From the NCBI GenBank assembly GCA_000634215.1, contig JFLX01000001.1, positions 186,001 to 250,000 of the forward strand: a stretch of DNA of 64,000 bases, given 5' to 3'. The notes beneath the pieces are model-generated. The model saw nothing but the letters and a program-made list of their open reading frames with translations. It was not told where the DNA came from and searched no databases. Shown here one piece after another: positions 1 to 64,000 of the stretch. Every line of letters begins with the position of its first letter. Positions within the stretch are counted from its first letter, which is position 1. The stretch comes from Prochlorococcus sp. scB243_495L20 (lineage in GTDB: Bacteria; Cyanobacteriota; Cyanobacteriia; PCC-6307; Cyanobiaceae). The position numbers and the translations under genes were made by a program.

Positions 1-126
1 TAGGGAATCCAAAATTAATGATTTTCCTGAACCTGAATCCCCAGTTATGATATTCAACCCTTTTTCGAAATTAATTTCTATAATTTCTATTAATGCAATA
101 TTTTCTATTTTAAGTTGTACTAACAT
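1..126 (-). CDS. recN: DNA repair protein RecN, N-terminal fragment (runs off the window)
   Basis: The reverse strand from 126 gives 42 residues starting MLVQLKIENIALIE and reaching a P-loop of the form GDSGSGKS, followed by LILDSL. This is the start of the SMC-like ATPase RecN, which acts in recombinational repair of double-strand breaks; the opening residues and the early Walker A motif are typical of the family. The rest of the protein lies left of position 1, so its length cannot be judged. It is divergent from the ABC1 kinase gene, with a 68-bp AT-rich spacer that must hold both promoters. Confidence 0.85.
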   Translation of the reverse strand, partial: MLVQLKIENIALIEIIEINFEKGLNIITGDSGSGKSLILDSL

Positions 127-194
127 GATAATTCTTCCATATAAAAAAATTAACTTCTTTTTTAAAAAAATAAAGGTCTTAAATATATAAAGTT

Positions 195-2051
195 ATGAAA
201 GAAGATTTTACTGATTTTATTGAGGTATCTGGACTCTTAAATTACGATCCAGAAACAATTTCTAAAATTTACAAAAAAAATCCTAAAAGACTTTTAAAAA
301 GACTTTGGCAAACACTTATACCTATTTTTGCTTACATCTTCTCAGTGGGATGGGATAAATTAACTGGAAGATTGAAGAATGAACAGCAAGCAAGATTTAG
401 AGCAAGAGAATTAACAAATTTGCTAGTAGAACTTGGGCCTGCATTTGTTAAAGCAGGTCAAGCTTTATCAACAAGACCAGATATAATCCCTGGGATTCTT
501 CTAGAAGAATTATCTGAATTGCAAGATCAACTCCCTGGGTTTGATGGCAATAAAGCTATGGAGTTAATAGAAGAAGATTTAGGATACAAAATAAATGAGA
601 TTTTTTTAGAAATTGATAAAGAGCCAATTTCCGCTGCCTCTTTAGGGCAAGTACATAAAGCTAAATTAAAAAATGAAAAGATCGTTGCAATTAAAGTACA
701 AAGACCAGGATTGAGAGAACAAATAACCTTAGATCTCTACATAGTGAGAAATATTGCTTATTGGTTAAAAAACAATATCGGATTAATAAGAAGTGATCTA
801 GTCGCTTTGATTGATGAATTAGGCAAGAGAGTTTTTGAAGAGATGGATTATCTAAACGAAGCTGCAAATGCAGAAAAATTTAGAGATATGCATAAACATA
901 ACAAAATGATTGCCGTACCAAAAATTTATAAAGAAATAACTTCAAGAAGAGTATTAGCAATGGAATGGATAGACGGTACAAAATTAACAAATTTAGAAGA
1001 TGTAAAAAAATTAGGAATTAATCCTGATGAAATGATTGATATAGGAGTGCAATGCAGTTTAGAACAGCTTTTAGAACATGGTTTTTTTCATGCAGACCCA
1101 CATCCAGGTAATTTATTAGCCTTAGAAGATGGAAGATTATGTTATCTAGATTTTGGAATGATGAGCGAGGTTTCCAGAGAATCTAGATCAGGATTGATTC
1201 AAGCAGTAGTACATTTAGTAAATAAAAACTTCGATAAATTGTCTCAAGATTTCGTAAAATTGGGATTTTTATCAGAAGAAGTGAATCTAGAACCCATTGT
1301 TCCAGCATTTCAAGATGTTTTCATTAACGCCGTTGAACAAGGAGTTTCGAAAATGGATTTTAAAAGCGTTACAGACGATATGTCTGGTGTCATGTATAAA
1401 TTCCCTTTCAGACTGCCACCATATTATGCGCTTATAATTAGATCATTACTCACATTAGAAGGAATAGCTTTAAGCGTAGATCCAAACTTCAAAATATTAG
1501 GCGCGGCTTATCCATATTTTGCAAGAAGATTAATGGAAGATCCTGATCCACAATTAAGGGAAAGCCTTAAAGAAATGCTTTTTGATAATAAAAAATTTAA
1601 ATGGGACCGTTTAGAAGATCTACTTTCTAACGCTGCAAAACAGACAAATCTTGATTTAGAAAAACTTTTAGACGAAGTTATAAATCTTCTTTTTTCTCCA
1701 AATGGGGGATTTCTTAGAAACGAAATAGTTGAAGGTTTAACAAATCAGATAGATTTGCTTAGTCTAAAAATATTGAAAAGTTTAAATAACTATCTTCCAC
1801 AATCAATTAAATTAAATACTATTAACGAAAATAACAACTTACGTGACCTCATAATGTATGTAGAGCCATTAAGAAACTTTTTAGAGATTTTGCAAAAAGT
1901 CCCCGGGTATTCAATTGACATTTTTCTAAAAAGAGTTCCAAGATTAATAAATGAACCCTATACAAAAGAAATGGGTATAAAAATTGCAAAAAAAGTAACT
2001 GAAAAAGGAGTAGTAAGACTTGTTAAGATTGCTGCTGGTGCAAATATCTAA
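195..2051 (+). CDS. ABC1/AarF/UbiB family atypical kinase
   Basis: A 618-residue protein with the full ABC1 kinase signature: KAGQ at about 86-89, the alanine-rich loop AASLGQVHKA at about 147, VAIKVQRPG at about 164, HADPHPGN near 300 and the metal-binding DFG near 318. Family members support quinone biosynthesis or thylakoid lipid and prenylquinone homeostasis; the substrate of this one is unknown. The start is ATG and the stop is directly followed by the ATG of the next gene, so the two are probably co-transcribed. Cyanobacteria carry several paralogues, so a specific name such as ubiB is not justified. Confidence 0.9.
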   Translation: MKEDFTDFIEVSGLLNYDPETISKIYKKNPKRLLKRLWQTLIPIFAYIFSVGWDKLTGRLKNEQQARFRARELTNLLVELGPAFVKAGQALSTRPDIIPGILLEELSELQDQLPGFDGNKAMELIEEDLGYKINEIFLEIDKEPISAASLGQVHKAKLKNEKIVAIKVQRPGLREQITLDLYIVRNIAYWLKNNIGLIRSDLVALIDELGKRVFEEMDYLNEAANAEKFRDMHKHNKMIAVPKIYKEITSRRVLAMEWIDGTKLTNLEDVKKLGINPDEMIDIGVQCSLEQLLEHGFFHADPHPGNLLALEDGRLCYLDFGMMSEVSRESRSGLIQAVVHLVNKNFDKLSQDFVKLGFLSEEVNLEPIVPAFQDVFINAVEQGVSKMDFKSVTDDMSGVMYKFPFRLPPYYALIIRSLLTLEGIALSVDPNFKILGAAYPYFARRLMEDPDPQLRESLKEMLFDNKKFKWDRLEDLLSNAAKQTNLDLEKLLDEVINLLFSPNGGFLRNEIVEGLTNQIDLLSLKILKSLNNYLPQSIKLNTINENNNLRDLIMYVEPLRNFLEILQKVPGYSIDIFLKRVPRLINEPYTKEMGIKIAKKVTEKGVVRLVKIAAGANI

Positions 2052-2624
2052 ATGAAGTTTAGTAAAATTTTAATATTTAAAATATTTTTTGTTTTAGTAA
2101 TTTCTCCATTATTTTTAAATATTCCAAAAGCGAATACCGCTGAAGAAATTAAGATCACATACAGTATATTTTCAAGAACAATTAAAGTGAATTCTTTAAA
2201 AACTTTTGCTAAAGAAGGTAAATCCACAAAAAAATTAAAGAGAATTTTGAAAGCAACCGGTTCTTCCGATCAAGAAATTAGAACAGTATTAAACAAAGAT
2301 TTTGAAGTTCCTATTACCATTGCAAGCAAACTTGTATACTCTGAAATAGGAAATGTTTTTTTAACAAGACTTTCATCTATTATCCACCCCTCCAGAGCAA
2401 CTGATGAGAGAACAGGCATGATAGCCCTTAGAGCAAGCGTGATACAAGGTATTAATATAGGAGATGGAAAAATAAATCTAGTAAATTTTTTTGAAGGATA
2501 TCCAACTAAAACTGTAATTTTAGATGTAAGCGCTTTGAGCAAAGTTATGAATAAAGTAGAATCGATTTCAGAATTATTAACCTTTTTCACCAATTCCCCT
2601 TTAGAAAAAATCAAAACTAATTAA
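2052..2624 (+). CDS. secreted protein resembling the N-terminal domain of DUF1400 alpha/beta hydrolases
   Basis: A 190-residue protein with a signal-peptide-like start (basic MKFSKIL, hydrophobic stretch to about residue 25, ANTAEE as a possible cleavage region). The rest (EEIKITYSIFSRTIKVNSL..., later SVIQGINIGDGKINLVNFFEGYP) resembles the DUF1400 domain that precedes an alpha/beta hydrolase in some cyanobacterial proteins. No hydrolase domain and no catalytic serine motif follow, so here it stands alone. It abuts the ABC1 kinase gene and lies 6 bp before thrC, which suggests one transcription unit. The family assignment is from memory of the pattern and is moderately certain; the function is unknown. 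Confidence 0.75.
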   Translation: MKFSKILIFKIFFVLVISPLFLNIPKANTAEEIKITYSIFSRTIKVNSLKTFAKEGKSTKKLKRILKATGSSDQEIRTVLNKDFEVPITIASKLVYSEIGNVFLTRLSSIIHPSRATDERTGMIALRASVIQGINIGDGKINLVNFFEGYPTKTVILDVSALSKVMNKVESISELLTFFTNSPLEKIKTN

Positions 2625-2630
2625 GCAACT

Positions 2631-3734
2631 ATGGTGTTATTAAATAAAATCAAAAATAAACTAAGTTTTAATTATAGAAAAAAAAGATGGCCAGGCCTTA
2701 TTGAAGCTTATAAACAATATCTTCCAGTTACAAAGAAAACTCCTATTATTTCCCTCAATGAAGGAAATACACCACTGATTTTAAGCGAATCAATTAGCAA
2801 CTTAATTGGAAATGGAACAAAAGTTTTTTTAAAATATGATGGCCTTAATCCAACAGGATCTTTTAAAGATCGTGGTATGACTATGGCAATTAGCAAGGCA
2901 AAAGAAGAAGGTCGTGAAGCAGTTATTTGTGCAAGTACTGGAAATACCTCTGCAGCAGCTGCAGCATATGCTTCGAGAGGAGGATTAAAACCTTATGTTT
3001 TAATACCAGAAGGATTTGTTGCACAAGGAAAGCTTGCGCAAGCGTTAATGTATGGCGCTGAGATAATATCTATTAATGGAAACTTTGATAAGGCTCTTGA
3101 AATTGTAAGAGATTTATCCTCAAATCATCCTATAGAACTTGTTAATTCTGTTAATCCATATCGAATACAAGGACAAAAAACGGCAGCTTTTGAAATAATT
3201 GATGACTTAGGTCATGCTCCTGATTGGCTTTGTATTCCAATGGGCAATGCAGGAAATATAACTGCTTATTGGATAGGATTTAAAGAATATTCAAAAATAA
3301 AAAGAAATTTAAAATTACCAATAATGATGGGGTTTCAATCCGAAGGCTCTGCTCCATTAGTAAAAAATATAATAGTTAAAGATCCAGAAACAATTGCAAC
3401 TGCAATAAGAATTGGAAATCCTGTAAATAGAGAAAAAGCAAAAAAAGTAAGGAAGGAGAGTAAAGGAGATTTTCAGTCAGTTACAGATGCAGAAATAATC
3501 GATGCTTATAAAATCCTTGCCAAAGAAGGGGTTTTTTGTGAACCTGCCAGTGCAGCATCAGTTGCTGGACTAATTAAAAATAAAAATAGAATTCAGAAAG
3601 AATCGAATATAGTTTGCATTCTGACTGGAAATGGCTTAAAAGATCCTGATTGCGCTATAAAAAACAACGATGCTATTTTTAGGAAAAATATTGAACCTTC
3701 ATTAAAAAATATAACTAAAATTTTAGGATATTAA
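2631..3734 (+). CDS. thrC: threonine synthase
   Basis: A 367-residue fold-type II PLP enzyme that converts O-phosphohomoserine to threonine and phosphate. The PLP lysine is K79 in TGSFKDRGM. An asparagine-rich [14 protein letters not shown] loop and the phosphate-binding glycine loop PMGNAGNIT follow, and the C-terminal [10 protein letters not shown] motif is typical of thrC. Length fits the short bacterial form. It follows the DUF1400-like gene closely and ends 335 bp before dnaN, the presumed origin gap. The start ATG has only a weak Shine-Dalgarno, as is usual here. Confidence 0.95.
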
Positions 3735-4069
3735 AATCCAAAAAAAATAGTGTCTGTGGAAATCAATCAAAAACTAACTTCATTTGTTGAAAAGTAGATA
3801 ACAAAAAATTCTATTTGTTGAAAAATAAAAAATTTTTGAAAGAAGACAAAAATTTTCAACAAGTAGAAATTTTTCTACACATGTTCTTTTCTTCGTAAAC
3901 TAAGTAAACGAGCTGCTTAATTTAAGAATTCCACAGTTCCCACAAGAACTACTACTACTAAATTTTTAATTTTTTATTTATTTTTATATTAGTAAAAAGT
4001 AAAAAAATAATTTATTGAATTTAATTTACGAAAAAAGTATATTGTATTTGTAAAAAGTTCCAAATACCC
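3735..4069. other. putative replication origin region upstream of dnaN
   Basis: This is the only gap over 300 bp in the first 58 kb and it holds no ORF. It contains a cluster of 9-mers close to the DnaA box TTTTCCACA: TGTGGAAAT at 3755-3763, TGTTGAAAA at 3785-3793 and 3816-3824, TTTTCAACA at 3853-3861, TTTTCTACA at 3871-3879 and AATTCCACA at 3927-3935. An almost pure A/T stretch (about 3960-4020) follows and could serve as an unwinding element. Published Prochlorococcus genomes start at dnaN, which fits an origin here. The boxes are degenerate and dnaA is not adjacent, so the assignment is an inference. Confidence 0.5.
4016..4043 (+). promoter_or_regulatory. candidate sigma70-type promoter of dnaN
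   Basis: TTGAAT at 4016-4021 (4 of 6 matches to TTGACA) and TATATT at 4038-4043 (5 of 6 to TATAAT) are separated by 16 bp. The predicted start near 4050 would give a short leader before the dnaN ATG at 4070. The surroundings are very AT-rich, so chance matches are common. Confidence 0.35.
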
Positions 4070-5227
4070 ATGGAAATTATCTGTAAACAAAATGAATTAA
4101 ATAATGCTATACAATTAGTGAGTAAAGCAGTTGCTTCAAGACCAACTCATCCAATTCTTGCAAATATTCTTTTAACTGCTGATCAAGGAACTAATAAAAT
4201 TAGTGTGACAGGATTTGACCTTAATTTAGGAATTCAAACTTCTTTCGATGGAACTGTTAAAAATAGTGGAGCTATTACAATACCTTCAAAACTTTTATCC
4301 GAAATAGTAAACAAATTACCTAATGAAACTCCTGTTACTTTAGAAGTTGAAGAAAATTCAGATAATATTCTAATAAAAAGTGATAGAGGTTCTTTTAATC
4401 TTAAAGGGATACCCTCTGATGAATATCCTAATTTGCCTTTTGTTGAAAGTGGTACTTCTTTGGATATTGATCCTAGTTCTTTTTTAAAAGCTTTAAAATC
4501 TACCATCTTTGCTAGTAGTAATGATGACTCAAAACAATTACTTACAGGTGTCAACTTTACCTTCAAACCAAATTATTTAGAGTCTGCTTCTACAGATGGT
4601 CATAGATTGGCTGTTGCTTTAATTGGTAAAGAAGAACAGATCGAACATAAAGAAAATTTTTCTTTAAACGATGGTGACTTGTCAGTAACTATTCCAACTA
4701 GATCATTAAGGGAAATTGAAAAACTAGTATCTCTGAGAAGCTCAGAAAATTCAATAAAACTTTTCTATGACAAAGGTCAAGTAGTATTTATTTCTTCTAG
4801 TCAAATAATTACGACAAGAACCCTTGAAGGTACTTATCCTAATTATTCACAATTAATTCCTGATACTTTTTCTAAAACTCTCAATTTTAATACAAAAAAA
4901 TTAATTGATGCACTTGAAAGAATTGCTGTTTTAGCTGATCAGCAAAGTAGTGTTGTAAAGATTAAATTAGATAATACAGATTTAGCTCACATCAGTGCAG
5001 ATGCTCAAGATATTGGAAACGCAAATGAATCTATACCTGTTTCTTATGATGGAGAAGATTTTAATATTGCATTCAACGTTAGATATCTTTTAGAAGGTTT
5101 AAAAGTTATTGCTTCTGAAAATGTACTTTTAAAATGTAATATAGCAACTACTCCAGCTGTTTTTGTACCAGAAGATAATCTCAATTCTTTTACTTATTTA
5201 GTTATGCCTGTACAGGTTCGTTCTTAA
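4070..5227 (+). CDS. dnaN: DNA polymerase III beta subunit (sliding clamp)
   Basis: A 385-residue clamp protein starting MEIICKQNELNNAIQLVSKAV, with the three repeated clamp domains: SRPTHPILANILL in domain 1, TDGHRLAVA in domain 2 and the C-terminal YLVMPVQVRS, whose terminal MPVR-like residues shape the client-binding pocket. It forms a ring on DNA and tethers the replicative polymerase and other clamp-binding proteins. It follows the putative origin gap and is separated by 1 bp from the next ORF, so it probably leads an operon that runs into purL. Confidence 0.97.
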   Translation: MEIICKQNELNNAIQLVSKAVASRPTHPILANILLTADQGTNKISVTGFDLNLGIQTSFDGTVKNSGAITIPSKLLSEIVNKLPNETPVTLEVEENSDNILIKSDRGSFNLKGIPSDEYPNLPFVESGTSLDIDPSSFLKALKSTIFASSNDDSKQLLTGVNFTFKPNYLESASTDGHRLAVALIGKEEQIEHKENFSLNDGDLSVTIPTRSLREIEKLVSLRSSENSIKLFYDKGQVVFISSSQIITTRTLEGTYPNYSQLIPDTFSKTLNFNTKKLIDALERIAVLADQQSSVVKIKLDNTDLAHISADAQDIGNANESIPVSYDGEDFNIAFNVRYLLEGLKVIASENVLLKCNIATTPAVFVPEDNLNSFTYLVMPVQVRS

Positions 5228-5228
5228 T

Positions 5229-5936
5229 TTGAAATTACCTAAAGAAATCTTATTAAGTGAATTACTAAATTTTTGTGTTAAGGGAAATATGGTCCTTAAT
5301 TACGGAAAAGGTGAAAATGTGTGGATGCATCCTCCAGTTCATCGAATTTTAGGATGGTACTCTCGCCCTTCAAATTTTGATTTAAAAAGAAATGTTTGGC
5401 GCTTAAATCAAATTTCTCAAATAATAGATAATGAAATATATGTCAAAGGTGATCCAGCTATTTCTGATTTAGCAACTTTAAATAGGTTTCCAACTTTAAT
5501 AGAAGCTAATCTGATAAATGTAAATGGATCAAAAATAGGAGTTATTGCTGATTTTTTATTTGAAATGAAAACGGGAAAAATTAAATATTATTTAGTTTCT
5601 AGATCTAATCCTAAGATTCCAGGGTCTAGTAGATGGAAATTAACTATTGATAATATCAATGACCAACAACCGGGATTGGTATTCTGTGAAAGTAATTCTT
5701 TAGATGATTTATCTTTAACAAAATCAAGTATTAAAAATGAATTTATGCAAAAAGGAAAAAAAATTTTTGATAGATTTGATGATATGAAAAATATTGCCTC
5801 TAATAGATTAGAGGAATGGCTTGAAGAAGATGAAGATATTAGCCAAAACTTAGATTTTAAACAAAAAAGTTTTTATAATAATGAAAGAACATCTATACCG
5901 TTTAGTGAAAAAAAAGAAGATGACCCTTGGATATAA
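5229..5936 (+). CDS. PRC-barrel-like conserved cyanobacterial protein
   Basis: A 235-residue protein starting with TTG one base after the dnaN stop. The first 150 residues look like two PRC-barrel-type beta units: LGWYSRPSNFDLKRNVWRL with a repeat-like ANLINVNGSKIGVIADFLFEMKTGKIKYYLVSR. The C-terminal third is charged and low in complexity and ends DDPWI. PRC-barrels occur in the RimM C-terminus and photosynthetic reaction-centre proteins as RNA- or protein-binding modules. The gene sits between dnaN and purL in Prochlorococcus. No enzymatic function can be assigned. Confidence 0.75.
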   Translation: MKLPKEILLSELLNFCVKGNMVLNYGKGENVWMHPPVHRILGWYSRPSNFDLKRNVWRLNQISQIIDNEIYVKGDPAISDLATLNRFPTLIEANLINVNGSKIGVIADFLFEMKTGKIKYYLVSRSNPKIPGSSRWKLTIDNINDQQPGLVFCESNSLDDLSLTKSSIKNEFMQKGKKIFDRFDDMKNIASNRLEEWLEEDEDISQNLDFKQKSFYNNERTSIPFSEKKEDDPWI

Positions 5937-5939
5937 ATA

Positions 5940-8279
5940 ATGATAAATCAAGAAAATAATGTTCTTTATGATCTTAATGAAGCACTACAAGTTGAAAATT
6001 TAACAGTTAATGATTACGAAGAAATTTGCAAAAGATTAAAGAGAAAACCTAACAGAACGGAATTAGGCATGTTTGGCGTTATGTGGTCAGAACATTGTTG
6101 TTATAGAAATTCAAAACCTTTACTATCTAAGTTTCCCACTAAAGGTAAAAATGTTTTAGTTGGACCTGGAGAAAATGCTGGCGTTATTGATGTTGGAAAT
6201 AATCAAAAACTTGTTTTTAAAATAGAAAGTCATAATCATCCTTCTGCTATTGAACCTTTTCAAGGCGCAGCAACAGGAGTAGGAGGAATTTTAAGAGATA
6301 TATTTACAATGGGTGCAAGGCCAATCGCAGTCTTGAATTCATTGAGATTCGGCAACCTTGATAAATCATCAAATATTGATTTGCTAAGAGGAGTTGTATC
6401 CGGTATTGCACATTATGGAAATTGCGTAGGTGTGCCGACTGTTGGAGGTGAGATTGAATTCGATGATAGTTATTCCGGAAATCCTTTAGTGAATGTTATG
6501 GCATTAGGACTTTTAGAGACGGAACAAATAGTTTGTTCTGGAGCTAAAAATGTAGGATCACCAGTGTTATATGTTGGTAATACAACTGGCAGAGATGGTG
6601 TTGGCGGTGCTAGTTTTGCTAGTTCAGAACTAACTACAACTTCATTTGATGATAGACCTGCAGTTCAGGTAGGTGATCCATTTGTTGAGAAAAGTCTTAT
6701 TGAAGCTTGTTTGGATGCTTTCAAGACAGGGGATGTAATTGCAGCTCAAGATATGGGTGCTGCAGGTTTAACATGCAGTAGCGCAGAAATGGCTGCAAAT
6801 GGAAATTTAGGGATATCAATTGATTTAGATTTAGTCCCTTCTAGAGAAGATGATATGTCCTCATACCAATATTTATTATCTGAATCGCAAGAAAGAATGT
6901 TGTTTGTCGTTAAAGAAGAAAAAATTAATGATCTTATTGAAAAATTTAATAAATGGGGATTATATGCCAGTGTTATTGGTGAAGTTATAGAAACTAATGA
7001 GGTAATTATTTCTCATAAAGGTAAAATTGTGGCGCATATACCTACTTCTGCCCTATCTGATGATACTCCAGTGAATTTTCACAATGTGATTAATAATCCA
7101 CCCAATGATCTTTTAAATAAATGGGAATGGAAAGAAAATGATTTACCAGAAATTCATGAGCAAAAAATATTTTCATTGAAGGAAAATAAGAATTTTTCTT
7201 TTTCAGAAATCATTTTAAAACTACTTTCTAATCCATCAATAGCTTCTAAAAGATGGATTTATAAACAATATGACTCTCAAGTTCAAGTAAATACAGTTTT
7301 TAAACCTGGAAAATCAGATGCAGCCGTAATAAGACTAAGGGAACAAAATAAAAAAAATAAAAGTAAAGTATTTTCTGGTGTCGCCGCTTCAGTTGATTGC
7401 AATAGTAGATGGGTTGCGCTTGATCCTTTTAGAGGATCTATCGCTGCCGTTGCAGAGTCCGCTAGAAATGTTAGTTGTGTTGGTGCTGAGCCAGTAGCAA
7501 TTACAAATAATTTAAATTTTTCTTCGCCGGAGAATGAAATAGGATATTGGCAACTCTCATCTTCATGTAATGGAATTGCTGAAGCCTGTAAAGCTTTAGA
7601 AACTCCTGTTACAGGAGGTAATGTATCTTTATATAATGAATCTAAAAATATAGAAAATCTAATTACCCCTATAAATCCTACTCCTGTTATTGGAATGGTT
7701 GGAAGGATAGATAATGTCGAAAAAGCAATAAGTAGTGAATGGAAAAATATTGAAGATCAAATCTGGTTAATTGGTTCTTCCAAATCAGAAATAAAAATTG
7801 CAGCTAGTTCTTATTTGGAATATTTTCATGGAGAAATTACAGGTCGGCCTCCAAAAATAGATTTGTTGGATGAAAAGTTTTGCCAGAGTTTTTTAAGAAA
7901 TGCGATTTTAAATAGCCTTGTAGTTTCTTCTCACGATATAAGCGACGGCGGTTTAGCTATAGCTTTAGCAGAGTCTTGTATTTTATCGGGAAGGGGTGCA
8001 ACTATAGAATTAGAGAAAGATTTAAATAGAGTTGATAATTTATTGTTTGCCGAAGGGGGGTCAAGAATTATATTTTCAATTAGTAAAATTAAACAAAATG
8101 AATGGTTTAATTATTTAAAACAAAATCAAATAAAATTCCCATCAAGTGTTTATGTAAAAAAAATAGGATACGTATCTGCTGACTTGCTGAATATAAAAAT
8201 CGACAAAAAAAATATTTGCAATATTAGGGTTGAGGAATTATCCGAAAAATTTAATAATAGTATTTCAGATTACTTTTAA
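5940..8279 (+). CDS. purL: phosphoribosylformylglycinamidine synthase, PurL subunit
   Basis: A 779-residue small-type PurL, which works with PurQ and PurS to convert FGAR to FGAM using ATP and glutamine. Visible signatures include GVMWSEHCCYRNSK, the nucleotide-binding ESHNHPSAIEPFQGAATG, GQVGDP-like AVQVGDPFVEK, QDMGAAGL, and in the second half SHDISDGGLAIALAES. It lacks the N-terminal PurS-like and C-terminal glutaminase domains of the long form. It starts 3 bp after the PRC-barrel gene and precedes purF by 47 bp, so purL-purF form a purine unit. Confidence 0.95.
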   Translation: MINQENNVLYDLNEALQVENLTVNDYEEICKRLKRKPNRTELGMFGVMWSEHCCYRNSKPLLSKFPTKGKNVLVGPGENAGVIDVGNNQKLVFKIESHNHPSAIEPFQGAATGVGGILRDIFTMGARPIAVLNSLRFGNLDKSSNIDLLRGVVSGIAHYGNCVGVPTVGGEIEFDDSYSGNPLVNVMALGLLETEQIVCSGAKNVGSPVLYVGNTTGRDGVGGASFASSELTTTSFDDRPAVQVGDPFVEKSLIEACLDAFKTGDVIAAQDMGAAGLTCSSAEMAANGNLGISIDLDLVPSREDDMSSYQYLLSESQERMLFVVKEEKINDLIEKFNKWGLYASVIGEVIETNEVIISHKGKIVAHIPTSALSDDTPVNFHNVINNPPNDLLNKWEWKENDLPEIHEQKIFSLKENKNFSFSEIILKLLSNPSIASKRWIYKQYDSQVQVNTVFKPGKSDAAVIRLREQNKKNKSKVFSGVAASVDCNSRWVALDPFRGSIAAVAESARNVSCVGAEPVAITNNLNFSSPENEIGYWQLSSSCNGIAEACKALETPVTGGNVSLYNESKNIENLITPINPTPVIGMVGRIDNVEKAISSEWKNIEDQIWLIGSSKSEIKIAASSYLEYFHGEITGRPPKIDLLDEKFCQSFLRNAILNSLVVSSHDISDGGLAIALAESCILSGRGATIELEKDLNRVDNLLFAEGGSRIIFSISKIKQNEWFNYLKQNQIKFPSSVYVKKIGYVSADLLNIKIDKKNICNIRVEELSEKFNNSISDYF

Positions 8280-8326
8280 AAATGAAAAATATTTCTCAAC
8301 TATTAATTATTTTAAGATATTAAGTT

Positions 8327-9787
8327 ATGTGCGGAATAGTTGGAATCGTCTCTTCAAATGATGTAAATCAACAAATTTACGATAGTCTTTTGCTTTTGCA
8401 GCATAGAGGTCAAGACTCAACAGGTATAGCAACAATGGAAAATACTGTTTTTCATATACATAAGGTTAAAGGTCAGGTTAATACTGCTTATAGAACTAGA
8501 GATATGAGGAATTTAATTGGCAAAATTGGATTGGGTCATGTTAGGTATGCAACAAAGGGATCAGCAGAAAGTGTAGAAGAAGCACAGCCTTTTTATGTAA
8601 ATGCTCCTTATGGAATTGTTTTAATACATAATGGAAATTTGACTAATACCAGAGATTTAGAAAAACAGTTATTTAATGTTGACAAGCGGCATACAAATTC
8701 TTCCAGTGATACTGAAATGTTGTTAAATGTATTTGCGACAGAATTACAAGAACAAATTCACAATCAAGAACTAGAACCTGATATTATTTTTAATGCAGTT
8801 AAATCTTTACATAAAAGAATTCAGGGTTCATATGCTTCAATTGCGTTAATTTCAGGACATGGTTTATTAGCATTTAGAGATCCTTTTGGCATTAGGCCTT
8901 TAGTCATAGGGAAAAGACTTTCATTAACTACAAAAAAAGAAGAATGGATGGTTGCAAGCGAATCTTTAGTACTTGAGAATAATGATTATGAAGTAGTGCG
9001 AGATGTAGATCCAGGAGAAGCTGTTTTTATAAATCTTGATGGGGAGTTTTTCTCTAAGCAATGTTCTGAAAATCCAATGTTATTTCCCTGTGCTTTTGAA
9101 TATGTTTACTTAGCTAGACCAGATTCAATTATGAATGGAATTTCAGTCTATAAAGCTCGTTTAAAGATGGGAGATTATTTAGCAGAAACAATAAAAGAAA
9201 CAATCAATTCTGGAGATATTGATGTAGTTATGCCTATTCCTGATTCTTCTCGACCCGCGGCAATGCAAGTTGCAAGACAGTTAGGGATAGAATATAGGGA
9301 AGGTTTTTTTAAAAATAGATATGTTGGCAGAACATTCATAATGCCTGGTCAGCAGAAACGTAAGAAATCTGTAAGGCAAAAATTAAATGCCATGAGTACA
9401 GAGTTTAAAAATAAAAATGTATTAATTGTTGATGACTCGATAGTAAGAGGTACTACTTCAAAAGAAATTGTCCAGATGGCTAAAGATGCAGGAGCAAATA
9501 AAGTGTTTTTTACATCAGCAGCTCCTCCTGTTCGTTATCCTCACGTATATGGAATTAATATGCCTAATAGAGATGAATTAATAGCTCATAATAGGACAAT
9601 AAGTCAAATCGCCGATAAGCTTGAAATTGATAACCTTGTCTATCAAAGTGTTGAAAGTTTGCGTAAATCTATAATTGGTGATTCTCCTATTAAAGGTTTA
9701 GAGATGAGTTGTTTTACTGGTGAATATGTAACTGGAACAGTAAATCATGAATACTTAAATTGGGTCGAAAATGAATATAAATCTTAG
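8327..9787 (+). CDS. purF: amidophosphoribosyltransferase
   Basis: A 486-residue enzyme catalysing the first committed step of purine synthesis (PRPP plus glutamine to phosphoribosylamine). It starts [10 protein letters not shown] with Cys2 as the N-terminal glutaminase nucleophile, apparently without a propeptide. [24 protein letters not shown] and HNGNLTN belong to the glutaminase domain. The PRPP-binding loop [17 protein letters not shown] lies near residue 365. [19 protein letters not shown] stretch suggests the Bacillus-type family. The 3' end overlaps the convergent gyrA/parC-like gene by 4 bp. Confidence 0.96.
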
Positions 9788-12222
9788 TCGAGAAAGTTTT
9801 CAAGTCGGAAACAATTTTCAAGGTATTCATCATTATCAAATTTTAAAAAATCAATTAAAAAGTTTGATTTATTGGATTTGAAATTTAATTTACTTAGGTC
9901 TAATCTTGCAGATTTATTTTTATTAGTTTCAATATCAAGGTAATGGTTACTTGCCATTATTTTGAAGAAGTAATCGTTTTTAAGTTGGGTTTTTTCGTTT
10001 AAATATCCCAAATTGTATTCATTTGAGCAGTAAATTTCATTAATATTTATGCAAAAGATTTTTCCTTTTTTAGATATTAAAAAAATATTTTTTCCATCAT
10101 GAAATGTACAACAAGAAACAATTTTTTCAGATGGTAAAAGTTTTGCAATTATTAATCCTTGGGATTGTTTAGAAGTTGGTGTTAAAAATTTATTTGATAA
10201 ATTAAATTTAAAAATTCTTCCTATTGAGGTTAATATTATTAAGTCTTTGTTTTTATTAGAAATAAAAGAATCAATTGTTTTTAAATTATTTTTTAATTTT
10301 GTAATAGTGAAAGATCTATTACTTTTGATCATATCTTCATCAAATAAAACTTTTTTGAATCTTCCATCTGAATTTACTATGCATAAATAATTTCTAGTTT
10401 CTTTTTTAATTGCATGAAAATTTATTATTTCACTAGGATGAATATTTCCAAGAATTTTATTATCTAATTTATAGTCTTTATTAATACTTGATTCCCAATC
10501 AATGTTAAATACTTTTCCCGTATTTGTGATTCCAATTAATTTTATATTTTTTTCAATCTTACATATAAATTTTTGAATATTTTTATTATCTATAATTTTA
10601 TTTACAACCTCAAATGATTTTTTATAATTACTTAAAATCATTCTTTTTAAATAGAGTCTATTGTCTATGTGTAATTTTGTTTTTTTATTTATAAAGTCAT
10701 CTAATATCTGATTGTTAAGAGTTTCTAATTCTTCATTTTGATTTATATTTTTAATTATTTTTGTTTTACGTATAACATTGTATTTTTTCTTTAATATTAA
10801 TAATTCCTCTATAAGTAATTCAAGTAATAATTCTCTTTCGTTCAATAATTTTTGAAAATAATTCTTTTTTTCTTCTAACTTTTTTATATCGTTAATAATT
10901 TGACTTTTTTCTAGATTTGTTAATTTTTTTAGTGGCATATCCAAAACTGAATTTGCCTGTTTTTCACTAAATAAAAAATTTTTTACTAATTTTGATCTAG
11001 CTTGCACAGAATTTTCTGATTCTTCAATAATTGCTATAACTTTCTTTATGTTTTTTGTAGCTTTAGATAAACCTTCTGATATTTCTAGTTTATCAAGAGT
11101 GTTTTTTAGAAAATAAAAAGTTCTTTTTCTAATTGTTTCTTCTCTAAATTGAAGAAAATAGTTGAGATATTTTTTTAGATTTAGTTGTACAGGTTTGCCT
11201 TTAATTAAAGCTAAGAATATTGCTCCAAAGTTTGTTTGGAGAGTTGTTTTTTTATATAAATTAGAAATAACAAGTTCAGAATTCGAATCTTTTTTTAGTT
11301 CTATTACAATCCTCATTCCATCTCTGTCGCTTTCATCCCTAATATCAGAAATCCCATTAATTTTTCCTGAATTAACAAGTTCTGCGAGTTTTTCAATCCA
11401 ACCTGCTTTATTAATTTGATAAGGAAGTTCCGTAATGATAAGTGCATTCTTTTTATGCTTACCTTTGCCTAAATTTATCTCTTCCCTATTTACAATTCCT
11501 CTTATGGTTAAAGATCCTTTTCCAGTTTCATAAAGTTCTTCTATTGCATGACTATAAATTAACTCTCCGCCTGTAGGAAAATCAGGTCCTTTGATAATGT
11601 TTGAAAGTTTTTTATCACTAATGTCTTTATTTTTTACTAAGGCAACTAAACCATCCACAATCTCGCCAAGGTTGTGAGGCGGAATATTTGTTGCCATGCC
11701 AACAGCTATACCCGATGAGCCGTTTAATAATAAAAATGGAAGTTGGGCTGGAAGAACATCTGGTTCTTTTTGAGAACCGTCAAAGTTGTTTGAAAAATTT
11801 ACTGTTTCTGATCCAATTTCTTCAAGAAATCCTTGATGAGCTATTGGAGCTAATCTGGTCTCAGTATATCTCATTGCTGCAGGTGGATCATTATCTACAG
11901 ATCCAAAATTTCCATGGCCGTCAAGAGCAGGATATTTAGTTGAAAAATCTTGTACTAGCTTTACTAATGCATCATATACTGATTGATCTCCGTGAGGATG
12001 GTATTTTCCAAGTACATCTCCAACAACTCTTGCACACTTTCTAAATGGTTTATCAGGTGTTAAACCTAATTCGAACATTGCAAATATAATCCTTCTTTGT
12101 ACAGGCTTAAGACCGTCTCTTGCATCAGGCAAAGCACGACCAACTATTACGCTCATTGCATACTCCAAATAAGAACGTTGCATTTCTTCTTGAAGTGAGA
12201 TGGAAGTGAAGTTTTTATCCAT
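9784..12222 (-). CDS. type II topoisomerase subunit A, ParC-like second copy of the GyrA family
   Basis: An 812-residue protein with the GyrA/ParC breakage-reunion core: [20 protein letters not shown] at 21-40, [11 protein letters not shown] at about 69-79, and the catalytic tyrosine Y119 in AAMRYTETR. The C-terminal part is lysine-rich and weakly propeller-like ([23 protein letters not shown]). I see no QRRGGKG-type GyrA box; the matching place reads TSKQSQGLI. This suggests a topoisomerase-IV-like decatenase rather than true gyrase, but several alpha-cyanobacteria have a second gyrA-type gene without a clear parE, so its partner subunit is uncertain. Confidence 0.85.
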
Positions 12223-12299
12223 TAGAGCGCAAAATTAAATAATTATTAATTAACTAAATTAAGACTAATAGGTAAAACAATATTTACCAGTATTGAACA

Positions 12300-13163
12300 T
12301 TAAGATGATTCACTTATTTTGGATTTTGCCAGTATTACATCTTTTTTTAGTTGTTCATTTTGCAAAAGAATTTCTGTAGAGGCTTGTAATTTTTCTCCCC
12401 ATAACTGTTCTTTTCTATAATTATAATTGACATATTTGGGATCTTTAGCTAAAGCTTTTTTTGCTAGCTGAATTGCTAATTTATTATCACTGACATTTAT
12501 ACATGATGCCAGGCCTAGTAGTGGTTCAGCATTTTCCTCAATTGAGATTGCACTTTCAAAAAGTTTAATTGAAACATTTACATTGTTTCTCTCGAAATAT
12601 GCTAAACCTTGATTATTAATTGCTTGCCAGAAATCAGGTTTAATTTTTATAGATTTATCAAACAATTTGATAGCTCCCAAATAATTTCTTTCCATTAATA
12701 AAATATTTCCTAATTGAAAAATAGCTTTGTGGTTATTAGGTTCAATCTTTATTCCTTTTTCTAAAGCATTCTTTGCTTTTGTTTGTTGTGAAATTTTTAA
12801 GTAAACATTACTTTTAGCAAAATATATTTCGCTTATATTTGAATTGATCTGTTCTGCTTTATTTAGGGAATTTAATGCGTTTTTGTATTCTTTGTTAGCT
12901 ATTTGTGCTTCAGCCAAAATCAACCATAGTTTTTCTTCTTTTGCATTAAGTTTTACAGCTAATTTGGCTAAGTTAAGACTGTCTTCATATTGGCCAAAAT
13001 AAAGCAGCTGATATGCATTTTTGCCAATATATAAACTTTGCTTTTGTAAATTTTTTATTGTTGGAAAATAATAATAGGGAATTATTGCTTGAACTTTTTC
13101 TATTTGAAAAAAGGAAAAACATATCAGTGAGGTATAAATTATTTTTTTAAAAAACTTTTTCAT
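12300..13163 (-). CDS. tetratricopeptide repeat protein, exported
   Basis: A 287-residue protein with an N-terminal signal or anchor (MKKFFKKIIYTSLICFSFF) and five to six TPR-like helical pairs between about 55 and 250. Examples are LWLILAEAQIANKEYKNALNSL, EIYFAKSNVYLKISQQTKAKNAL, KAIFQLGNILLMERNYLGAI and WQAINNQGLAYFERNNVNVS. TPR proteins mediate protein-protein contact; in Prochlorococcus such proteins are often linked to envelope or photosystem assembly, but nothing here identifies the partner. It lies 2 bp downstream of queG on the same strand, so the two are likely co-transcribed. Confidence 0.85.
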   Translation of the reverse strand: MKKFFKKIIYTSLICFSFFQIEKVQAIIPYYYFPTIKNLQKQSLYIGKNAYQLLYFGQYEDSLNLAKLAVKLNAKEEKLWLILAEAQIANKEYKNALNSLNKAEQINSNISEIYFAKSNVYLKISQQTKAKNALEKGIKIEPNNHKAIFQLGNILLMERNYLGAIKLFDKSIKIKPDFWQAINNQGLAYFERNNVNVSIKLFESAISIEENAEPLLGLASCINVSDNKLAIQLAKKALAKDPKYVNYNYRKEQLWGEKLQASTEILLQNEQLKKDVILAKSKISESS

Positions 13164-13165
13164 AT

Positions 13166-14116
13166 TTATATTTTTTTATTATTTATATTTGCTTGGATGT
13201 TTCTTTTCCACATCCATGGTTTAATTCTTTTTAGGGTGGTTCCTTTGAGATTTTCTTGCCACGTTTTATCGTCCCAATTAAGGGAATCAATATTAAGATT
13301 TTTGATCCATTCTTTCGGTGTAGTTTCATAATTATTGTTGTATGGTACTGATTTATTCCATGGACATACATCTTGACAAATATCACATCCTGCAACCCAT
13401 CCACCTAAATTATTTTCTATTTTCTTTGGAATAGTTTTATCTCTGCTCTCTATTGTGTGATACGCAATACATAAATCTGATTGTATTACAAATGGTTCTA
13501 CGATTGCCTTCGTGGGACAATGTTCAATACATTTATCACACTTTCCACAAAGTGATTGATGAGGTTTATCTGGTATTAAATCTTTTGTGAGAATAATAAA
13601 ACCCAAAGTAAACCAAGAACCATTTTTTTTGCTGATTAAATTACTATTTTTACCTATCCAACCAATTCCTGCCTCTTCTGCCCATGCTTTCTCAAGAAGC
13701 GGAGAGGTATCAACACATATTTTCCATTTGCAATCAGGGATTTCTAGGTTAATCCATTTACCAATATTCTTTAATTTTTTGTGAATCACTTTATGATAAT
13801 CCTCACCTTGGCTAAATTTAGCTACCTTGAGGAAATTGCTGTTGTTGTTTTGTGAATTAATGTAAGAAAATCCAACGCTTAAAACACTTTTTGCATCTTC
13901 AAACAGTGAACCTATATTTTTTCTTTTTTCTGCTTCCATCCATTTCATTTCAGCATGATAGTTATTTGATAGCCATCTTTCTAATGCATGAGTTCTTAAT
14001 TTTATGCGCGAACTACCCGGAATTGAAGCTATTCCAGCAATTGTAAAACCTTCAAAAATAGCTCTTTCTTTTAATTTTTTACTTATTGCTTTTTTGTCTT
14101 GAATTGTATCAATCAT
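13166..14116 (-). CDS. queG: epoxyqueuosine reductase
   Basis: A 316-residue QueG. The N-terminal half holds the cobalamin-binding domain (TIAGIASIPGSSRIKLRTHALERWL, SVLSVGFSYIN, the AEEAGIGWIGKNSNLIS region). Two [4Fe-4S] clusters follow: CGKCDKCIEHCPTKAI near 190-205 and CDICQDVCPWNK near 245-255. It reduces epoxyqueuosine to queuosine in the wobble base of certain tRNAs, the last step of Q synthesis, and needs B12, which fits cbiD elsewhere in the window. Length is normal for forms without the extra C-terminal HEAT repeats. It is divergent from the DUF502 gene. Confidence 0.93.
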   Translation of the reverse strand: MIDTIQDKKAISKKLKERAIFEGFTIAGIASIPGSSRIKLRTHALERWLSNNYHAEMKWMEAEKRKNIGSLFEDAKSVLSVGFSYINSQNNNSNFLKVAKFSQGEDYHKVIHKKLKNIGKWINLEIPDCKWKICVDTSPLLEKAWAEEAGIGWIGKNSNLISKKNGSWFTLGFIILTKDLIPDKPHQSLCGKCDKCIEHCPTKAIVEPFVIQSDLCIAYHTIESRDKTIPKKIENNLGGWVAGCDICQDVCPWNKSVPYNNNYETTPKEWIKNLNIDSLNWDDKTWQENLKGTTLKRIKPWMWKRNIQANINNKKI

Positions 14117-14260
14117 TTCTTTTTCTTTATAATATTTCTTTTGAAAGTTATTTTTGGAGAATAAACTTAATAAATAAAATAGATATATTTAAGAAAATAT
14201 ATCCTAACTTAGTAAAAACAGTTAAATTATTAGTAAAATTAATATAGGTTAAAAGTTACT

Positions 14261-14995
14261 TTGGTTGAATCTAATCAAAATCAAGATTCAAATTTAGGAT
14301 CTAGGCTTCAACAAGATCTCAAAAATGATCTTATTGCAGGGTTGTTAGTTGTAATCCCCTTAGCTACAACTATTTGGCTGTCATCATTAGTTAGTAAATT
14401 TGTTTTAACTTTAGTTACTTCAGTCCCAAAGCAATTAAATCCTTTTATTAATTTAAATCCTTTATTACAAGATTTAATTAACCTCACCTTAGGTTTAACT
14501 GTTCCTTTATTAGCTATTTTGCTAATAGGCTTAATGGCGAGAAATTTTGTAGGAAGATGGTTATTAGAATTTGGAGAGGGAACTTTATCAAAAATTCCGG
14601 TAGCTGGAGCGGTTTATAAAACTCTTAAACAATTGTTAGAAACTTTCTTAAGTAATAAATCTAATAGATTTAGAAGAGTTGTTTTAGTTGAATATCCTCG
14701 TGAGGGACTTTTTAGTGTAGGCTTTGTAACAGGAAACGTAGGCCCTTCTCTACAGCCAGAATCGGAAGAAAAGTTGCTTAGTGTTTTTATACCTACTGCA
14801 CCAAACCCAACTACTGGTTGGTATACACTCGTTCCTGAGTCTTCTGTTAAGGATTTGGATATTTCTGTTGAAGATGCTTTTAGAACAATAATTTCTGCTG
14901 GGATAGTTAATCCAGATGAGAAAAATAACACTACAAATCCAACATTTTCAAAATTGTTTTCACAATTACGAGCTTCCACTAATACTTCTTCTTAA
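14261..14995 (+). CDS. DUF502 family membrane protein
   Basis: A 244-residue protein with two clear hydrophobic segments at about 28-48 (AGLLVVIPLATTIWLSSLVS) and 72-95 (LINLTLGLTVPLLAILLIGL). The soluble tail carries the DUF502 hallmarks GEGTLSKIPVAGAVYKTLKQ, VVLVEYPREGLFSVGFVTG and FIPTAPNPTTGWYTLVPES. The family is widespread and of unknown function, with plant homologues implicated in trafficking or signalling. The start is TTG, preceded by AT-rich DNA shared with divergent queG. The stop is immediately followed by nusB. Confidence 0.88.
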   Translation: MVESNQNQDSNLGSRLQQDLKNDLIAGLLVVIPLATTIWLSSLVSKFVLTLVTSVPKQLNPFINLNPLLQDLINLTLGLTVPLLAILLIGLMARNFVGRWLLEFGEGTLSKIPVAGAVYKTLKQLLETFLSNKSNRFRRVVLVEYPREGLFSVGFVTGNVGPSLQPESEEKLLSVFIPTAPNPTTGWYTLVPESSVKDLDISVEDAFRTIISAGIVNPDEKNNTTNPTFSKLFSQLRASTNTSS

Positions 14996-14998
14996 TTG

Positions 14999-15616
14999 AT
15001 GCATAATAGATCCCTTTCTAGAGAATTATCTTTAATTTCTCTCGGCCTTATAAAAGATAAAGGTGATTTTAAATTAAATAAATTTCAGATAGAAGAAATT
15101 TTTGAATCTGCTTTAGATTCTCTAATAAATCATTGCAGAGAGGAATTAGATAATTGCGAGTCAGAATTAGAAAATGCTTCACAAAAAATATTAAATAGTG
15201 AATTGCAAGAAGGTGTTGATTCTTCTTATTCAAATGTTCGAGATGAGTTAAAAAAATCTCTTACAAAAATTGAAACTGTAATGAATACACTCTCTGTCAC
15301 TTTAGACTTTCCCAAATTAATTGTTTCTAGCGGTCAAATAGATATTAGAGAGGATGTAAATCAAAGGATTTGTAATATAGTTAATAATCTTAAAATTATT
15401 GATTCTCATATTGATCAAGTAATGGATGGCTGGAGATTAAAAAGATTACCAAGAATTGATAGGGATATTTTGCGTTTAGCTTACGTGGATATAAATTTTT
15501 TGAATACACCTGTAGCTGTTGCTTGTGATGAGGCTGTTAATTTAGCTAATAAATATAGTGACTTGCAAGGAAGAAAATTTATTAATGGAGTTTTAAGGAG
15601 ATTACAAACAATTTAA
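14999..15616 (+). CDS. nusB: transcription antitermination factor NusB
   Basis: A 205-residue NusB. The C-terminal half carries the conserved helical core, from VMDGWRLKRLPRIDRDILRL to AVACDEAVNLANKYSDLQGRKFINGVLRRL, which binds boxA RNA and NusE (S10). At over 200 residues it is longer than E. coli NusB; the extra residues form a charged helical insertion at about 30-100, as in other cyanobacterial NusB proteins. A TTG at 14996 directly abuts the DUF502 stop, but the ATG at 14999 is the better start. It sits between DUF502 and ftsY, a usual cyanobacterial order. Confidence 0.92.
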   Translation: MHNRSLSRELSLISLGLIKDKGDFKLNKFQIEEIFESALDSLINHCREELDNCESELENASQKILNSELQEGVDSSYSNVRDELKKSLTKIETVMNTLSVTLDFPKLIVSSGQIDIREDVNQRICNIVNNLKIIDSHIDQVMDGWRLKRLPRIDRDILRLAYVDINFLNTPVAVACDEAVNLANKYSDLQGRKFINGVLRRLQTI

Positions 15617-15682
15617 TTGTCATAATAATTTGATATAAATAAATAGTATTTAGAAAATTTTAATTACTAATCATAGATAATT

Positions 15683-16936
15683 ATGACTAATACTGATAAT
15701 TCTCGTGAATGGGCTGCACAAGCGTATGCACTTTTAAAAAAACGTCAGGAAGAGCAAAAGCAAGAATTAGAGAGACAGGAAGAGCAAAAGCAAGAATTAG
15801 AGAGACAGGAAGAGCAAAAGCAAGAATTAGAGAGACAGGAAGAGCAAAAGCAAGAATTGATTGATATTCCAAATAAAGAAAATATTCCCGAACAGCCTTT
15901 AACTATTTCCGAACCTAAATTAGGAGAATTTGATGATAATTTTACTTGGTCTGCGATGGTATTAGCTGCTCAAGGAAAAAAAATAAATCAAATATCTATT
16001 GATGAAATTGATTGGTTAACTAAATTAAGGAGAGGATTAGAAGAAACTCGAAAAGGATTTGTTACTGAATTATTGGATAAATTAGGAGATGATCCCCTTA
16101 CTCCTGAATCTCTTGATGATTTAGAGACCCTATTAATAAGAGCTGATGTAGGGATTGATTCAACCGATAAAGTTATAAATTCTCTTAGAACAAAATTAAA
16201 CGAGGAAGTCGTGGGTGGAGAAGCAGGAATAAAATTTTTGAAGAAGGAATTAAAATTAATTATCGATAAACCAATAAAAAATTCGGGCTCTGATCTCTTA
16301 GTTCCCCAAAAAGGTAAATTAAATGTTTGGTTATTGGTAGGAGTTAATGGTGTTGGTAAAACTACTACATTAGGAAAATTAGCATATTTGTCATCTAAAA
16401 GTAATTATAAAACTTTAATTGCTGCTGCTGATACTTTTAGAGCGGCTGCAGTAGAACAACTTAAAGTGTGGGGAGATAGAAGTAATGTTGACGTTATATC
16501 TAATCAATCAAAAAATGCTGATCCAGCTGCTGTAGTTTTTGATGCTATTAATTCCGCGAAAAAAAGAAATGTTGATTTATTACTTGTTGATACAGCTGGT
16601 AGATTGCAAACAAAAAATAATTTGATGGATGAATTAGCAAAAATAAAAAAAATTATTGATAAAAAGGTCCCAGATGCAATTGTTGAATCATTATTAGTTC
16701 TAGATGCAAGTCAAGGACAAAATGGCTTAAAGCAAGCCAAAAGTTTTGCTAAATCAGCTGATTTAAGTGGAGCAATTATTACTAAATTAGATGGTACTTC
16801 TAGAGGGGGAGTTTCTTTAGCTGTATCTGAAGAAGTAAATTTGCCTATAAGGTTTATTGGAGCTGGAGAAGGTATAAAAGATTTGAGACCATTTAATAGT
16901 TATGAATTTGTAGAGGCTATGCTTGCAGATAAATAA
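15683..16936 (+). CDS. ftsY: signal recognition particle receptor FtsY
   Basis: A 417-residue SRP GTPase. The NG domain shows GVNGVGKTT at 220-228, DTFRAAAVEQL, DTAGRLQTKNN, TKLDGTSRGG and the closing GAGEGIKDLRPF. It docks SRP-ribosome complexes at the membrane for co-translational insertion. The N-terminal A domain (1-115) is acidic and contains a 10-residue QEEQKQELER repeat occupying about 21-60, encoded by perfect 30-bp tandem copies. The A domain normally mediates membrane and SecY contact and varies in length. It follows nusB by 66 bp. Confidence 0.96.
   Translation: MTNTDNSREWAAQAYALLKKRQEEQKQELERQEEQKQELERQEEQKQELERQEEQKQELIDIPNKENIPEQPLTISEPKLGEFDDNFTWSAMVLAAQGKKINQISIDEIDWLTKLRRGLEETRKGFVTELLDKLGDDPLTPESLDDLETLLIRADVGIDSTDKVINSLRTKLNEEVVGGEAGIKFLKKELKLIIDKPIKNSGSDLLVPQKGKLNVWLLVGVNGVGKTTTLGKLAYLSSKSNYKTLIAAADTFRAAAVEQLKVWGDRSNVDVISNQSKNADPAAVVFDAINSAKKRNVDLLLVDTAGRLQTKNNLMDELAKIKKIIDKKVPDAIVESLLVLDASQGQNGLKQAKSFAKSADLSGAIITKLDGTSRGGVSLAVSEEVNLPIRFIGAGEGIKDLRPFNSYEFVEAMLADK
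15746..15858 (+). repeat. perfect 30-bp tandem repeat inside ftsY
   Basis: Three full copies of a 30-bp unit starting CAGGAAGAGCAAAAGC lie at 15746-15775, 15776-15805 and 15806-15835, and 23 bp of a fourth follow. The copies are identical at nucleotide level, including synonymous positions, which points to recent slippage or unequal exchange. The unit is in frame and adds ten charged residues per copy, so copy number can change without breaking the gene. Confidence 0.95.
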
Positions 16937-17003
16937 ATATTTAATTTATTTTTTTTAAAAACTATAATTTAATGTTAAAACATATTTATCTATCGTATTT
17001 GTT

Positions 17004-18347
17004 TTGACAAATAATTCAAAAGAAAAAATATTTTCGAATAAATTTATCCAAAATTTTTTAGAAAATGATCCTAAAGAAACTTTAAAAAATAAATATAAAT
17101 TTGCTGAAATTGCATCTTCCCTAGCATATTACTTAAAATCTTTTTCCAACATAAATAAATTACTGGATTATGTATGCTTAATTTTTAAACATATTTTTCC
17201 TGATAATGTAATTTTAATTATTCCTTTGAATTACGAGGGGGATATATGGAAAGAAAATATAAAAATTTCTGTTAATTATGAATATTTAACAATACAAGAA
17301 GAAATTAGTAGTTTTTTGAATCAATTTCATTTTTCAAAAAATTTTAAAATAAAAGAAATTTTAACTTTTGAAAATGCATTAAAAAATAAATTTAAAGAAT
17401 ATAAAATTGAAACAAAAAAAATAATATCTAGAAATAAATGCAGAGGTTTTATTTATATTTTTAGCAAAGACATTCTCAAACAGTCGATTACTGAAGATAC
17501 TAATTTTAATTTTATTGAAAATTGTTTAGCTGTTGGACTAGAAAATCATTACTTAATAAAAACAAAGAAAAAGCATGAAAATGTAGACAGAGAAATTTCC
17601 ACGGGTGCTGAAATTCAATCTCAATTACTCCCAGATTATTGTCCAATTATCCATGGTCTAGATCTGGCCGCTCATTGTAGACCAGCTCTTCAGCTCGGGG
17701 GGGATTACTATGATTTTATGTGCTTGAAGACAAATATTTCTGAAAAAAGGAAAGAAAAATCAAGATGGGCATTTGTCATCGGCGATGTAATGGGTAAAGG
17801 GATTCCAGCCGGTCTTTTAATGACTATGTTAAGAGGAATGTTACGTGCAGAGGTTCTTACAGGTCTGCCTCCAGATAGAATTTTGCATGATTTGAATCAA
17901 TTAGCAATAAATGATTTAGATCAATCGCACAGATTTGTGACGTTATTTTACTCAGATTATGATCCAAGAACTAGAAAATTGCGATTCGCTAATGCAGCAC
18001 ATAATCCTCCTTTGCTTTGGATAAGTTCAGATCAGAAAATTATTAAATTAGACGCAAAAGGATTTGTACTTGGGCTACAAAAAGATGCTGAATATCATTG
18101 TGGTGAAATCAAGCTTAATCAAAATGATTTAGTTTTTTATTACACAGATGGAGTAATTGATACTTCTAACTCTTTAGGACAAAGATTTGAAGAGGAAAGA
18201 TTAATTAAAACTCTTACAAAATTATGCAAGCAATCTTATACATCCCAAGAAATTTTAAATAAAATATTTAAAAAGTTAGATGATTTTACAGGGCAAAATA
18301 GACATCTTGAAGATGATGCCTCGATGGTTATTTTTCAATTGAAATAG
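17004..18347 (+). CDS. PP2C-type serine phosphatase of the RsbU/SpoIIE family
   Basis: A 447-residue protein starting with TTG. Residues 1-185 form a GAF-like sensory region with many hydrophobic and lysine residues and no clear cofactor site. From about 195 the SpoIIE/RsbU catalytic domain follows: GAEIQSQLLPDYCP, the metal-binding GGDYYDF, FVIGDVMGKGIPAGLLM, AAHNPPLLW, FYYTDGVID and the final HLEDDASMVIFQ. Such enzymes dephosphorylate anti-sigma antagonists (STAS proteins) in partner-switching cascades. No STAS or RsbW-like partner is adjacent, so the target is unknown. Confidence 0.88.
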   Translation: MTNNSKEKIFSNKFIQNFLENDPKETLKNKYKFAEIASSLAYYLKSFSNINKLLDYVCLIFKHIFPDNVILIIPLNYEGDIWKENIKISVNYEYLTIQEEISSFLNQFHFSKNFKIKEILTFENALKNKFKEYKIETKKIISRNKCRGFIYIFSKDILKQSITEDTNFNFIENCLAVGLENHYLIKTKKKHENVDREISTGAEIQSQLLPDYCPIIHGLDLAAHCRPALQLGGDYYDFMCLKTNISEKRKEKSRWAFVIGDVMGKGIPAGLLMTMLRGMLRAEVLTGLPPDRILHDLNQLAINDLDQSHRFVTLFYSDYDPRTRKLRFANAAHNPPLLWISSDQKIIKLDAKGFVLGLQKDAEYHCGEIKLNQNDLVFYYTDGVIDTSNSLGQRFEEERLIKTLTKLCKQSYTSQEILNKIFKKLDDFTGQNRHLEDDASMVIFQLK

Positions 18348-18410
18348 ATATTTTTTGTCACTTATATAAAAAAATGCTTTATTAGAGATACTTAAAGTTT
18401 TCTAATTAAT

Positions 18411-19790
18411 ATGGCAAAAGTTTGGAGTAAAAGGTTTGATAATGCACTTAATCCTTTTATTGAAAATTTCAATGCCTCAATTGGTTTTGATAGAAAGCTT
18501 ATTTTAGAAGATTTAGATTGCTCGATTGCTCATGCCAAAATGCTTGGCAAAACAAAAGTTTTATCTTCTTCTGAAGTTTTGCAGATTATAAATGGTTTAG
18601 AGTTAATAAAAGTTCAATATTTAGAGGGTAAATTTTCTCCAAGTCCACCTTCTGAGGATATTCACTATTGCATAGAAGAAAAGCTAATAAGTTTAATTGG
18701 TGAAACTGGAAAAAAACTACACACAGGCAGAAGTAGAAATGATCAAGTTGGTACAGATATAAGATTGTGGCTAAGAAAAGAGATTGATAATATTGAAATT
18801 TTATTAACCGATTTGCAAAAATCCTTCTTAAATCTTGCTAAATCCAATGTTTATACCTTAATCCCTGGATATACTCACATGCAAAGAGCTCAACCGTTAT
18901 CTTTGGCCCATCATTTATTGGCTTATATAGAAATGCTTCAAAGAGATCGCGAAAGGTATAAAGAAGTTCGTTCAAGAGTTAATATTTCTCCCTTAGGAGC
19001 TGCAGCATTAGCTGGAACAAAAATAAAAATAGATAGGCACTTTACAGCTGCAGAATTGGGTTTTAAAAAAATTTATAAAAACAGTATTGATGCAGTGAGT
19101 GATCGAGATTTTTGTATAGAGTTTGTTTCTGCATCTGCTTTGTTGATGTCTCATTTAAGTAAAATTTCAGAGGAAATAATTTTATGGGTAACTGATGAAT
19201 TTTCTTTTGCAAAATTAACAGATAAATGTGCCACAGGAAGTAGCTTAATGCCTCAGAAAAAAAATCCTGACGTTCCAGAATTGATAAGAGGTAAGACAGG
19301 AAGAGTTTATGGACATCTTCAAGCATTGTTAACGATGGTCAAAGGGGTGCCGCTTTCTTACAACAAGGATTTTCAAGAGGATAAAGAGCCAATATTTGAT
19401 ACTGCAGAAACAATATCTTCTTGCGTTAAAGCAATGACTATTCTAATTAGTGAGGGCATTGAATTTAATATTAAAAATTTATCTGATTCTGTAGAAAACG
19501 ACTTTTCTAATGCTACTGATTTGGCAGATTACTTAGTTGGTAAAGATGTTCCTTTTAGGACCGCCTATCAAGTTGTTGGTCAAATGGTTAAATATTGTCT
19601 GGAGAGAAAAATATTGTTTAAAAATCTCAAAATTGAAGAATTTAAAAAATTTCATCCCAAATTTGATGAGGATGTTTTTGTTGATCTTAAACCCCTTAAT
19701 GTTGTTAAATCAAGAAATAGCGAAGGAGGCACAGGTTTTGTGCAGGTAGAAAAAGAGTTAAATAATTGGCAAAAAAGATTGTTACTTTGA
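18411..19790 (+). CDS. argH: argininosuccinate lyase
   Basis: A 459-residue member of the fumarase/aspartase superfamily that releases arginine and fumarate from argininosuccinate. Conserved blocks are [28 protein letters not shown], the [12 protein letters not shown]-like [17 protein letters not shown] with the catalytic histidine, and the signature [12 protein letters not shown] near 277-288. The end ([13 protein letters not shown]) is typical. It is monocistronic by spacing and followed by a hairpin with a T-run at 19855-19876. It complements argJ later in the window in the same pathway. Confidence 0.96.
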
Positions 19791-19854
19791 ATCTCAATTA
19801 TTTTTCTACAACAAGGGTATGCTTTGAAGTAGAATAATGAGGCAATGCTATGAG

Positions 19855-19876
19855 ACTACATTTTGTAGTTTTTTTA
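19855..19876 (+). terminator. rho-independent-type terminator after argH
   Basis: A 6-bp stem ACTACA / TGTAGT with a TTT loop is followed by a run of seven T residues and then AT. It lies 65 bp after the argH stop and about 30 bp before the RRM gene start. It could end argH transcripts or act in the 5' leader of the RNA-binding protein gene. The stem is short and AT-rich, so strength is uncertain. Confidence 0.55.
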
Positions 19877-19903
19877 TAAGGTAAATTTTTTGTTGAGTTT
19901 AAA

Positions 19904-20536
19904 GTGAGTATTTTTGTTGGCAATTTGCCGTTCCGCGCAGAGCGTGAAGATGTTATACAGTTGTTTACCCCTTTTGGTGAGGTTTCAAATTGTTCTCTCC
20001 CCTTGGAGAGAGATACTGGAAGGAAAAGAGGATTTGCATTTATTGAAATGGCAGATGAAGCTATTGAGTTAAAAGTTATTGATGGTTTGCAAGGTGCGGA
20101 ACTTATGGGCAGACCTTTAAGAATTAATAAAGCTGAGCCAAGAGGTTCTGGTGGATCTCGTAGAGGAGGAAGAGGCGGCTACGGCGGTGGTAATAATGGT
20201 GGCTACGGAGGAGGTGGCTATGGCGGCGGCAATAATGGCGGCTACGGCGGTGGTAATAATGGTGGCTACGGCGGCGGCGGCTATGGCGGCGGTAATAATG
20301 GCGGTTACCGAGGAGGTGGCTATGGCGGCGGTAATAATGGTGGCTACGGGGGAGGTGGCTATGGCGGCGGTAATAATGGATCTAATAGCTCAAATGCTAA
20401 TAAATCTTCTGGAGCAGAAGGTTGGGAAGATAGAAGTTATGGAAATTCATCTGATAATTCTGAATATGAAAATGGTAGGAGCAGAAGAAAAAGGGGAGTG
20501 TCCAATGAGAACAACGCTTCAAACGAGACAAATTAG
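19904..20536 (+). CDS. glycine-rich RNA-binding protein with one RRM
   Basis: A 210-residue protein starting with GTG (SIFVGNLPF). An RRM spans about 1-80 with the RNP2 motif IFVGNLPF and RNP1 KRGFAFIEM. A basic GSGGSRRGGRGG linker follows, then a long Gly/Tyr/Asn-rich tract of GGYGGGNNGG units (about 90-160) and a polar tail. This is the cyanobacterial Rbp family, related to plant glycine-rich proteins, often cold- or stress-regulated and involved in mRNA binding or localisation. The gene overlaps convergent dus by 4 bp. Glycine codons in the tract use unusually many GGC, so local GC is far above the flanks. Confidence 0.92.
   Translation: MSIFVGNLPFRAEREDVIQLFTPFGEVSNCSLPLERDTGRKRGFAFIEMADEAIELKVIDGLQGAELMGRPLRINKAEPRGSGGSRRGGRGGYGGGNNGGYGGGGYGGGNNGGYGGGNNGGYGGGGYGGGNNGGYRGGGYGGGNNGGYGGGGYGGGNNGSNSSNANKSSGAEGWEDRSYGNSSDNSEYENGRSRRKRGVSNENNASNETN
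20172..20380 (+). repeat. imperfect GGC/GGT-rich tandem repeats in the RRM gene
   Basis: Repeated blocks built on GGCTATGGCGGCGGTAATAA and GGTGGCTACGG recur about every 18 to 48 bp and encode GGYGGGNNGG units. The stretch is strongly GC-rich in a roughly 30% GC genome and is the most repetitive DNA in the window. The repeats are imperfect and nested, consistent with repeated slippage. Confidence 0.9.
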
Positions 20537-21537
20537 TAACCCATTTCTTTAAGCGCTGTCGTTAGTTTAAAGAGATGTTCAGTATTTAATTCGTTTTTTA
20601 TAGATTTATTTGAAACTTGATTCCGCCAGATTTTAGCTTTTGGTATACCTTCAACTAAATTTATAAGATGTTTACAAATATCCCAAGATTTTCCTCCGTT
20701 ACTTAAATGGGCTTCTAAGTATGGAATTAGGGAGAAAATAATATTTGAAGCAGATTTGGGTTTTTTATTAATTCCATATATCTTTTGATCAATTTCAGAC
20801 CATCTCAAGGGATGTTTATAAATTGACCGTCCAATCATGACCCCATCAAAATCATTCAAGGCTTTTAACGATTCATCGATATTTGTTAAACCACCATTGA
20901 TTTCAATTAATAATTCTGGATTTGATTTTTTCAATTTTTTTACCATATCAAAATTTAGTGGAGGTATGGTCCTATTTTGTTTTGGATTTAGACCTTTTAA
21001 TATGGCTTTCCTTGCATGAACTGTAAATCTATCTGCTCCAGCATTTGCGATAATTCTTACGAAATTATTCAAATTAACGAAACTATCATCATTGTCTACA
21101 CCGATTCTGTGTTTGATCGTAACCGGTAAGCTGCAATTATTTTTTAAGGCTTCTATACATTTTGCTACTTTTTCAGGGTCTTTCATGAGTGAGGCGCCAA
21201 AGTTTCCAGAACAGACCCTTGGACTCGGACAGCCAACATTAAAGTTTATTTCGTCATAACCCCAATCTTGTGCCATTTGGGCTGCCTTTTCAAGGATTTT
21301 AGGATCATCCCCACCAAACTGAATCGATATCGGGTGTTCTTCATCATTAAAATCTAGAAAAATTTCTTTTTTATTTGTATACACTAAACTCTGGGCCACA
21401 ATCATTTCCGTATACAATAGAGCTTCAGAACTTATTTTTCTCATTATCATTCTGAAGTGTTTATCAGTACAATCCATCATTGGAGCAATACTTAGTTTAT
21501 GAATATTTTTTATAGAATTATGCTGAGTGAAGTTCAT
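20533..21537 (-). CDS. dusA: tRNA-dihydrouridine synthase, DusA-like
   Basis: A 334-residue FMN enzyme reducing uridines in the tRNA D-loop. It starts with APMMDCTDKHFR, carries the catalytic cysteine in NVGCPSPRV followed by GNFGASLMKDP, the KHRIGVD motif, HARKAILKGLNPKQNR (characteristic of DusA, uridines 20/20a), NGGL and GVMIGRSIYKHP. Length matches DusA rather than DusB/C. It is convergent with the RRM gene and divergent from msrB with only 23 bp between starts, so promoters must overlap. Confidence 0.92.
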   Translation of the reverse strand: MNFTQHNSIKNIHKLSIAPMMDCTDKHFRMIMRKISSEALLYTEMIVAQSLVYTNKKEIFLDFNDEEHPISIQFGGDDPKILEKAAQMAQDWGYDEINFNVGCPSPRVCSGNFGASLMKDPEKVAKCIEALKNNCSLPVTIKHRIGVDNDDSFVNLNNFVRIIANAGADRFTVHARKAILKGLNPKQNRTIPPLNFDMVKKLKKSNPELLIEINGGLTNIDESLKALNDFDGVMIGRSIYKHPLRWSEIDQKIYGINKKPKSASNIIFSLIPYLEAHLSNGGKSWDICKHLINLVEGIPKAKIWRNQVSNKSIKNELNTEHLFKLTTALKEMGY

Positions 21538-21560
21538 TACTTTTTTTGTGATCTAAATAT

Positions 21561-22055
21561 ATGAATCAATTTCTATCAAGAAGAACTTTTATTCTAATTC
21601 CTACTATGTCAATCTTAAAAATAATCTTTAATCCCGTTCAAGTATTAGCATCTTCAATTGCTTCTAAAGGAGAGTGGAATTTCTCGAAAGATGAATGGAA
21701 AGCGAGGCTTAGTCCAGAATCTTATTATATTTTGAGGGAGGAAGGCACTGAAAGAGCTTTCAGCAGCCAATTAAATAATGAGAAAAGAAAAGGGATTTTT
21801 CATTGTGCAGGGTGTGATTTGCCGCTTTTTTCCTCAGATCAAAAGTATGATAGTGGTACAGGATGGCCAAGTTTTTGGGATTCAATTCAAGGATCAGTGG
21901 AAACAAAAGTGGATTTTAAGTTAATTGTCCCTAGAACCGAGTATCATTGCGCAAGATGTGGGGGTCATCAAGGACATGTCTTCAATGATGGCCCACTTCC
22001 CACTGGAAAAAGATACTGCAATAATGGATTAGCATTAAGATTTGTTCCTGACTAG
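21561..22055 (+). CDS. msrB: peptide-methionine (R)-S-oxide reductase, exported form
   Basis: A 164-residue MsrB that reduces the R-epimer of oxidised methionine. The zinc-binding pairs are CAGCDLPLF and CARCGGHQGH, and the catalytic cysteine lies in GKRYCNNGLALRF. The first 30 residues (FLSRRTFILIPTMSILKIIF) contain a twin-arginine SRRTFIL motif and a hydrophobic stretch, so a Tat-type export to the periplasm or thylakoid lumen is likely. It probably repairs photo-oxidised proteins outside the cytoplasm. Confidence 0.92.
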   Translation: MNQFLSRRTFILIPTMSILKIIFNPVQVLASSIASKGEWNFSKDEWKARLSPESYYILREEGTERAFSSQLNNEKRKGIFHCAGCDLPLFSSDQKYDSGTGWPSFWDSIQGSVETKVDFKLIVPRTEYHCARCGGHQGHVFNDGPLPTGKRYCNNGLALRFVPD

Positions 22056-22062
22056 ATATTTG

Positions 22063-22076
22063 TGCGGCCTTCCGCA
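22063..22076. other. tight hairpin between msrB and grpE
   Basis: TGCGG and CCGCA form a 5-bp GC-rich stem around a CCTT loop, directly after the msrB stop. A short T-containing stretch follows, but no proper T-run. It could be a weak terminator of msrB or a leader element of grpE; no CIRCE-like sequence is visible in the gap. Confidence 0.35.
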
Positions 22077-22129
22077 ACTTGTTTTGTGCTTCGCTTTATT
22101 AGAGAATAGTCTTATTAAATTTTAGAAAA

Positions 22130-22849
22130 ATGATTGAAAATCAATCAGACAATATTGATAATAAAGAAAATGATGATTCTATCCAGGATAATGTTCCTGA
22201 TGATATATCATCTACCCAAAATTCAACTACTGAAAATGATGAGTTATCTTCTCAAAAAATGGAAGAAATAGATACTGAAGAATTAAAAAATTCTATTTCG
22301 AATAATGATGCAAGATTAGAGCAACTAGAAAAAGAGCATGAAACATTAAAAAATCAATATGTAAGGATTTCAGCAGATTTTGATAATTTCAGAAAAAGGC
22401 AGTCTAGAGATCAGGACGATTTAAAAATCCAACTTGTTTCAAAGACTTTAACTGCCATACTTCCAATTGTTGATAATTTTGAGAGAGCAAGACAACAACT
22501 TAAACCAGAAAGTGAAGAAGCTCAAGCTCTTCATAGAAGTTATCAGGGATTGTATAAACAATTAGTAGAAGTTTTGAAGCAACAGGGAGTATCACCTATG
22601 AGAGTTGTTGGTCAGCAATTCGATCCAAACTTGCATGAAGCTGTATTAAGAGAACCTAGTGAAGAGCTTGAAGAGGATTTTATTATTGAAGAATTGCAGC
22701 GAGGATATCATTTAGAAGGTAAAGTTTTAAGACATGCATTGGTTAAGGTTTCTATGGGACCTGGTAAACAAAATTCACAACAGGAAGTAGAAAAGGATAA
22801 AGTTGAAGGGGATGTTGATTCAGAGGTAAATACTTCTGACGATGTATAA
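22130..22849 (+). CDS. grpE: nucleotide exchange factor GrpE
   Basis: A 239-residue GrpE. Residues 1-60 are an acidic, disordered N-terminus. A coiled coil at about 60-100 ([19 protein letters not shown]) leads into [13 protein letters not shown], and the head domain has [34 protein letters not shown] and [17 protein letters not shown]. It releases ADP from DnaK. The acidic N- and C-terminal extensions are common in marine cyanobacteria. It is followed by dnaJ after 29 bp, forming a chaperone operon without dnaK. Confidence 0.96.
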
Positions 22850-22878
22850 ATTCCAAATTCTTATTTGAGCATTATCTA

Positions 22879-24003
22879 ATGGCTGATTTTTACCAAATAC
22901 TTGGAGTTTCAAGAGATGCTGATGCGGATACCTTAAAAAGGGCTTATAGAAAATTAGCAAGACAATATCATCCTGATGTTAATAAAGAACCTGGAGCTGA
23001 AGATAAATTTAAAGAAATTGGTAAGGCTTACGAAGCATTAGCTGATCCTGAAACAAGAGCTAGATATGATCAGTTTGGTGAGGCTGGTATTGGAGGTGCG
23101 GCTGGAATGCCTGATATGGGTGATATGGGTGGCTTTGCAGATTTATTTGAAACTTTTTTTAATGGCTTTGGTGGACAAAATCCTCAGGGGGGAAGAACTC
23201 AAAGAAGAGGCCCACAACAAGGTGATGATCTAAGGTATGACCTTAATATTGAATTTAAAGATGCAATATTTGGCCAACAAAGAGAAATTAAAATTCCTCA
23301 TCTTGAAACATGCGAAGTCTGTAGGGGAACAGGTGCCAAACCAGGAACAGGTCCAAAAACTTGTTCAACATGTGGTGGGAGTGGACAAGTTAGAAGAGCT
23401 ACAAGAACTCCTTTTGGTAATTTCACACAAGTAGCTGAATGTCCTTCATGTAATGGAGCCGGTCAGATTATTGCAGACCCATGCGTAAGTTGCGGTGGTA
23501 ATGGAGTAAAACAAGTCAGAAAAAAATTAAGAATTAATATTCCTGCTGGAGTTGATACTGGCACCAAATTAAGAGTTTCTGGAGAGGGAAATGTTGGTTT
23601 GAAAGGGGGTCCACCTGGAGATCTTTATGTTTTTATCAAGGTTAAGAATGATCCAAAACTCAAAAGAGATGGTGTGAACATTTACTCAGAAATATATGTG
23701 AATTACTTGCAGGCTATTTTAGGTGACACTGTTGAAATTACTACAGTTGATGGAAACGTTAATTTAAAAATTCCAAGTGGAACTCAGCCAAATACAACTC
23801 TTTCACTTGAGAACAAAGGGGTACCTAGACTTGGTAATCCGGTTGCAAGAGGAAATCATGAAGTTTTAGTAAAGGTAAAATTGCCAACTCGTATAACTGA
23901 TGAAGAACGAAAGCTTTTAGAGGGTTTAGCTTCTCAATATTCAGATAAAAATATTAATTCCAGTAGTGGACTCTTTAGTAAATTATTTGGTAAAGAATCC
24001 TAA
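22879..24003 (+). CDS. dnaJ: chaperone DnaJ (type I Hsp40)
   Basis: A 374-residue full-length DnaJ. The J domain (1-70) has the HPD motif in QYHPDVN. A Gly/Phe-rich linker spans about 72-115. Four zinc-finger repeats follow: [24 protein letters not shown] and CVSCGGNG. The C-terminal substrate-binding domain ends near 355. It stimulates DnaK ATPase and delivers unfolded clients. The stop overlaps the start of the TusA-like gene, so grpE, dnaJ, the TusA-like gene and rsgA are probably one operon. Confidence 0.97.
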
Positions 24004-24233
24004 TGACTTCCTTAAAGCATTTGGATCTTAAATCTGTTCCATGTCCTTTAAATGTTGTAAAAATCAAATTGGCATTGGAGAAGTTATCCAAAACTGAACA
24101 CCTTATAGTTGAACTAGATAAAGGTGAACCAGAAGAAATGGTATTAAACAGCTTAAAAGAGATGGGATGTTTGTTTAAACAAATTAAGGAAAATGAGAAA
24201 TTTATAAAAATAAAAATATTGAATGAAAGTTAA
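24003..24233 (+). CDS. TusA/SirA-like sulfur-carrier family protein
   Basis: A 76-residue protein with the TusA fold pattern: LKHLDLKSVPCPLNVVKIKLALEKL and a GEPEEMVLNSLKEMGC segment. The conserved cysteine is present, but the usual CPxP motif reads CPLN, so the second proline is lost. TusA-like proteins carry persulfide sulfur for thiouridine or cofactor synthesis. Overlaps by one base with dnaJ and by 11 with rsgA show tight translational coupling. The specific pathway is unknown. Confidence 0.82.
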   Translation: MTSLKHLDLKSVPCPLNVVKIKLALEKLSKTEHLIVELDKGEPEEMVLNSLKEMGCLFKQIKENEKFIKIKILNES

Positions 24234-25140
24234 TAATAAAAATTTAGGTTTAGTTACCAAGAAATTTAACGATTTTTTTTTAGTTGACTTAAAAAATCAA
24301 GAAACCTATTTAAATAGCGAGAAATTTTTATGTAAGGTTAGGAAGTCTATAAATTTCAAGAATCAATTAATTTATGTTGGAGACGAAGTAGAAATCAAAA
24401 ATATTGATTTAAAAAGCAAACGCGCGGTAATAACAAGTGTTAAAAAAAGAAAAAATTTATTAGTTAGACCCTCAGTTGCAAATATCTCTAACATATACAT
24501 TACTTTTTCAGTGGAAGAGCCCGCGTTAAATTTATCTCAAGTTAATCGGTTTTTGATATCAGCAGAATCTATAGGTGTTGAAGTGTCATTAGTTTTGACA
24601 AAATGTGATTTAATTTCAGATAAATCAAGATATTTATTAATTGATAAATTTGAGAAATGGGGTTATAAAGCAATAACTTTAAATTTAGAGAAATCTGATG
24701 ACTTTAATAATTTATTAGTTGAGTTAAAGCAAAAAGAGTGTTCAATTTTTATGGGCCCATCTGGCGTTGGCAAAACTACTTTGCTTAATATGATTATCCC
24801 AGGTCTTCAAAATAATACTGCTCCAGTTTCCAATAAAATTAAGAGAGGTAAAAATACTACTCGAAATGTTGAGTTATTTTCTGTATCACATCAAAGTTAC
24901 ATCGTAGATACTCCTGGTTTTAATATGCAACCTCTAGAGATAAGTATTAATTTGTTACCAAATCTTTATTCAGAAATACATAAACAAGTTATAGAAGAAG
25001 GAATTAAATGTAAATTTCGTAACTGCTTACATTTAAACGATGAGGGCTGTAATTTAAATAAATCCTTCGAAAGATATTCTTTTTATAAAGAAATGATTGA
25101 GTCTGCTAAGAGTCACTGTTATCAAAACCAGGAAGATTAA
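24223..25140 (+). CDS. rsgA: ribosome small subunit-dependent GTPase A
   Basis: A 305-residue circularly permuted GTPase involved in late 30S maturation. An OB-fold comes first (1-75). The G motifs then appear in permuted order: TKCD (G4) near 125, [12 protein letters not shown] (G1) near 183, the TTRNV switch and DTPGF (G3). A zinc motif [14 protein letters not shown] lies near the end. It overlaps the TusA-like gene by 11 bp upstream and convergent ybaB by 35 bp downstream, an unusually long 3' overlap. Confidence 0.94.
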
Positions 25141-25456
25141 GATTTAATCCACCAGTCAAATCATTCATCCTTTCTTTCATAGTTGTAGTTGATAATTCAT
25201 GAGCTTTTTGAATAGCTTGTAAAATGTTTCTCTCTATTTTTTCTTTATCTGCATTTAAAAAATTTTCTTGTACTTCTACTTTTAATGGAAGTTGGTTTCC
25301 ACTTATCCAGACTTTTATCATTTCATCATCACTTTTTCCTTCAATCTCCATATTTTCAAGTTCATCTTGTAATTTTTGAGCATCTTGCTGAATTTGTTTA
25401 GCTTTTTTAAAAGCTTCTGTAAGTTGTCCAAAGTTAGGAAGTCCAAAACCCGCCAT
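25106..25456 (-). CDS. ybaB: YbaB/EbfC family nucleoid-associated protein
   Basis: A 116-residue protein beginning [30 protein letters not shown], with the central [19 protein letters not shown] strand pair and [18 protein letters not shown] at the end. The family forms dimers that bind DNA without strong sequence specificity. It is the last gene of a murC-murB-ybaB minus-strand run, 17 bp after murB, and converges with rsgA with a 35-bp overlap. Confidence 0.93.
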
Positions 25457-25473
25457 TTTGTAAAAAAGTTTCT

Positions 25474-26367
25474 TTAGTTAGGATAGTCAAAACCAATCAT
25501 TCTTACTTCCGGTTGCAAGAAAATTCCTTTGTTTTGTAGTACTTTTTGTTGAATTACTGTTATTAATTCATAAATATCTTTTGAACTTGCTGAAGAAGTG
25601 TTAATTATAAAATTTGAATGTATTGTAGAAATTTCAGCATCGCCAATTTTAAATCCTTTTAAACCCATTTCATCAATTAATTTTGCTGCAAAATTATTTT
25701 CAGGATTTTTAAAAACACTACCAAAACTTGGTTGATGATATGGTTGTGTTTCTGTCTTTAATTTAAGATTATTTTTAGTCGTTTGAATTAATTGTTTTAG
25801 ATTCCCATTAGGCTCAAAATGCAGTTTTGCACTAATAATTGTCAAATCATTTTTTTGAAAAGAGCTAAATCTATACTCAAAATTGATATCTTTTTTTTCA
25901 ATCTCTAGTTTTTCATGAGTTTTATTATTTATAACTTTTACTGAAATAAGATTTTTTGCTAGCGATAAATTACCTGTGCCAGCATTCATATAAATTGCTC
26001 CTCCTAATGTTCCTGGAATTCCGACAGCCCATTCCCCTCCTTGTAATCCATTTTTAGCAAGAGAATTAGATAATTTTGGGAGCATTACACCTGCTTCAGC
26101 TTCAACAATTCCTGAATATGGCTCTATCTTTAACGATTGTAATTTTTTTGTACACACCACTAAGCCTTTTATGAAAATATTATTTATTAAAAGATTTGAA
26201 CCTGCGCCAATTATTTGACATCTTTGTTTGTTTAAATTAGCCCATTTTATTAGATATGAAAATTCTTCAATGTTTCTTGGCTCAGCAAAATATTCAGCTA
26301 CTCCTCCCACTTTTATAGTTGTATAACTACTTAAATTACAGTTTTCAGAAAAAATCTTTTTATTCAT
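25474..26367 (-). CDS. murB: UDP-N-acetylenolpyruvoylglucosamine reductase
   Basis: A 297-residue FAD enzyme that reduces UDP-GlcNAc-enolpyruvate to UDP-MurNAc. It shows [25 protein letters not shown], the FAD-binding [23 protein letters not shown] and the catalytic-serine loop [11 protein letters not shown] typical of type II MurB. Length is standard. It starts 11 bp downstream of murC on the same strand, giving consecutive murein precursor steps in one unit. Confidence 0.96.
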
Positions 26368-26378
26368 AAATTAGTTAT

Positions 26379-27794
26379 TTATTTTAATTGGTTTTTTCCA
26401 TTTAAAATTGACCAGAAATTATGACAATCACCAGCTCCCATATTCAAAATTAAATCCCCCTTTTGAGTTAATTCGTAAAAATTCTTTGTAACTTCATAAT
26501 AATTATTAATGTATCTAACATTCTTATTTTTTTTATAAATCAGATCAGTGATAATTTTCGAAGTAATTCCCTCTTCGTTTCCTTCTCCTGCTCCGTAAAT
26601 ACTGGTTACATAAATAACATCTGCTTTTGATAATTCTTCAGCGAATTCTTTAGTAAATTGCTTTACTCGAGAGTACCTATGAGGTTGAAATATAGCTATT
26701 AATCTACTCTTTTGACATTCATTTTTTTTATTTTGCTGAATAAATAATCTCCCTAATTTAATTGTCTCTTTTATTTCGTTTGGGTGATGCGCATAATCAT
26801 CATATAAACTTCTTTGATCTATTTGGCCTCTGAATTCAAATCTTTTTTTTGGTAGTTTCAGATGTTTTATATTTTTTTTTATTTCTATAAAATCTACACC
26901 TATCATTCTTGAAGCTGCTATTGCCGCAGTGATATTAGATAGATTGTGTAATCCTGGAATTGGAATATTTAAACTACTTATAAAATTTCCATTTTCATAA
27001 TATTTTCCAATTGTATACTTTGAATTAATTTCAGTTGGGATTATTGCATAAGCTACGTTTTTAGCCGTAGTGTTTGACCACTTACAATTAGAATAAAAAT
27101 TATTTCTTGAGGTTTCACAATCAAAATTAAGTAATAACTTTTTAGAGTTTGTAGCGAAACTTTTAAATGAAGATATGACTTCACTTAAATTAGAAAAGTG
27201 ATCGCAATGATCAAAATCTATGTTATTGATTATTCCAATATCAGATTTATATTTGTTAATTGTTCCATCAGATTCATCAACTTCAGCTACTAAGTATTTT
27301 GTATTTTCTAAATGACAATTAGAGTTGTAGATAGGAATTATTCCTCCAGTTATTGAAGAAGAATTATTTGTACATAACTCAAGTATTGTAGAAAGAAATG
27401 TACTTGTTGATGTTTTTCCATGGCTTCCTGCTACTGCCAATGCAGTGTAAGTGCGCATTAGCATTGCAAGTATCTCGGAACGATGTTTTATTGATAAATT
27501 TTTTTCTCTGCAGTACGAAAATTCTTCATTTTCTGGTTTAATTGCTGAGCTTACAACAAAATTAATTAATTTGTTGGTAAATTTTGAAATAATAAATTCG
27601 ATATTTTGTCGAATTTGAGAAGTAAAGATCACTGCACCTAATTTCTCTAATTTATTAGTTTCATCGTTTTTAACTAAATCAGACCCCGAAACTGAACAAC
27701 CTTTTTTAAGTAAACCCATTGCTAATGCTGACATCCCAATACCTCCTATCCCAATAAAATGAAAATGACTTTTCAACAGTAATTCTTTATCCAA
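26379..27794 (-). CDS. murC: UDP-N-acetylmuramate--L-alanine ligase
   Basis: A 471-residue Mur ligase adding L-alanine to UDP-MurNAc. It shows HFIGIGGIGMSALA, the ATP-binding VAGSHGKTSTSTFL, VAEVDESDGT, NIDFDHCDHF and DDYAHHPNEI, all typical of MurC. It is the first gene of the murC-murB-ybaB run and is divergent from gap2 across a 193-bp spacer that holds the promoters of both. Confidence 0.96.
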   Translation of the reverse strand: MDKELLLKSHFHFIGIGGIGMSALAMGLLKKGCSVSGSDLVKNDETNKLEKLGAVIFTSQIRQNIEFIISKFTNKLINFVVSSAIKPENEEFSYCREKNLSIKHRSEILAMLMRTYTALAVAGSHGKTSTSTFLSTILELCTNNSSSITGGIIPIYNSNCHLENTKYLVAEVDESDGTINKYKSDIGIINNIDFDHCDHFSNLSEVISSFKSFATNSKKLLLNFDCETSRNNFYSNCKWSNTTAKNVAYAIIPTEINSKYTIGKYYENGNFISSLNIPIPGLHNLSNITAAIAASRMIGVDFIEIKKNIKHLKLPKKRFEFRGQIDQRSLYDDYAHHPNEIKETIKLGRLFIQQNKKNECQKSRLIAIFQPHRYSRVKQFTKEFAEELSKADVIYVTSIYGAGEGNEEGITSKIITDLIYKKNKNVRYINNYYEVTKNFYELTQKGDLILNMGAGDCHNFWSILNGKNQLK

Positions 27795-27922
27795 TTTTTA
27801 TCTTTTACTTAAATTAAAATAACTTCTGGGTAAAATTTTGCTATTTTTTCTTAAAAAAAATTTTTTTTTCTCTTTGAATTAATACAAAACTAGACTTATT
27901 TGCTTAATAAATTAAAAAAACC

Positions 27923-27951
27923 TTACGTTATTGCACAAAATTCAGTATGAT
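27923..27951 (+). promoter_or_regulatory. candidate promoter of gap2
   Basis: TATGAT at 27946-27951 is a good -10 match. A weak TTACGT at 27923-27928 lies 17 bp upstream as a possible -35. The predicted start would leave about 30 bp of leader before the ATG at 27988. The -35 match is poor, so an activator or an alternative sigma factor may be involved. Confidence 0.3.
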
Positions 27952-27987
27952 CAGCAACTTAGGTTAAACATTTAGAAATTATTAGTT

Positions 27988-29010
27988 ATGACTTTGCGTG
28001 TTGCAATTAACGGCTTTGGCAGAATTGGTCGAAACTTTATGCGTTGTTGGCTTAGTAGAGGAGCTTACACCAATATTGAAGTAGTTGGAATTAACGTTAC
28101 CTCAGATCCTAAGACTAATGCTCATCTATTAAAATATGACTCAGTACTTGGCCAACTTGATGGTGTTGATATTCAATATACTGATGATACTTTTGTAATC
28201 AATAACAAGACAATTAAATGTTTCTCTGATAGAAACCCAATGAATCTACCGTGGAAAGATTGGGGAGTAGATTTGGTTATTGAATCTACTGGAGTATTTA
28301 ATACAGACGTAGGTGCAAGTAAGCACTTAGAGGTTGGAGCAAAAAAAGTTATCTTAACTGCTCCTGGTAAAGGCGATGGCGTTGGTACTTATGTTGTTGG
28401 AGTCAATGCTGATACATATAAACATAAAGATTATGATATTTTGAGTAATGCTAGTTGTACAACGAATTGTTTAGCTCCAGTAGTTAAAGTTTTAGACCAA
28501 ACTTTTGGGATTAACAAAGGTTTGATGACAACAATTCATAGTTATACAGGGGATCAAAGGATTTTAGATAATAGTCATAGAGATCTAAGAAGGGCTAGAG
28601 CCGCTGCTACAAACATTGTTCCAACTTCTACAGGAGCTGCAAAGGCAGTAGCTCTGGTATACCCAGAAATGAAAGGTAAATTAACAGGAATTGCGATGAG
28701 AGTTCCAACTCCTAACGTTTCAGCAGTAGATTTTGTTTTTGAATCTTCTAAATCTGTCACAACTGAAGAAGTCAATAATGCTTTAAAGGAAGCATCCCTA
28801 AACTCTATGAAAGGCATTATTAAGTATGGAGATGAACCATTAGTGTCAAGCGATTATGCAGGTACGAATGAATCATCAATTGTAGATAGTGATCTTACAA
28901 TGTGTATTGGAGACAACCTTGTAAAGGTCCTTGCATGGTACGACAATGAGTGGGGTTATAGTCAGAGAGTTGTAGATTTAGCGGAGATTGTTGCTAAAAA
29001 TTGGGAGTAA
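27988..29010 (+). CDS. gap2: glyceraldehyde-3-phosphate dehydrogenase, Gap2 (photosynthetic) type
   Basis: A 340-residue NAD(P)-dependent enzyme with the Rossmann start [12 protein letters not shown] and the catalytic Cys157 in [41 protein letters not shown] and the final [15 protein letters not shown] support the Gap2 class, which runs the reductive Calvin-cycle direction with NADPH or NADH. Length fits. The stop is immediately followed by the end of thiL on the other strand. Confidence 0.96.
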
Positions 29011-29997
29011 TTAAAAGTGTTTGAAAGGTGTATTTTTAAATAATTTGTTTTTTTTATTATCTTTAAATTCTATTGCTGGTTCACCATCAGTAAAGAAACC
29101 AATTTCGTAAATATTTTTATCAAGTTTAGATAAATTCTTTGCCCATTTTTCTGGCAATGAGAAAACTAATTCATAATCTTCACCTCCAAAAAAATAATAT
29201 TCGTCCCATTTATCTCCCTTGGGCCAATCCTTATCTTTAGGTATTTTTTCATAATTTATGACAGCTTTGCAGTTGCTAGCTATTGCTAAATCTTGTAAGG
29301 CTTGAAATAGACCATCACTGCTGTCAGTACAACCTATTCTCTTTGTATTGTTATTGGAGCGAGTTTTGAGGAGGTTACTAAGAAAATTTGGGTAAACTCT
29401 AGGGCGACAAAAATGTTCAATGGATTTAATGATTAATCTTTCATTCAGAGAAAATTCATTATCGAAATTAATTTTGTTTTGTATCAAAAATCCTAGTTTG
29501 CTAAGACCATGAATTCCTGTAGTTAAGATTATATCTCCGGGTTTACACGCGTTTCTTCGTAATTCAAGTTCACCTTGAATTCCAAAGGCCGTTATTGAAA
29601 TCATTTTTTCATCCCCCTTTGAGCAATCTCCCCCCAGAATCACCCCGCCATATTCTTTTAATGCTTTATTTATTCCTTTGTATAATTCTTCAACCCAAAT
29701 CCACTCAGTTTTAGCAGGTAGAACTAGGCATATTGTAATACCTATAGTTTTCTTGCTTCCACTGGATAATAAGTCAGAGATGTTGCTAGCAACTGCTTTC
29801 CACCCAAGGTCCTCAGGACAAATAGTAATGTCATTGAAATGAACATTTTCCACCAAAGAATCAGTATTAACAAGTAAAGTTTCATTTGCAGTTTTGATTA
29901 AAGCGCAATCATCTGATATTTGGTTTATGGGCAAAAATTTTCCTAGCCTATCTATTAATTCTTTTTCCCCTATATCTTCTAATCTTTCTTTATGCAT
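29011..29997 (-). CDS. thiL: thiamine-monophosphate kinase
   Basis: A 328-residue ThiL that phosphorylates TMP to thiamine diphosphate. It carries DDCALIKTANETLLVNTDSLVENVHF with the metal-binding aspartates, AVASNISDLLSSGSK, VILGGDCSKGD, TGIHGLSKLG and FFGGEDYELVFS. The start overlaps the end of the cyclophilin gene by 8 bp, so both lie in one transcript. It abuts gap2 tail to tail with no spacer. The separate UPF0045 gene at 58956 is another possible thiamine-related protein. Confidence 0.94.
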   Translation of the reverse strand: MHKERLEDIGEKELIDRLGKFLPINQISDDCALIKTANETLLVNTDSLVENVHFNDITICPEDLGWKAVASNISDLLSSGSKKTIGITICLVLPAKTEWIWVEELYKGINKALKEYGGVILGGDCSKGDEKMISITAFGIQGELELRRNACKPGDIILTTGIHGLSKLGFLIQNKINFDNEFSLNERLIIKSIEHFCRPRVYPNFLSNLLKTRSNNNTKRIGCTDSSDGLFQALQDLAIASNCKAVINYEKIPKDKDWPKGDKWDEYYFFGGEDYELVFSLPEKWAKNLSKLDKNIYEIGFFTDGEPAIEFKDNKKNKLFKNTPFKHF

Positions 29998-31081
29998 TTA
30001 ATTTGAGGTTTTCAATCCCTTCTAAAACATCAATTGAGATTATTGTGTCATCTTTAGTAAGCTCTTCTAATACATCAAATCCATCAACAACGTAACCAAA
30101 GGCAGCATTCCTCCCGTCAATTAAATTGCGACCAGCTGGATTTAATTCTGCTTCATATAAAAAGAAGAAAAATTGCGATGAGCCATCATCAACTGCTGTA
30201 TTTGAATGAGACCATCCCAGAGTTCCAAGTGTTGCAAAGGGTAATGTTGGTGTCTCTGTGTAAAGACCTAAATCTTCAAAAGTTTGATTATAAAAAGTAT
30301 CTTTTTCATCAGGAATTCTAATTTCTAAGGGAACGTGACGTTCTTCGTTTGTTTCAGGATTTATGTAACCAATATCTTCACCGATTGGATCACCTGTTTG
30401 CAGTACAAAAAATTCTTCTGCTCTGTTGATAGGTAAATCTTTGTAGAAGTTTTTTGAAGACAAATCTATAAATGCTCCTGCTGTAAGTGGGGCGTTAAAT
30501 CCATCGACAATTGCTTGCATATCTCCTTTGGAGGTTTGGATATTGACTTTTGCTCTACCTAGTAATCTTGGTAAATTATCAAATTCCTGGGGAATAGAGT
30601 AGGGAAATTCATTTGGTAAAAAATATTCTTCTAATCCACCTATTTTATCTAAAGCATCTCTTCGAGTAGCTATAAAGGAGTATTTATCCTTTAATTTAGA
30701 GTAATTTTGGAGACTATCAAAATTTTCTTTAAGTTCTAAAAATGTTTTTTCAGCAATTTTCTTTTTATCTTTTGGTAATTCTTGAATAATTTTACTTTGG
30801 TATTTTTTTAGTAAAGATTGACATTTTGTAACAGTTTTCGTAAGTGCGGGCCATCTTCCTCCTCTTACAAGGTCACTAGTTTCTTCCAGTTTGTGTTGAA
30901 GTTCTTGCAACTCAACTTGCTTGATAGGGAGTGCGTTTCTGAGGATTGCACTAGGGTCTTTTACTGCATTTCCAGTAGGTAAATCAGCTAGTACTTGTAT
31001 TGGTTTTAAGAGAAAAACCTGTAAAATTACAATCGATAGGATTAAGAAAAGTTTGTTCTGATTTGATAAGAATTTTTGCAT
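29990..31081 (-). CDS. exported cyclophilin-type peptidyl-prolyl isomerase, TLP40-like
   Basis: A 363-residue protein with a signal peptide (hydrophobic [15 protein letters not shown], then VLADLP). The middle is a helical region of about 130 residues ([27 protein letters not shown]), and the C-terminal half is a cyclophilin domain ([49 protein letters not shown]). The architecture resembles the thylakoid-lumen TLP40/CYP38 protein involved in photosystem II assembly. Several active-site residues differ from canonical cyclophilins, as in CYP38. It is divergent from efp with a minimal spacer. Confidence 0.88.
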
Positions 31082-31124
31082 AGCACTCTTGCAGGTTTAT
31101 GATCCTTGGGGATGTAATACAGGA

Positions 31125-31685
31125 ATGATTTCCAGTAACGATTTTCGCACAGGGACTACCATCGAATTGGATGGACAAGTTTGGCGTGTTGTAGAATTTC
31201 TACATGTCAAGCCTGGCAAGGGTTCTGCTTTCGTGCGAACAAAATTAAAATCAGTTCAAAGCGGCAACGTGGTTGAAAAAACTTTTCGAGCCGGAGAATC
31301 AGTACAACAGGCTATCCTTGAGAAGTCTAACCTGCAGCATACTTATGTGGAGTCTGGTGATTATGTTTTTATGGATATGACAAGTTTTGAAGAGACAAGA
31401 CTCACCTCTGAACAAATCGGTAAAGGTTCAAAGTATTTGAAAGAGGGAATGGAGGTTAATGTAATTTTCCATAATGGTAAAGTTTTAGAAGTAGAACTTC
31501 CAATATCTATTACTTTGAAAGTTACAGAGACTGATCCAGGAGTTAAAGGTGATACTGCTAGTGGGGGCACCAAACCAGCTATTCTAGAAACAGGTGCTCA
31601 AGTTATGGTTCCTTTATTCATTTCTGTTGGTGAAATGATTAAAGTTGATACTCGTAATGACAGTTATCTTGGACGTGAAAATTAA
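31125..31685 (+). CDS. efp: translation elongation factor P
   Basis: A 186-residue EF-P from the ATG at 31125 ([20 protein letters not shown]). The frame is open back to a TTG at 31089, but the canonical family start is the ATG, so the extra twelve residues are rejected. [12 protein letters not shown] carries the position that is modified in many bacteria (K or R at about 32), here KPGKG. Domains II and III end with [22 protein letters not shown] and [16 protein letters not shown]. It rescues ribosomes stalled at polyproline. It overlaps accB by one base. Confidence 0.95.
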
Positions 31686-32191
31686 TGGCTATGAAACTAG
31701 ATCATGATGACTTAAATCGCTTAATAGAGAAAATCTCTACAAGTGACATACAAGAGTTCTCGCTAGAGGGAGAAGATTTTAAACTCGAAATAAAAAGGAA
31801 TATATTTGATCAGAACCAAGTTATTAATAATTTAGTTTCTAATACTTCACTTGATAAAAAAACAATTGCTAATCAAAAAACTATTAATGATAATATTCCT
31901 ATTGTTAGTGAACCTGAAGCGCCTCAGGTGGCGCCCCCAGGGCGTTCTGATCTAACTGAAATTACTTCACCTATGGTTGGGACATTTTATAGGGCTGCAG
32001 CCCCTGGCGAGGAGCCATTCGTCGAAGTAGGGAATAACGTTAAGGTCGGTCAAACTATTTGTATTTTGGAAGCAATGAAGTTAATGAATGAAATTGAATC
32101 TGAATTTAACGCTGAAATAGTAGAGATCCTAGTTGAAAATGGAACACCAGTTGAATTTGGTCAGGTTTTAATGCGTGTTAAGCAGTCTTGA
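31685..32191 (+). CDS. accB: biotin carboxyl carrier protein of acetyl-CoA carboxylase
   Basis: A 168-residue BCCP. The N-terminal part (1-75) is helical, a Pro/Ala linker (PEAPQVAPPGR) follows, and the biotinyl domain starts at ITSPMVGTFYRAAAPGEEPF. Lysine 132 in EAMKLMNEIE is the biotin attachment site. The protein carries CO2 between biotin carboxylase and the carboxyltransferase in fatty acid synthesis. It directly follows efp, an arrangement common in cyanobacteria, and its 3' end overlaps pdxA by 24 bp. Confidence 0.95.
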   Translation: MAMKLDHDDLNRLIEKISTSDIQEFSLEGEDFKLEIKRNIFDQNQVINNLVSNTSLDKKTIANQKTINDNIPIVSEPEAPQVAPPGRSDLTEITSPMVGTFYRAAAPGEEPFVEVGNNVKVGQTICILEAMKLMNEIESEFNAEIVEILVENGTPVEFGQVLMRVKQS

Positions 32192-33202
32192 ATTGTTAGT
32201 CATTTCAACGGCAGCCTTAATAGCCTCAATCATGCTCTGAGATTGAGCAATTCCTTTGCCAGCAATATCAAATCCCGTTCCATGATCAGGAGATGTTCTT
32301 ACGAAAGGTAAACCAATTGTTGTATTGACTGAGTAATTCAGAGCTATCACTTTCATTGGGATTAAACCTTGATCATGATACATAGCAAGGATGCCATCAT
32401 GCTTTTCAGCATTTTTGTCATTCCAAGCTTTTACAGAAGAATTCCAGCAACTATCTGGTGATAACGGGCCTAATAATTCAATATCTCTATTTTTTTCATT
32501 CCAAGTAAGTAATGCATCACTGAGCCAATCTTTTTCTTCACAACCTAAAATACCCTCCTCGCCGGCGTGAGGGTTTAATCCTGCTACTTTTAAATTAGGT
32601 TTATCAGTATAGGTATTACAAAAATCTTTGAAAAGATCCAATTTAGAATGGATTAATTCTGTAGTTAATTTCTTGGGAACTTCAGAGAGGGCTATGTGTG
32701 TTGTAGCTAATAAAGTATTGAATCTCCAACCTGTAATTGGTGATTTAGCTGTGAATAACATACCGACGTTTTTTACTCCACATGATTTTGCTAGGACTTC
32801 AGTTTGACCAGAGAAGTAATGACCTGCTAGAGACCATGATTTCTTACAAATAGGTCCAGTTACAAGTGCTGAATTGGGAGATTGTTTTACAATTTCGATT
32901 GCTTTTGTTAAATATTGGAAACTTGTGTTGCCGTAACTTGATTTAGGGCCATTATCCGATGAAGAAATTTCGAGATCATGTATCTTGAAATTTTTGGGAT
33001 TTGCAAGGTTTTCTAATCCTAATGATCTAAGATTGTTATATGTATTTTGTAAATTTTTTTTTGATCCAACTAATATAAAGTCAATATCTTTTGGTAACTG
33101 ATTAGAATGAAGTGCTTTTAAGATTATTTCAGGTCCAATACCTGACTCATCTCCGACGCTTAAAACTACCTTCAATATTTTATTTGTATTTTGAAAATTC
33201 AT
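32168..33202 (-). CDS. pdxA: 4-hydroxythreonine-4-phosphate dehydrogenase
   Basis: A 344-residue PdxA that oxidises 4-phosphohydroxy-L-threonine in pyridoxal phosphate synthesis. Motifs are VLSVGDESGIGPEIILKAL, SALVTGPICKKS, metal-binding histidines in GLNPHAGEEGILG and AMYHDQGLIPMKV, and SPDHGTGFDIAGKG. Length is normal. It is followed upstream on the same strand by the epimerase gene with 21 bp between, and converges with accB with a 24-bp overlap. Confidence 0.95.
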   Translation of the reverse strand: MNFQNTNKILKVVLSVGDESGIGPEIILKALHSNQLPKDIDFILVGSKKNLQNTYNNLRSLGLENLANPKNFKIHDLEISSSDNGPKSSYGNTSFQYLTKAIEIVKQSPNSALVTGPICKKSWSLAGHYFSGQTEVLAKSCGVKNVGMLFTAKSPITGWRFNTLLATTHIALSEVPKKLTTELIHSKLDLFKDFCNTYTDKPNLKVAGLNPHAGEEGILGCEEKDWLSDALLTWNEKNRDIELLGPLSPDSCWNSSVKAWNDKNAEKHDGILAMYHDQGLIPMKVIALNYSVNTTIGLPFVRTSPDHGTGFDIAGKGIAQSQSMIEAIKAAVEMTNNSRLLNTH

Positions 33203-33223
33203 ATAAAGATTTTAAATTTATTT

Positions 33224-34102
33224 TTAACTATTCAAAAAGCAGTTTTTTAAACCTATTTTATAGTTTTTATAAATTAGTTTATATCCGAGTGTTTCGCATA
33301 AAAGTTTGTTTGAAACTCTTCTATTTTCCATCCAAAAAGACTTAGCTATAGGTGATAATTCCTTTTGTGCATCCTCAAATAATATTGGCTTTGGCATTTT
33401 TAAACCAAGTAAATCGTAGCAATATTGAATAACTTCTATCTGAGAACAAGGTTTATCATCTGCAACATTAATAATTTGGTAAAATTTTAATGAATTTTTA
33501 TTTTGTAATAGATAGATAATTGAATGTGTAATGTCAGCAACATGAACTCTCGAAAATATTTGATTTTTTTTGGAAATAACACGAATGTTTTTATTTTTTA
33601 TCGCTTCAAAAGTGGATCGTCCAGGCCCATAAATACCTGGTAACCTAAAAATTTGAACAGGCAAACCAGATTCAATCCATTCTTTTTCACAATTTAATCT
33701 CTTATGACTTCTCTTTTGAAAAGGGTTTGGTTCATCAATTTCAGAAACCCAAGCACCCTTTGTGTTCCCATAAACTCCTGTTGTAGATAAATATCCAACC
33801 CATTCAAGGGGTAAACTTTTTAGTTTATTTTTAAGCCTTTTCAGTACTGGATCTTTTCCATTTTTGTCAGGAGGGATGCAACTAAGAATATGCGTAACTC
33901 CATCAAAAGTTTTTTCACCAGGGAACATGTAGTTTTCACTGTCGAAAACAAAACTATTTGGATCACTGTTTGCAGATCTTGAGCTTGTTAAAACAGTGCA
34001 ACCCAATTTTCTAACAGTTTTTGCAAAAAAATTTCCACTGAAACCACATCCTAAGATTAAAAATTTATTTTTATTTCCGAGTAAACTTGCAGGCTTCTTC
34101 AT
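33224..34102 (-). CDS. NAD(P)-dependent epimerase/dehydratase-like protein (YeeZ type)
   Basis: A 292-residue extended short-chain dehydrogenase-like protein. The Rossmann motif is FLILGCGFSGNFFAKTV, and WVGYLSTTGVYGNTKGAWVSE holds an SSTGVYG-like active-site serine and tyrosine. IFRLPGIYGPGRSTFEAI and RVHVADITHSIIYLL follow. This pattern matches the YeeZ subgroup, whose substrate is unknown. It precedes pdxA on the same strand. Its start is separated by 32 bp from the divergent small ORF at 34135. Confidence 0.86.
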   Translation of the reverse strand: MKKPASLLGNKNKFLILGCGFSGNFFAKTVRKLGCTVLTSSRSANSDPNSFVFDSENYMFPGEKTFDGVTHILSCIPPDKNGKDPVLKRLKNKLKSLPLEWVGYLSTTGVYGNTKGAWVSEIDEPNPFQKRSHKRLNCEKEWIESGLPVQIFRLPGIYGPGRSTFEAIKNKNIRVISKKNQIFSRVHVADITHSIIYLLQNKNSLKFYQIINVADDKPCSQIEVIQYCYDLLGLKMPKPILFEDAQKELSPIAKSFWMENRRVSNKLLCETLGYKLIYKNYKIGLKNCFLNS

Positions 34103-34134
34103 TTTGTTCTAAAGTAGTACATATGTATTAACTA

Positions 34135-34365
34135 ATGATGAAGACAGCTCTTAAGCCCGATTTAAGATCAAAAACTTTCTGTATTAGCAAAAGTTATCCC
34201 CGTCTTATCGAGAAAGAAATAGTTTTAATTAATTTTAAATTCTATCAAAAATTATTTGTCTTTCTTATTTCATTATCGACAATTTTAATATTCTCAGAAT
34301 CGCCAAGAGAATTGGAAAATATATGTGAGAGTTATAACTCTAAAAAAATATGTAATGTTTGGTAG
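34135..34365 (+). CDS. small hypothetical protein with one hydrophobic segment
   Basis: A 76-residue ORF (ATG at 34135, a second ATG at 34138) with a hydrophobic stretch at about 39-53 (LFVFLISLSTILIF) preceded by basic residues and followed by a polar tail with two cysteines (ENICESYNSKKICNVW). It could be a small membrane or exported protein. I recognise no family. It is divergent from the epimerase gene, and its stop directly abuts the stop of the HNH gene on the other strand, which suggests it is a real, packed gene. Function unknown. Confidence 0.5.
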   Translation: MMKTALKPDLRSKTFCISKSYPRLIEKEIVLINFKFYQKLFVFLISLSTILIFSESPRELENICESYNSKKICNVW

Positions 34366-34767
34366 TCAAGCTGCTTTATATTCCGAGTTATCTTTTTCGT
34401 AATTTTCATTTTTTACCTTAAAGTTTGGATTAGCCCATTGTAGTAATCTAATAGCTAATCTTAAATCCCCTTCCAACCAAGCTCTTATAGCCATTGCTCT
34501 TCGAGGATCATAAAATTTTTGCCTTCTGTACCAATACAAAGCATTTTCATCTGATTTATCTCCATTGCAGGAAAGACATGCAGGGACACAGTTTTGTGTT
34601 GAACTTAAGCCTCCTTGACTTCGTGGTATGACATGGTCGATAGATTCAGATGGTTTTCCGCAATATATACAACTTTTTCCTGTAAATCTGTGAATAGATT
34701 TTCGCCATTGTCTAAATCTGAACTTAGGACATAAATCCTCTAAAAACACCGCATCATTAATATGCAT
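34366..34767 (-). CDS. HNH endonuclease family protein
   Basis: A 133-residue protein with a complete HNH/zinc module: CIYCGKPSESIDHVIPRSQGG, then NCVPACLSCNGDKSD. The DHV and N...C..C spacing is that of the widespread cyanobacterial and plastid HNH family. These proteins are probable DNA nucleases or repair factors; the physiological role is unknown. It ends exactly where the divergent 34135 ORF ends. A 163-bp AT-rich gap without recognisable features lies upstream. Confidence 0.88.
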   Translation of the reverse strand: MHINDAVFLEDLCPKFRFRQWRKSIHRFTGKSCIYCGKPSESIDHVIPRSQGGLSSTQNCVPACLSCNGDKSDENALYWYRRQKFYDPRRAMAIRAWLEGDLRLAIRLLQWANPNFKVKNENYEKDNSEYKAA

Positions 34768-34930
34768 TCAGAATATTTAGTTAAATAAATAATCGCTTGA
34801 ATATAATAAAAGTCAACATTTATTTATCCTTTTTAGGCTAAATTTGCCATGAAAATTTGATTTAGTGTGTTTAGATACAAAATAGTATTCAGTAAATTTT
34901 GAAAAAATTGTTATTTTTCTAAAAACTTAA

Positions 34931-35395
34931 TTAATAACTATATCTATCAAGTGTTTCATCAGTAAATTTTTCAGAAATTTCTTTATTAGTTTCTTCTAAT
35001 TCTTTTTCTAATTTTATTCTTTTGTTTTCCCTATCTAGTGCTTCTTTTTCTTTTCTTTCTTCTTCTTTTTTTAACTCTCGTATTAGTTTTCTATTTGGAT
35101 GAAGATTATCTAAATATTCAATGCAATAACTAAATTTTTCTCTTTCCCTTATAACGGTTTCAGTAATTTGCGCTGCTGCATTTTTAGGTGAAACTTTAAA
35201 TAATCCTCCTTTTTGTTTTTTTATATATGTATAAGCTGCATCCCAACTACTTTCATGGTCGTTTCCAGCATCTCGCATAGCACAAAAAATCTCTGCACCA
35301 AATGAACTTGCAATTACTTTTGGAGTAGTAAGGGTTAGAGGAGTGAAAATTCCCAACGCTAATAATATTAGTTTTTTATTCTCAAATGTTTTCAT
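34931..35395 (-). CDS. exported cyanobacterial hypothetical protein with coiled-coil tail
   Basis: A 154-residue protein with a signal peptide (KKLILLALGIFTPLTLTTP, likely cut after VIASS). The mature part has FGAEIFCAMRDAGNDHESSWDAAYTYIKKQ and a second cysteine in FSYCIEYL, which could form a disulfide. From about 105 the chain is strongly charged and heptad-like (KKEEERKEKEALDRENKRIK), a likely coiled coil. It resembles small periplasmic proteins common in marine picocyanobacteria, but I cannot name the family with certainty. Confidence 0.75.
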   Translation of the reverse strand: MKTFENKKLILLALGIFTPLTLTTPKVIASSFGAEIFCAMRDAGNDHESSWDAAYTYIKKQKGGLFKVSPKNAAAQITETVIREREKFSYCIEYLDNLHPNRKLIRELKKEEERKEKEALDRENKRIKLEKELEETNKEISEKFTDETLDRYSY

Positions 35396-35451
35396 TAGCC
35401 ATTTATCTTCTATTTAAAAATATCTTTTATTAACAATATGTCTATAGAAAT

Positions 35452-35964
35452 TTAAGATTTAATTACTCCAAATATATTCAAGCATTTCACAACTAAAGGA
35501 AGAATTAGAAGCACAGTAATCAACCTAACTGCGTGTAGGGTAGCTACTGCAGCTCCTACCCCATACTCTGATCCCACAAGACTCATACCGCTAATACCTC
35601 CTGGTGCTGCACCAAGAATTGTTGTTATCACATCGATATTAAGTAATCTGCTTGTCCATAATCCAATTGCTAATCCTGTAATAACTAAAGTAAAAGTTAT
35701 TAAAATAGCAGGCCTCCATAAGGTTTGAATATCGATTAATGAGTCTTTAGTTAAAGATGTACCAATCACTGTACCAATGCCGATTTCTAAAATAGTTCTT
35801 GTGCCTGTTGGCCACTCTGCAATATCGACTTTGCCACTGATGCTTAGTATGCTTGCGCCTATTAAGGCACCTGCAAGAGGAGCTGCAGGGATGCCTGTTT
35901 TCAGAGCTAAAGTCCCAAAAATGCCACCAGCAAGAAGGTAATATATAAGACTTAAGTTTGGCAT
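35452..35964 (-). CDS. AbrB-duplication (AmoA-like) membrane protein, single-repeat form
   Basis: A 170-residue protein composed almost entirely of hydrophobic helices: IYYLLAGGIFGTLALKTGIP, AGALIGASILSISG, ILITFTLVITGLAIGLW and LITVLLILPLVVKCL. The TTILGAAPGGISGMSLVG motif is characteristic of the AbrB-duplication family, often labelled ammonia monooxygenase in databases. Typical members have two repeats (about 350 residues), so this is a half-length, single-repeat form. The substrate is unknown and the common label should not be taken literally. Confidence 0.8.
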   Translation of the reverse strand: MPNLSLIYYLLAGGIFGTLALKTGIPAAPLAGALIGASILSISGKVDIAEWPTGTRTILEIGIGTVIGTSLTKDSLIDIQTLWRPAILITFTLVITGLAIGLWTSRLLNIDVITTILGAAPGGISGMSLVGSEYGVGAAVATLHAVRLITVLLILPLVVKCLNIFGVIKS

Positions 35965-36097
35965 AATTTATAATGATGTTTGGACATAATATTAGAAAAA
36001 AATTTATTTATTTAAGTTTATAGTCAAAAAATATTTTTGTTTTCCTCTCCTAATGTCCCCTTTTGTTGGCATAATATAACTTAAAGCATTAATTTTT

Positions 36098-36295
36098 ATG
36101 TCTTCACAAATTACATATAAAGATAATAAAAATCGCATTAAGAAAAAATTATCTTTTTTTGAGGGTGGCCACCAGCTTGAAAAATTAGAGTTTGCACTCG
36201 CAATAGCTCAAACTAAGGGTGATGAAAAAAAATCAATCATTCTTAGAAAAAAGATTGTTGAATTAGGGGGCAATGTTGAAGAGCCAGGAACTTAA
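36098..36295 (+). CDS. small conserved-looking hypothetical protein
   Basis: A 65-residue, lysine-rich, probably helical protein (KKKLSFFEGGHQLEKLEFALAIAQTKGDEKKSIILRKKIVELGG). No membrane segment or metal site is visible. It lies 1 bp from the end of the convergent aminotransferase gene and has an AT-rich upstream region. Its balanced composition and codon use suggest a real gene, but I recognise no family and suggest no function. Confidence 0.65.
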   Translation: MSSQITYKDNKNRIKKKLSFFEGGHQLEKLEFALAIAQTKGDEKKSIILRKKIVELGGNVEEPGT

Positions 36296-36296
36296 C

Positions 36297-37460
36297 TTAA
36301 CTTTTCTCAAGATATTTAGATACCTCAACTAATGCTTCACCAGCTTGTTGGGCTGTAATTTTACCGAGACCAAGCAGAGTATTACTAATAGCAGAAACTA
36401 CTGTAATAATATCCGTATCATTTACATAACCTAAATGTCCGACTCTAAATATTTTTCCTTTTAAATGATCTTGACCTCCAGCAAGTAAAATATTAAAACT
36501 ACTCTTTATCTTTTTTCGAAATTCTTCAGCATCCATCCCTTCAGTTTTTATTGCAGTAATAGAAGGGCTTAAGTACTTTTCATCAGCAAATAATTTTAAA
36601 TTTAAAGCCTTTACAGCATTACTCATTGCTAATTTATGTTTATTATGTCTGCGGAAAATGTTATCCAAGCCCTCTTCTCTCATCATTTTTAAAGCTTCAT
36701 CTAAAGCAAAAACTAAATTAACTGCTGGAGTATATGGATTACTGTTACTTAAAAGACTTTTTCTGTAGGATTTTAAATTTAAATAAAATTTTGGCAAATT
36801 AGATTTTTCTGAAGCTTTCCATGCTTTTTGGCTCATTGATATAAAACTAAGCCCCGGAGGTATCATATATCCTTTCTGTGATCCTGAAGCAACAATATCT
36901 AATTCCCATTCATCTACTGGTACATTGCAAGCTCCAAGACTTGTAACGCAATCAATAATTGATAAAGCTGTGTTGTGTCCGCGAATATATGAACTTATAG
37001 TTTCTAGATCATTAATTACACCTGTTGAGGTTTCAGAATGAGTCAAAATAACTGCCTTTATTTCTTTTTGTTTATCTTCCTCTAATACCTTTTTGAATTT
37101 TTCTGGATCAAGCGGAGTACCCCATTCGGACTCAATTTTTATTACTTCCAGACCAAATTCTTTAGCAACTTTTACCCATCTTTCGCCAAATTTACCATTT
37201 TCTCCACAAATTACTTTATCTCCTCTACTTAAGGTATTTATTATTCCAGCCTCCATTGCGGCAGTCCCACTACCAGTGATTGTTAGAACATCATTTTTAG
37301 TTTGATGAAGCCACTGTAAATTTTTAGTTGTACTCTCTACTAGATCTTGAAATTCTTTACTGCGATGGCCTATTGGATGCTTACTTAATGCTTGTAAAAC
37401 TTTTTCTGGAACTGGTGTAGGTCCTGGAATCATCAAGGATAATTTTTGTTGTATGGCCAC
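36297..37460 (-). CDS. class V aminotransferase, alanine-glyoxylate / serine-pyruvate type
   Basis: A 387-residue PLP enzyme with MIPGPTPVPEKVLQAL at the start, HRSKEFQDLVE, GSGTAAMEAGI, SIIDCVTSLGACNVPVDEW and the PLP lysine in SGSQKGYMIPPGLSF (about 194). This is the cyanobacterial enzyme historically called the soluble hydrogenase small subunit; the motifs support an aminotransferase with glyoxylate or serine as substrates, relevant to photorespiration. It is divergent from cbiD. Confidence 0.92.
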   Translation of the reverse strand: MAIQQKLSLMIPGPTPVPEKVLQALSKHPIGHRSKEFQDLVESTTKNLQWLHQTKNDVLTITGSGTAAMEAGIINTLSRGDKVICGENGKFGERWVKVAKEFGLEVIKIESEWGTPLDPEKFKKVLEEDKQKEIKAVILTHSETSTGVINDLETISSYIRGHNTALSIIDCVTSLGACNVPVDEWELDIVASGSQKGYMIPPGLSFISMSQKAWKASEKSNLPKFYLNLKSYRKSLLSNSNPYTPAVNLVFALDEALKMMREEGLDNIFRRHNKHKLAMSNAVKALNLKLFADEKYLSPSITAIKTEGMDAEEFRKKIKSSFNILLAGGQDHLKGKIFRVGHLGYVNDTDIITVVSAISNTLLGLGKITAQQAGEALVEVSKYLEKS

Positions 37461-37520
37461 TTTTTATTAAATAGGTCATTCTTAGATTAGTTCTCATTAT
37501 ATATTTTTCAATTACTTGAT

Positions 37521-38633
37521 TTGAAAAAAGGATTTTCTTTACCTTTGTGGGTTGCTGGAGCTGCTAAGGCAGCATTAAAAAAACTAGTAGGGTTTCCATT
37601 TAAGAATTATGAACTAATAAAAATTCCTAATGAAAAAAAAGAAATAAAAATCGAGATTCATTCTGTTGGTTTACTTAAAGATGACTCGCATGCATTAGGA
37701 ATTACCTTCGCAAAGTCTGGATTAGATCTTGACATTACACAAAACTTAGAGATATGGACAATAGCCTCTTTAGAAAAAATTTCTTTTAATAATCCTGTTC
37801 AAACAAATCCAATAAATATTATTGCAGGATCTGGTGTAGGGATAAAAGAAGATACATCAGAGATATGTATTTCTAATTTTGCCAAAGAAGTTTTATATGA
37901 AAATTTATTAGATAGTATTCCTGCCGGCTTTAATTTGAAATTAGAAATTATTTTCCCAAATGGAGCGTTTTTAGCTGAAAGAACTAGTAATAAGTCATTT
38001 GGTATTGTTGGTGGATTATCTATCATTGGTACTTCCGCTGAGACTTATTCCAGTGCTTCACCTGATCAATTAGAAGAGGCTAAAAATAATCTAGCAAAGT
38101 TAATTCAAAATGATTTTAAAGGGGAAGTTGTATTTGTTATTGGGGAAAATGGGTTAAATTTGGCCAAAACTCATAATGTTAATTTGCCAATTATCAAAAT
38201 TGGAAATTGGATAGGACCATTATTAGTTGACGCTGCAATAAAAAAAGTTAAAACTGTAATTCTTTTTGGTTATCACGGGAAATTAATTAAATTAGCAGGC
38301 GGTATTTTTCATACACATAATCATTTAGCTGATGCAAGAATTGAGATTCTTATTTTTTTAGCCGTTCAAGAAAAGTTACCACCTGAAATAATAGTTGAAT
38401 TATCTCAGTTAGATAATCTTGAGAATGCATTACAACTTCTTGAAAGATTTAATAAATCTTTAGCTGATAAATTATTTAAGAATTTATCAAATACGATCGA
38501 AAAGCGTTCTTTTAATTATGTAAATAGGTATGTAAAAACCGATATGGAAATTGCATCAATCATTTTTGATAGAAAAAGGAAAATTAGGTGGGCTGGAATT
38601 AATGGCAATAAGTATATTTCTTATTTTCAATGA
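37521..38633 (+). CDS. cbiD: cobalt-precorrin-5B (C1)-methyltransferase CbiD
   Basis: A 370-residue CbiD, which methylates C1 in the anaerobic (early cobalt) branch of the corrin ring pathway. It shows an N-terminal AAGAAKAALKKL-like segment (VAGAAKAALKKLVG), GSGVGIKEDTSEICIS, PNGAFLAERTSNKSFGIVGGLSIIGTS and FGYHGKLIKLAGGIFHTHNHLADAR. The start is TTG. Prochlorococcus makes pseudocobalamin, and the B12-dependent queG is also in this window. It precedes guaA by 54 bp, a conserved order in the genus. Confidence 0.93.
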   Translation: MKKGFSLPLWVAGAAKAALKKLVGFPFKNYELIKIPNEKKEIKIEIHSVGLLKDDSHALGITFAKSGLDLDITQNLEIWTIASLEKISFNNPVQTNPINIIAGSGVGIKEDTSEICISNFAKEVLYENLLDSIPAGFNLKLEIIFPNGAFLAERTSNKSFGIVGGLSIIGTSAETYSSASPDQLEEAKNNLAKLIQNDFKGEVVFVIGENGLNLAKTHNVNLPIIKIGNWIGPLLVDAAIKKVKTVILFGYHGKLIKLAGGIFHTHNHLADARIEILIFLAVQEKLPPEIIVELSQLDNLENALQLLERFNKSLADKLFKNLSNTIEKRSFNYVNRYVKTDMEIASIIFDRKRKIRWAGINGNKYISYFQ

Positions 38634-38687
38634 GATTAATTTGTGATTCATTATGCTTTTGTAAATAAATTGAGTTAACTTTTATAC

Positions 38688-40274
38688 ATGAGTCAAACAA
38701 TTTTAAAAAAAGAACGAGACCCATCAATATTAATTTTGGATTTCGGATCTCAATATTCTGAATTGATTGCAAGAAGAATTAGAGAAACTAATGTTTTTTC
38801 TCTTGTTGTAAGCAATTACATTTCAATTGAGGAAATTAAAAGTATTAACCCTAAAGGGATTATTTTGAGTGGAGGCCCAAATTCTGTATATGAACAAAAT
38901 GCGCCTAAGTGTGATGAAAAAATTTTTAATTTAGGCATTCCTATTCTTGGCATATGCTACGGAATGCAATTAATGGTAAAAGAACTTGGAGGATCTGTGA
39001 TTTCAGCAATCAAAAAAGCTGAATATGGTAGAGCACCAATAAACATAGACCAAGAATCTGACCTCCTTTCTGATGTAGAAGATAAATCTATAATGTGGAT
39101 GAGTCATGGCGATTCTATTAATTGTTTGCCCAATGGATTTAATAAAATTGCTCATACCGAGAACACACCCCATGCAGCTATTTCAAATGATGTAAAGAAA
39201 TTATTTGGCGTACAATTTCATCCTGAAGTTGTTCACTCAGAGTTCGGGATGACGGTAATTAAAAATTTCGTTTATAAAATTTCTTGTTGTGCAGCTGATT
39301 GGACAACCGAAACCTATATAGAGGAAACTATTCCCAGGATAAGAGAGCAAGTTGGCAATAAAAAAGTTTTGCTTGCCTTATCTGGAGGAGTTGATTCCTC
39401 AACTCTTGCATTTCTTCTCAATAAAGCTATTGGAAATCAGCTTACCTGCATGTTTATAGACCAAGGTTTCATGAGAAAAGGTGAACCAGAATTTTTAATG
39501 AATTTTTTTGATAAGAAATTTCACATAAAAGTTGAATATATTAATGCAAGGGAAAGGTTTATTGCCAAATTAAAAGATATTACGGATCCAGAACAAAAAA
39601 GAAAAATTATTGGTGAAGAATTTATAAGAGTATTTGAGCAAGAAAGCAATAGATTGGGACCTTTTCAGTATTTAGCACAAGGTACTCTTTATCCTGATGT
39701 TATTGAAAGTGCTGGGACTAATATTGATCCTAAAACAGGAGAAAGAATAGCTGTAAAAATAAAGAGTCATCATAATGTGGGTGGATTGCCAAAAGATTTA
39801 CAATTTAAATTAGTTGAGCCATTAAGAAACCTTTTTAAGGATGAAGTCCGAAAAGTGGGTGCTGCTCTAGGGTTGCCGGATGAAATTGTAAAAAGGCATC
39901 CATTTCCAGGACCAGGATTAGCTATAAGAATTTTGGGAGAGGTGAATAATGAAAAACTTGATTGTTTAAGAGATGCAGACTGGATAGTAAGAGATGAAGT
40001 CAAAAAAGCTGGTCTTTACAATGATATTTGGCAAGCTTTTGCTGTATTGCTACCTGTAAAAACAGTAGGAGTTATGGGTGATAAAAGGACTTATGCATGG
40101 CCAATAGTTTTACGTTGTGTATCTAGTGAAGATGGTATGACAGCCGATTGGTCAAAAATTCCTTTTCAGATTTTGGAGAGGATTGCGAATAGAATAGTAA
40201 ACGAAGTAAGTTCGGTTAATAGAGTTGTTTATGATATTACAAGCAAACCTCCTGGAACTATTGAGTGGGAGTGA
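38688..40274 (+). CDS. guaA: GMP synthase (glutamine-hydrolysing)
   Basis: A 528-residue GuaA converting XMP to GMP. The class I glutaminase domain has GICYGMQLM with the nucleophile cysteine and [12 protein letters not shown]. The synthetase domain has the PP-loop [36 protein letters not shown] and the C-terminal KPPGTIEWE. The last 19 bp plus stop are repeated 140 bp downstream (40394-40414) with a synonymous change and a different stop, so this end appears to be an element-derived copy that restores the protein. Confidence 0.97.
40254..40272 (+). repeat. attL-like copy of the guaA 3' end
   Basis: GGAACTATTGAGTGGGAGT, used as the live 3' end of guaA and followed by TGA. It matches 40394-40412 at 18 of 19 positions, with the last 13 bp identical. 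The 3' end of guaA is a well-known attachment site for tyrosine-recombinase elements in bacteria. Confidence 0.8.
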
Positions 40275-40314
40275 CGGAAAATTGCCTTATTTCATCAAAA
40301 ATGGAACCAATAGG

Positions 40315-40333
40315 TTTGTCACGGGTTTGTCAC
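40315..40333 (+). repeat. paired TTTGTCAC direct repeats, 11-bp period
   Basis: TTTGTCACGGGTTTGTCAC gives two identical octamers starting 11 bp apart, 43 bp inside the guaA repeat. The spacing of about one helical turn is what arm-type binding sites of lambda-family integrases show. The equivalent pair at argJ is at 58047-58065 and matches at 14 of 19 positions. Confidence 0.7.
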
Positions 40334-40393
40334 AGGATTTCTCACTTCAAAGAAGTCAATCATATCAATGACTTTGAAGCGTCAAAATTGGGA

Positions 40394-40412
40394 GGAACCA
40401 TTGAGTGGGAGT
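40394..40412 (+). repeat. attR-like displaced copy of the guaA 3' end
   Basis: GGAACCATTGAGTGGGAGT followed by TAA. Read in the guaA frame it encodes GTIEWE and a stop, so it looks like the original chromosomal end of guaA left on the far side of an insertion. It encodes nothing on its own. Confidence 0.8.
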
Positions 40413-40485
40413 AAGTCTTAAAATTTTTAAAAAATTTAACTTTTTTTATTTAAGCAAGAAATTTTTAAATGAGATTTAAAACGTA

Positions 40486-41199
40486 ATGCCTGATATTATT
40501 AAATTAAGTAGATCTACAGTTGAGAAATATCTGAGTTGTCCAAGATGTTGTGTTTTGGATAAAAAATATCAAATAAAACCGCCATCATTACCATTTACCT
40601 TAAATATAGCTGTAGATAATTTATGTAAAAATGAATTTGATTATTATAGAAAAATTCAGGAGCCGCATCCTTTATTTATTGAAAATGGAATTGATGCTGT
40701 GCCATTCAAACACAAAGATTTAGAACGTTGGAGAAGTAATTTTCAAGGGATAAGATATAAGTCAATTGAACACAACTACGACTTTGGTGGAGCTGTAGAT
40801 GATATTTGGCAGAAAAAAAATGGTCATCTAATTATCGTTGATGTAAAAGCAACATCCAGAAATAATTTTGATTGGTTTGATACTTTTAATAAATACGAAT
40901 ATGCAAAAGCTTATAAAAGACAGTTAGAAATGTACCAGTGGTTGTTTAAAAAAAACGGTTTTAAAGTGGCTAAAGAAGCGTATCTTTTATATTTCAATGG
41001 TAAGAAAAATGAAGAGTTATTTAATAACCAATTAAATTTTGATGCCCATCTAATTAAATTAGATTGTTCAACTTCATGGGTAGAAAATAAGATAATTGAT
41101 ACGGTTAATTTATTACGTTCGGATGTTTTCCCAAAACCTTCCCTAAATTGCGAATACTGTAATTATTTAAAGAAGCGTTGGCAGTTATCAATAACTTAA
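40486..41199 (+). CDS. Cas4/RecB-like PD-(D/E)XK nuclease family protein
   Basis: A 237-residue protein with a PD-(D/E)XK nuclease pattern: a GAVDDIW motif (about 105), LIIVDVKAT (about 122) supplying the D-x-K residues, and QLEMYQWLF (about 147) as the QxxxY motif. Cysteines frame the fold: CPRCC near 18 and CEYC near 223, as in Cas4/AddB-type Fe-S nucleases with one N-terminal and three C-terminal cysteines; here the C-terminal set is two. There is no CRISPR array nearby. A role in DNA repair is likely, specific substrate unknown. It begins 72 bp after the guaA attR-like repeat. Confidence 0.7.
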   Translation: MPDIIKLSRSTVEKYLSCPRCCVLDKKYQIKPPSLPFTLNIAVDNLCKNEFDYYRKIQEPHPLFIENGIDAVPFKHKDLERWRSNFQGIRYKSIEHNYDFGGAVDDIWQKKNGHLIIVDVKATSRNNFDWFDTFNKYEYAKAYKRQLEMYQWLFKKNGFKVAKEAYLLYFNGKKNEELFNNQLNFDAHLIKLDCSTSWVENKIIDTVNLLRSDVFPKPSLNCEYCNYLKKRWQLSIT

Positions 41200-41280
41200 T
41201 ATTCATGAGATAATTTTTTTATAGTTCTGGAAAAATAGTGAATAAAAGATAATCTTTAATTAGATTATTAATTTAGACTT

Positions 41281-41889
41281 TTGATAAAATCGAAAAATTC
41301 TGATAGAAAGATAACTAATCATCTTCAACAAGATGTAGTTAAAGTATCTGGTAAAACAATTTTTATTAATCCTTTTCTATATTGGCGGAGATTTGACGAA
41401 AATACTAATAGATGGCTAAGAGAACCTGGTCAAATGTCAGAGGATCAAATTTCACCAAATAGAAATCGTTTTTATCCAGAAATAGAGTGGGCTGATTTAA
41501 GTCATGAGCAAAAGCTCATTAAAGATGCAACTGTTGAGATGTTCTTAAAAACTCTTGAATTGATAAGTACATTTCATCCTCATCTTAGTTCCGGTCAATT
41601 ATTAGAAGTGGAGAGAAAAATGGCGATTATAAAAAAGATTCCTTTCGAAAAGTGGGTAACAAAATCTTTCGCCAAAAAAGCCAGATTATTAGAAAATGAA
41701 AAAAGAAAATTTCAAAGAGAAAGATTTTTTAGTAGTTGGAGAGAATGGTTTAGCCTTGTAAATACACAACAAGCAATTATGCCGTTAATCGTCACAATAT
41801 TTATTTCTTCATTTATTGGATGGTCTTTAGGGATATCAAAGAATAGTTGCAATCCTTATTTTGAACAAAATATAGATCAATTAAATTAA
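41281..41889 (+). CDS. conserved picocyanobacterial hypothetical protein, C-terminal membrane anchor
   Basis: A 202-residue protein starting with TTG. A soluble, basic N-terminal domain of about 165 residues (FLYWRRFDENTNRWLREPGQMSEDQ, EWADLSHEQKLIKDATVEMFLKTLELI) precedes one transmembrane segment at about 167-185 (AIMPLIVTIFISSFIGWSLG) and a short tail. Topology suggests a tail-anchored protein with its domain in the cytoplasm. I do not recognise a named family. It follows the nuclease gene by 81 bp and may share its transcript. Confidence 0.72.
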   Translation: MIKSKNSDRKITNHLQQDVVKVSGKTIFINPFLYWRRFDENTNRWLREPGQMSEDQISPNRNRFYPEIEWADLSHEQKLIKDATVEMFLKTLELISTFHPHLSSGQLLEVERKMAIIKKIPFEKWVTKSFAKKARLLENEKRKFQRERFFSSWREWFSLVNTQQAIMPLIVTIFISSFIGWSLGISKNSCNPYFEQNIDQLN

Positions 41890-42001
41890 TTTGTTTTTGA
41901 TATTTTTTAAATATCTAAGTTAATATAATTTTGAAAAAAATAAATTTCTTATTTAAGATTATATTAATTGGAATAATTGCTTAAAATAAGGAAAAAATTT
42001 T

Positions 42002-42145
42002 ATGAGTGGAAATTTGAAGTCAAATAATATTGAAAAGGATGATTTTAATGTGAAAACTGAAGATGTTAATTATAAAGATTTAATCGTAAAACTTAAAGAA
42101 ATCAAATCCAATATTGCTTTATTGCAGAAAACAATATTTAAATAA
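42002..42145 (+). CDS. 47-residue hypothetical protein
   Basis: MSGNLKSNNIEKDDFNVKTE opens an ORF of 47 codons ending LLQKTIFK. It is preceded by AAGGAAAAAATTTT, a possible weak Shine-Dalgarno. The second half (YKDLIVKLKEIKSNIALLQKT) is a likely amphipathic helix or coiled coil. The stop lies 11 bp before the PBP gene start, so it could be its translationally linked leader gene. No family is recognised. Confidence 0.45.
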   Translation: MSGNLKSNNIEKDDFNVKTEDVNYKDLIVKLKEIKSNIALLQKTIFK

Positions 42146-42156
42146 ATTTTATATTT

Positions 42157-43947
42157 TTGATAAAATTAAGTCCCAATAAAAACCTTTTTTCATTAAACAG
42201 ACAACCTCTAGTTTTACTTATTTTTTCTTCTGTTTCTTTTTTATTAATACTATTTAGGTTAATTTTTTTACAACTTTTAAATTATGAATCTTTTAAGAAG
42301 ATGTCAGATGAGAATAGGATCAGACTTATTGCTTCACAGCCAATACGCGGAAGAATAATTGATAAAAATGGTTTTGTTTTAGCAGATAGTAGAGTTAAAT
42401 ACTCTTTAATAATAAAGCCTCAATCTGTTAATAAAAGCAATTGGGAAAACCATAAATCAAGTATTTCTAATTTGTTAAATATTGATAGTAATATAATTCA
42501 AAAAAAATACTCTGATGGTCTTAAAAATCAGAAACTTTCAGTAATTATTCTTGAGGATTTAAATGTAGATCAATTAATAAAATTTAAGGAGAATGAAGGT
42601 AATTTAATTAGTTTTGAAATAGCTACAAAATTAATTAGAAATTATCCTTATAAATCTATTGCTGCCCATGTAATTGGGTACACTCAGCCAATTACTGAAT
42701 TAGAATATAAATCCTTATCTAAGAGTGGTTATAAATTAAATGACTTAATCGGTAGAACTGGAATTGAATATGTTTACGAAGATTATATAAGAGGTGAATG
42801 GGGAGGAGAAATGGTTGAAGTAAATTCATTAGGAAAATTTCAAAGATCATTGGGTATAAAACCTCCAGTACAAGGTAATGATATTGAACTGACAATCGAT
42901 CTTAATTTACAATTAGTTGCTGAGGAAGTTCTTAAAGACAAAAAAGCTGGAGCAATAATAGTAATGGATCCAAGAGATGGTGCAATAAGAGCAATGGCAA
43001 GTAAACCTACATTTGATTTAAATTTTTTCTCAAAGGAATTTAAACCTGAGGAAGAATATAATAAACTTTTTAATTCTCCTGAAAAACCTTTATTTAATAG
43101 AGCATTAAACGCCTATGATCCAGGAAGCGTTTGGAAAATTGTAACGGCTTTAGCTGGCTTGGAAAGTGGAAATTTCCCCAGGGAAACTATGTTAGATACG
43201 AAACCATGTATAACTTATGGGAGCCAATGTTTTAGAGAGCATAATGATTTGGGTTTTGGGGTAATAGGTTATGAAGATGCCCTGAGAGTTTCTAGTAATA
43301 CATTTTTTTATCAAATAGGTTATGGAGTAGGAGTTGATGAAATTCATAAGGTCTCAAGAAAGCTTGGTTTTAATTCTTTATCTGGAATTGAAATTTCTGA
43401 ACAAGAAAATATAGGATTAGTAGCGAGTAGTGAATGGGCTAAAGAAGGCAGAGGATGGGGGCAACCAGGAAGAACCCCTTGGGTTCCAGAAGATATTGCG
43501 AGTATGTCTATTGGACAATTTGTTGTACAAGTTACCCCTATCCAAATTGCTAGAGCATATGCGGCAATTGCAAATGGAGGATATCTAGTTACTCCCTATT
43601 TAGTTAAAAAAGATCAAGAAAACCATTCAGGTAAAAAACCTATAAAAATAAATATTGACTCAAATAATATTCAGCTGATCAAAAGTGGTCTCAGGAAAGT
43701 AGTAGAGTCTGGCACAGGAGTATCAATTAATTATGGAGTTTCAAATTTACCTCCAGTTTCAGGCAAAACTGGAACTGCTGAAGATGGCGAAGGTGGATTA
43801 GATCACGCTTGGTTCGTTTGCTTTACTCCTTCTGACAAAAGCGAATTACTTGTAGTCGCTTTTGCACAAAATACTCCTGGTGGGGGATCTGTTCATGCAC
43901 TACCTATGGCTAGAGAAATTTTAAAAGTTTGGAATGAAAAAGGTTGA
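42157..43947 (+). CDS. class B penicillin-binding protein (PBP2 type)
   Basis: A 596-residue transpeptidase with an N-terminal anchor at about 17-37 (LVLLIFSSVSFLLILFRLIF), a dimerisation domain with RGRIIDKNGFVLADS and the transpeptidase domain. Its active serine is S324 in DPGSVWK (SxxK), SSN occurs in RVSSNTFFYQ and KTG in VSGKTGTAED. The length and early RPIRGRIIDKNG-like motif fit MrdA/PBP2 of the elongation machinery, though FtsI cannot be excluded. The start is TTG. It crosslinks peptidoglycan in the periplasm. Confidence 0.88.
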   Translation: MIKLSPNKNLFSLNRQPLVLLIFSSVSFLLILFRLIFLQLLNYESFKKMSDENRIRLIASQPIRGRIIDKNGFVLADSRVKYSLIIKPQSVNKSNWENHKSSISNLLNIDSNIIQKKYSDGLKNQKLSVIILEDLNVDQLIKFKENEGNLISFEIATKLIRNYPYKSIAAHVIGYTQPITELEYKSLSKSGYKLNDLIGRTGIEYVYEDYIRGEWGGEMVEVNSLGKFQRSLGIKPPVQGNDIELTIDLNLQLVAEEVLKDKKAGAIIVMDPRDGAIRAMASKPTFDLNFFSKEFKPEEEYNKLFNSPEKPLFNRALNAYDPGSVWKIVTALAGLESGNFPRETMLDTKPCITYGSQCFREHNDLGFGVIGYEDALRVSSNTFFYQIGYGVGVDEIHKVSRKLGFNSLSGIEISEQENIGLVASSEWAKEGRGWGQPGRTPWVPEDIASMSIGQFVVQVTPIQIARAYAAIANGGYLVTPYLVKKDQENHSGKKPIKINIDSNNIQLIKSGLRKVVESGTGVSINYGVSNLPPVSGKTGTAEDGEGGLDHAWFVCFTPSDKSELLVVAFAQNTPGGGSVHALPMAREILKVWNEKG

Positions 43948-43969
43948 TATTTTATTAGGTTTTAAATGT

Positions 43970-44494
43970 TTATGTTTTTAATTTTTTCATTTGTAAAAGT
44001 CTTTGAATAATATCTTCAATAGTTTTTGTATCTATAGGTTTACTATATGAGGACAAAAGTTGTCTCCCTAATACTTGACTTCCTAAATGCACTAATTGAA
44101 TGCGTAATGAGGTCAGCAGTTCTAACCCTATGCCACCAGAAAATGTTGCAATTGCAATTGGTTGACCATTAAATAAATTCCTAAAGTCATCTCCTGAAAT
44201 AGAAAGCCATGCTATGAAGTTGGAGAGAATGGGAGGTATAGATCCATTATATTCAGGCGCACAAATTACCCATCTTTCAATCTTGAAAAGCTTTTTTTTT
44301 AATTCTTTTATTTCATTTGGAATATTTTCTTTGCTGTGAATCCTTGGATTAAATAATGGAATATCAAGAATGGTAAGATCTAAAATTTCAGAACTTATTT
44401 TAAGTTCATTACTTTTTTCAAGAAATTTTTCGGAAAGTTCTAGATTTTTACCACAACTAGCCGTAATTATTATCAGATCTTTTGTTTCAGTCAT
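43970..44494 (-). CDS. NADPH-dependent FMN reductase family flavoprotein
   Basis: A 174-residue flavodoxin-fold protein. The opening IIITASCGKNLELSEKFLEKSNEL has a phosphate-binding loop, WVICAPEYNGSIPPILSNFIAWLS carries the conserved PEYNGS motif, and PIAIATFSGGIGLELLTSLRIQL follows. The family reduces FMN or quinones with NAD(P)H. It lies 17 bp downstream of two flavodiiron genes on the same strand, so it may supply reduced flavin or electrons to them. That functional link is inferred from context. Confidence 0.87.
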   Translation of the reverse strand: MTETKDLIIITASCGKNLELSEKFLEKSNELKISSEILDLTILDIPLFNPRIHSKENIPNEIKELKKKLFKIERWVICAPEYNGSIPPILSNFIAWLSISGDDFRNLFNGQPIAIATFSGGIGLELLTSLRIQLVHLGSQVLGRQLLSSYSKPIDTKTIEDIIQRLLQMKKLKT

Positions 44495-44511
44495 AAATTA
44501 GATAAATTAAT

Positions 44512-46314
44512 TTAATAGTTAGCACCTGTCTTGCGGTGATGAACTGCCGTTAGACTATCGGATTTTAGTATATTACCGTGTAGTACTTCGGCGTAAATTA
44601 CCCAATGATCTCCACATTCCATTCTCTCTTTTACAGAAGCATCTAACCATGCGAGCGATTCAGGAATGATTATCTGTTCATTAGGAGTTAATTCAATATT
44701 TATTCCTTCAAATCTATCTTCTCCAGGTGCAAAGGGCTTAGTGAATCTTTTTAAAGGTTCTTTAAAATCTTTTTCACTAAGAATATTTAATGCGAATGAA
44801 TCTCCTATTTGCAAAAGAGACTCTACTGATCTATCTTTTGCTACTGCAATACTTAACCCGGGCGGTGAAAAACTTGCTTGACTAACCCAAGATGCAAGCA
44901 TAGCTCCTTTTATATTATTCTCATCTTTGCCTTTAGAGGCTGTTAGGACACAAAGTGACCCAATTACTCTTCCAAGAGCTTGTAGCTTTGGGTCCGTTTT
45001 GCTTGTAATCATTCCAGTATCTGATTTTCTGGGTTTTTTCTTTGCTTTTTTTATAATTTTTCTTCCAAAGTGAGTTCCTATTTCTTCTAACTCTTTAATC
45101 TTTGGTTTATTTGGACTGAATTTAATCCTTATAGGGTCAAAACTAAACTTAAAACCACCGTCTTTTAATTTCGATTCAAGTAAATCTATTGCTTCGCCAC
45201 TCCAGCCAAAACTTCCAAAAATTCCCACTGGCTTATCTCTATTACCCTCTGCTAACAATGTTCCTAGTGCACTAACTATTGGAGTTGGGGCGTGACCACC
45301 CAATGTAGGTGAGCCTATTAAGTATCCATCAGCACTTTGGATAGATTTTATAAGTACATCATTGGGTGTAAATTCACAATTAATACTTTCAACTTCTACA
45401 GAAGTTCTATTTATCCCTTTAGCCAATGCATCACCTATTGAAGCTGTATTTCCATATGCACTTGCATATATCAGAGCGATTTTAGGATTATTTGTTGAAA
45501 GATTTTCTCCCCATCTAATATAGTCATTTAAAAAGCTTTTTAAGCTATATTCGATCGCAGGACCATGTATTGGTGCAATAGTTTTAATGTCATAATCTGC
45601 AATTTTTTCAGTTATTGATATTACTTGATTAGACATTGGTGCCATCAAGCAATCATAAAAATGTTTCCTATCAATTTCTGTACTAACTCGATTTGTTTCA
45701 GACCAATATTTAGATGCAATATGTGCAGAGAAAATTTTTTCACTAAGAAGTATTTCTTGATTACGTTCATAAATTATCAGGCCACCAGGCCAACGTGCTG
45801 TTGGAATAGGAATTAACTCTAGTGAAATATTATCTAACTCTAAATTAAGTTCTTTTTTGATTATGTTTATTTTAGGTAATTGAATTTCAATAAAGTTTTC
45901 TAAGGTAGGATTTCTTTGATTCCAAAGTTCGCTAATAAGTTTATAACCTGGATTAGAGCAAGTAATAGTTGTATTTTGAAATTGGGTACTAATATTCTTA
46001 ATAGTTTCAATAATTTGGGGATTAATATGACCAGAAATGAAGTTGATTTTACTTAATTTAAATTGATCGCAAAACCTAGAAATTACTTTATTAAAGGAAT
46101 CTAAATATTCTTTCTCAGGTGGATGAATAATAAAAAGTTTCTCATGACTTCTAATGAAAAAAGTATTAAAAGAGGTTCCTTTTTCAAGGTTAAATTCAAG
46201 TTCAAATCTTTCTTTATTTTGGTCTAAGAATCTTACACAAGAAAAATTTTCAGTAATTTCAAATTCTGATAAATTTTGATTTTCCGCAACTAAGCCTATA
46301 TTAATATCTGACAT
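44512..46314 (-). CDS. flavodiiron protein with C-terminal flavin reductase domain (first of a tandem pair)
   Basis: A 600-residue cyanobacterial-type (class C) flavodiiron protein. A degenerate beta-lactamase-like domain covers about 1-250, a flavodoxin domain about 275-415 (IALIYASAYGNTASIGDALAKG) and a flavin reductase domain from about 440 (LGRVIGSLCVLTASKG, ASWVSQASFSPPGLSIAVAKDRS). In the metal domain the HxExD-type ligands are replaced (SGHINPQ), as in Flv1/Flv3-type heterodimers where one partner lacks the diiron site. With the 46331 gene it likely reduces O2 to water behind photosystem I. Confidence 0.9.
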   Translation of the reverse strand: MSDINIGLVAENQNLSEFEITENFSCVRFLDQNKERFELEFNLEKGTSFNTFFIRSHEKLFIIHPPEKEYLDSFNKVISRFCDQFKLSKINFISGHINPQIIETIKNISTQFQNTTITCSNPGYKLISELWNQRNPTLENFIEIQLPKINIIKKELNLELDNISLELIPIPTARWPGGLIIYERNQEILLSEKIFSAHIASKYWSETNRVSTEIDRKHFYDCLMAPMSNQVISITEKIADYDIKTIAPIHGPAIEYSLKSFLNDYIRWGENLSTNNPKIALIYASAYGNTASIGDALAKGINRTSVEVESINCEFTPNDVLIKSIQSADGYLIGSPTLGGHAPTPIVSALGTLLAEGNRDKPVGIFGSFGWSGEAIDLLESKLKDGGFKFSFDPIRIKFSPNKPKIKELEEIGTHFGRKIIKKAKKKPRKSDTGMITSKTDPKLQALGRVIGSLCVLTASKGKDENNIKGAMLASWVSQASFSPPGLSIAVAKDRSVESLLQIGDSFALNILSEKDFKEPLKRFTKPFAPGEDRFEGINIELTPNEQIIIPESLAWLDASVKERMECGDHWVIYAEVLHGNILKSDSLTAVHHRKTGANY

Positions 46315-46330
46315 TTCAATGACTTATTTT

Positions 46331-48106
46331 CTAATAGTGATTAGCAACTTTTCTGTGATGAACTGCTGTCTTACATGATAAGTCAGAAACATTACCATTT
46401 TCAACAATTCCGTAAATTATCCAATGGTCTGGAGTCTCCAATCTTGAACTGACTTTACAATCTAAAAAAGCGAGTGAATCTGAGAGAACAGGTCCCCCTT
46501 CAGCGATGTTGCTAATTACATCTACATCAGCAAATCTATCAGCTCCAGGGGCAAATCTTTTTAAAAAATGTCTGAACATTTTTTGATAGTTATCTTCTCT
46601 CAAGATATTCACAACAAAACCTTTACCAACTTGCATATATGATTCAATAGCTCTATCTTTTGCTACTGCAACTGTAATACCTGGTGGAGAAAAGCTTGCT
46701 TGACTAACCCAACTTGCGACCATTGCACTTTGTCTAAATGTCGAACCTTCCCCTTGACTAGCTGTTACTACATATAATCCTCCACTTAATCTACCTAACG
46801 CTTTATCTAAATTTGAATCAAGGCTCTTCATAGAGGCAATATTCTTCTTTTTATTGATCAATTGACCCAAATCAGTTCCAGCTTCTTCGAATTGTTGATA
46901 AACAATCGGATCTGGAATATTTTTAACTCTTAAGGGAGAGAAAGCTTCTTTTTGACCAAGTTCTCTTAATTTATTTGCTAGGGAATCTATAGGTTCATCA
47001 TTTCCACCAAATGCATCATAAACTGCAGTAAATTGTTTTGGCTTTAGTGCTGCAAATAAAGTACCAAGAGATTCTTTTAATTCATTATCTGAGTCTACAG
47101 GCCATGTGGGAATGACTACTGCTTTTGATTCGGAAATTAAACTTGTTAATTCTTGCGGGTCAGAGGATCTTAGATCAATTAATTGAACCTGAGCATCTGC
47201 TTTGCTTATTCCATGAGATATCGCTTGACTGAGTCGATCACAATAGCCATAGTCGCTGATATAGCAGACTGAAACAAAATCATTGCCTTTGCTTTTATTG
47301 CTACTCCATTCTAGATATTTTCCTTTCCAAAAATTGACCTGATTATGGAGCAAAGGCCCATGACCAACAGCTATTGTTTTTAGTTCAGGTAGCTTATCTA
47401 TTCTTTTAATTGCCTGCATAACGCTTCTAGCGTTTGGACCCATAAGGCAATCGTAATAAAAACGGAAATCATCGTATATTTCTTTTTGATCAGTGTCAAA
47501 AAATTCTTCAGAACAATAATGGAGTCCAAAAGCATCGCATGTATAGAGAACATTTGTGCTGTGATCATATGAAAATATGGTATCTGGCCAATGCAAATTT
47601 GGTGCACTTATAAATTCAATATTATGTTCTAAACCACTATTAGGATTAGTTCCGAGATTTAAAAACTCTCCACTCTTAACCTCTAGACGTTTAAAAGGAA
47701 TATGTATTTGGTCTTCAATAAATTTCAGTGCTAATTTTGATCCAACTACCGTGATATTTTGGTTTAATTCTAAAAGATTACCTATTAAACCAGAATGATC
47801 AGGTTCTGTATGGCTAGTAATTAGATAATCAACTTCTTGCGGATTTACCTTTTTTAGTAATTCTCCAAACCATAATTCCTCGAACTTTGCGTGACTAGTA
47901 TCAATGATTGCTAGTTTCTCGCCTTTAATAATAAAACTATTGTAAGTAGTTCCATTTCTTAAACCAAATTCAATATCAAATCTACTTCGATCCCAATCCA
48001 AAGATCTTATGGCACAAGAATCGTCAGCAAAGTTTTGAGATTGAACCGTCAATTTGTTATTAGTTTGTGCCAATTTAGAATTACTTGTCCGGGCAGAGGC
48101 TATCAT
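46331..48106 (-). CDS. flavodiiron protein with intact diiron motif (second of a tandem pair)
   Basis: A 591-residue flavodiiron protein. The metal site TSHTEPDHSGLIGNLL near 97-112 keeps the HxExDH ligands, and NLHWPDTIFSYDH, DAFGLHYCS and VGHGPLLHNQ add further ligands. A flavodoxin-like domain (about 260-395) and a flavin reductase domain with GRLSGGLYVVTASQGEGSTF complete it. It is upstream of the 44512 gene (16 bp gap) and pairs with it. The combination of one intact and one degenerate copy matches the Flv3/Flv1 logic. Promoter lies in the 119-bp gap shared with alaS. Confidence 0.92.
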   Translation of the reverse strand: MIASARTSNSKLAQTNNKLTVQSQNFADDSCAIRSLDWDRSRFDIEFGLRNGTTYNSFIIKGEKLAIIDTSHAKFEELWFGELLKKVNPQEVDYLITSHTEPDHSGLIGNLLELNQNITVVGSKLALKFIEDQIHIPFKRLEVKSGEFLNLGTNPNSGLEHNIEFISAPNLHWPDTIFSYDHSTNVLYTCDAFGLHYCSEEFFDTDQKEIYDDFRFYYDCLMGPNARSVMQAIKRIDKLPELKTIAVGHGPLLHNQVNFWKGKYLEWSSNKSKGNDFVSVCYISDYGYCDRLSQAISHGISKADAQVQLIDLRSSDPQELTSLISESKAVVIPTWPVDSDNELKESLGTLFAALKPKQFTAVYDAFGGNDEPIDSLANKLRELGQKEAFSPLRVKNIPDPIVYQQFEEAGTDLGQLINKKKNIASMKSLDSNLDKALGRLSGGLYVVTASQGEGSTFRQSAMVASWVSQASFSPPGITVAVAKDRAIESYMQVGKGFVVNILREDNYQKMFRHFLKRFAPGADRFADVDVISNIAEGGPVLSDSLAFLDCKVSSRLETPDHWIIYGIVENGNVSDLSCKTAVHHRKVANHY

Positions 48107-48225
48107 AGGATAATTAGCTTTATAAATTAACTTTAGTTATATAGAATATAAATCCGCGTGATTATCTTTGCGAAATAACCGAAATTACGCTTTTCTTTAA
48201 TTTTTAATCTTTTTATTCTGGATAA

Positions 48226-50886
48226 ATGACATCTCAATTAATTAAAAAGATAGTTACTGGAGATGAGATAAGAAATGCTTTTTTAAAATTTTACAGTGAA
48301 AAATTTCATAAAATCACTCCAAGTGCATCTTTGATTCCGGATGACCCTACGGTTATGCTCACAATTGCTGGAATGCTACCTTTTAAGCCAGTTTTTTTAG
48401 GTTTAAAAGAAAGACCATCAAAAAGGGCTACATCTAGCCAAAAGTGCATCAGAACAAACGATATAGAAAACGTTGGAGTTACAGCTAGACACCACACTTT
48501 TTTTGAAATGCTTGGTAATTTCTCTTTTGGAGATTATTTTAAACGAGAAGCTATTCAATGGGCTTGGGAATTAGTTACTAATATTTATCAACTTTCTGTT
48601 GAAAATATAATTGTGAGTGTTTTTCACGAAGACGAAGAGTCTGCAAAAATTTGGAGAGATGAAATTGGTATTCATCCAGATAGGATAGTAAAACTAGGTC
48701 AGGAAGATAATTTTTGGTCATCTGGCAAAACAGGTCCATGTGGACCTTGTTCAGAACTTTATTATGATTTTCATCCTGAAAAGGGTCTTCAGAATATTGA
48801 TTTAGAAGATGGAGATCGTTTTATTGAATTTTATAATCTTGTTTTTATGCAATATAATCGTGATCCTAATGGAAAATTGACTGATTTAAAATTTAAAAAT
48901 ATTGATACAGGAATGGGTCTTGAAAGGATGGCTCAAATACTACAAAAAAAGCAAAATAATTATGAGACAGATTTAATTTTTCCTATTATTCAAAAAATTT
49001 GTGAGATTGCAAATATTGATTATTTTTCTTCAGATGATAAAAGCAAAATTTCTTTAAAAATCATTGGTGATCATACAAGAGCTGTTATTCATTTAATTTC
49101 TGATGGAGTATCAGCAAGTAATCTCGGTAGGGGATATATATTAAGAAGGCTTATTAGAAGAATGGTCAGACATGGCAGATTATTAGGTATAACGAATGAA
49201 TTTTTACCTCATATTGCTACTGTTGGAATTAACTTAATGCAAAATAATTATCCTGATTTAAAAAATAATAATGATTTAATTTTGAATGAGATAAAAATTG
49301 AAGAAATAAGATTTAGGGAAACTCTTGAAAGAGGAGAGAAATTGCTAGATGAGTTAATTTCTTCAGGGCAGAAATTAATTTCTGGTTTTAAAGCTTTTGA
49401 ACTTTATGATACTTATGGATTTCCTCTAGAACTTACTGTGGAAATTGCTGAAGAACATAGTATCAGTGTAGATGTAAAGGGTTTTGAAGAAGAAATGAAT
49501 GTACAAAAAGAGAGAGCTAAAGCTGCTTCAAGTACTATTGATTTGACATTAGAGGGATCATTAGAGCGAGAAATAGATCTTTTTAATAAAACTGTTTTTA
49601 ATGGTTATAAGTCACTCCTTTCGGAAGCTGAAATAAAGGGTATATTCTTGGATTCAACATTAGTTAAGGAAGCAAGTGAAGGTCAGGAAGTTTTAATTGT
49701 TCTTGATCAGACAACTTTTTATGGAGAATCTGGCGGGCAAGTTGGTGATATTGGAACGATATTTTCAAACGATGTTGAGGTCTTGGTTGATAATGTCATG
49801 CGAAAGAAAAATGTTTTTTTACATTATGGAACAATCAAAAAAGGAAAATTAACTATTGGACAAAAAGTTAAGACTAATGTTAGTTCCTCTAATAGAGCTA
49901 AGGCTGCTGCAAATCATACAGCCACTCATTTATTACAATCTGCACTTAAATCAGTTATTAATGAAAGCGTTGGACAAAAAGGTTCATTGGTAACCTTTAA
50001 TAAATTACGATTTGACTTTAACTCCTCTAATCCTATTTCTAAAGATCAAATTTCTAAGATTGAGACTTTAGTTAACTCTTGGATTATGGAAAATCATGCC
50101 CTAGAAATAAAAAATATGTCCAAGAGTGACGCTCTTGAAAAGGGCGCAGTCGCCATGTTTGGAGAAAAATATGATGATGAAGTGCGCGTTGTTAATGTAC
50201 CAGGAGTTTCAATGGAACTTTGTGGTGGTACACATGTTAAGACTACATCCGAATTAGGTTCTTTCAAAATAATTAGTGAGGAAGGAATCTCAGCTGGAGT
50301 CAGAAGAATCGAAGCATTATCAGGCCAATCAGCATTAGACTATTTCAGTGATAGAAATGCATTAGTAAACCAACTAAGTGATTTGTTAAAAGCAAATCCT
50401 AATCAACTTTTTGAAAGGGTTAATAATTTGCAAGCAGAGCTTATTAATAAGAATAAAGAAATACAAAAAATGAAAGATGAAATTGCATATTTTAAATACT
50501 CTTCTATAAAATCATCCGCAGAAATAGTAAATTCTTTTTCAATTTTAGTAAATCAGATTGATGGCTTAGATGGGAATTCTTTGCAATCTGCAGCACTTAA
50601 TTTAACTTCTCATTTGGGAAATAAAGCAATAGTGATTCTTGGGGGAATACCAAATCCAGAAAATAGAAAGTTGTTATTTGTAGTTTCTTTAGGTGATGAT
50701 GCAGTAAAAATAGGATTGCAGGCAGGTAAATTAATTAATGAGATTGCAAGAATTTGTTCGGGAGGAGGAGGAGGAAAGCCTAACTTTGCTCAAGCAGGTG
50801 CTAAAGATATTGATAAGTTAAGTGATGCTTTAGATTATGCTAAAAATTATTTGCAAAAAACATTAGCTAGTCATTCTGATAAATAA
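48226..50886 (+). CDS. alaS: alanyl-tRNA synthetase
   Basis: An 886-residue class II synthetase. The aminoacylation domain has [48 protein letters not shown] and [10 protein letters not shown]. The editing domain carries the zinc ligands [12 protein letters not shown] and [16 protein letters not shown]. The C-terminal C-Ala domain ends with [19 protein letters not shown]. It charges tRNA-Ala and clears mischarged Ser/Gly. Full length. The 3' end overlaps convergent speA by 16 bp. Confidence 0.97.
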
Positions 50887-52817
50887 CTACTTTTTCTGAG
50901 ACTAATTTCGATTTGATCCATTAATTTCCTTGCTTCTTCAATAGTTAATTTTTTTTGATCAATTGCTGATTCAGTATTAATTCTTATAGATTCAACCAAA
51001 GAAGCTGAACTGTAATCTAATAATTGTAAAATTTCAGATTTACTCTCCTCTTTAATAATATTTCTGACCTTATATGAATTATCTTGATTTATGTCTATAT
51101 GAACAACGTTGGTACTGCCAAATAAATTGTGCAAGTTTCCTAATGCTTCTTGATAGGCTCCAGTCATAAAAATTCCAATTAGGTAATCTTTATCTTCTTC
51201 TGGCTTATGCAAATTTAGTAGTGATTTAATTTCTCCATTATCAATAAAATTATTTAGTTTCCCATCTGAATCACAAGTTAAATCTGCAAAGTTTCCTTTG
51301 CAGAACGGCTCCTCTAAGTGCCTATGTATTGGTACTATTGGGAAAATCTGATTTATTGCCCAGCTATCAGGAATAGATTTAAAAATAGATAAATTTGCGT
51401 AATAAGTTGATGCAAGAGTTTCTGTAATTTCAGATAAATCAGGGTGATTGATTTCATCATTATTCAGGTTATTAGAAATTTCTTTTGCGCAAGCCCAAGT
51501 AAGTTCTTCGGCATAAGCTCTTTCTGCCAAACTTAAAAATCCTAATCTAAAAGCGACTAAGCAATCTTCTTTAAACTTTTTTGCATCATTCCATAGTTCA
51601 ATTATTTGAGATAAATTTATTTTTTTATTTTTAAGTTTTTTTAATTCATAATAAGTATCAAGTAAATTTGAAATTATTAATTGTTGATTTTTTTTATCAA
51701 AAATTTGTAGTTTGGAACTAACATGACTTGTTCCTAAGACATTAAAAATTAAAACTGAACAATGACTAATTATTGCTCTTCCACTTTCTGAGATTATGGT
51801 TGGATGCTTGATATTATTTAATTCACATGAATCCTTAATTGTTGCAATTACATCGTTAGCATAATTTTGGAGAGAATAATTAGTAGAAGTGTTGGAGGAG
51901 GTTTTAGTTCCATCAAAATCTATTCCTAATCCACCCCCAACGTCGATATATTGCATTGGGGCTCCTAGTTTGCATAGTTCAACATATATTTGACTTGCTT
52001 CTTGTAATGCGTCTTTGATCACAGCAATATCGCTTATTTGACTGCCTATATGAAAATGGAGCAATTTCATTTCGTTGATAAGATTTGCTTCTTTTAGTTC
52101 TTTTATTGTCAACATAATTTCTGGGATTGATAATCCAAATTTGGAATTATCTCCAATCGATTTACCCCACCTACCACTACTTTTACTTGATAACTTTGCT
52201 CTAATTCCTATCAATGGAGTTGCGTTAAGTTCTTCAACTGCTTGAATAATTCTTTTTACCTCATCTCGTTGTTCAATAACTATTATTGGATTTTTGCCGA
52301 GTTTTCTGGCCAAAGTAGCAATCTCAATATATTTTTTATCTTTATATCCGTTGCATATTAATAATGAATTTTGGTTTTCAAGAAGTGCAAGGCCAATTAA
52401 TAGTTCTGACTTACTTCCTACTTCTAAACCAAAATTCCATTGGCTACCAAAATCTATTATCTTTTCAAGGACATTTTTCTGTTGATTACATTTGACAGGA
52501 AAAACGCCTTGATAAATATTTTTATATTTATAGGTTTTTATTGCTTTTAAAAAAGAGTTATGTAATGCATTTATTCGATCTTTTAAGATATCATTAAATC
52601 TTATGATTAATGGAGGATTTATTTCTCTACTCTTAAGTTCTTTGACAAGCTTAAAAAGATCAATCTTATTTTCAGATTTTATATCTTTAGTTACTGATAT
52701 ATTTCCTTTGGAATTTATAGAAAAATATTTATCTCCCCACTTGTCTATGTTATAAGTCGAAATACTATCTTCAATAGTCCAAATATTCTTTAATTTTTTC
52801 GGCTCAAAATTGGTCAA
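50871..52817 (-). CDS. speA: biosynthetic arginine decarboxylase
   Basis: A 648-residue fold-type III PLP decarboxylase converting arginine to agmatine for polyamine synthesis. It begins with [23 protein letters not shown], shows the PLP lysine region [54 protein letters not shown] and [11 protein letters not shown]. Length is that of the bacterial/plant SpeA form. It is divergent from ndk and uses arginine made by argH/argJ in the same window. Confidence 0.95.
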
Positions 52818-52939
52818 TTTATGTCTTAGTAATTAATAAATGTTTTTGAAAATAACTTAAAACAATATCTTTTATTTTAATGATTACTTGCCAAGTTACC
52901 ACCCAAAAGTTGAATATACATAGAGTGATTATTAATTAA

Positions 52940-53398
52940 ATGACCAAAGAGAGAACTTTTATTGCAATTAAACCAGATGGAGTGCAAAGAGGATATGTTT
53001 CTGAGATTATTGGCAGATTTGAAAAAAAAGGATTTAAATTGGTTGGATTAAAGCAATTAATTCCTTCAAAAGAACTTGCTCAAAATCATTATGGAGTACA
53101 TAGAGAAAGACCCTTTTTTGGTGATTTAGTAGACTTTATTTCAAGTGGTCCTGTTGTAGCAATGGTTTGGGAAGGCGAAGGAGTTATTTTGAGTGCTAGA
53201 AAACTAATAGGTGCAACAAAACCTTTGGAAGCAGAGCCTGGAACAATTAGAGGTGATTTAGCTATTGATATTGGGAGGAATATTATTCATGGTTCTGATG
53301 GAGAAGAAACAGCAAAATTTGAAATTGATCTATGGTTTAACGAAGAGGAATTATGTGAGTGGGAAACTTCTGATTCGAAATGGCGATCTGAAAATTAA
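52940..53398 (+). CDS. ndk: nucleoside diphosphate kinase
   Basis: A 152-residue NDK. It begins [33 protein letters not shown] and has the phosphohistidine in [21 protein letters not shown] (about residue 117). It equilibrates NTP and NDP pools through a phospho-His intermediate. Length and all signature residues are canonical. A 3-bp gap separates it from the convergent glycine-oxidase-like gene. Confidence 0.97.
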
Positions 53399-53401
53399 AA
53401 T

Positions 53402-54511
53402 TTAAATCGCAAATCTATCTAAACTAAATTTTTCTAAAAAGTTTTTCTCTATTTCTTTGAGATTTTTATTTTGAACTATTTTCAAAAGAAGATCACTTGT
53501 TATTGCAGAAAATAAAACTCCATTTCTGTAATGTCCTGTAGCTATATAAAGATTTTCAATTTTTGATTTTCCAATTATTGGTTTTAGATCTGGTGTGCAA
53601 GGTCTAAAGCCCCACCAATGTTCCATTTGTGGCCAATTAATAGCTTCTGGCAATAAAGAGCGAATGCCTTCTTGCAGTTGTTTTATTCCATTAGGAGTAT
53701 TACCTGGATTAAATTTTGAATCTTTTTCAACTGTCGCTCCAACTATAATAAGTCCATCATCACGGGGAACTAGATAAGTTTTTGGACCAAAAATAACCCT
53801 TTTCAAAAAATTTGTTGGACCTTGTATTGATAGCATTTGTCCCTTTACAGGAAAGACTGGAATCTTATTAAAAATTTTTTTACTCCACGCACCGCTGCAT
53901 ATAATTGCTTTTTCGCAGTTAATTTTTTTTATTTCCCCAGTGGCACATAAAACTGTTGCACCTGTAATTTTGTTTTTTTCGAATGTCAAATCCTCTACTT
54001 CTGATCCCTCTTGAAATTCGACTCCATTCAAGGAGCATGCTCTTTCAAGAGCACGCATCAGCTTTCTTCGGTTATCTATTTGACCATCTTGTTCAAAAAG
54101 TAAACCATGTTTCCAAATAGAATTCATTCCATTGATTTCTTTTTGAAGATCTTTGTGATTTAAATATTTTCCAAATTCATGAGTGGGAAACTCTTCAAGA
54201 TCTTCTATGTTTTTAAAAGGAACTACTATGCCACATTTTTTTAAACCGCATTTAATATTACTATCTTGTTCAATACTTTGTATCCACTTTGGAATTAGAT
54301 TTTGACTTTCTTGGCCAAATTTTAGTAATTCATCTTCGAGCCCTTCGGCATGAGTAGCTAACATTCCTGCAGCCACAAATCCAGCTGATTCATTTCTGTT
54401 TTTGCTTAAAACTAAAACTTTGAAGTTATTTCTAGAAAATTCATAAGCAATAGATAAACCTAAAAGTCCACCTCCAATGATTAATATTGAATTTTTGGTT
54501 TCTTGTGCCAT
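53402..54511 (-). CDS. thiO: glycine oxidase / D-amino acid oxidase-like FAD protein (ThiO type)
   Basis: A 369-residue FAD oxidoreductase of the DAO family. The ADP-binding motif is ILIIGGGLLGLSIAYEFSRNN, followed by AAGMLATHAEGL, IICSGAWSKKIF, VKGQMLSIQGP, a substrate region RVIFGPKTYLVPRDDGLIIVGATVE, WGFRPCTPDLKPIIG and ATGHYRNGVLFSAIT. The length and final motif fit ThiO, which makes dehydroglycine for thiazole synthesis; a more general amino acid oxidase remains possible. It is divergent from gatB. Confidence 0.85.
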   Translation of the reverse strand: MAQETKNSILIIGGGLLGLSIAYEFSRNNFKVLVLSKNRNESAGFVAAGMLATHAEGLEDELLKFGQESQNLIPKWIQSIEQDSNIKCGLKKCGIVVPFKNIEDLEEFPTHEFGKYLNHKDLQKEINGMNSIWKHGLLFEQDGQIDNRRKLMRALERACSLNGVEFQEGSEVEDLTFEKNKITGATVLCATGEIKKINCEKAIICSGAWSKKIFNKIPVFPVKGQMLSIQGPTNFLKRVIFGPKTYLVPRDDGLIIVGATVEKDSKFNPGNTPNGIKQLQEGIRSLLPEAINWPQMEHWWGFRPCTPDLKPIIGKSKIENLYIATGHYRNGVLFSAITSDLLLKIVQNKNLKEIEKNFLEKFSLDRFAI

Positions 54512-54590
54512 TTAAAAATTAATATTTTTATTTGTGTTTTGGTCCTCTTTTCCTTTATATCCAATAATATTAATAAAGAGACTTTTAATA

Positions 54591-56063
54591 ATGAACAATT
54601 TGGAATCTTGGGAAGCTGTGATTGGTTTGGAAACTCATGTACAGCTTAATACGAAAAGTAAAATATTCACATCTGCGTCAACAGCTTTTGGTGATGCACC
54701 TAATACCCATATAGATCCTGTAGTTTGTGGGTTACCAGGAACTCTTCCAGTTCTTAATGAGACTGTTCTTGAGTATGCTGTAAAAACTTCGTTAGCATTA
54801 AATTTAAACGTTGCAGAACATTGTAAATTTGATAGAAAACAATATTTTTATCCTGATCTTCCTAAAAATTATCAAATTTCACAATTTGATGAGCCACTAG
54901 CTGAAAATGGTTGGTTAGAGGTTGAAATAATTGAAAAGGACAAAGAACCTTATATCAAGAAAATTGGTATAGAAAGGCTACATATGGAAGAAGACGCCGG
55001 AAAACTAGTCCATTCAGGAAGTGATAGATTAGCTGGCTCTAAGTATTCTTTAGTTGATTACAATCGTGCCGGAATAGCACTTTGTGAGATTGTAAGTAAA
55101 CCAGATATTAGATCAGGTAAAGAGGCATCTGAATATGCTTCAGAGATTAGAAGAACAGTTAGATATCTAGGGGTATCAGATGGAAATATGCAAGAGGGTT
55201 CATTACGCTGCGATGTCAATATTTCAGTAAGAAAAGGACCTAATGCTCCTTTTGGTACCAAAGTGGAAATAAAAAATATGAATTCATTTTCTGCAATTCA
55301 AAAGGCTTGTGATTATGAAATAGCCAGACAAATAGAAGTTTATGAAAATGGAGGAAAAATTTTCCAAGAAACAAGGTTATGGGATGAAGCTAAGCAATTA
55401 ACGAAAAGTATGAGATTAAAAGAAGGTAGCAGTGACTATAGATATTTTCCTGATCCTGACCTAGGTCCAATTGAAATAACAAAAGCCCAACAAGAAATAT
55501 GGTTTAAAGAACTACCAGAATTACCTTCAAAGAAAAGATATAAATACATAAGCCAATTTGGGCTGTCTGCATATGATGCAAGGGTAATTTCGGATGAAAT
55601 AAGCATGGCAAACTTTTTTGAAGAAACAGTAGCAAATGGTGCTGAGGCTAAACTAGCTTCAAATTGGATAACAAGTGATATTGTGGGCTATTTAAAATCA
55701 AACAAACTAAGTTTTAGTGAATTAAAGCTTAGTCCTGAAAATCTTGCAGAAATGATTAACATGATTTCAAAAAATATAATTAGTGGAAAAATTGCTAAAG
55801 AAATATTACCTGAACTTATTCAAAAAAATATTTCCCCGAAAAAATTAGTTGAAGAAAAAGGGTTGGCAATGATATCAGATTCTTCAAGTATTTCACCAAT
55901 AATTGATGAACTTATAAATGAACATCCAAATGAAGTTCAAGCATTTAAAAATGGCAAAACTAAGTTACTTGGTTTTTTTGTTGGTCAACTTATGAAAAGA
56001 ACAAAAGGTAAAGCTGACCCTAAACTTGCAAATAAACTTCTTACGGAAAAATTAAATAACTAA
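54591..56063 (+). CDS. gatB: aspartyl/glutamyl-tRNA amidotransferase subunit B
   Basis: A 490-residue GatB from the ATG at 54591 (MNNLESWEAVIGLETHVQLNT). The frame is open to a TTG at 54534, but the canonical start is the ATG. It shows CGLPGTLPVLNE, DRKQYFYPDLPKNYQISQFDEP, the RLHMEEDAGKLVH metal/substrate region, DYNRAGIALCEIVS and MQEGSLRCDVNISV, and the tail domain ends in GFFVGQLMKRTKGKADP. It forms GatCAB, which amidates Glu-tRNA-Gln. Convergent with coaE, 3 bp apart. Confidence 0.96.
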   Translation: MNNLESWEAVIGLETHVQLNTKSKIFTSASTAFGDAPNTHIDPVVCGLPGTLPVLNETVLEYAVKTSLALNLNVAEHCKFDRKQYFYPDLPKNYQISQFDEPLAENGWLEVEIIEKDKEPYIKKIGIERLHMEEDAGKLVHSGSDRLAGSKYSLVDYNRAGIALCEIVSKPDIRSGKEASEYASEIRRTVRYLGVSDGNMQEGSLRCDVNISVRKGPNAPFGTKVEIKNMNSFSAIQKACDYEIARQIEVYENGGKIFQETRLWDEAKQLTKSMRLKEGSSDYRYFPDPDLGPIEITKAQQEIWFKELPELPSKKRYKYISQFGLSAYDARVISDEISMANFFEETVANGAEAKLASNWITSDIVGYLKSNKLSFSELKLSPENLAEMINMISKNIISGKIAKEILPELIQKNISPKKLVEEKGLAMISDSSSISPIIDELINEHPNEVQAFKNGKTKLLGFFVGQLMKRTKGKADPKLANKLLTEKLNN

Positions 56064-56066
56064 AGC

Positions 56067-56684
56067 TTAAAGAAGCTTTTTTATCGTATTGATCCATTTA
56101 TTTTGATCATCCGAATTCTCTAAAATAATATCTGAGAATTTTCTTTTTTCTTCAAAACTTAATTGAAAATTTATCAATTCATATGCTTCTTTTTCGCTAA
56201 TTTTATCTCTTGTGATAAGTCTGTTTTTTTGTATTTCTTCAGGACATTTAACTAACCATATTTCAGTGCAAATATCTTCAAATTTTGCTTCAAACAATAA
56301 TGGAATAACCAAAACTATAGTTTGATTATTTCTGTATTGACTGCACTCTTCTATCATTCTTTCTTTAATTAAGGGGTGAAGTAGTTTTTCAATCCATTCC
56401 TTGCTTGCTGAATGTTTAAAAATAATGTTCCTTAAAAGTTTTCTGTTTATTTCCTTTTCTGAATTGCTTTTATTATCAATAATTTTATTTCCAAAATAAT
56501 CTAAAATTTTCTTATATCCATATGTGTTTGGTTTGATTAATTCTCTTGAAAAATGATCTGCATCTAATATTGGTATGTTTTTATATTTTCTTATGTAATT
56601 AGTTATGGTTGTCTTCCCACTTGCAATTCCTCCTGTTAAACCAATCCTTCTTTGGTTGTTTTTTAATTTTTGAAGAATATCCAT
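56067..56684 (-). CDS. coaE: dephospho-CoA kinase
   Basis: A 205-residue P-loop kinase for the last step of CoA synthesis. It shows RIGLTGGIASGKTTITNYI, PILDADHFSRELI, LHPLIKERM and VIPLLFEAKFEDICTEIWLVKCPEEIQKNRL. All hallmarks of CoaE are visible and the length is normal. It is divergent from argJ with 76 bp between starts. Confidence 0.95.
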   Translation of the reverse strand: MDILQKLKNNQRRIGLTGGIASGKTTITNYIRKYKNIPILDADHFSRELIKPNTYGYKKILDYFGNKIIDNKSNSEKEINRKLLRNIIFKHSASKEWIEKLLHPLIKERMIEECSQYRNNQTIVLVIPLLFEAKFEDICTEIWLVKCPEEIQKNRLITRDKISEKEAYELINFQLSFEEKRKFSDIILENSDDQNKWINTIKKLL

Positions 56685-56760
56685 ATAATTAATAATAATC
56701 TAATTACTTAGTTTCTTTAGTATTAAAGAGTAGTTAGTATGAATTAAAATACCAAAAAGT

Positions 56761-57999
56761 TTGAGCCAGTTAGATTCCAATTGGTCGTTTGTTGATGACA
56801 GTAAGATAACACCCAAGGGGTTTCTTTTTGCTGGGATATCTGCTGGTTTAAAAGCTTCTAATAAAAAAGATTTAGCACTAATACTCGCTCCAGAAGGAAG
56901 TATTTTTAGTGGGATGTTTACCCAATCAATAGTTCGAGCTTCTTGTGTGGATATTTGTGAGGAAAGGATTAAAACAACTTCAGGTTTTCTAAGAGCAATA
57001 TTAATTAATTCTGGTCAAGCAAATGCATGTACAGGAAATCTTGGCATCCAACATTTTCAAATTGCGACAGGAAAGATTGCGGAACTTTTAGGAATAAAAG
57101 AAGAAGAAGTTTTAATGTGCTCAACTGGTGTAATTGGTGTTCCAATACAAATAAATGATTTAGTAAAAAATTTACCGAGTTTAGTTAGTGATTTAAAGGG
57201 TAATAATTTTGAAAATGCAGCAGAAGCAATTTTAACAACTGATTTGACTTTGAAAAAAGTGTCAATAGAGACGATTATTCAAAGTAGAAAAATAACAATA
57301 GCAGGATTTGCAAAAGGTTCAGGAATGATTTACCCCAATATGGCTACAATGCTTGCTTTTCTAACCTGTGATGCGGGTATTCAAAAAGAAGAATGGGACA
57401 AAATGATTGCTATTGCGGTTCAAAAATCTTTTAATGCAATATCAGTTGATGGAGAGACAAGCACAAATGATTCTTTTGTTGGAATAAATGCAGGAGAGAA
57501 AATTGAAAAAAGGTTTTTTCCAATTATTCAACAAGGGATTGATATTGTATGTCAGAACTTGGCAAAAAATATTGCAAGGGATGGAGAGGGAGCAAATTGT
57601 TTATTAGAAGTTTTGGTTCAAGGAGCAAAAAATACAGATGATGCAATTATGCTCGCGAAATCTATTTGTAATTCTGCCTTGGTAAAAACTGCGATACATG
57701 GTTGTGATCCAAATTGGGGACGAATCATTTCTGCTGCAGGTAATTCTGGAGTTAAATTCAACTTAAATGACGTTGACTTGTATATAGGAAACACCCATAT
57801 TTTGGAAAAAGGCAAGTTAAATAAATATGATCCACAAAAAGTCACAGACTATATTAGGTCCAGAATGAAAGGTAGATATTTGGTAGATGATATTGTAAAA
57901 ATTATGATTAATCTAAATTCTGGCGAATCAAAAGGTACAGCTTGGGGGTGCGATCTTTCTAAAAAGTATGTTGAAATAAATAGCGAATATACTACATAG
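56761..57999 (+). CDS. argJ: bifunctional ornithine acetyltransferase / N-acetylglutamate synthase
   Basis: A 412-residue ArgJ starting with TTG (MSQLDSNWSFVDDSKITPKGFLFAGISAGLK). It contains the autoproteolysis site, with the nucleophile threonine in MIYPNMATMLAFLTCD, plus INSGQANACTGN, CSTGVIGVPIQ, KSFNAISVDGETSTNDS and GCDPNWGRIISAAGNSGV. It recycles the acetyl group in arginine synthesis. The last 17 bp recur at 60158-60174, so this end is an attachment site: residues SEYTT and a stop are retained in both copies. Confidence 0.95.
   Translation: MSQLDSNWSFVDDSKITPKGFLFAGISAGLKASNKKDLALILAPEGSIFSGMFTQSIVRASCVDICEERIKTTSGFLRAILINSGQANACTGNLGIQHFQIATGKIAELLGIKEEEVLMCSTGVIGVPIQINDLVKNLPSLVSDLKGNNFENAAEAILTTDLTLKKVSIETIIQSRKITIAGFAKGSGMIYPNMATMLAFLTCDAGIQKEEWDKMIAIAVQKSFNAISVDGETSTNDSFVGINAGEKIEKRFFPIIQQGIDIVCQNLAKNIARDGEGANCLLEVLVQGAKNTDDAIMLAKSICNSALVKTAIHGCDPNWGRIISAAGNSGVKFNLNDVDLYIGNTHILEKGKLNKYDPQKVTDYIRSRMKGRYLVDDIVKIMINLNSGESKGTAWGCDLSKKYVEINSEYTT
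57979..57995 (+). repeat. attL-like direct repeat, argJ 3' end
   Basis: AATAGCGAATATACTAC, identical to 60158-60174. Extending 4 bp upstream gives one mismatch over 21 bp. In argJ it encodes most of the final SEYTT and is followed by ATAG, i.e. the stop TAG. Core of the left junction of the islet. Confidence 0.85.
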
Positions 58000-58046
58000 T
58001 CTGAGATCGATTGTGCTGCAGTAGAAGTCAAGGAATAGTAAAACGA

Positions 58047-58065
58047 TTTGACACGAATATGACAC
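58047..58065 (+). repeat. TTTGACAC / TATGACAC pair, 11-bp period (left arm)
   Basis: TTTGACACGAATATGACAC, 52 bp inside the left core. It aligns with the guaA-remnant pair at 40315-40333 at 14 of 19 positions. A shared TATGATTGACTT block follows at 58091-58102 on this strand; the guaA remnant has it on the opposite strand. Confidence 0.65.
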
Positions 58066-58191
58066 TAACTGAATCCTTGAAATCAATTGGTATGATTGAC
58101 TTTTATACTATATGATTTTATCAACTCGGAATATAATACGACTTAACGCTAAAACATATTTGTATCAATAGATTTGAAGATTATTAATATA

Positions 58192-58210
58192 TTGCTTACG
58201 GTCTGCTTAC
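58192..58210 (+). repeat. TTGCTTAC / CTGCTTAC pair, 11-bp period (left inner arm)
   Basis: TTGCTTAC at 58192-58199 and CTGCTTAC at 58203-58210. The same octamer pair with the same period recurs at 60010-60028 near the right end. Confidence 0.65.
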
Positions 58211-58256
58211 ATTTAATTAGGACTTATTATTACTAATTTAATTAAGTAGTACTAGA

Positions 58257-58424
58257 TTAAACATATCCATTAACTATGGTTGGATATTCTTTGTTTTTGA
58301 ACATTTTTCTATAATCATCATGCAATCTTTCAGTTGCCACTTTTCTTTTCTTCATTGCATCTCTGATTAAATTCATCTCATTGAATGTTCGATTGAGAAT
58401 GGTGAATGGAGTAGTTAGTTTCAT
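58257..58424 (-). CDS. islet small protein A (55 residues)
   Basis: An ORF from an ATG at 58424 with a strong Shine-Dalgarno (AAGGAGG, 4 bp before the start), which is unusual in this genome. The product begins MKLTTPFTILNRTFNEMNL and is basic and helical (RDAMKKRKVATERLHDDYRK), with no cysteines and no membrane segment. The 19-bp block AGGAGGTTTTATGAAACTA also precedes and starts the neighbouring gene at 58646 with one mismatch. No family recognised; no function suggested. Confidence 0.7.
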   Translation of the reverse strand: MKLTTPFTILNRTFNEMNLIRDAMKKRKVATERLHDDYRKMFKNKEYPTIVNGYV

Positions 58425-58463
58425 AAAACCTCCTTTTTTTAATAAAAACTAAGAATCAATAAC

Positions 58464-58646
58464 TCAGTCGCAGTAAATTAAACAATTTTGATTTGTTGGA
58501 TGTTCTCTACATTCTTTCTCCCAAAAGTTTTGAAACTCAGGCGTGCATTTTGCAAGTTCTTTTGGGGTTTCGTTTAGATTTAATCCTGCATAATTAAACG
58601 CAGTTAAGTATCTTGGAAGAATGTTAAATTGATTGAATAGTTTCAT
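58464..58646 (-). CDS. islet small protein B (60 residues), cysteine-containing
   Basis: An ORF with an AGGAGG Shine-Dalgarno 4 bp before the ATG. The product starts MKLFNQFNILPRYLTAFNYA and ends in a cysteine-rich polar tail with four cysteines (KCTPEF, KECREH, QNCLIYCD) that could bind metal or form disulfides. It has no signal peptide or membrane segment. It is 39 bp upstream of islet protein A on the same strand, with a near-identical translation-start block, so the two probably share regulation. Family not recognised. Confidence 0.7.
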   Translation of the reverse strand: MKLFNQFNILPRYLTAFNYAGLNLNETPKELAKCTPEFQNFWEKECREHPTNQNCLIYCD

Positions 58647-58702
58647 AAGACCTCCTAGATCTATATCTATATTGTCCTCCTATTAACTTTAAATTCATAG
58701 AG

Positions 58703-58867
58703 TATTATTACCCGAGTAAAAGTGCTTTGTAGTTGTCACGACTATCTTTTCCCATTAACTAGGAGTAGAAATAATTCAGGAGTCAAAAGCACTTCATCGA
58801 CTTTGTGGACAGCGAGGTGCATAAGACTCCAAGAGGGCGAATCAATGCCCTCTTATTTTATTTTTAG
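58703..58867 (+). ncRNA. candidate structured small RNA in the islet
   Basis: A 165-bp stretch between the divergent small genes and the UPF0045 gene with strong RNA structure and no convincing ORF. TATTAT at 58703-58708 is a possible -10. A 9-bp perfect stem pairs AAGTGCTTT (58720-58728) with AAAGCACTT (58786-58794). GGAGTC (58779-58784) can pair with GACTCC (58825-58830), which crosses the first stem, so a pseudoknot or a switch between two folds is possible. A strong terminator closes it. Alternatively it is a long 5' leader of the UPF0045 gene that terminates early. Confidence 0.55.
58831..58867 (+). terminator. strong rho-independent terminator
   Basis: An 8-bp stem AAGAGGGC / GCCCTCTT with an 8-nt loop (GAATCAAT), followed by ATTTTATTTTTAG. 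It is the best intrinsic terminator in the window and has a GC-rich stem in a very AT-rich region. Confidence 0.85.
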
Positions 58868-58955
58868 TAAACTTTTACTGATTCTCTTCGCTAAATTCTA
58901 TCGACATTAGCATTTAGGATATGAATGCTTAGATTTATCAAAATAGGAAAAAATT

Positions 58956-59249
58956 ATGTTTGTAAGTATTGACTTATGTTTAGTCCCTATTGGAGTTGGG
59001 ACTTCCCTATCTCCCTATATAAAAGAGTGTATTGAAGTTATCAAAAATGAAGGACTTAACTATGAATTGGGAGCGAATGGAACGGCAATAGAGGGAGATT
59101 GGGATAAAGTATTTGAATGTGTCAAAAAGTGTCATAAAAAAATTCATTCAAAAGGTGCACCTAGAATTTATACAACAATGAAAGTAAATACTAGAACTGA
59201 TAAAGAACAAAAATTCTCAGATAAAGTAAAAAGTGTATTAGATAAATAA
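58956..59249 (+). CDS. UPF0045 / MTH1187-type thiamine-binding family protein
   Basis: A 97-residue ferredoxin-like-fold protein: VSIDLCLVPIGVGTSLSPYIKECIEVI, then GLNYELGANGTAIEGDWDKVFECVKKCHKKIH and GAPRIYTTMKVNTRTDK. The pattern P-x-G-x-G-x-S-x-S and the L-x-x-x-G-T-x-I-E-G segment are those of the UPF0045/DUF77 family, some of which bind thiamine or its pyrimidine. AGGA lies just before the start. It is cargo of the argJ islet, and its stop overlaps the start of the next small ORF. Confidence 0.85.
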   Translation: MFVSIDLCLVPIGVGTSLSPYIKECIEVIKNEGLNYELGANGTAIEGDWDKVFECVKKCHKKIHSKGAPRIYTTMKVNTRTDKEQKFSDKVKSVLDK

Positions 59250-59377
59250 TGGAAAAAGAACGAAATTACGATAATGATGGATTAGACCCATCCGAAGAAT
59301 ATTTTAAAAATAAGGAAAAAGGGAATGATTATGATACCTATTTTCCTCAAGAAGAATCAGAACCACCACATTATTAA
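59249..59377 (+). CDS. 42-residue acidic hypothetical protein in the islet
   Basis: The ATG overlaps the UPF0045 stop (TAATG arrangement), which indicates translational coupling. The product is MEKERNYDNDGLDPSEEYFK followed by a polar, acidic tail rich in Tyr, Glu and Pro ending PPHY. It is probably disordered. No family is recognised. The coupling and the sensible composition are the only reasons to call it. Confidence 0.5.
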   Translation: MEKERNYDNDGLDPSEEYFKNKEKGNDYDTYFPQEESEPPHY

Positions 59378-60157
59378 ACACTTGGAAATTCTTTGATATT
59401 CAATTTACATTAGAGGATATAACTACTCTCTTTTTTTATGTCCATTAATACATTTCTTTTGCTGTTATTGGTGATTGCGAATTACACAAACTTATTTTTA
59501 AATATAAAAAAAAGAAAAACATGATTGGAAGGGTTATGTTTTGAGATATCATCAAGAATTTTCATACAAACTAAACTATCACTTTAATATGAATCAATGA
59601 TAAGAAAAATTATCCTTGATATTTAATGTTGCGACTTCTTCCGTTACCGATTTTTATTTGTATTTATCTTTGCTCTTGGTGGAGATGTAAAAAAATATTA
59701 TCGCCAGTGATAAGCAACTAAACTCTTGCATTGATTGGGCATATATAAAAAATTTACCTCTACCACCAAAACCTTCTTTTATCGAATTTTATATTGTTTA
59801 TGTCTCTTCTTTTTTTTAATTTCCCTTTGGGTTAATTATTCAACAACTACCTTTTGCGAAGAAAGTAAGATACTACGAAAGAGAAATGAAATTAATATTT
59901 GATAAATGGAATTTAGAAAAAATTAAAAAAATAACCAACTAATTTATTAAAGTTATCACTCAGATATTGATTCAATTTAATTTTGACTTGTTTCAGACAG
60001 CATGTTCTGTTGCTTACATTTTGCTTACGGTTGCAAATTAGAAATTTAGTAATAACTTAATTTTTAATTACCACTTACACTTTGCTGACAATTGTATTGA
60101 CTCATAAAAAGTCAGTTGTTGCAGTCAATTATGAGTGATTATCTTTGTATAGCAATG
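59378..60157. other. non-coding or decayed part of the islet
   Basis: No convincing gene. Two tiny hydrophobic ORFs occur (59438-59524, 28 residues, MSINTFLLLLLVIANYTNLF; 59626-59721, 31 residues, MLRLLPLPIFICIYLCSWWR), both without a ribosome binding site. A stretch at about 59823-59942 reads PFGLIIQQLPFAKKVRYYER then MKLIFDKWNLEKIKKITN to a stop but is cut from anything upstream by stops, so it may be the end of a broken gene. The last 160 bp hold paired arm-like repeats and an inverted repeat ACTCATAA (60100-60107) / TTATGAGT (60129-60136). Confidence 0.5.
60010..60028 (+). repeat. TTGCTTAC pair, 11-bp period (right arm)
   Basis: TTGCTTAC at 60010-60017 and 60021-60028, the same octamers as at 58192-58210 and in the same orientation. 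A degenerate third pair (CACTTAC / TGCTGAC, 11-bp period) follows at 60072-60089, closer to the right core. Confidence 0.65.
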
Positions 60158-60174
60158 AATAGCGAATATACTAC
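60158..60174 (+). repeat. attR-like direct repeat of the argJ 3' end
   Basis: AATAGCGAATATACTAC, identical to 57979-57995, followed by TTAAG. In the argJ frame it reads SEYTT and TAA, so it is the likely original end of argJ. On the minus strand it supplies the TAG stop of the small membrane protein gene, meaning the core straddles the 3' ends of two convergent genes. Confidence 0.85.
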
Positions 60175-60413
60175 TTAAGTTTTAGTAAATCTAATGGTAG
60201 ATATTCATTAATACAGAGAAACAGTATTGTTAAAGTTCCAAATACAGAGCCTATAAAACCTCCAAAAAAATTAACTAATAATCCAGATTGTCTAATTATT
60301 CCTTCTTCTTTTTTTTCTTCTTCAAAATTAGGAGAATCAACTACTTTTAAGCGCTTACTGGTTGTTGGTTGTTTAAGTTGTTGGTGTCGGATGAGGGCTT
60401 CGAAATCAGGCAT
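60171..60413 (-). CDS. small membrane protein downstream of and overlapping the ParA-like gene
   Basis: An 80-residue protein from the ATG at 60413 (MPDFEALIRHQQLKQPTTSKRL); a TTG at 60437 would add eight residues. The first half is charged (EEEKKEEG), then one transmembrane segment at about 46-67 (LVNFFGGFIGSVFGTLTILFL). It overlaps the ParA-like gene by 67 bp in another frame, suggesting coupling. Its stop lies in the argJ attR repeat. It could anchor or regulate the ATPase; that is inference from context. No family recognised. Confidence 0.62.
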   Translation of the reverse strand: MPDFEALIRHQQLKQPTTSKRLKVVDSPNFEEEKKEEGIIRQSGLLVNFFGGFIGSVFGTLTILFLCINEYLPLDLLKLK

Positions 60414-61018
60414 GGAATTTGTGAGGCAATTGAACAATAAGCAGACCAGCCCGTCATTCGACGAGGATCTGATCTACCTAAATCGTCTACAGCTTCAAAT
60501 ACAGCATTGCCAGAGGCTTCTGCTTTATCAAATGCTGAGAGTAAGGGTATAAATGTATCAAAAACATATAAACCAAAATTTTCTAGAGCTGCTTTGGCTT
60601 GTTGCGCTGCTTTTTGCTGTCTAAAATCAACTTTTACTATTACTACAGCATGGTTAACTTTTAAGTTGCTTAATAAATTAGCTAGTTCAACAGTTAATTC
60701 CACTGATCGTGCTTTTGCGGTTGTAGGTAGGATAACTAAATCTGAACCATAGGCTAAGTGTTTAAGCTCTTCTTGATCACTGCTAGCCTGGCCATCAGTT
60801 ATTACAATTTCTGATGATCTTGATGCTTTAGCAGCTGAACTGACAGGGAAAACTGGAAATGGAAGATTGCCTCTTGATGCGTATGCTAAAGCAGATCTAT
60901 TCTTGTCGGCATCGACTATGCAAACTTTTTTCCCTTCAGAATGCCAAACACTTGCAAGGTGAATACTTGTACAGGTCTTGGCCACCCCCCCTTTTTGTCC
61001 GCAAACGGTAATGAACAA
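60347..61018 (-). CDS. ParA/MinD-type Walker ATPase
   Basis: A 223-residue ATPase starting MFITVCGQKGGVAKTCTSIH with the deviant Walker A KGGVAKT, a Walker B-like VDADKN, ITDGQASSD in place of the usual D-x-P-x-x, and LVILPTTAKARSVELT. These proteins position plasmids, chromosomes or protein complexes such as carboxysomes by ATP-driven surface gradients. No parB or parS-like site is adjacent; instead a small membrane protein overlaps its 3' end. It is close to the ParA family of cyanobacteria without a proven cargo. Confidence 0.88.
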   Translation of the reverse strand: MFITVCGQKGGVAKTCTSIHLASVWHSEGKKVCIVDADKNRSALAYASRGNLPFPVFPVSSAAKASRSSEIVITDGQASSDQEELKHLAYGSDLVILPTTAKARSVELTVELANLLSNLKVNHAVVIVKVDFRQQKAAQQAKAALENFGLYVFDTFIPLLSAFDKAEASGNAVFEAVDDLGRSDPRRMTGWSAYCSIASQIPCLISKPSSDTNNLNNQQPVSA

Positions 61019-61168
61019 TTTTTTATTTTTATTTCTCTTACTTTGGAGAATAATTTCTTAATGTCAAGAGAAATTGATTTTTAATGCTTTAAAACTTATT
61101 TTTTGAAATATTTTAAAGAAGTTAATATTTTTAGATAACCTTATAAAGTTCCTTATTTAAATTGGCTA

Positions 61169-62131
61169 GTGAAGAAAAGAATTGGATTAGGTACGTGGTC
61201 TTGGGGGAATAAGCTTTTCTGGAATTATCAATCTACAAATGACGATGATTTACGTGAGACATATGATGAAGCGTTACGAAGAGGTTTCGATCTAATTGAT
61301 ACTGCAGATTCTTACGGTACTGGGAATCTTCAGGGCAGAAGTGAATTGTTGATAGGAAAATTTTTACTAAATACTCCTTCAGCAAAGAAAAAAAGAATTC
61401 AAGTAGCAACCAAACTTGCACCTTATCCTTGGAGAATAGGTAACAGAGGTTTTAATAAACCTTTTTTGAAAAGTTTGGAGAGACTTAATAACAAATTAGA
61501 TATAGTGCAATTACATTGGTCAACTGCAAAATACAATCCTTGGCAAGAATTAGGCCTGTTGAATAATCTTTGCGATTTAAAAGATGAAGGCTTTGATTTT
61601 CAAATAGGCTTATCAAATATAGGCCCTAAAAGATTGATGAAATTAATTAATTTCTTGGCAAAAAGAAATCAGAGCCTAAAGAGTGTTCAGATACAGTTTT
61701 CTTTGCTTGCTCCCGATTTGGGAAAACAATATCAGGTAAAAAAAATTTGCGAAGAAAATAATATTGATTTCTTTGCCTATAGTCCCTTGTCTTTTGGAAT
61801 ACTTTGTATTGATCCAGATAAAGAAGAAAATAAAGAAAAAAGTTTTATTCGTAATGCATTATTTGAAAACTATAAAAAACCAACATATGAGTTGCGGAGG
61901 TGTTTAAAAAGAATTGCAAATCAAAGATCAGTTTCTCAAGCTCAAGTAGCAATTAATTGGTGTTGTTATCAAGGAGTTATTCCACTAGTTGGAATGCGGA
62001 ACAAATCTCAAGTTATTGATATATCGAATGTATTTAAGTGGAATTTAAATAAAAATGAATTTAAAGTACTCCAGGAATTTTCAAAAAAATGTTTAAAAAA
62101 AATGCCTAAAAACCCTTTTTCAAGTATTTAA
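61169..62131 (+). CDS. aldo/keto reductase
   Basis: A 320-residue NADPH-type aldo/keto reductase starting with GTG. It has the TIM-barrel motifs RIGLGTWSWGNKLFW, the catalytic D and Y in DLIDTADSYGTGNLQGRSE, ATKLAPYPWR with the lysine, VQLHWS, IGLSNIGPKRL, and VSQAQVAINWCCYQGVIPLVGMRNKSQV near the end. It resembles plastid/cyanobacterial reductases of unknown physiological substrate. It is divergent from the ParA-like gene with about 150 bp between starts. Confidence 0.92.
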   Translation: MKKRIGLGTWSWGNKLFWNYQSTNDDDLRETYDEALRRGFDLIDTADSYGTGNLQGRSELLIGKFLLNTPSAKKKRIQVATKLAPYPWRIGNRGFNKPFLKSLERLNNKLDIVQLHWSTAKYNPWQELGLLNNLCDLKDEGFDFQIGLSNIGPKRLMKLINFLAKRNQSLKSVQIQFSLLAPDLGKQYQVKKICEENNIDFFAYSPLSFGILCIDPDKEENKEKSFIRNALFENYKKPTYELRRCLKRIANQRSVSQAQVAINWCCYQGVIPLVGMRNKSQVIDISNVFKWNLNKNEFKVLQEFSKKCLKKMPKNPFSSI

Positions 62132-62139
62132 TAAAATTT

Positions 62140-62277
62140 TTAGTTAGATATCTTTTTATTTTTTTTTAATTGACAACTATTATTCCATAGTTCAGTGGGA
62201 AATCTTTCGCCAGTGAATCTAATAACTTTAGGTTTCAGATTTATTATCAATTCATCTAGGTTTTTATTAGGTTCCAT
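62140..62277 (-). CDS. 45-residue hypothetical protein
   Basis: An ORF from the ATG at 62277: MEPNKNLDELIINLKPKVIR, then FTGERFPTELWNNSCQ and a lysine-rich end. The central part has the balanced composition and aromatic residues of a folded domain, and it fills most of the gap between the aldo/keto reductase and ssrA. No Shine-Dalgarno is evident. I do not recognise a family; the call rests on composition and position. Confidence 0.45.
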   Translation of the reverse strand: MEPNKNLDELIINLKPKVIRFTGERFPTELWNNSCQLKKNKKISN

Positions 62278-62437
62278 TGTGAAGGATTTGGGTTTCTAAT
62301 AAGATAAATTAATTAATAATCAATCTTCTCAGTATTTATACTCATAAAATGAAAAATTTTCTTTTTAATACAACCAACTGCAGCAATATTTACATATTAA
62401 TTGATTATCTACTACAACTTTTTATTTATTTAAAGAA

Positions 62438-62703
62438 GTGGAGTCCTTCCAGACTCCGCGCATCATTTGGTTGATAAGGCTGATATGACCCCATCTCCTT
62501 AAGGATCAAGCAGCAACTGGTGCTGTTTGACGGGAGAAACTAACGATTTTGTTAGCATTTGTGTTTTTGCTCTAACCGAGCAGGCTTCAGTCACCTTCCT
62601 TATGCCCCGTCGAAACCATTACAACCCCTAATCATGGAGTTGAGCGGAATCGAACCGCTGTCCGAAACATCGGTTGAGATCACCTAGTCCAATTGGACAT
62701 TTA
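62438..62703 (-). ncRNA. ssrA: transfer-messenger RNA, permuted two-piece gene
   Basis: On the minus strand the acceptor part comes first: a T-arm and acceptor end GGTTCGATTCCGCTCAAC then TCCA, with the CCA at 62637-62635 encoded. After a 6-nt spacer the coding part starts at 62628 with GGGGTTGTAATGG (acceptor-stem partner of CAACTCC) and TTTCGACGGGG. The tag reading frame runs 62556-62506 and gives ANKIVSFSRQTAPVAA and TGA. A hairpin GGAGTC/GACTCC (62440-62457) marks the 3' end. This is the processed two-piece tmRNA of alpha-cyanobacteria, which rescues stalled ribosomes. Outer ends are approximate. Confidence 0.93.
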
Positions 62704-62756
62704 TATTCTGACAGGCAAAATGAGTATTGAATAGTTTTTTTAAGTTTTTATCTTAT

Positions 62757-63881
62757 ATGAATGTAGTGGCATCAGCTCCAGAGGGACTAGAGAAATATTT
62801 AGCTAAAGAAATTTCAAATTTAGGTGGCTTTAATATTAATACTTATAAGAGATTTATTAATTTTGAATGTGATTTTGAAACTTTTTATAGAGTTCATTTT
62901 TATTCCAGATTAGCTTTTCGTTTTTATAGAGAAATTAGCAGTTTTAATTGCTATGACAAGCAATCTTTATATGAAGGGGTTAGAGATTCATTTGATTGGT
63001 TAAATTGGTTGCACTATGAAAAAACGTTTAATGTTCAAGTAACTGGGAGAACATCTTCCTTAAGTCATACACATTTCACTGCTCTTGAAGTTAAAAATTC
63101 TATAACTGATTTGCAAAAGGCAGTTTGGAATAAAAGATCAAATATCTCTTTAGAAAATCCTGATTTTATTATTCATCTTCATTTAAATAATAATAAAGCA
63201 ATTATTAGTTTTCAAAGCAGTGTGGAAAGCTTACACAAAAGAGGCTATAGACCTGCAGTTGGAAATGCTCCATTAAAAGAAAATTTAGCTTCTGGATTGA
63301 TAAAGATGACTCAATGGAATGGCAAAGTCCCTTTAATTGATTTTATGTGCGGCTCAGGAACTTTTTTAATTGAGGCAGTTAACCAATTTCTTGAAGTGCC
63401 CATAAATATTGATCAAGTATATCTTTTTGAGAATTGGTTGGACTTTAGGAGGGATATTTATCTTAATGAAAAAAATAAGGCAAAAAATAAAATTATAAAT
63501 TATAGAAAATTACCAAAGATAATAGGCTGTGAAATTAATAAAAAGGTTTTTGACCAAGCGAAAGTAAATGTATCATTGGCTGGACTCGAAAAATATATTG
63601 AACTTATAAATAATGATTTTTTAGAACTCCAATTAAAATATTCACCTGGGATCATTCTATGTAATCCTCCATACGGCAAAAAATTAGGCGATGAAAATGA
63701 ATTGATTTGGTTATATGAACAAATGGGAATCTTCCTGAAGGATAATTTTTCAGGTTGGGAATTTTGGCTGCTAAGTGGAAATCCAAAACTAACAAAATAT
63801 TTGAAAATGAAATCTTCATTGAAAATTCCCGTTAGCAATGGAGGAATAGATTGTAGATGGATAAAGTATTTAATAAGGTAA
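62757..63881 (+). CDS. THUMP-domain 23S rRNA methyltransferase-like protein (RlmL/YpsC type)
   Basis: A 374-residue protein from the ATG at 62757 (MNVVASAPEGLEKYLAKEIS); a TTG at 62727 would add ten residues. The N-terminal half is the ferredoxin-like and THUMP RNA-binding region (YEKTFNVQVTGRTSSLSHTHF, HKRGYRPAVGNAPLKENLASGL). The C-terminal Rossmann domain has the SAM motif LIDFMCGSGTFLIEA and the catalytic ILCNPPYGKKLG, typical of N2-methylguanine enzymes. Length fits single-domain RlmL-N relatives. Divergent from ssrA. Confidence 0.9.
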   Translation: MNVVASAPEGLEKYLAKEISNLGGFNINTYKRFINFECDFETFYRVHFYSRLAFRFYREISSFNCYDKQSLYEGVRDSFDWLNWLHYEKTFNVQVTGRTSSLSHTHFTALEVKNSITDLQKAVWNKRSNISLENPDFIIHLHLNNNKAIISFQSSVESLHKRGYRPAVGNAPLKENLASGLIKMTQWNGKVPLIDFMCGSGTFLIEAVNQFLEVPINIDQVYLFENWLDFRRDIYLNEKNKAKNKIINYRKLPKIIGCEINKKVFDQAKVNVSLAGLEKYIELINNDFLELQLKYSPGIILCNPPYGKKLGDENELIWLYEQMGIFLKDNFSGWEFWLLSGNPKLTKYLKMKSSLKIPVSNGGIDCRWIKYLIR

Positions 63882-63882
63882 T

Positions 63883-64000
63883 TTATTTTTTGCCTAAAAC
63901 GGCCTTTGTTGTCTTACCTAAACCCTCTAATGTTTGAGGAAGATAAGGTCCTTTAGTTAATCTCCCTCCAAGCTTCAAACTTAATCCTGCAAGAAATAAA
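63883..64000 (-). CDS. C-terminal end of a further gene (cut by the window edge)
   Basis: The last 39 codons on the minus strand read LFLAGLSLKLGGRLTKGPYL, then PQTLEGLGKTTKAVLGKK and TAA. A hydrophobic segment followed by a basic tail suggests the end of a small membrane protein. The frame stays open through the window edge. Its stop lies 1 bp from the end of the convergent methyltransferase gene. The family cannot be assigned from this fragment. Confidence 0.6.
   Translation of the reverse strand, partial: LFLAGLSLKLGGRLTKGPYLPQTLEGLGKTTKAVLGKK

Follow-up and report, generated by a model that had tools for sequence, protein, structure and literature searches.

The 3' end of argJ as a probable attachment site for minimal, mostly integrase-less elements in Prochlorococcus

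The 3' end of argJ in Prochlorococcus is probably the attachment site for a family of minimal elements inserted by tyrosine integrases, whose action in trans we infer from sequence comparison. The site occurs as empty and occupied alleles, holds tandem arrays of elements with arm repeats, and harbours integrase-bearing relatives, two of which share an arm class with inserts in which no integrase was recognised. In the 64,000-nucleotide stretch analysed here (the window), the islet behind argJ consists of two small elements, one behind the other, and not of one.

Results

Alleles of the argJ site

The 17-bp sequence AATAGCGAATATACTAC lies, as a sequence-only reading of the window had noticed, in two exact copies at 57979-57995 and 60158-60174 (Table 1). 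Allowing up to three mismatches, the 64 kb contain no further match, with 0.25 expected by chance, and once the flanks are included the repeat extends to 24 bp at 92%. In the argJ frame the left copy reads AGC GAA TAT ACT ACA TAG and the right copy AGC GAA TAT ACT ACT TAA, both giving S-E-Y-T-T-stop; the codons agree with the earlier claim that argJ is kept, and the same ending is found at the left junctions listed for other loci. The stop codon of a convergent 88-aa ORF, a detail that the sequence-only reading had missed, falls inside the right core, so that two genes end in the core site. In the window ARAGORN detects a single RNA gene, a tmRNA (62415-62724) outside the islet, and integration at a tRNA gene is not what is seen here.

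A match to argJ was obtained in 226 of 266 genomes and none in the remaining 40. Of the 129 argJ loci examined in the genus, 69 are occupied, 67 of them with both flanks and two cut by contig ends, and the other 60 are empty. These loci were drawn from 149 other genomes among the argJ matches listed, with 21 left out (six of these having argJ at a contig end), and nine extra loci chosen for arm matches or an integrase were kept out of the count. Empty loci have one core, and in them argJ and the small gene are directly convergent, which is the arrangement that the sequence-only reading had proposed to look for; an interval with both copies in every related genome was not what we found. Site-specific integration at the 3' end of argJ is supported by these single-core sites, and the expectation that argJ would be an unusual target has to be reversed, the gene being a common insertion site in the genus. 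We give practically no credence to the repeat being a coincidence or a local duplication without any insertion: its shortness is all that speaks for this, chance is refuted by the empty sites, and the low number of matches expected in the window points the same way.

The 67 closed inserts span 142-9339 bp, and elsewhere in the genus up to four elements stand in tandem. Under a strict pattern two cores are recognised in 39 of these loci, three in seven, four in three and the left core only in 18, where the right core is mutated, shifted or hardly recognisable; such decay is expected if the coding of argJ holds only the left copy. The commonest cargo is a YadA-anchored surface protein, a family in which the variable part has a mean identity of 30% and the membrane-anchor end is better kept at 63%.

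We also considered whether homologous recombination in argJ and the parA flank, and not excision and re-integration, is the main way in which the interval spreads. Between genomes the flanks are 88-99.6% identical, which we judge enough for such exchange. On a flank tree of 124 loci (of the 127 with both flanks, those with too short a flank were left out) the occupied loci are scattered, with at least 36 changes of state against a mean of 41.5 and a minimum of 34 when shuffled. However, homologous recombination cannot make the junctions, since inserts begin and end at a core, cores punctuate the arrays, and the order and combination of elements vary between loci; as the main route we think it decidedly improbable. 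The two processes can act together.

Table 1. Features of the argJ locus in the window
Feature	Position	Strand	Remarks
argJ, target gene	56761..57999	+	PF01960, E 6.3e-129; last codons form the left core site
Left core site, attL of element A	57979..57995	+	Encodes SEYTT of argJ; left junction of occupied loci at the same place
Element A, cargo-less remnant, left end fused to right end	57996..58123	+	Matches to insert ends of G032 and G126
Element A arm repeat, 11-bp-spaced, TGACAC type	58047..58065	+	Overlap zone of both matched ends
Internal core, left end of element B	58124..58146	+	ACTCGGAATATAATACGACTTAA; has 3 inserted bases that the usual core lacks
Element B, TGCTTAC arm class	58147..60157	+	argJ inserts in 11 genomes match it at 91-95% identity over 724-1609 bp
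Element B left arm pair	58192..58213	+	TTGCTTACGG-TCTGCTTACATT
55-aa ORF, no family	58257..58424	-	Within the stretch common to the TGCTTAC arm class
60-aa ORF, no family over cut-off	58464..58646	-	52-bp piece matches cyanophage P-TIM68 at 85% identity
Cargo gene, 97-aa Thiamine_BP protein	58956..59249	+	PF01910, E 5.6e-35
42-aa ORF, no family	59249..59377	+	Overlaps the stop of the cargo gene
55-aa ORF without a family, may not be a gene	59735..59902	+	From the ORF list
Element B distal right arm pair	60010..60030	+	TTGCTTACATTTTGCTTACGG
Element B proximal right arm-like pair	60074..60089	+	CTTACACTTTGCTGAC
Right core site, attR	60158..60174	+	Upstream half (GCAATG..) element-derived, downstream half (TACTTAAGTTTTAG) host-derived
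Convergent 88-aa ORF	60171..60437	-	Own stop codon within the right core
ParA/CbiA-type ATPase, conserved right flank	60347..61018	-	PF01656, E 4.7e-13; 94-99.6% identical among the matches compared

Two elements in tandem

The window islet had been described as a single 2.2-kb insertion. This is ruled out by what lies in its interior, namely ends from two distinct elements and a third, slightly altered core that the sequence-only reading had missed. Positions 57985-58067 are 94% identical over 83 bp to the left end of the G032 insert and 58041-58139 are 84% identical over 99 bp to the right end of the G126 insert, while the internal core aligns with the left ends of four inserts (G103, G245, G048 and G042). 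The left repeat at 57979 belongs to the small remnant, as its left end, and the 2-kb element begins at the internal core. Relatives of element B, which has arm pairs at both ends, occupy argJ in G009, G045, G010, G232, G248, G133, G103, G245, G048, G042 and G226. Differences between its Thiamine_BP gene and homologues are mostly synonymous, and the gene is under purifying selection.

A Pfam scan of the five islet ORFs returned no integrase, Thiamine_BP being the only match over the cut-off, in keeping with the earlier remark that the islet carries no recombinase. The only non-coding RNA candidate was a sub-threshold match to a microRNA family (E 0.29, 25.7 of 105 bits), which we took as chance.

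Searches for a phage origin, made with exact patterns or a single query and so able to miss distant relatives, gave no convincing match for argJ elements in viral contigs or phage records. The exact core pattern matched viral contigs three times, always within ORFs of other phage-like contigs, and the TGCTTAC arm pattern twice, in a 425-aa ORF that two related viral contigs share and that is not accompanied by the core in either; the GTGATTAT arm pattern had no match in viral contigs. For the G082 integrase introduced below, no relative was confirmed among viral contigs by a peptide-pattern scan, and phage records searched with tblastn contained no match. Compared with phage records, the islet DNA matches only 52 bp of P-TIM68, in two records.

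Arm repeats and their classes

Direct repeats spaced by 11 bp are found at the left end of 41 and the right end of 48 of 58 elements, and at both ends of 34, whereas shuffled sequences yield 2.2 on the left and 3.3 on the right; the pair is absent from 17 left and 10 right ends. (The 58 elements exclude the 18 loci with an unrecognised right core, and short remnants.) Left pairs start 63-71, 89-91 or, in two cases, 111 nt from the core start, and right pairs lie mostly 73-97 and 135-148 nt ahead of the core, which is the layout of a lambda-type attP, in which arm-type repeats flank the core on either side at fixed distances. Within one element the ends also have motifs in common: the longest in the same orientation averages 10.9 nt, against 7.6 in shuffled sequence, 8.0 in the opposite orientation and at most 9.2 in 200 permutations of re-paired ends.

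Three arm patterns, searched in 87 genomes, occur at 39 places (12, 15 and 12, in 11, 12 and 9 genomes), and all 39 lie downstream of argJ by coordinates, G006 and G246 being placed without a right flank; the TGCTTAC-class left arm pattern accounts for 12 places in 11 of the 87 genomes, all downstream of argJ. Automatic class labels were used for clear motifs only, most AACAC-type ends being filed as 'other' and the TGTGATTT-type ends of G139 and G109 misfiled. Some elements are of mixed class (G032, G025 and G059), and the G208 insert has a left end of TGTGATTT type and a right end of another. Since their two ends belong to different arm classes, such elements may be fused composites that are unable to move as units.

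Integrases at argJ and elsewhere

Integrase-carrying relatives at argJ, which the sequence-only reading had suggested seeking, are present in three genomes: G082 (468 aa), G088 (57-58% identical to that of G082) and G037 (527 aa). Among the 69 occupied loci surveyed an integrase was recognised in two, G082 and G037, that of G088 coming from the chosen loci; the survey covered ORFs of at least 120 aa, and the inserts of G022, G105 and G139 in part. The G082 integrase was recognised through PHROGs, and its first 100 residues lie outside its Pfam matches. Against solved structures the integrase profile gave weak matches to integrase, XerA/XerC-like and XerD chains (best E 6.6e-06), and an AlphaFold model from two sequences reached a pLDDT of 37, too low for use.

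The arm class of G082 and G088 recurs in inserts in which no integrase was recognised, where it marks the left end (G241, G045, G087, G109 and G208), and likewise at the visible left end in G139. Because most inserts are short and lack an integrase of their own, the integrating enzyme probably comes from elsewhere. For the TGCTTAC arms that the window element carries, we found no matching integrase; in the window genome the profile of the G082/G088 type (A2) matches nothing, and the single match to PF00589 is a 389-aa recombinase encoded on a different contig.

This 389-aa protein, which adjoins a cobalamin adenosyltransferase-like gene, could be a housekeeping tyrosine recombinase of the host that inserts all the elements, much as host Xer proteins insert Xer-exploiting elements. 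It is the only candidate that PF00589 offers in this genome, and in 85 of 87 genomes PF00589 matches a frame that is 386-398 aa long, a grouping by frame length. Yet several unrelated arm motifs are in use and the argJ integrases adjoin the arm motif of their own element, which fits element-specific integrases, and integrases of one profile are located both at argJ and at the end of a second coding gene. We consider insertion by the host enzyme very unlikely.

The sequence-only reading had placed the window islet between mobilisation in trans and origin by deletion, and the evidence leans to the former. On the deletion account, integrase-less inserts are dead derivatives, each inserted once by an integrase of its own that has since been lost, and immobile now. 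The occurrence of integrase-bearing elements of one arm class at the same site accords with this, as do the mutated right cores at many loci and element A, clearly a collapsed remnant. Against it stand the rarity of recognised integrases, the retention of arm pairs at both ends in more than half of the elements, the purifying selection on the window cargo gene, and near-alike elements without a recognised integrase in genomes whose flanks have diverged further (G042 and G048, with elements 98.3% identical over 1800 bp and flanks 94.6%); many other element pairs are no more alike than their flanks. We regard wholesale decay as unlikely, though less so than the other alternatives.

Discussion

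Under the mechanism that we favour, insertion in trans, the site would be the 3' end of argJ where it overlaps the 3' end of the convergent small gene, and each element would carry a copy of the core together with lambda-like arm repeats at fixed distances. A tyrosine integrase would recombine a presumed circular form of the element with the chromosome, exchanging strands, as we place it, inside the approximately 8-bp stretch GAATATAC and leaving both genes intact. Repeated insertion at the same core would build tandem arrays. Most elements would consist of one or few genes with no integrase, which rarer integrase-bearing elements with matching arms would supply in trans, and the elements would be mobile today. 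The window holds a remnant collapsed between its own arm repeats, followed by a 2-kb element whose cargo is a thiamine-binding-protein gene. Counting against the mechanism are the failure to find an integrase for the TGCTTAC arms, the ends that have no 11-bp pair, the elements of mixed class, the many element pairs no more alike than their flanks, and the negative outcome of the phage searches.

For the question of how flexible genes, chiefly those for surface and defence functions, come and go in Prochlorococcus, argJ offers a defined chromosomal site, occupied in about half of the loci examined, with a core and arm code that can be read from sequence and with candidate integrases, which makes the trans-mobilisation of minimal elements directly testable. 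More tentatively, and at slightly less than even chances, we suggest that the argJ end is an integron-like platform made of lambda-type parts, in which one fixed core receives integrase-less cassettes through several trans-acting integrases with diverged arm specificities, and that genes for surface proteins and anti-phage functions turn over fast there. If true, such a platform would operate in a photosynthetic organism that ranks among the most abundant. In the titles and opening abstract lines of the open-licence papers listed, a scope outside which the original tycheposon study falls, we found no description of an argJ insertion site.

Tycheposons of Prochlorococcus, which Hackl et al. in 2023 are said to have described as cargo-carrying integrative elements that remodel genomes via site-specific tyrosine recombination, are the nearest comparison. 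PMC10872708 gives them as 4-200 kb long, at tRNA genes and with a tyrosine recombinase. Genus, cargo and (by inference here) tyrosine recombination are common to both, but the argJ inserts lie at the end of a protein-coding gene, measure 0.1-9.3 kb as a whole, mostly have no recognised recombinase and form tandem arrays; in the window islet neither tRNA-gene integration nor a recombinase on the element is found.

Lambda-type integrative elements also target the 3' ends of protein-coding genes, such as icd, guaA, prfC and trmE, and normally carry their own integrase. A core matching the gene end, direct core repeats, arms at fixed distances and a restored gene are common to them and the argJ elements, which differ in rarely having an integrase and in using one core with several arm classes. 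The window islet itself has the direct core repeats and the single-core empty site of a tyrosine-integrase-type element and lacks an integrase of its own.

Integron and CALIN arrays, as PMC11389934 describes them, likewise assemble small gene units in tandem at one site, units without an integrase, and CALINs are held there to be moved in trans. The argJ arrays differ in having no adjoining integron integrase (none lies in the islet, and the PF00589 match of the genome is elsewhere) and in units that carry paired arm repeats. MITE-like and satellite elements that depend on the enzyme of a helper (PMC11389934) resemble the argJ elements in that units lacking the enzyme have the same end sequences as a rare relative that carries it; the argJ elements are set apart by being site-specific at one gene end and by bearing cargo.

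Insertions downstream of argJ

The two 17-bp copies of the core, the attachment-site sequence that copies the end of argJ, are both exact and have no counterpart elsewhere in the 64-kb window, in keeping with the sequence-only reading, which had taken them for intact attL and attR. That reading also held that argJ was kept functional and that the islet carried no integrase: the argJ frame gives SEYTT and a stop through either copy, the convergent 88-aa ORF has its stop codon inside the right copy, and a Pfam scan of five islet ORFs found no integrase among them. A tmRNA gene of the permuted cyanobacterial type, about 2.2 kb past the islet, is a possible further insertion target.

Coordinates of the argJ islet and related features (window positions unless a locus is named)
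Feature	Position	Remarks
Flavodiiron-protein gene	46331-48106	591 aa; 3' end at 46331; empty
Left core	57979-57995	
Element A	57996-58123	
Altered internal core	58124-58146	
Element B	58147-60157	TGCTTAC arms
Small islet ORF	58464-58646	52-bp piece matches a hypothetical gene of cyanophage P-TIM68 at 85% identity
Terminator-like G+C-rich inverted repeat, then T-rich stretch	58830-58870	Upstream of the Thiamine_BP gene; by eye
Right core	60158-60174	
tmRNA gene	62415-62724	
Integrase-bearing element of G082	L106 1879-5963	
Tyrosine recombinase of the window genome	L001 1426-2595	389 aa; separate contig

argJ was detected in 226 of the 266 genomes of the genus, and the interval downstream of it was examined in 129 loci, including the window. 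The empty sites that had been anticipated were found in 60 of these, each with a single core at which the end of argJ directly meets the convergent small gene; a further 67 are occupied and retain both flanks, with inserts of 142 to 9339 bp, and in two the insert is interrupted by a contig end. In occupied loci the left core preserves the reading frame of argJ, whereas the right core is often mutated, as expected if selection there acts on argJ only. A tree of 124 loci, built on the right flank (the side of the small gene and the ParA/CbiA-type ATPase), requires at least 36 changes of occupancy, against a mean of 41.5 and a minimum of 34 for shuffled labels, and so the presence of an insert hardly tracks descent; exchange of the flanks themselves would yield the same picture.

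Arm repeats and tandem units

Direct repeats 8-14 bp apart were sought in the 58 elements with two separable ends. In 41 left and 48 right ends the best pair had a spacing of 11 bp and a run of 6 or more, compared with 2.2 and 3.3 when ends were shuffled and the same criterion applied. Most left pairs begin 63-71 or 89-91 nt from the start of the core, most right pairs lie 73-97 and 135-148 nt upstream of the right core, and motifs in the same orientation are shared more between the ends of one element than between re-paired ends. By eye, the motifs fall into AACAC-like, GTGATTAT, TGCTTAC, GTGCGATCT, TGTGATTT and TGTTCAC classes. A search of 87 near-complete genomes with the patterns of three classes found TGCTTAC in 12 places (11 genomes), GTGATTAT in 15 (12 genomes) and an AACAC subtype in 12 (9 genomes). 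All 39 matches are downstream of argJ, and 37 of them fall within the interval bounded by argJ and the conserved right flank, which is not covered in the other two (G006 and G246).

Further cores divide some of the inserts: 7 of the 67 loci have three cores matching the strict pattern and 3 have four, while G089, examined separately, has five and hence four units. The window islet has three cores, the altered internal one included, and the single unit of the sequence-only reading must give way to two, elements A and B, split by that core. The first part of element A matches the left end of the G032 insert and the second part the right end of the G126 insert, the two stretches overlapping at the arm repeat. 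Element A is a left end joined directly to a right end, and it probably arose by collapse between arm repeats. Element B is 91-95% identical across 724-1609 bp to argJ inserts of eleven other genomes. Some elements in G032, G025 and G059 have two ends of differing classes and look like fused neighbours.

Integrases and mobility

Among the 128 insert ORFs of at least 120 aa compared with PHROG, only two matched integrases. One is a 527-aa protein at the right end of a 9.04-kb element in G037; the other, of 468 aa, adjoins argJ in G082, in an element that also encodes a serine recombinase (PF00239), a ParB/methylase-like protein and two ORFs (281 and 81 aa) that match no Pfam family. With a third argJ integrase in G088, 57-58% identical to that of G082, the related integrase-bearing islets that were to be looked for do occur. 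Inserts of G241, G045, G087, G109 and G208 in which no integrase was recognised have the TGTGATTT arms of the G082 and G088 elements at their left ends, as does the visible left end in G139. This sharing is the strongest hint that integrase-less elements may be mobilised in trans, by an integrase supplied from another element, which is the best reading of the argJ system; its main rival is that these inserts are deletion derivatives.

A profile built from eight integrases (A2) matches in 28 of the 266 genomes; among those of them that were placed, the integrase lies at argJ in three and at the 3' end of a flavodiiron-protein gene in seven. The latter is a second protein-coding insertion site (loci L192, L323, L325, L328, L338-L340, L343 and L346-L348), and some of its inserts contain GTTGAAA-type repeats. 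A scan of 16 A2 loci with about 1.5 kb of flank, three flavodiiron loci among them, found no tRNA gene. A2 has no match in the window genome, and no integrase was found for the TGCTTAC arm class. The one PF00589 match of the window genome, the 389-aa tyrosine recombinase, adjoins a cobalamin adenosyltransferase-like gene (named by eye); 85 of 87 genomes have a PF00589 match in a frame of about the same length.

Elements of G042 and G048 are 98.3% identical over 1800 bp against 94.6% for their flanks, and those of G171 and G247 96.9% against 94.9%, but in many other pairs the elements do not exceed their flanks in this way, and thus recent movement is suggested for only some of the elements. 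Homologous recombination of the whole interval probably adds to the spread of that interval.

Cargo

One family accounts, by clustering, for 36 of the 128 ORFs, spread over 26 loci, and 33 ORFs match the YadA-type membrane anchor (PF03895); in 23 longer family members mean identity is 63% over the C-terminal 130 residues but only 30% over residues 41-200. Inserts also encode, among other things, restriction and modification enzymes, a helicase/restriction protein, and phosphatidylethanolamine-binding and DnaB-like proteins. The window islet encodes a Thiamine_BP-family protein (PF01910, E 5.6e-35) that has matches in 34 of the 266 genomes, counting the window genome; homologues 94-96% identical to it occur in flavodiiron-site inserts of G025, G082 and G233. 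Against 24 homologues, at argJ and elsewhere, its gene differs at 440 synonymous and 108 non-synonymous codons in total, and the copies downstream of argJ in G248, G232, G015, G246 and G010 differ at 6-12 codons with no amino-acid change, which indicates purifying selection.

Comparison with known systems

We found no prior description of the argJ site in the open literature, a scope that leaves aside the tycheposon paper. Site-specific integration at gene ends has long been known, and the layout of the argJ arms is like that of lambda-type attP arms. What sets the argJ system apart is that one core is shared by several arm classes, that arrays are made up of small units in most of which no integrase was recognised, and that about half of the loci examined are occupied.
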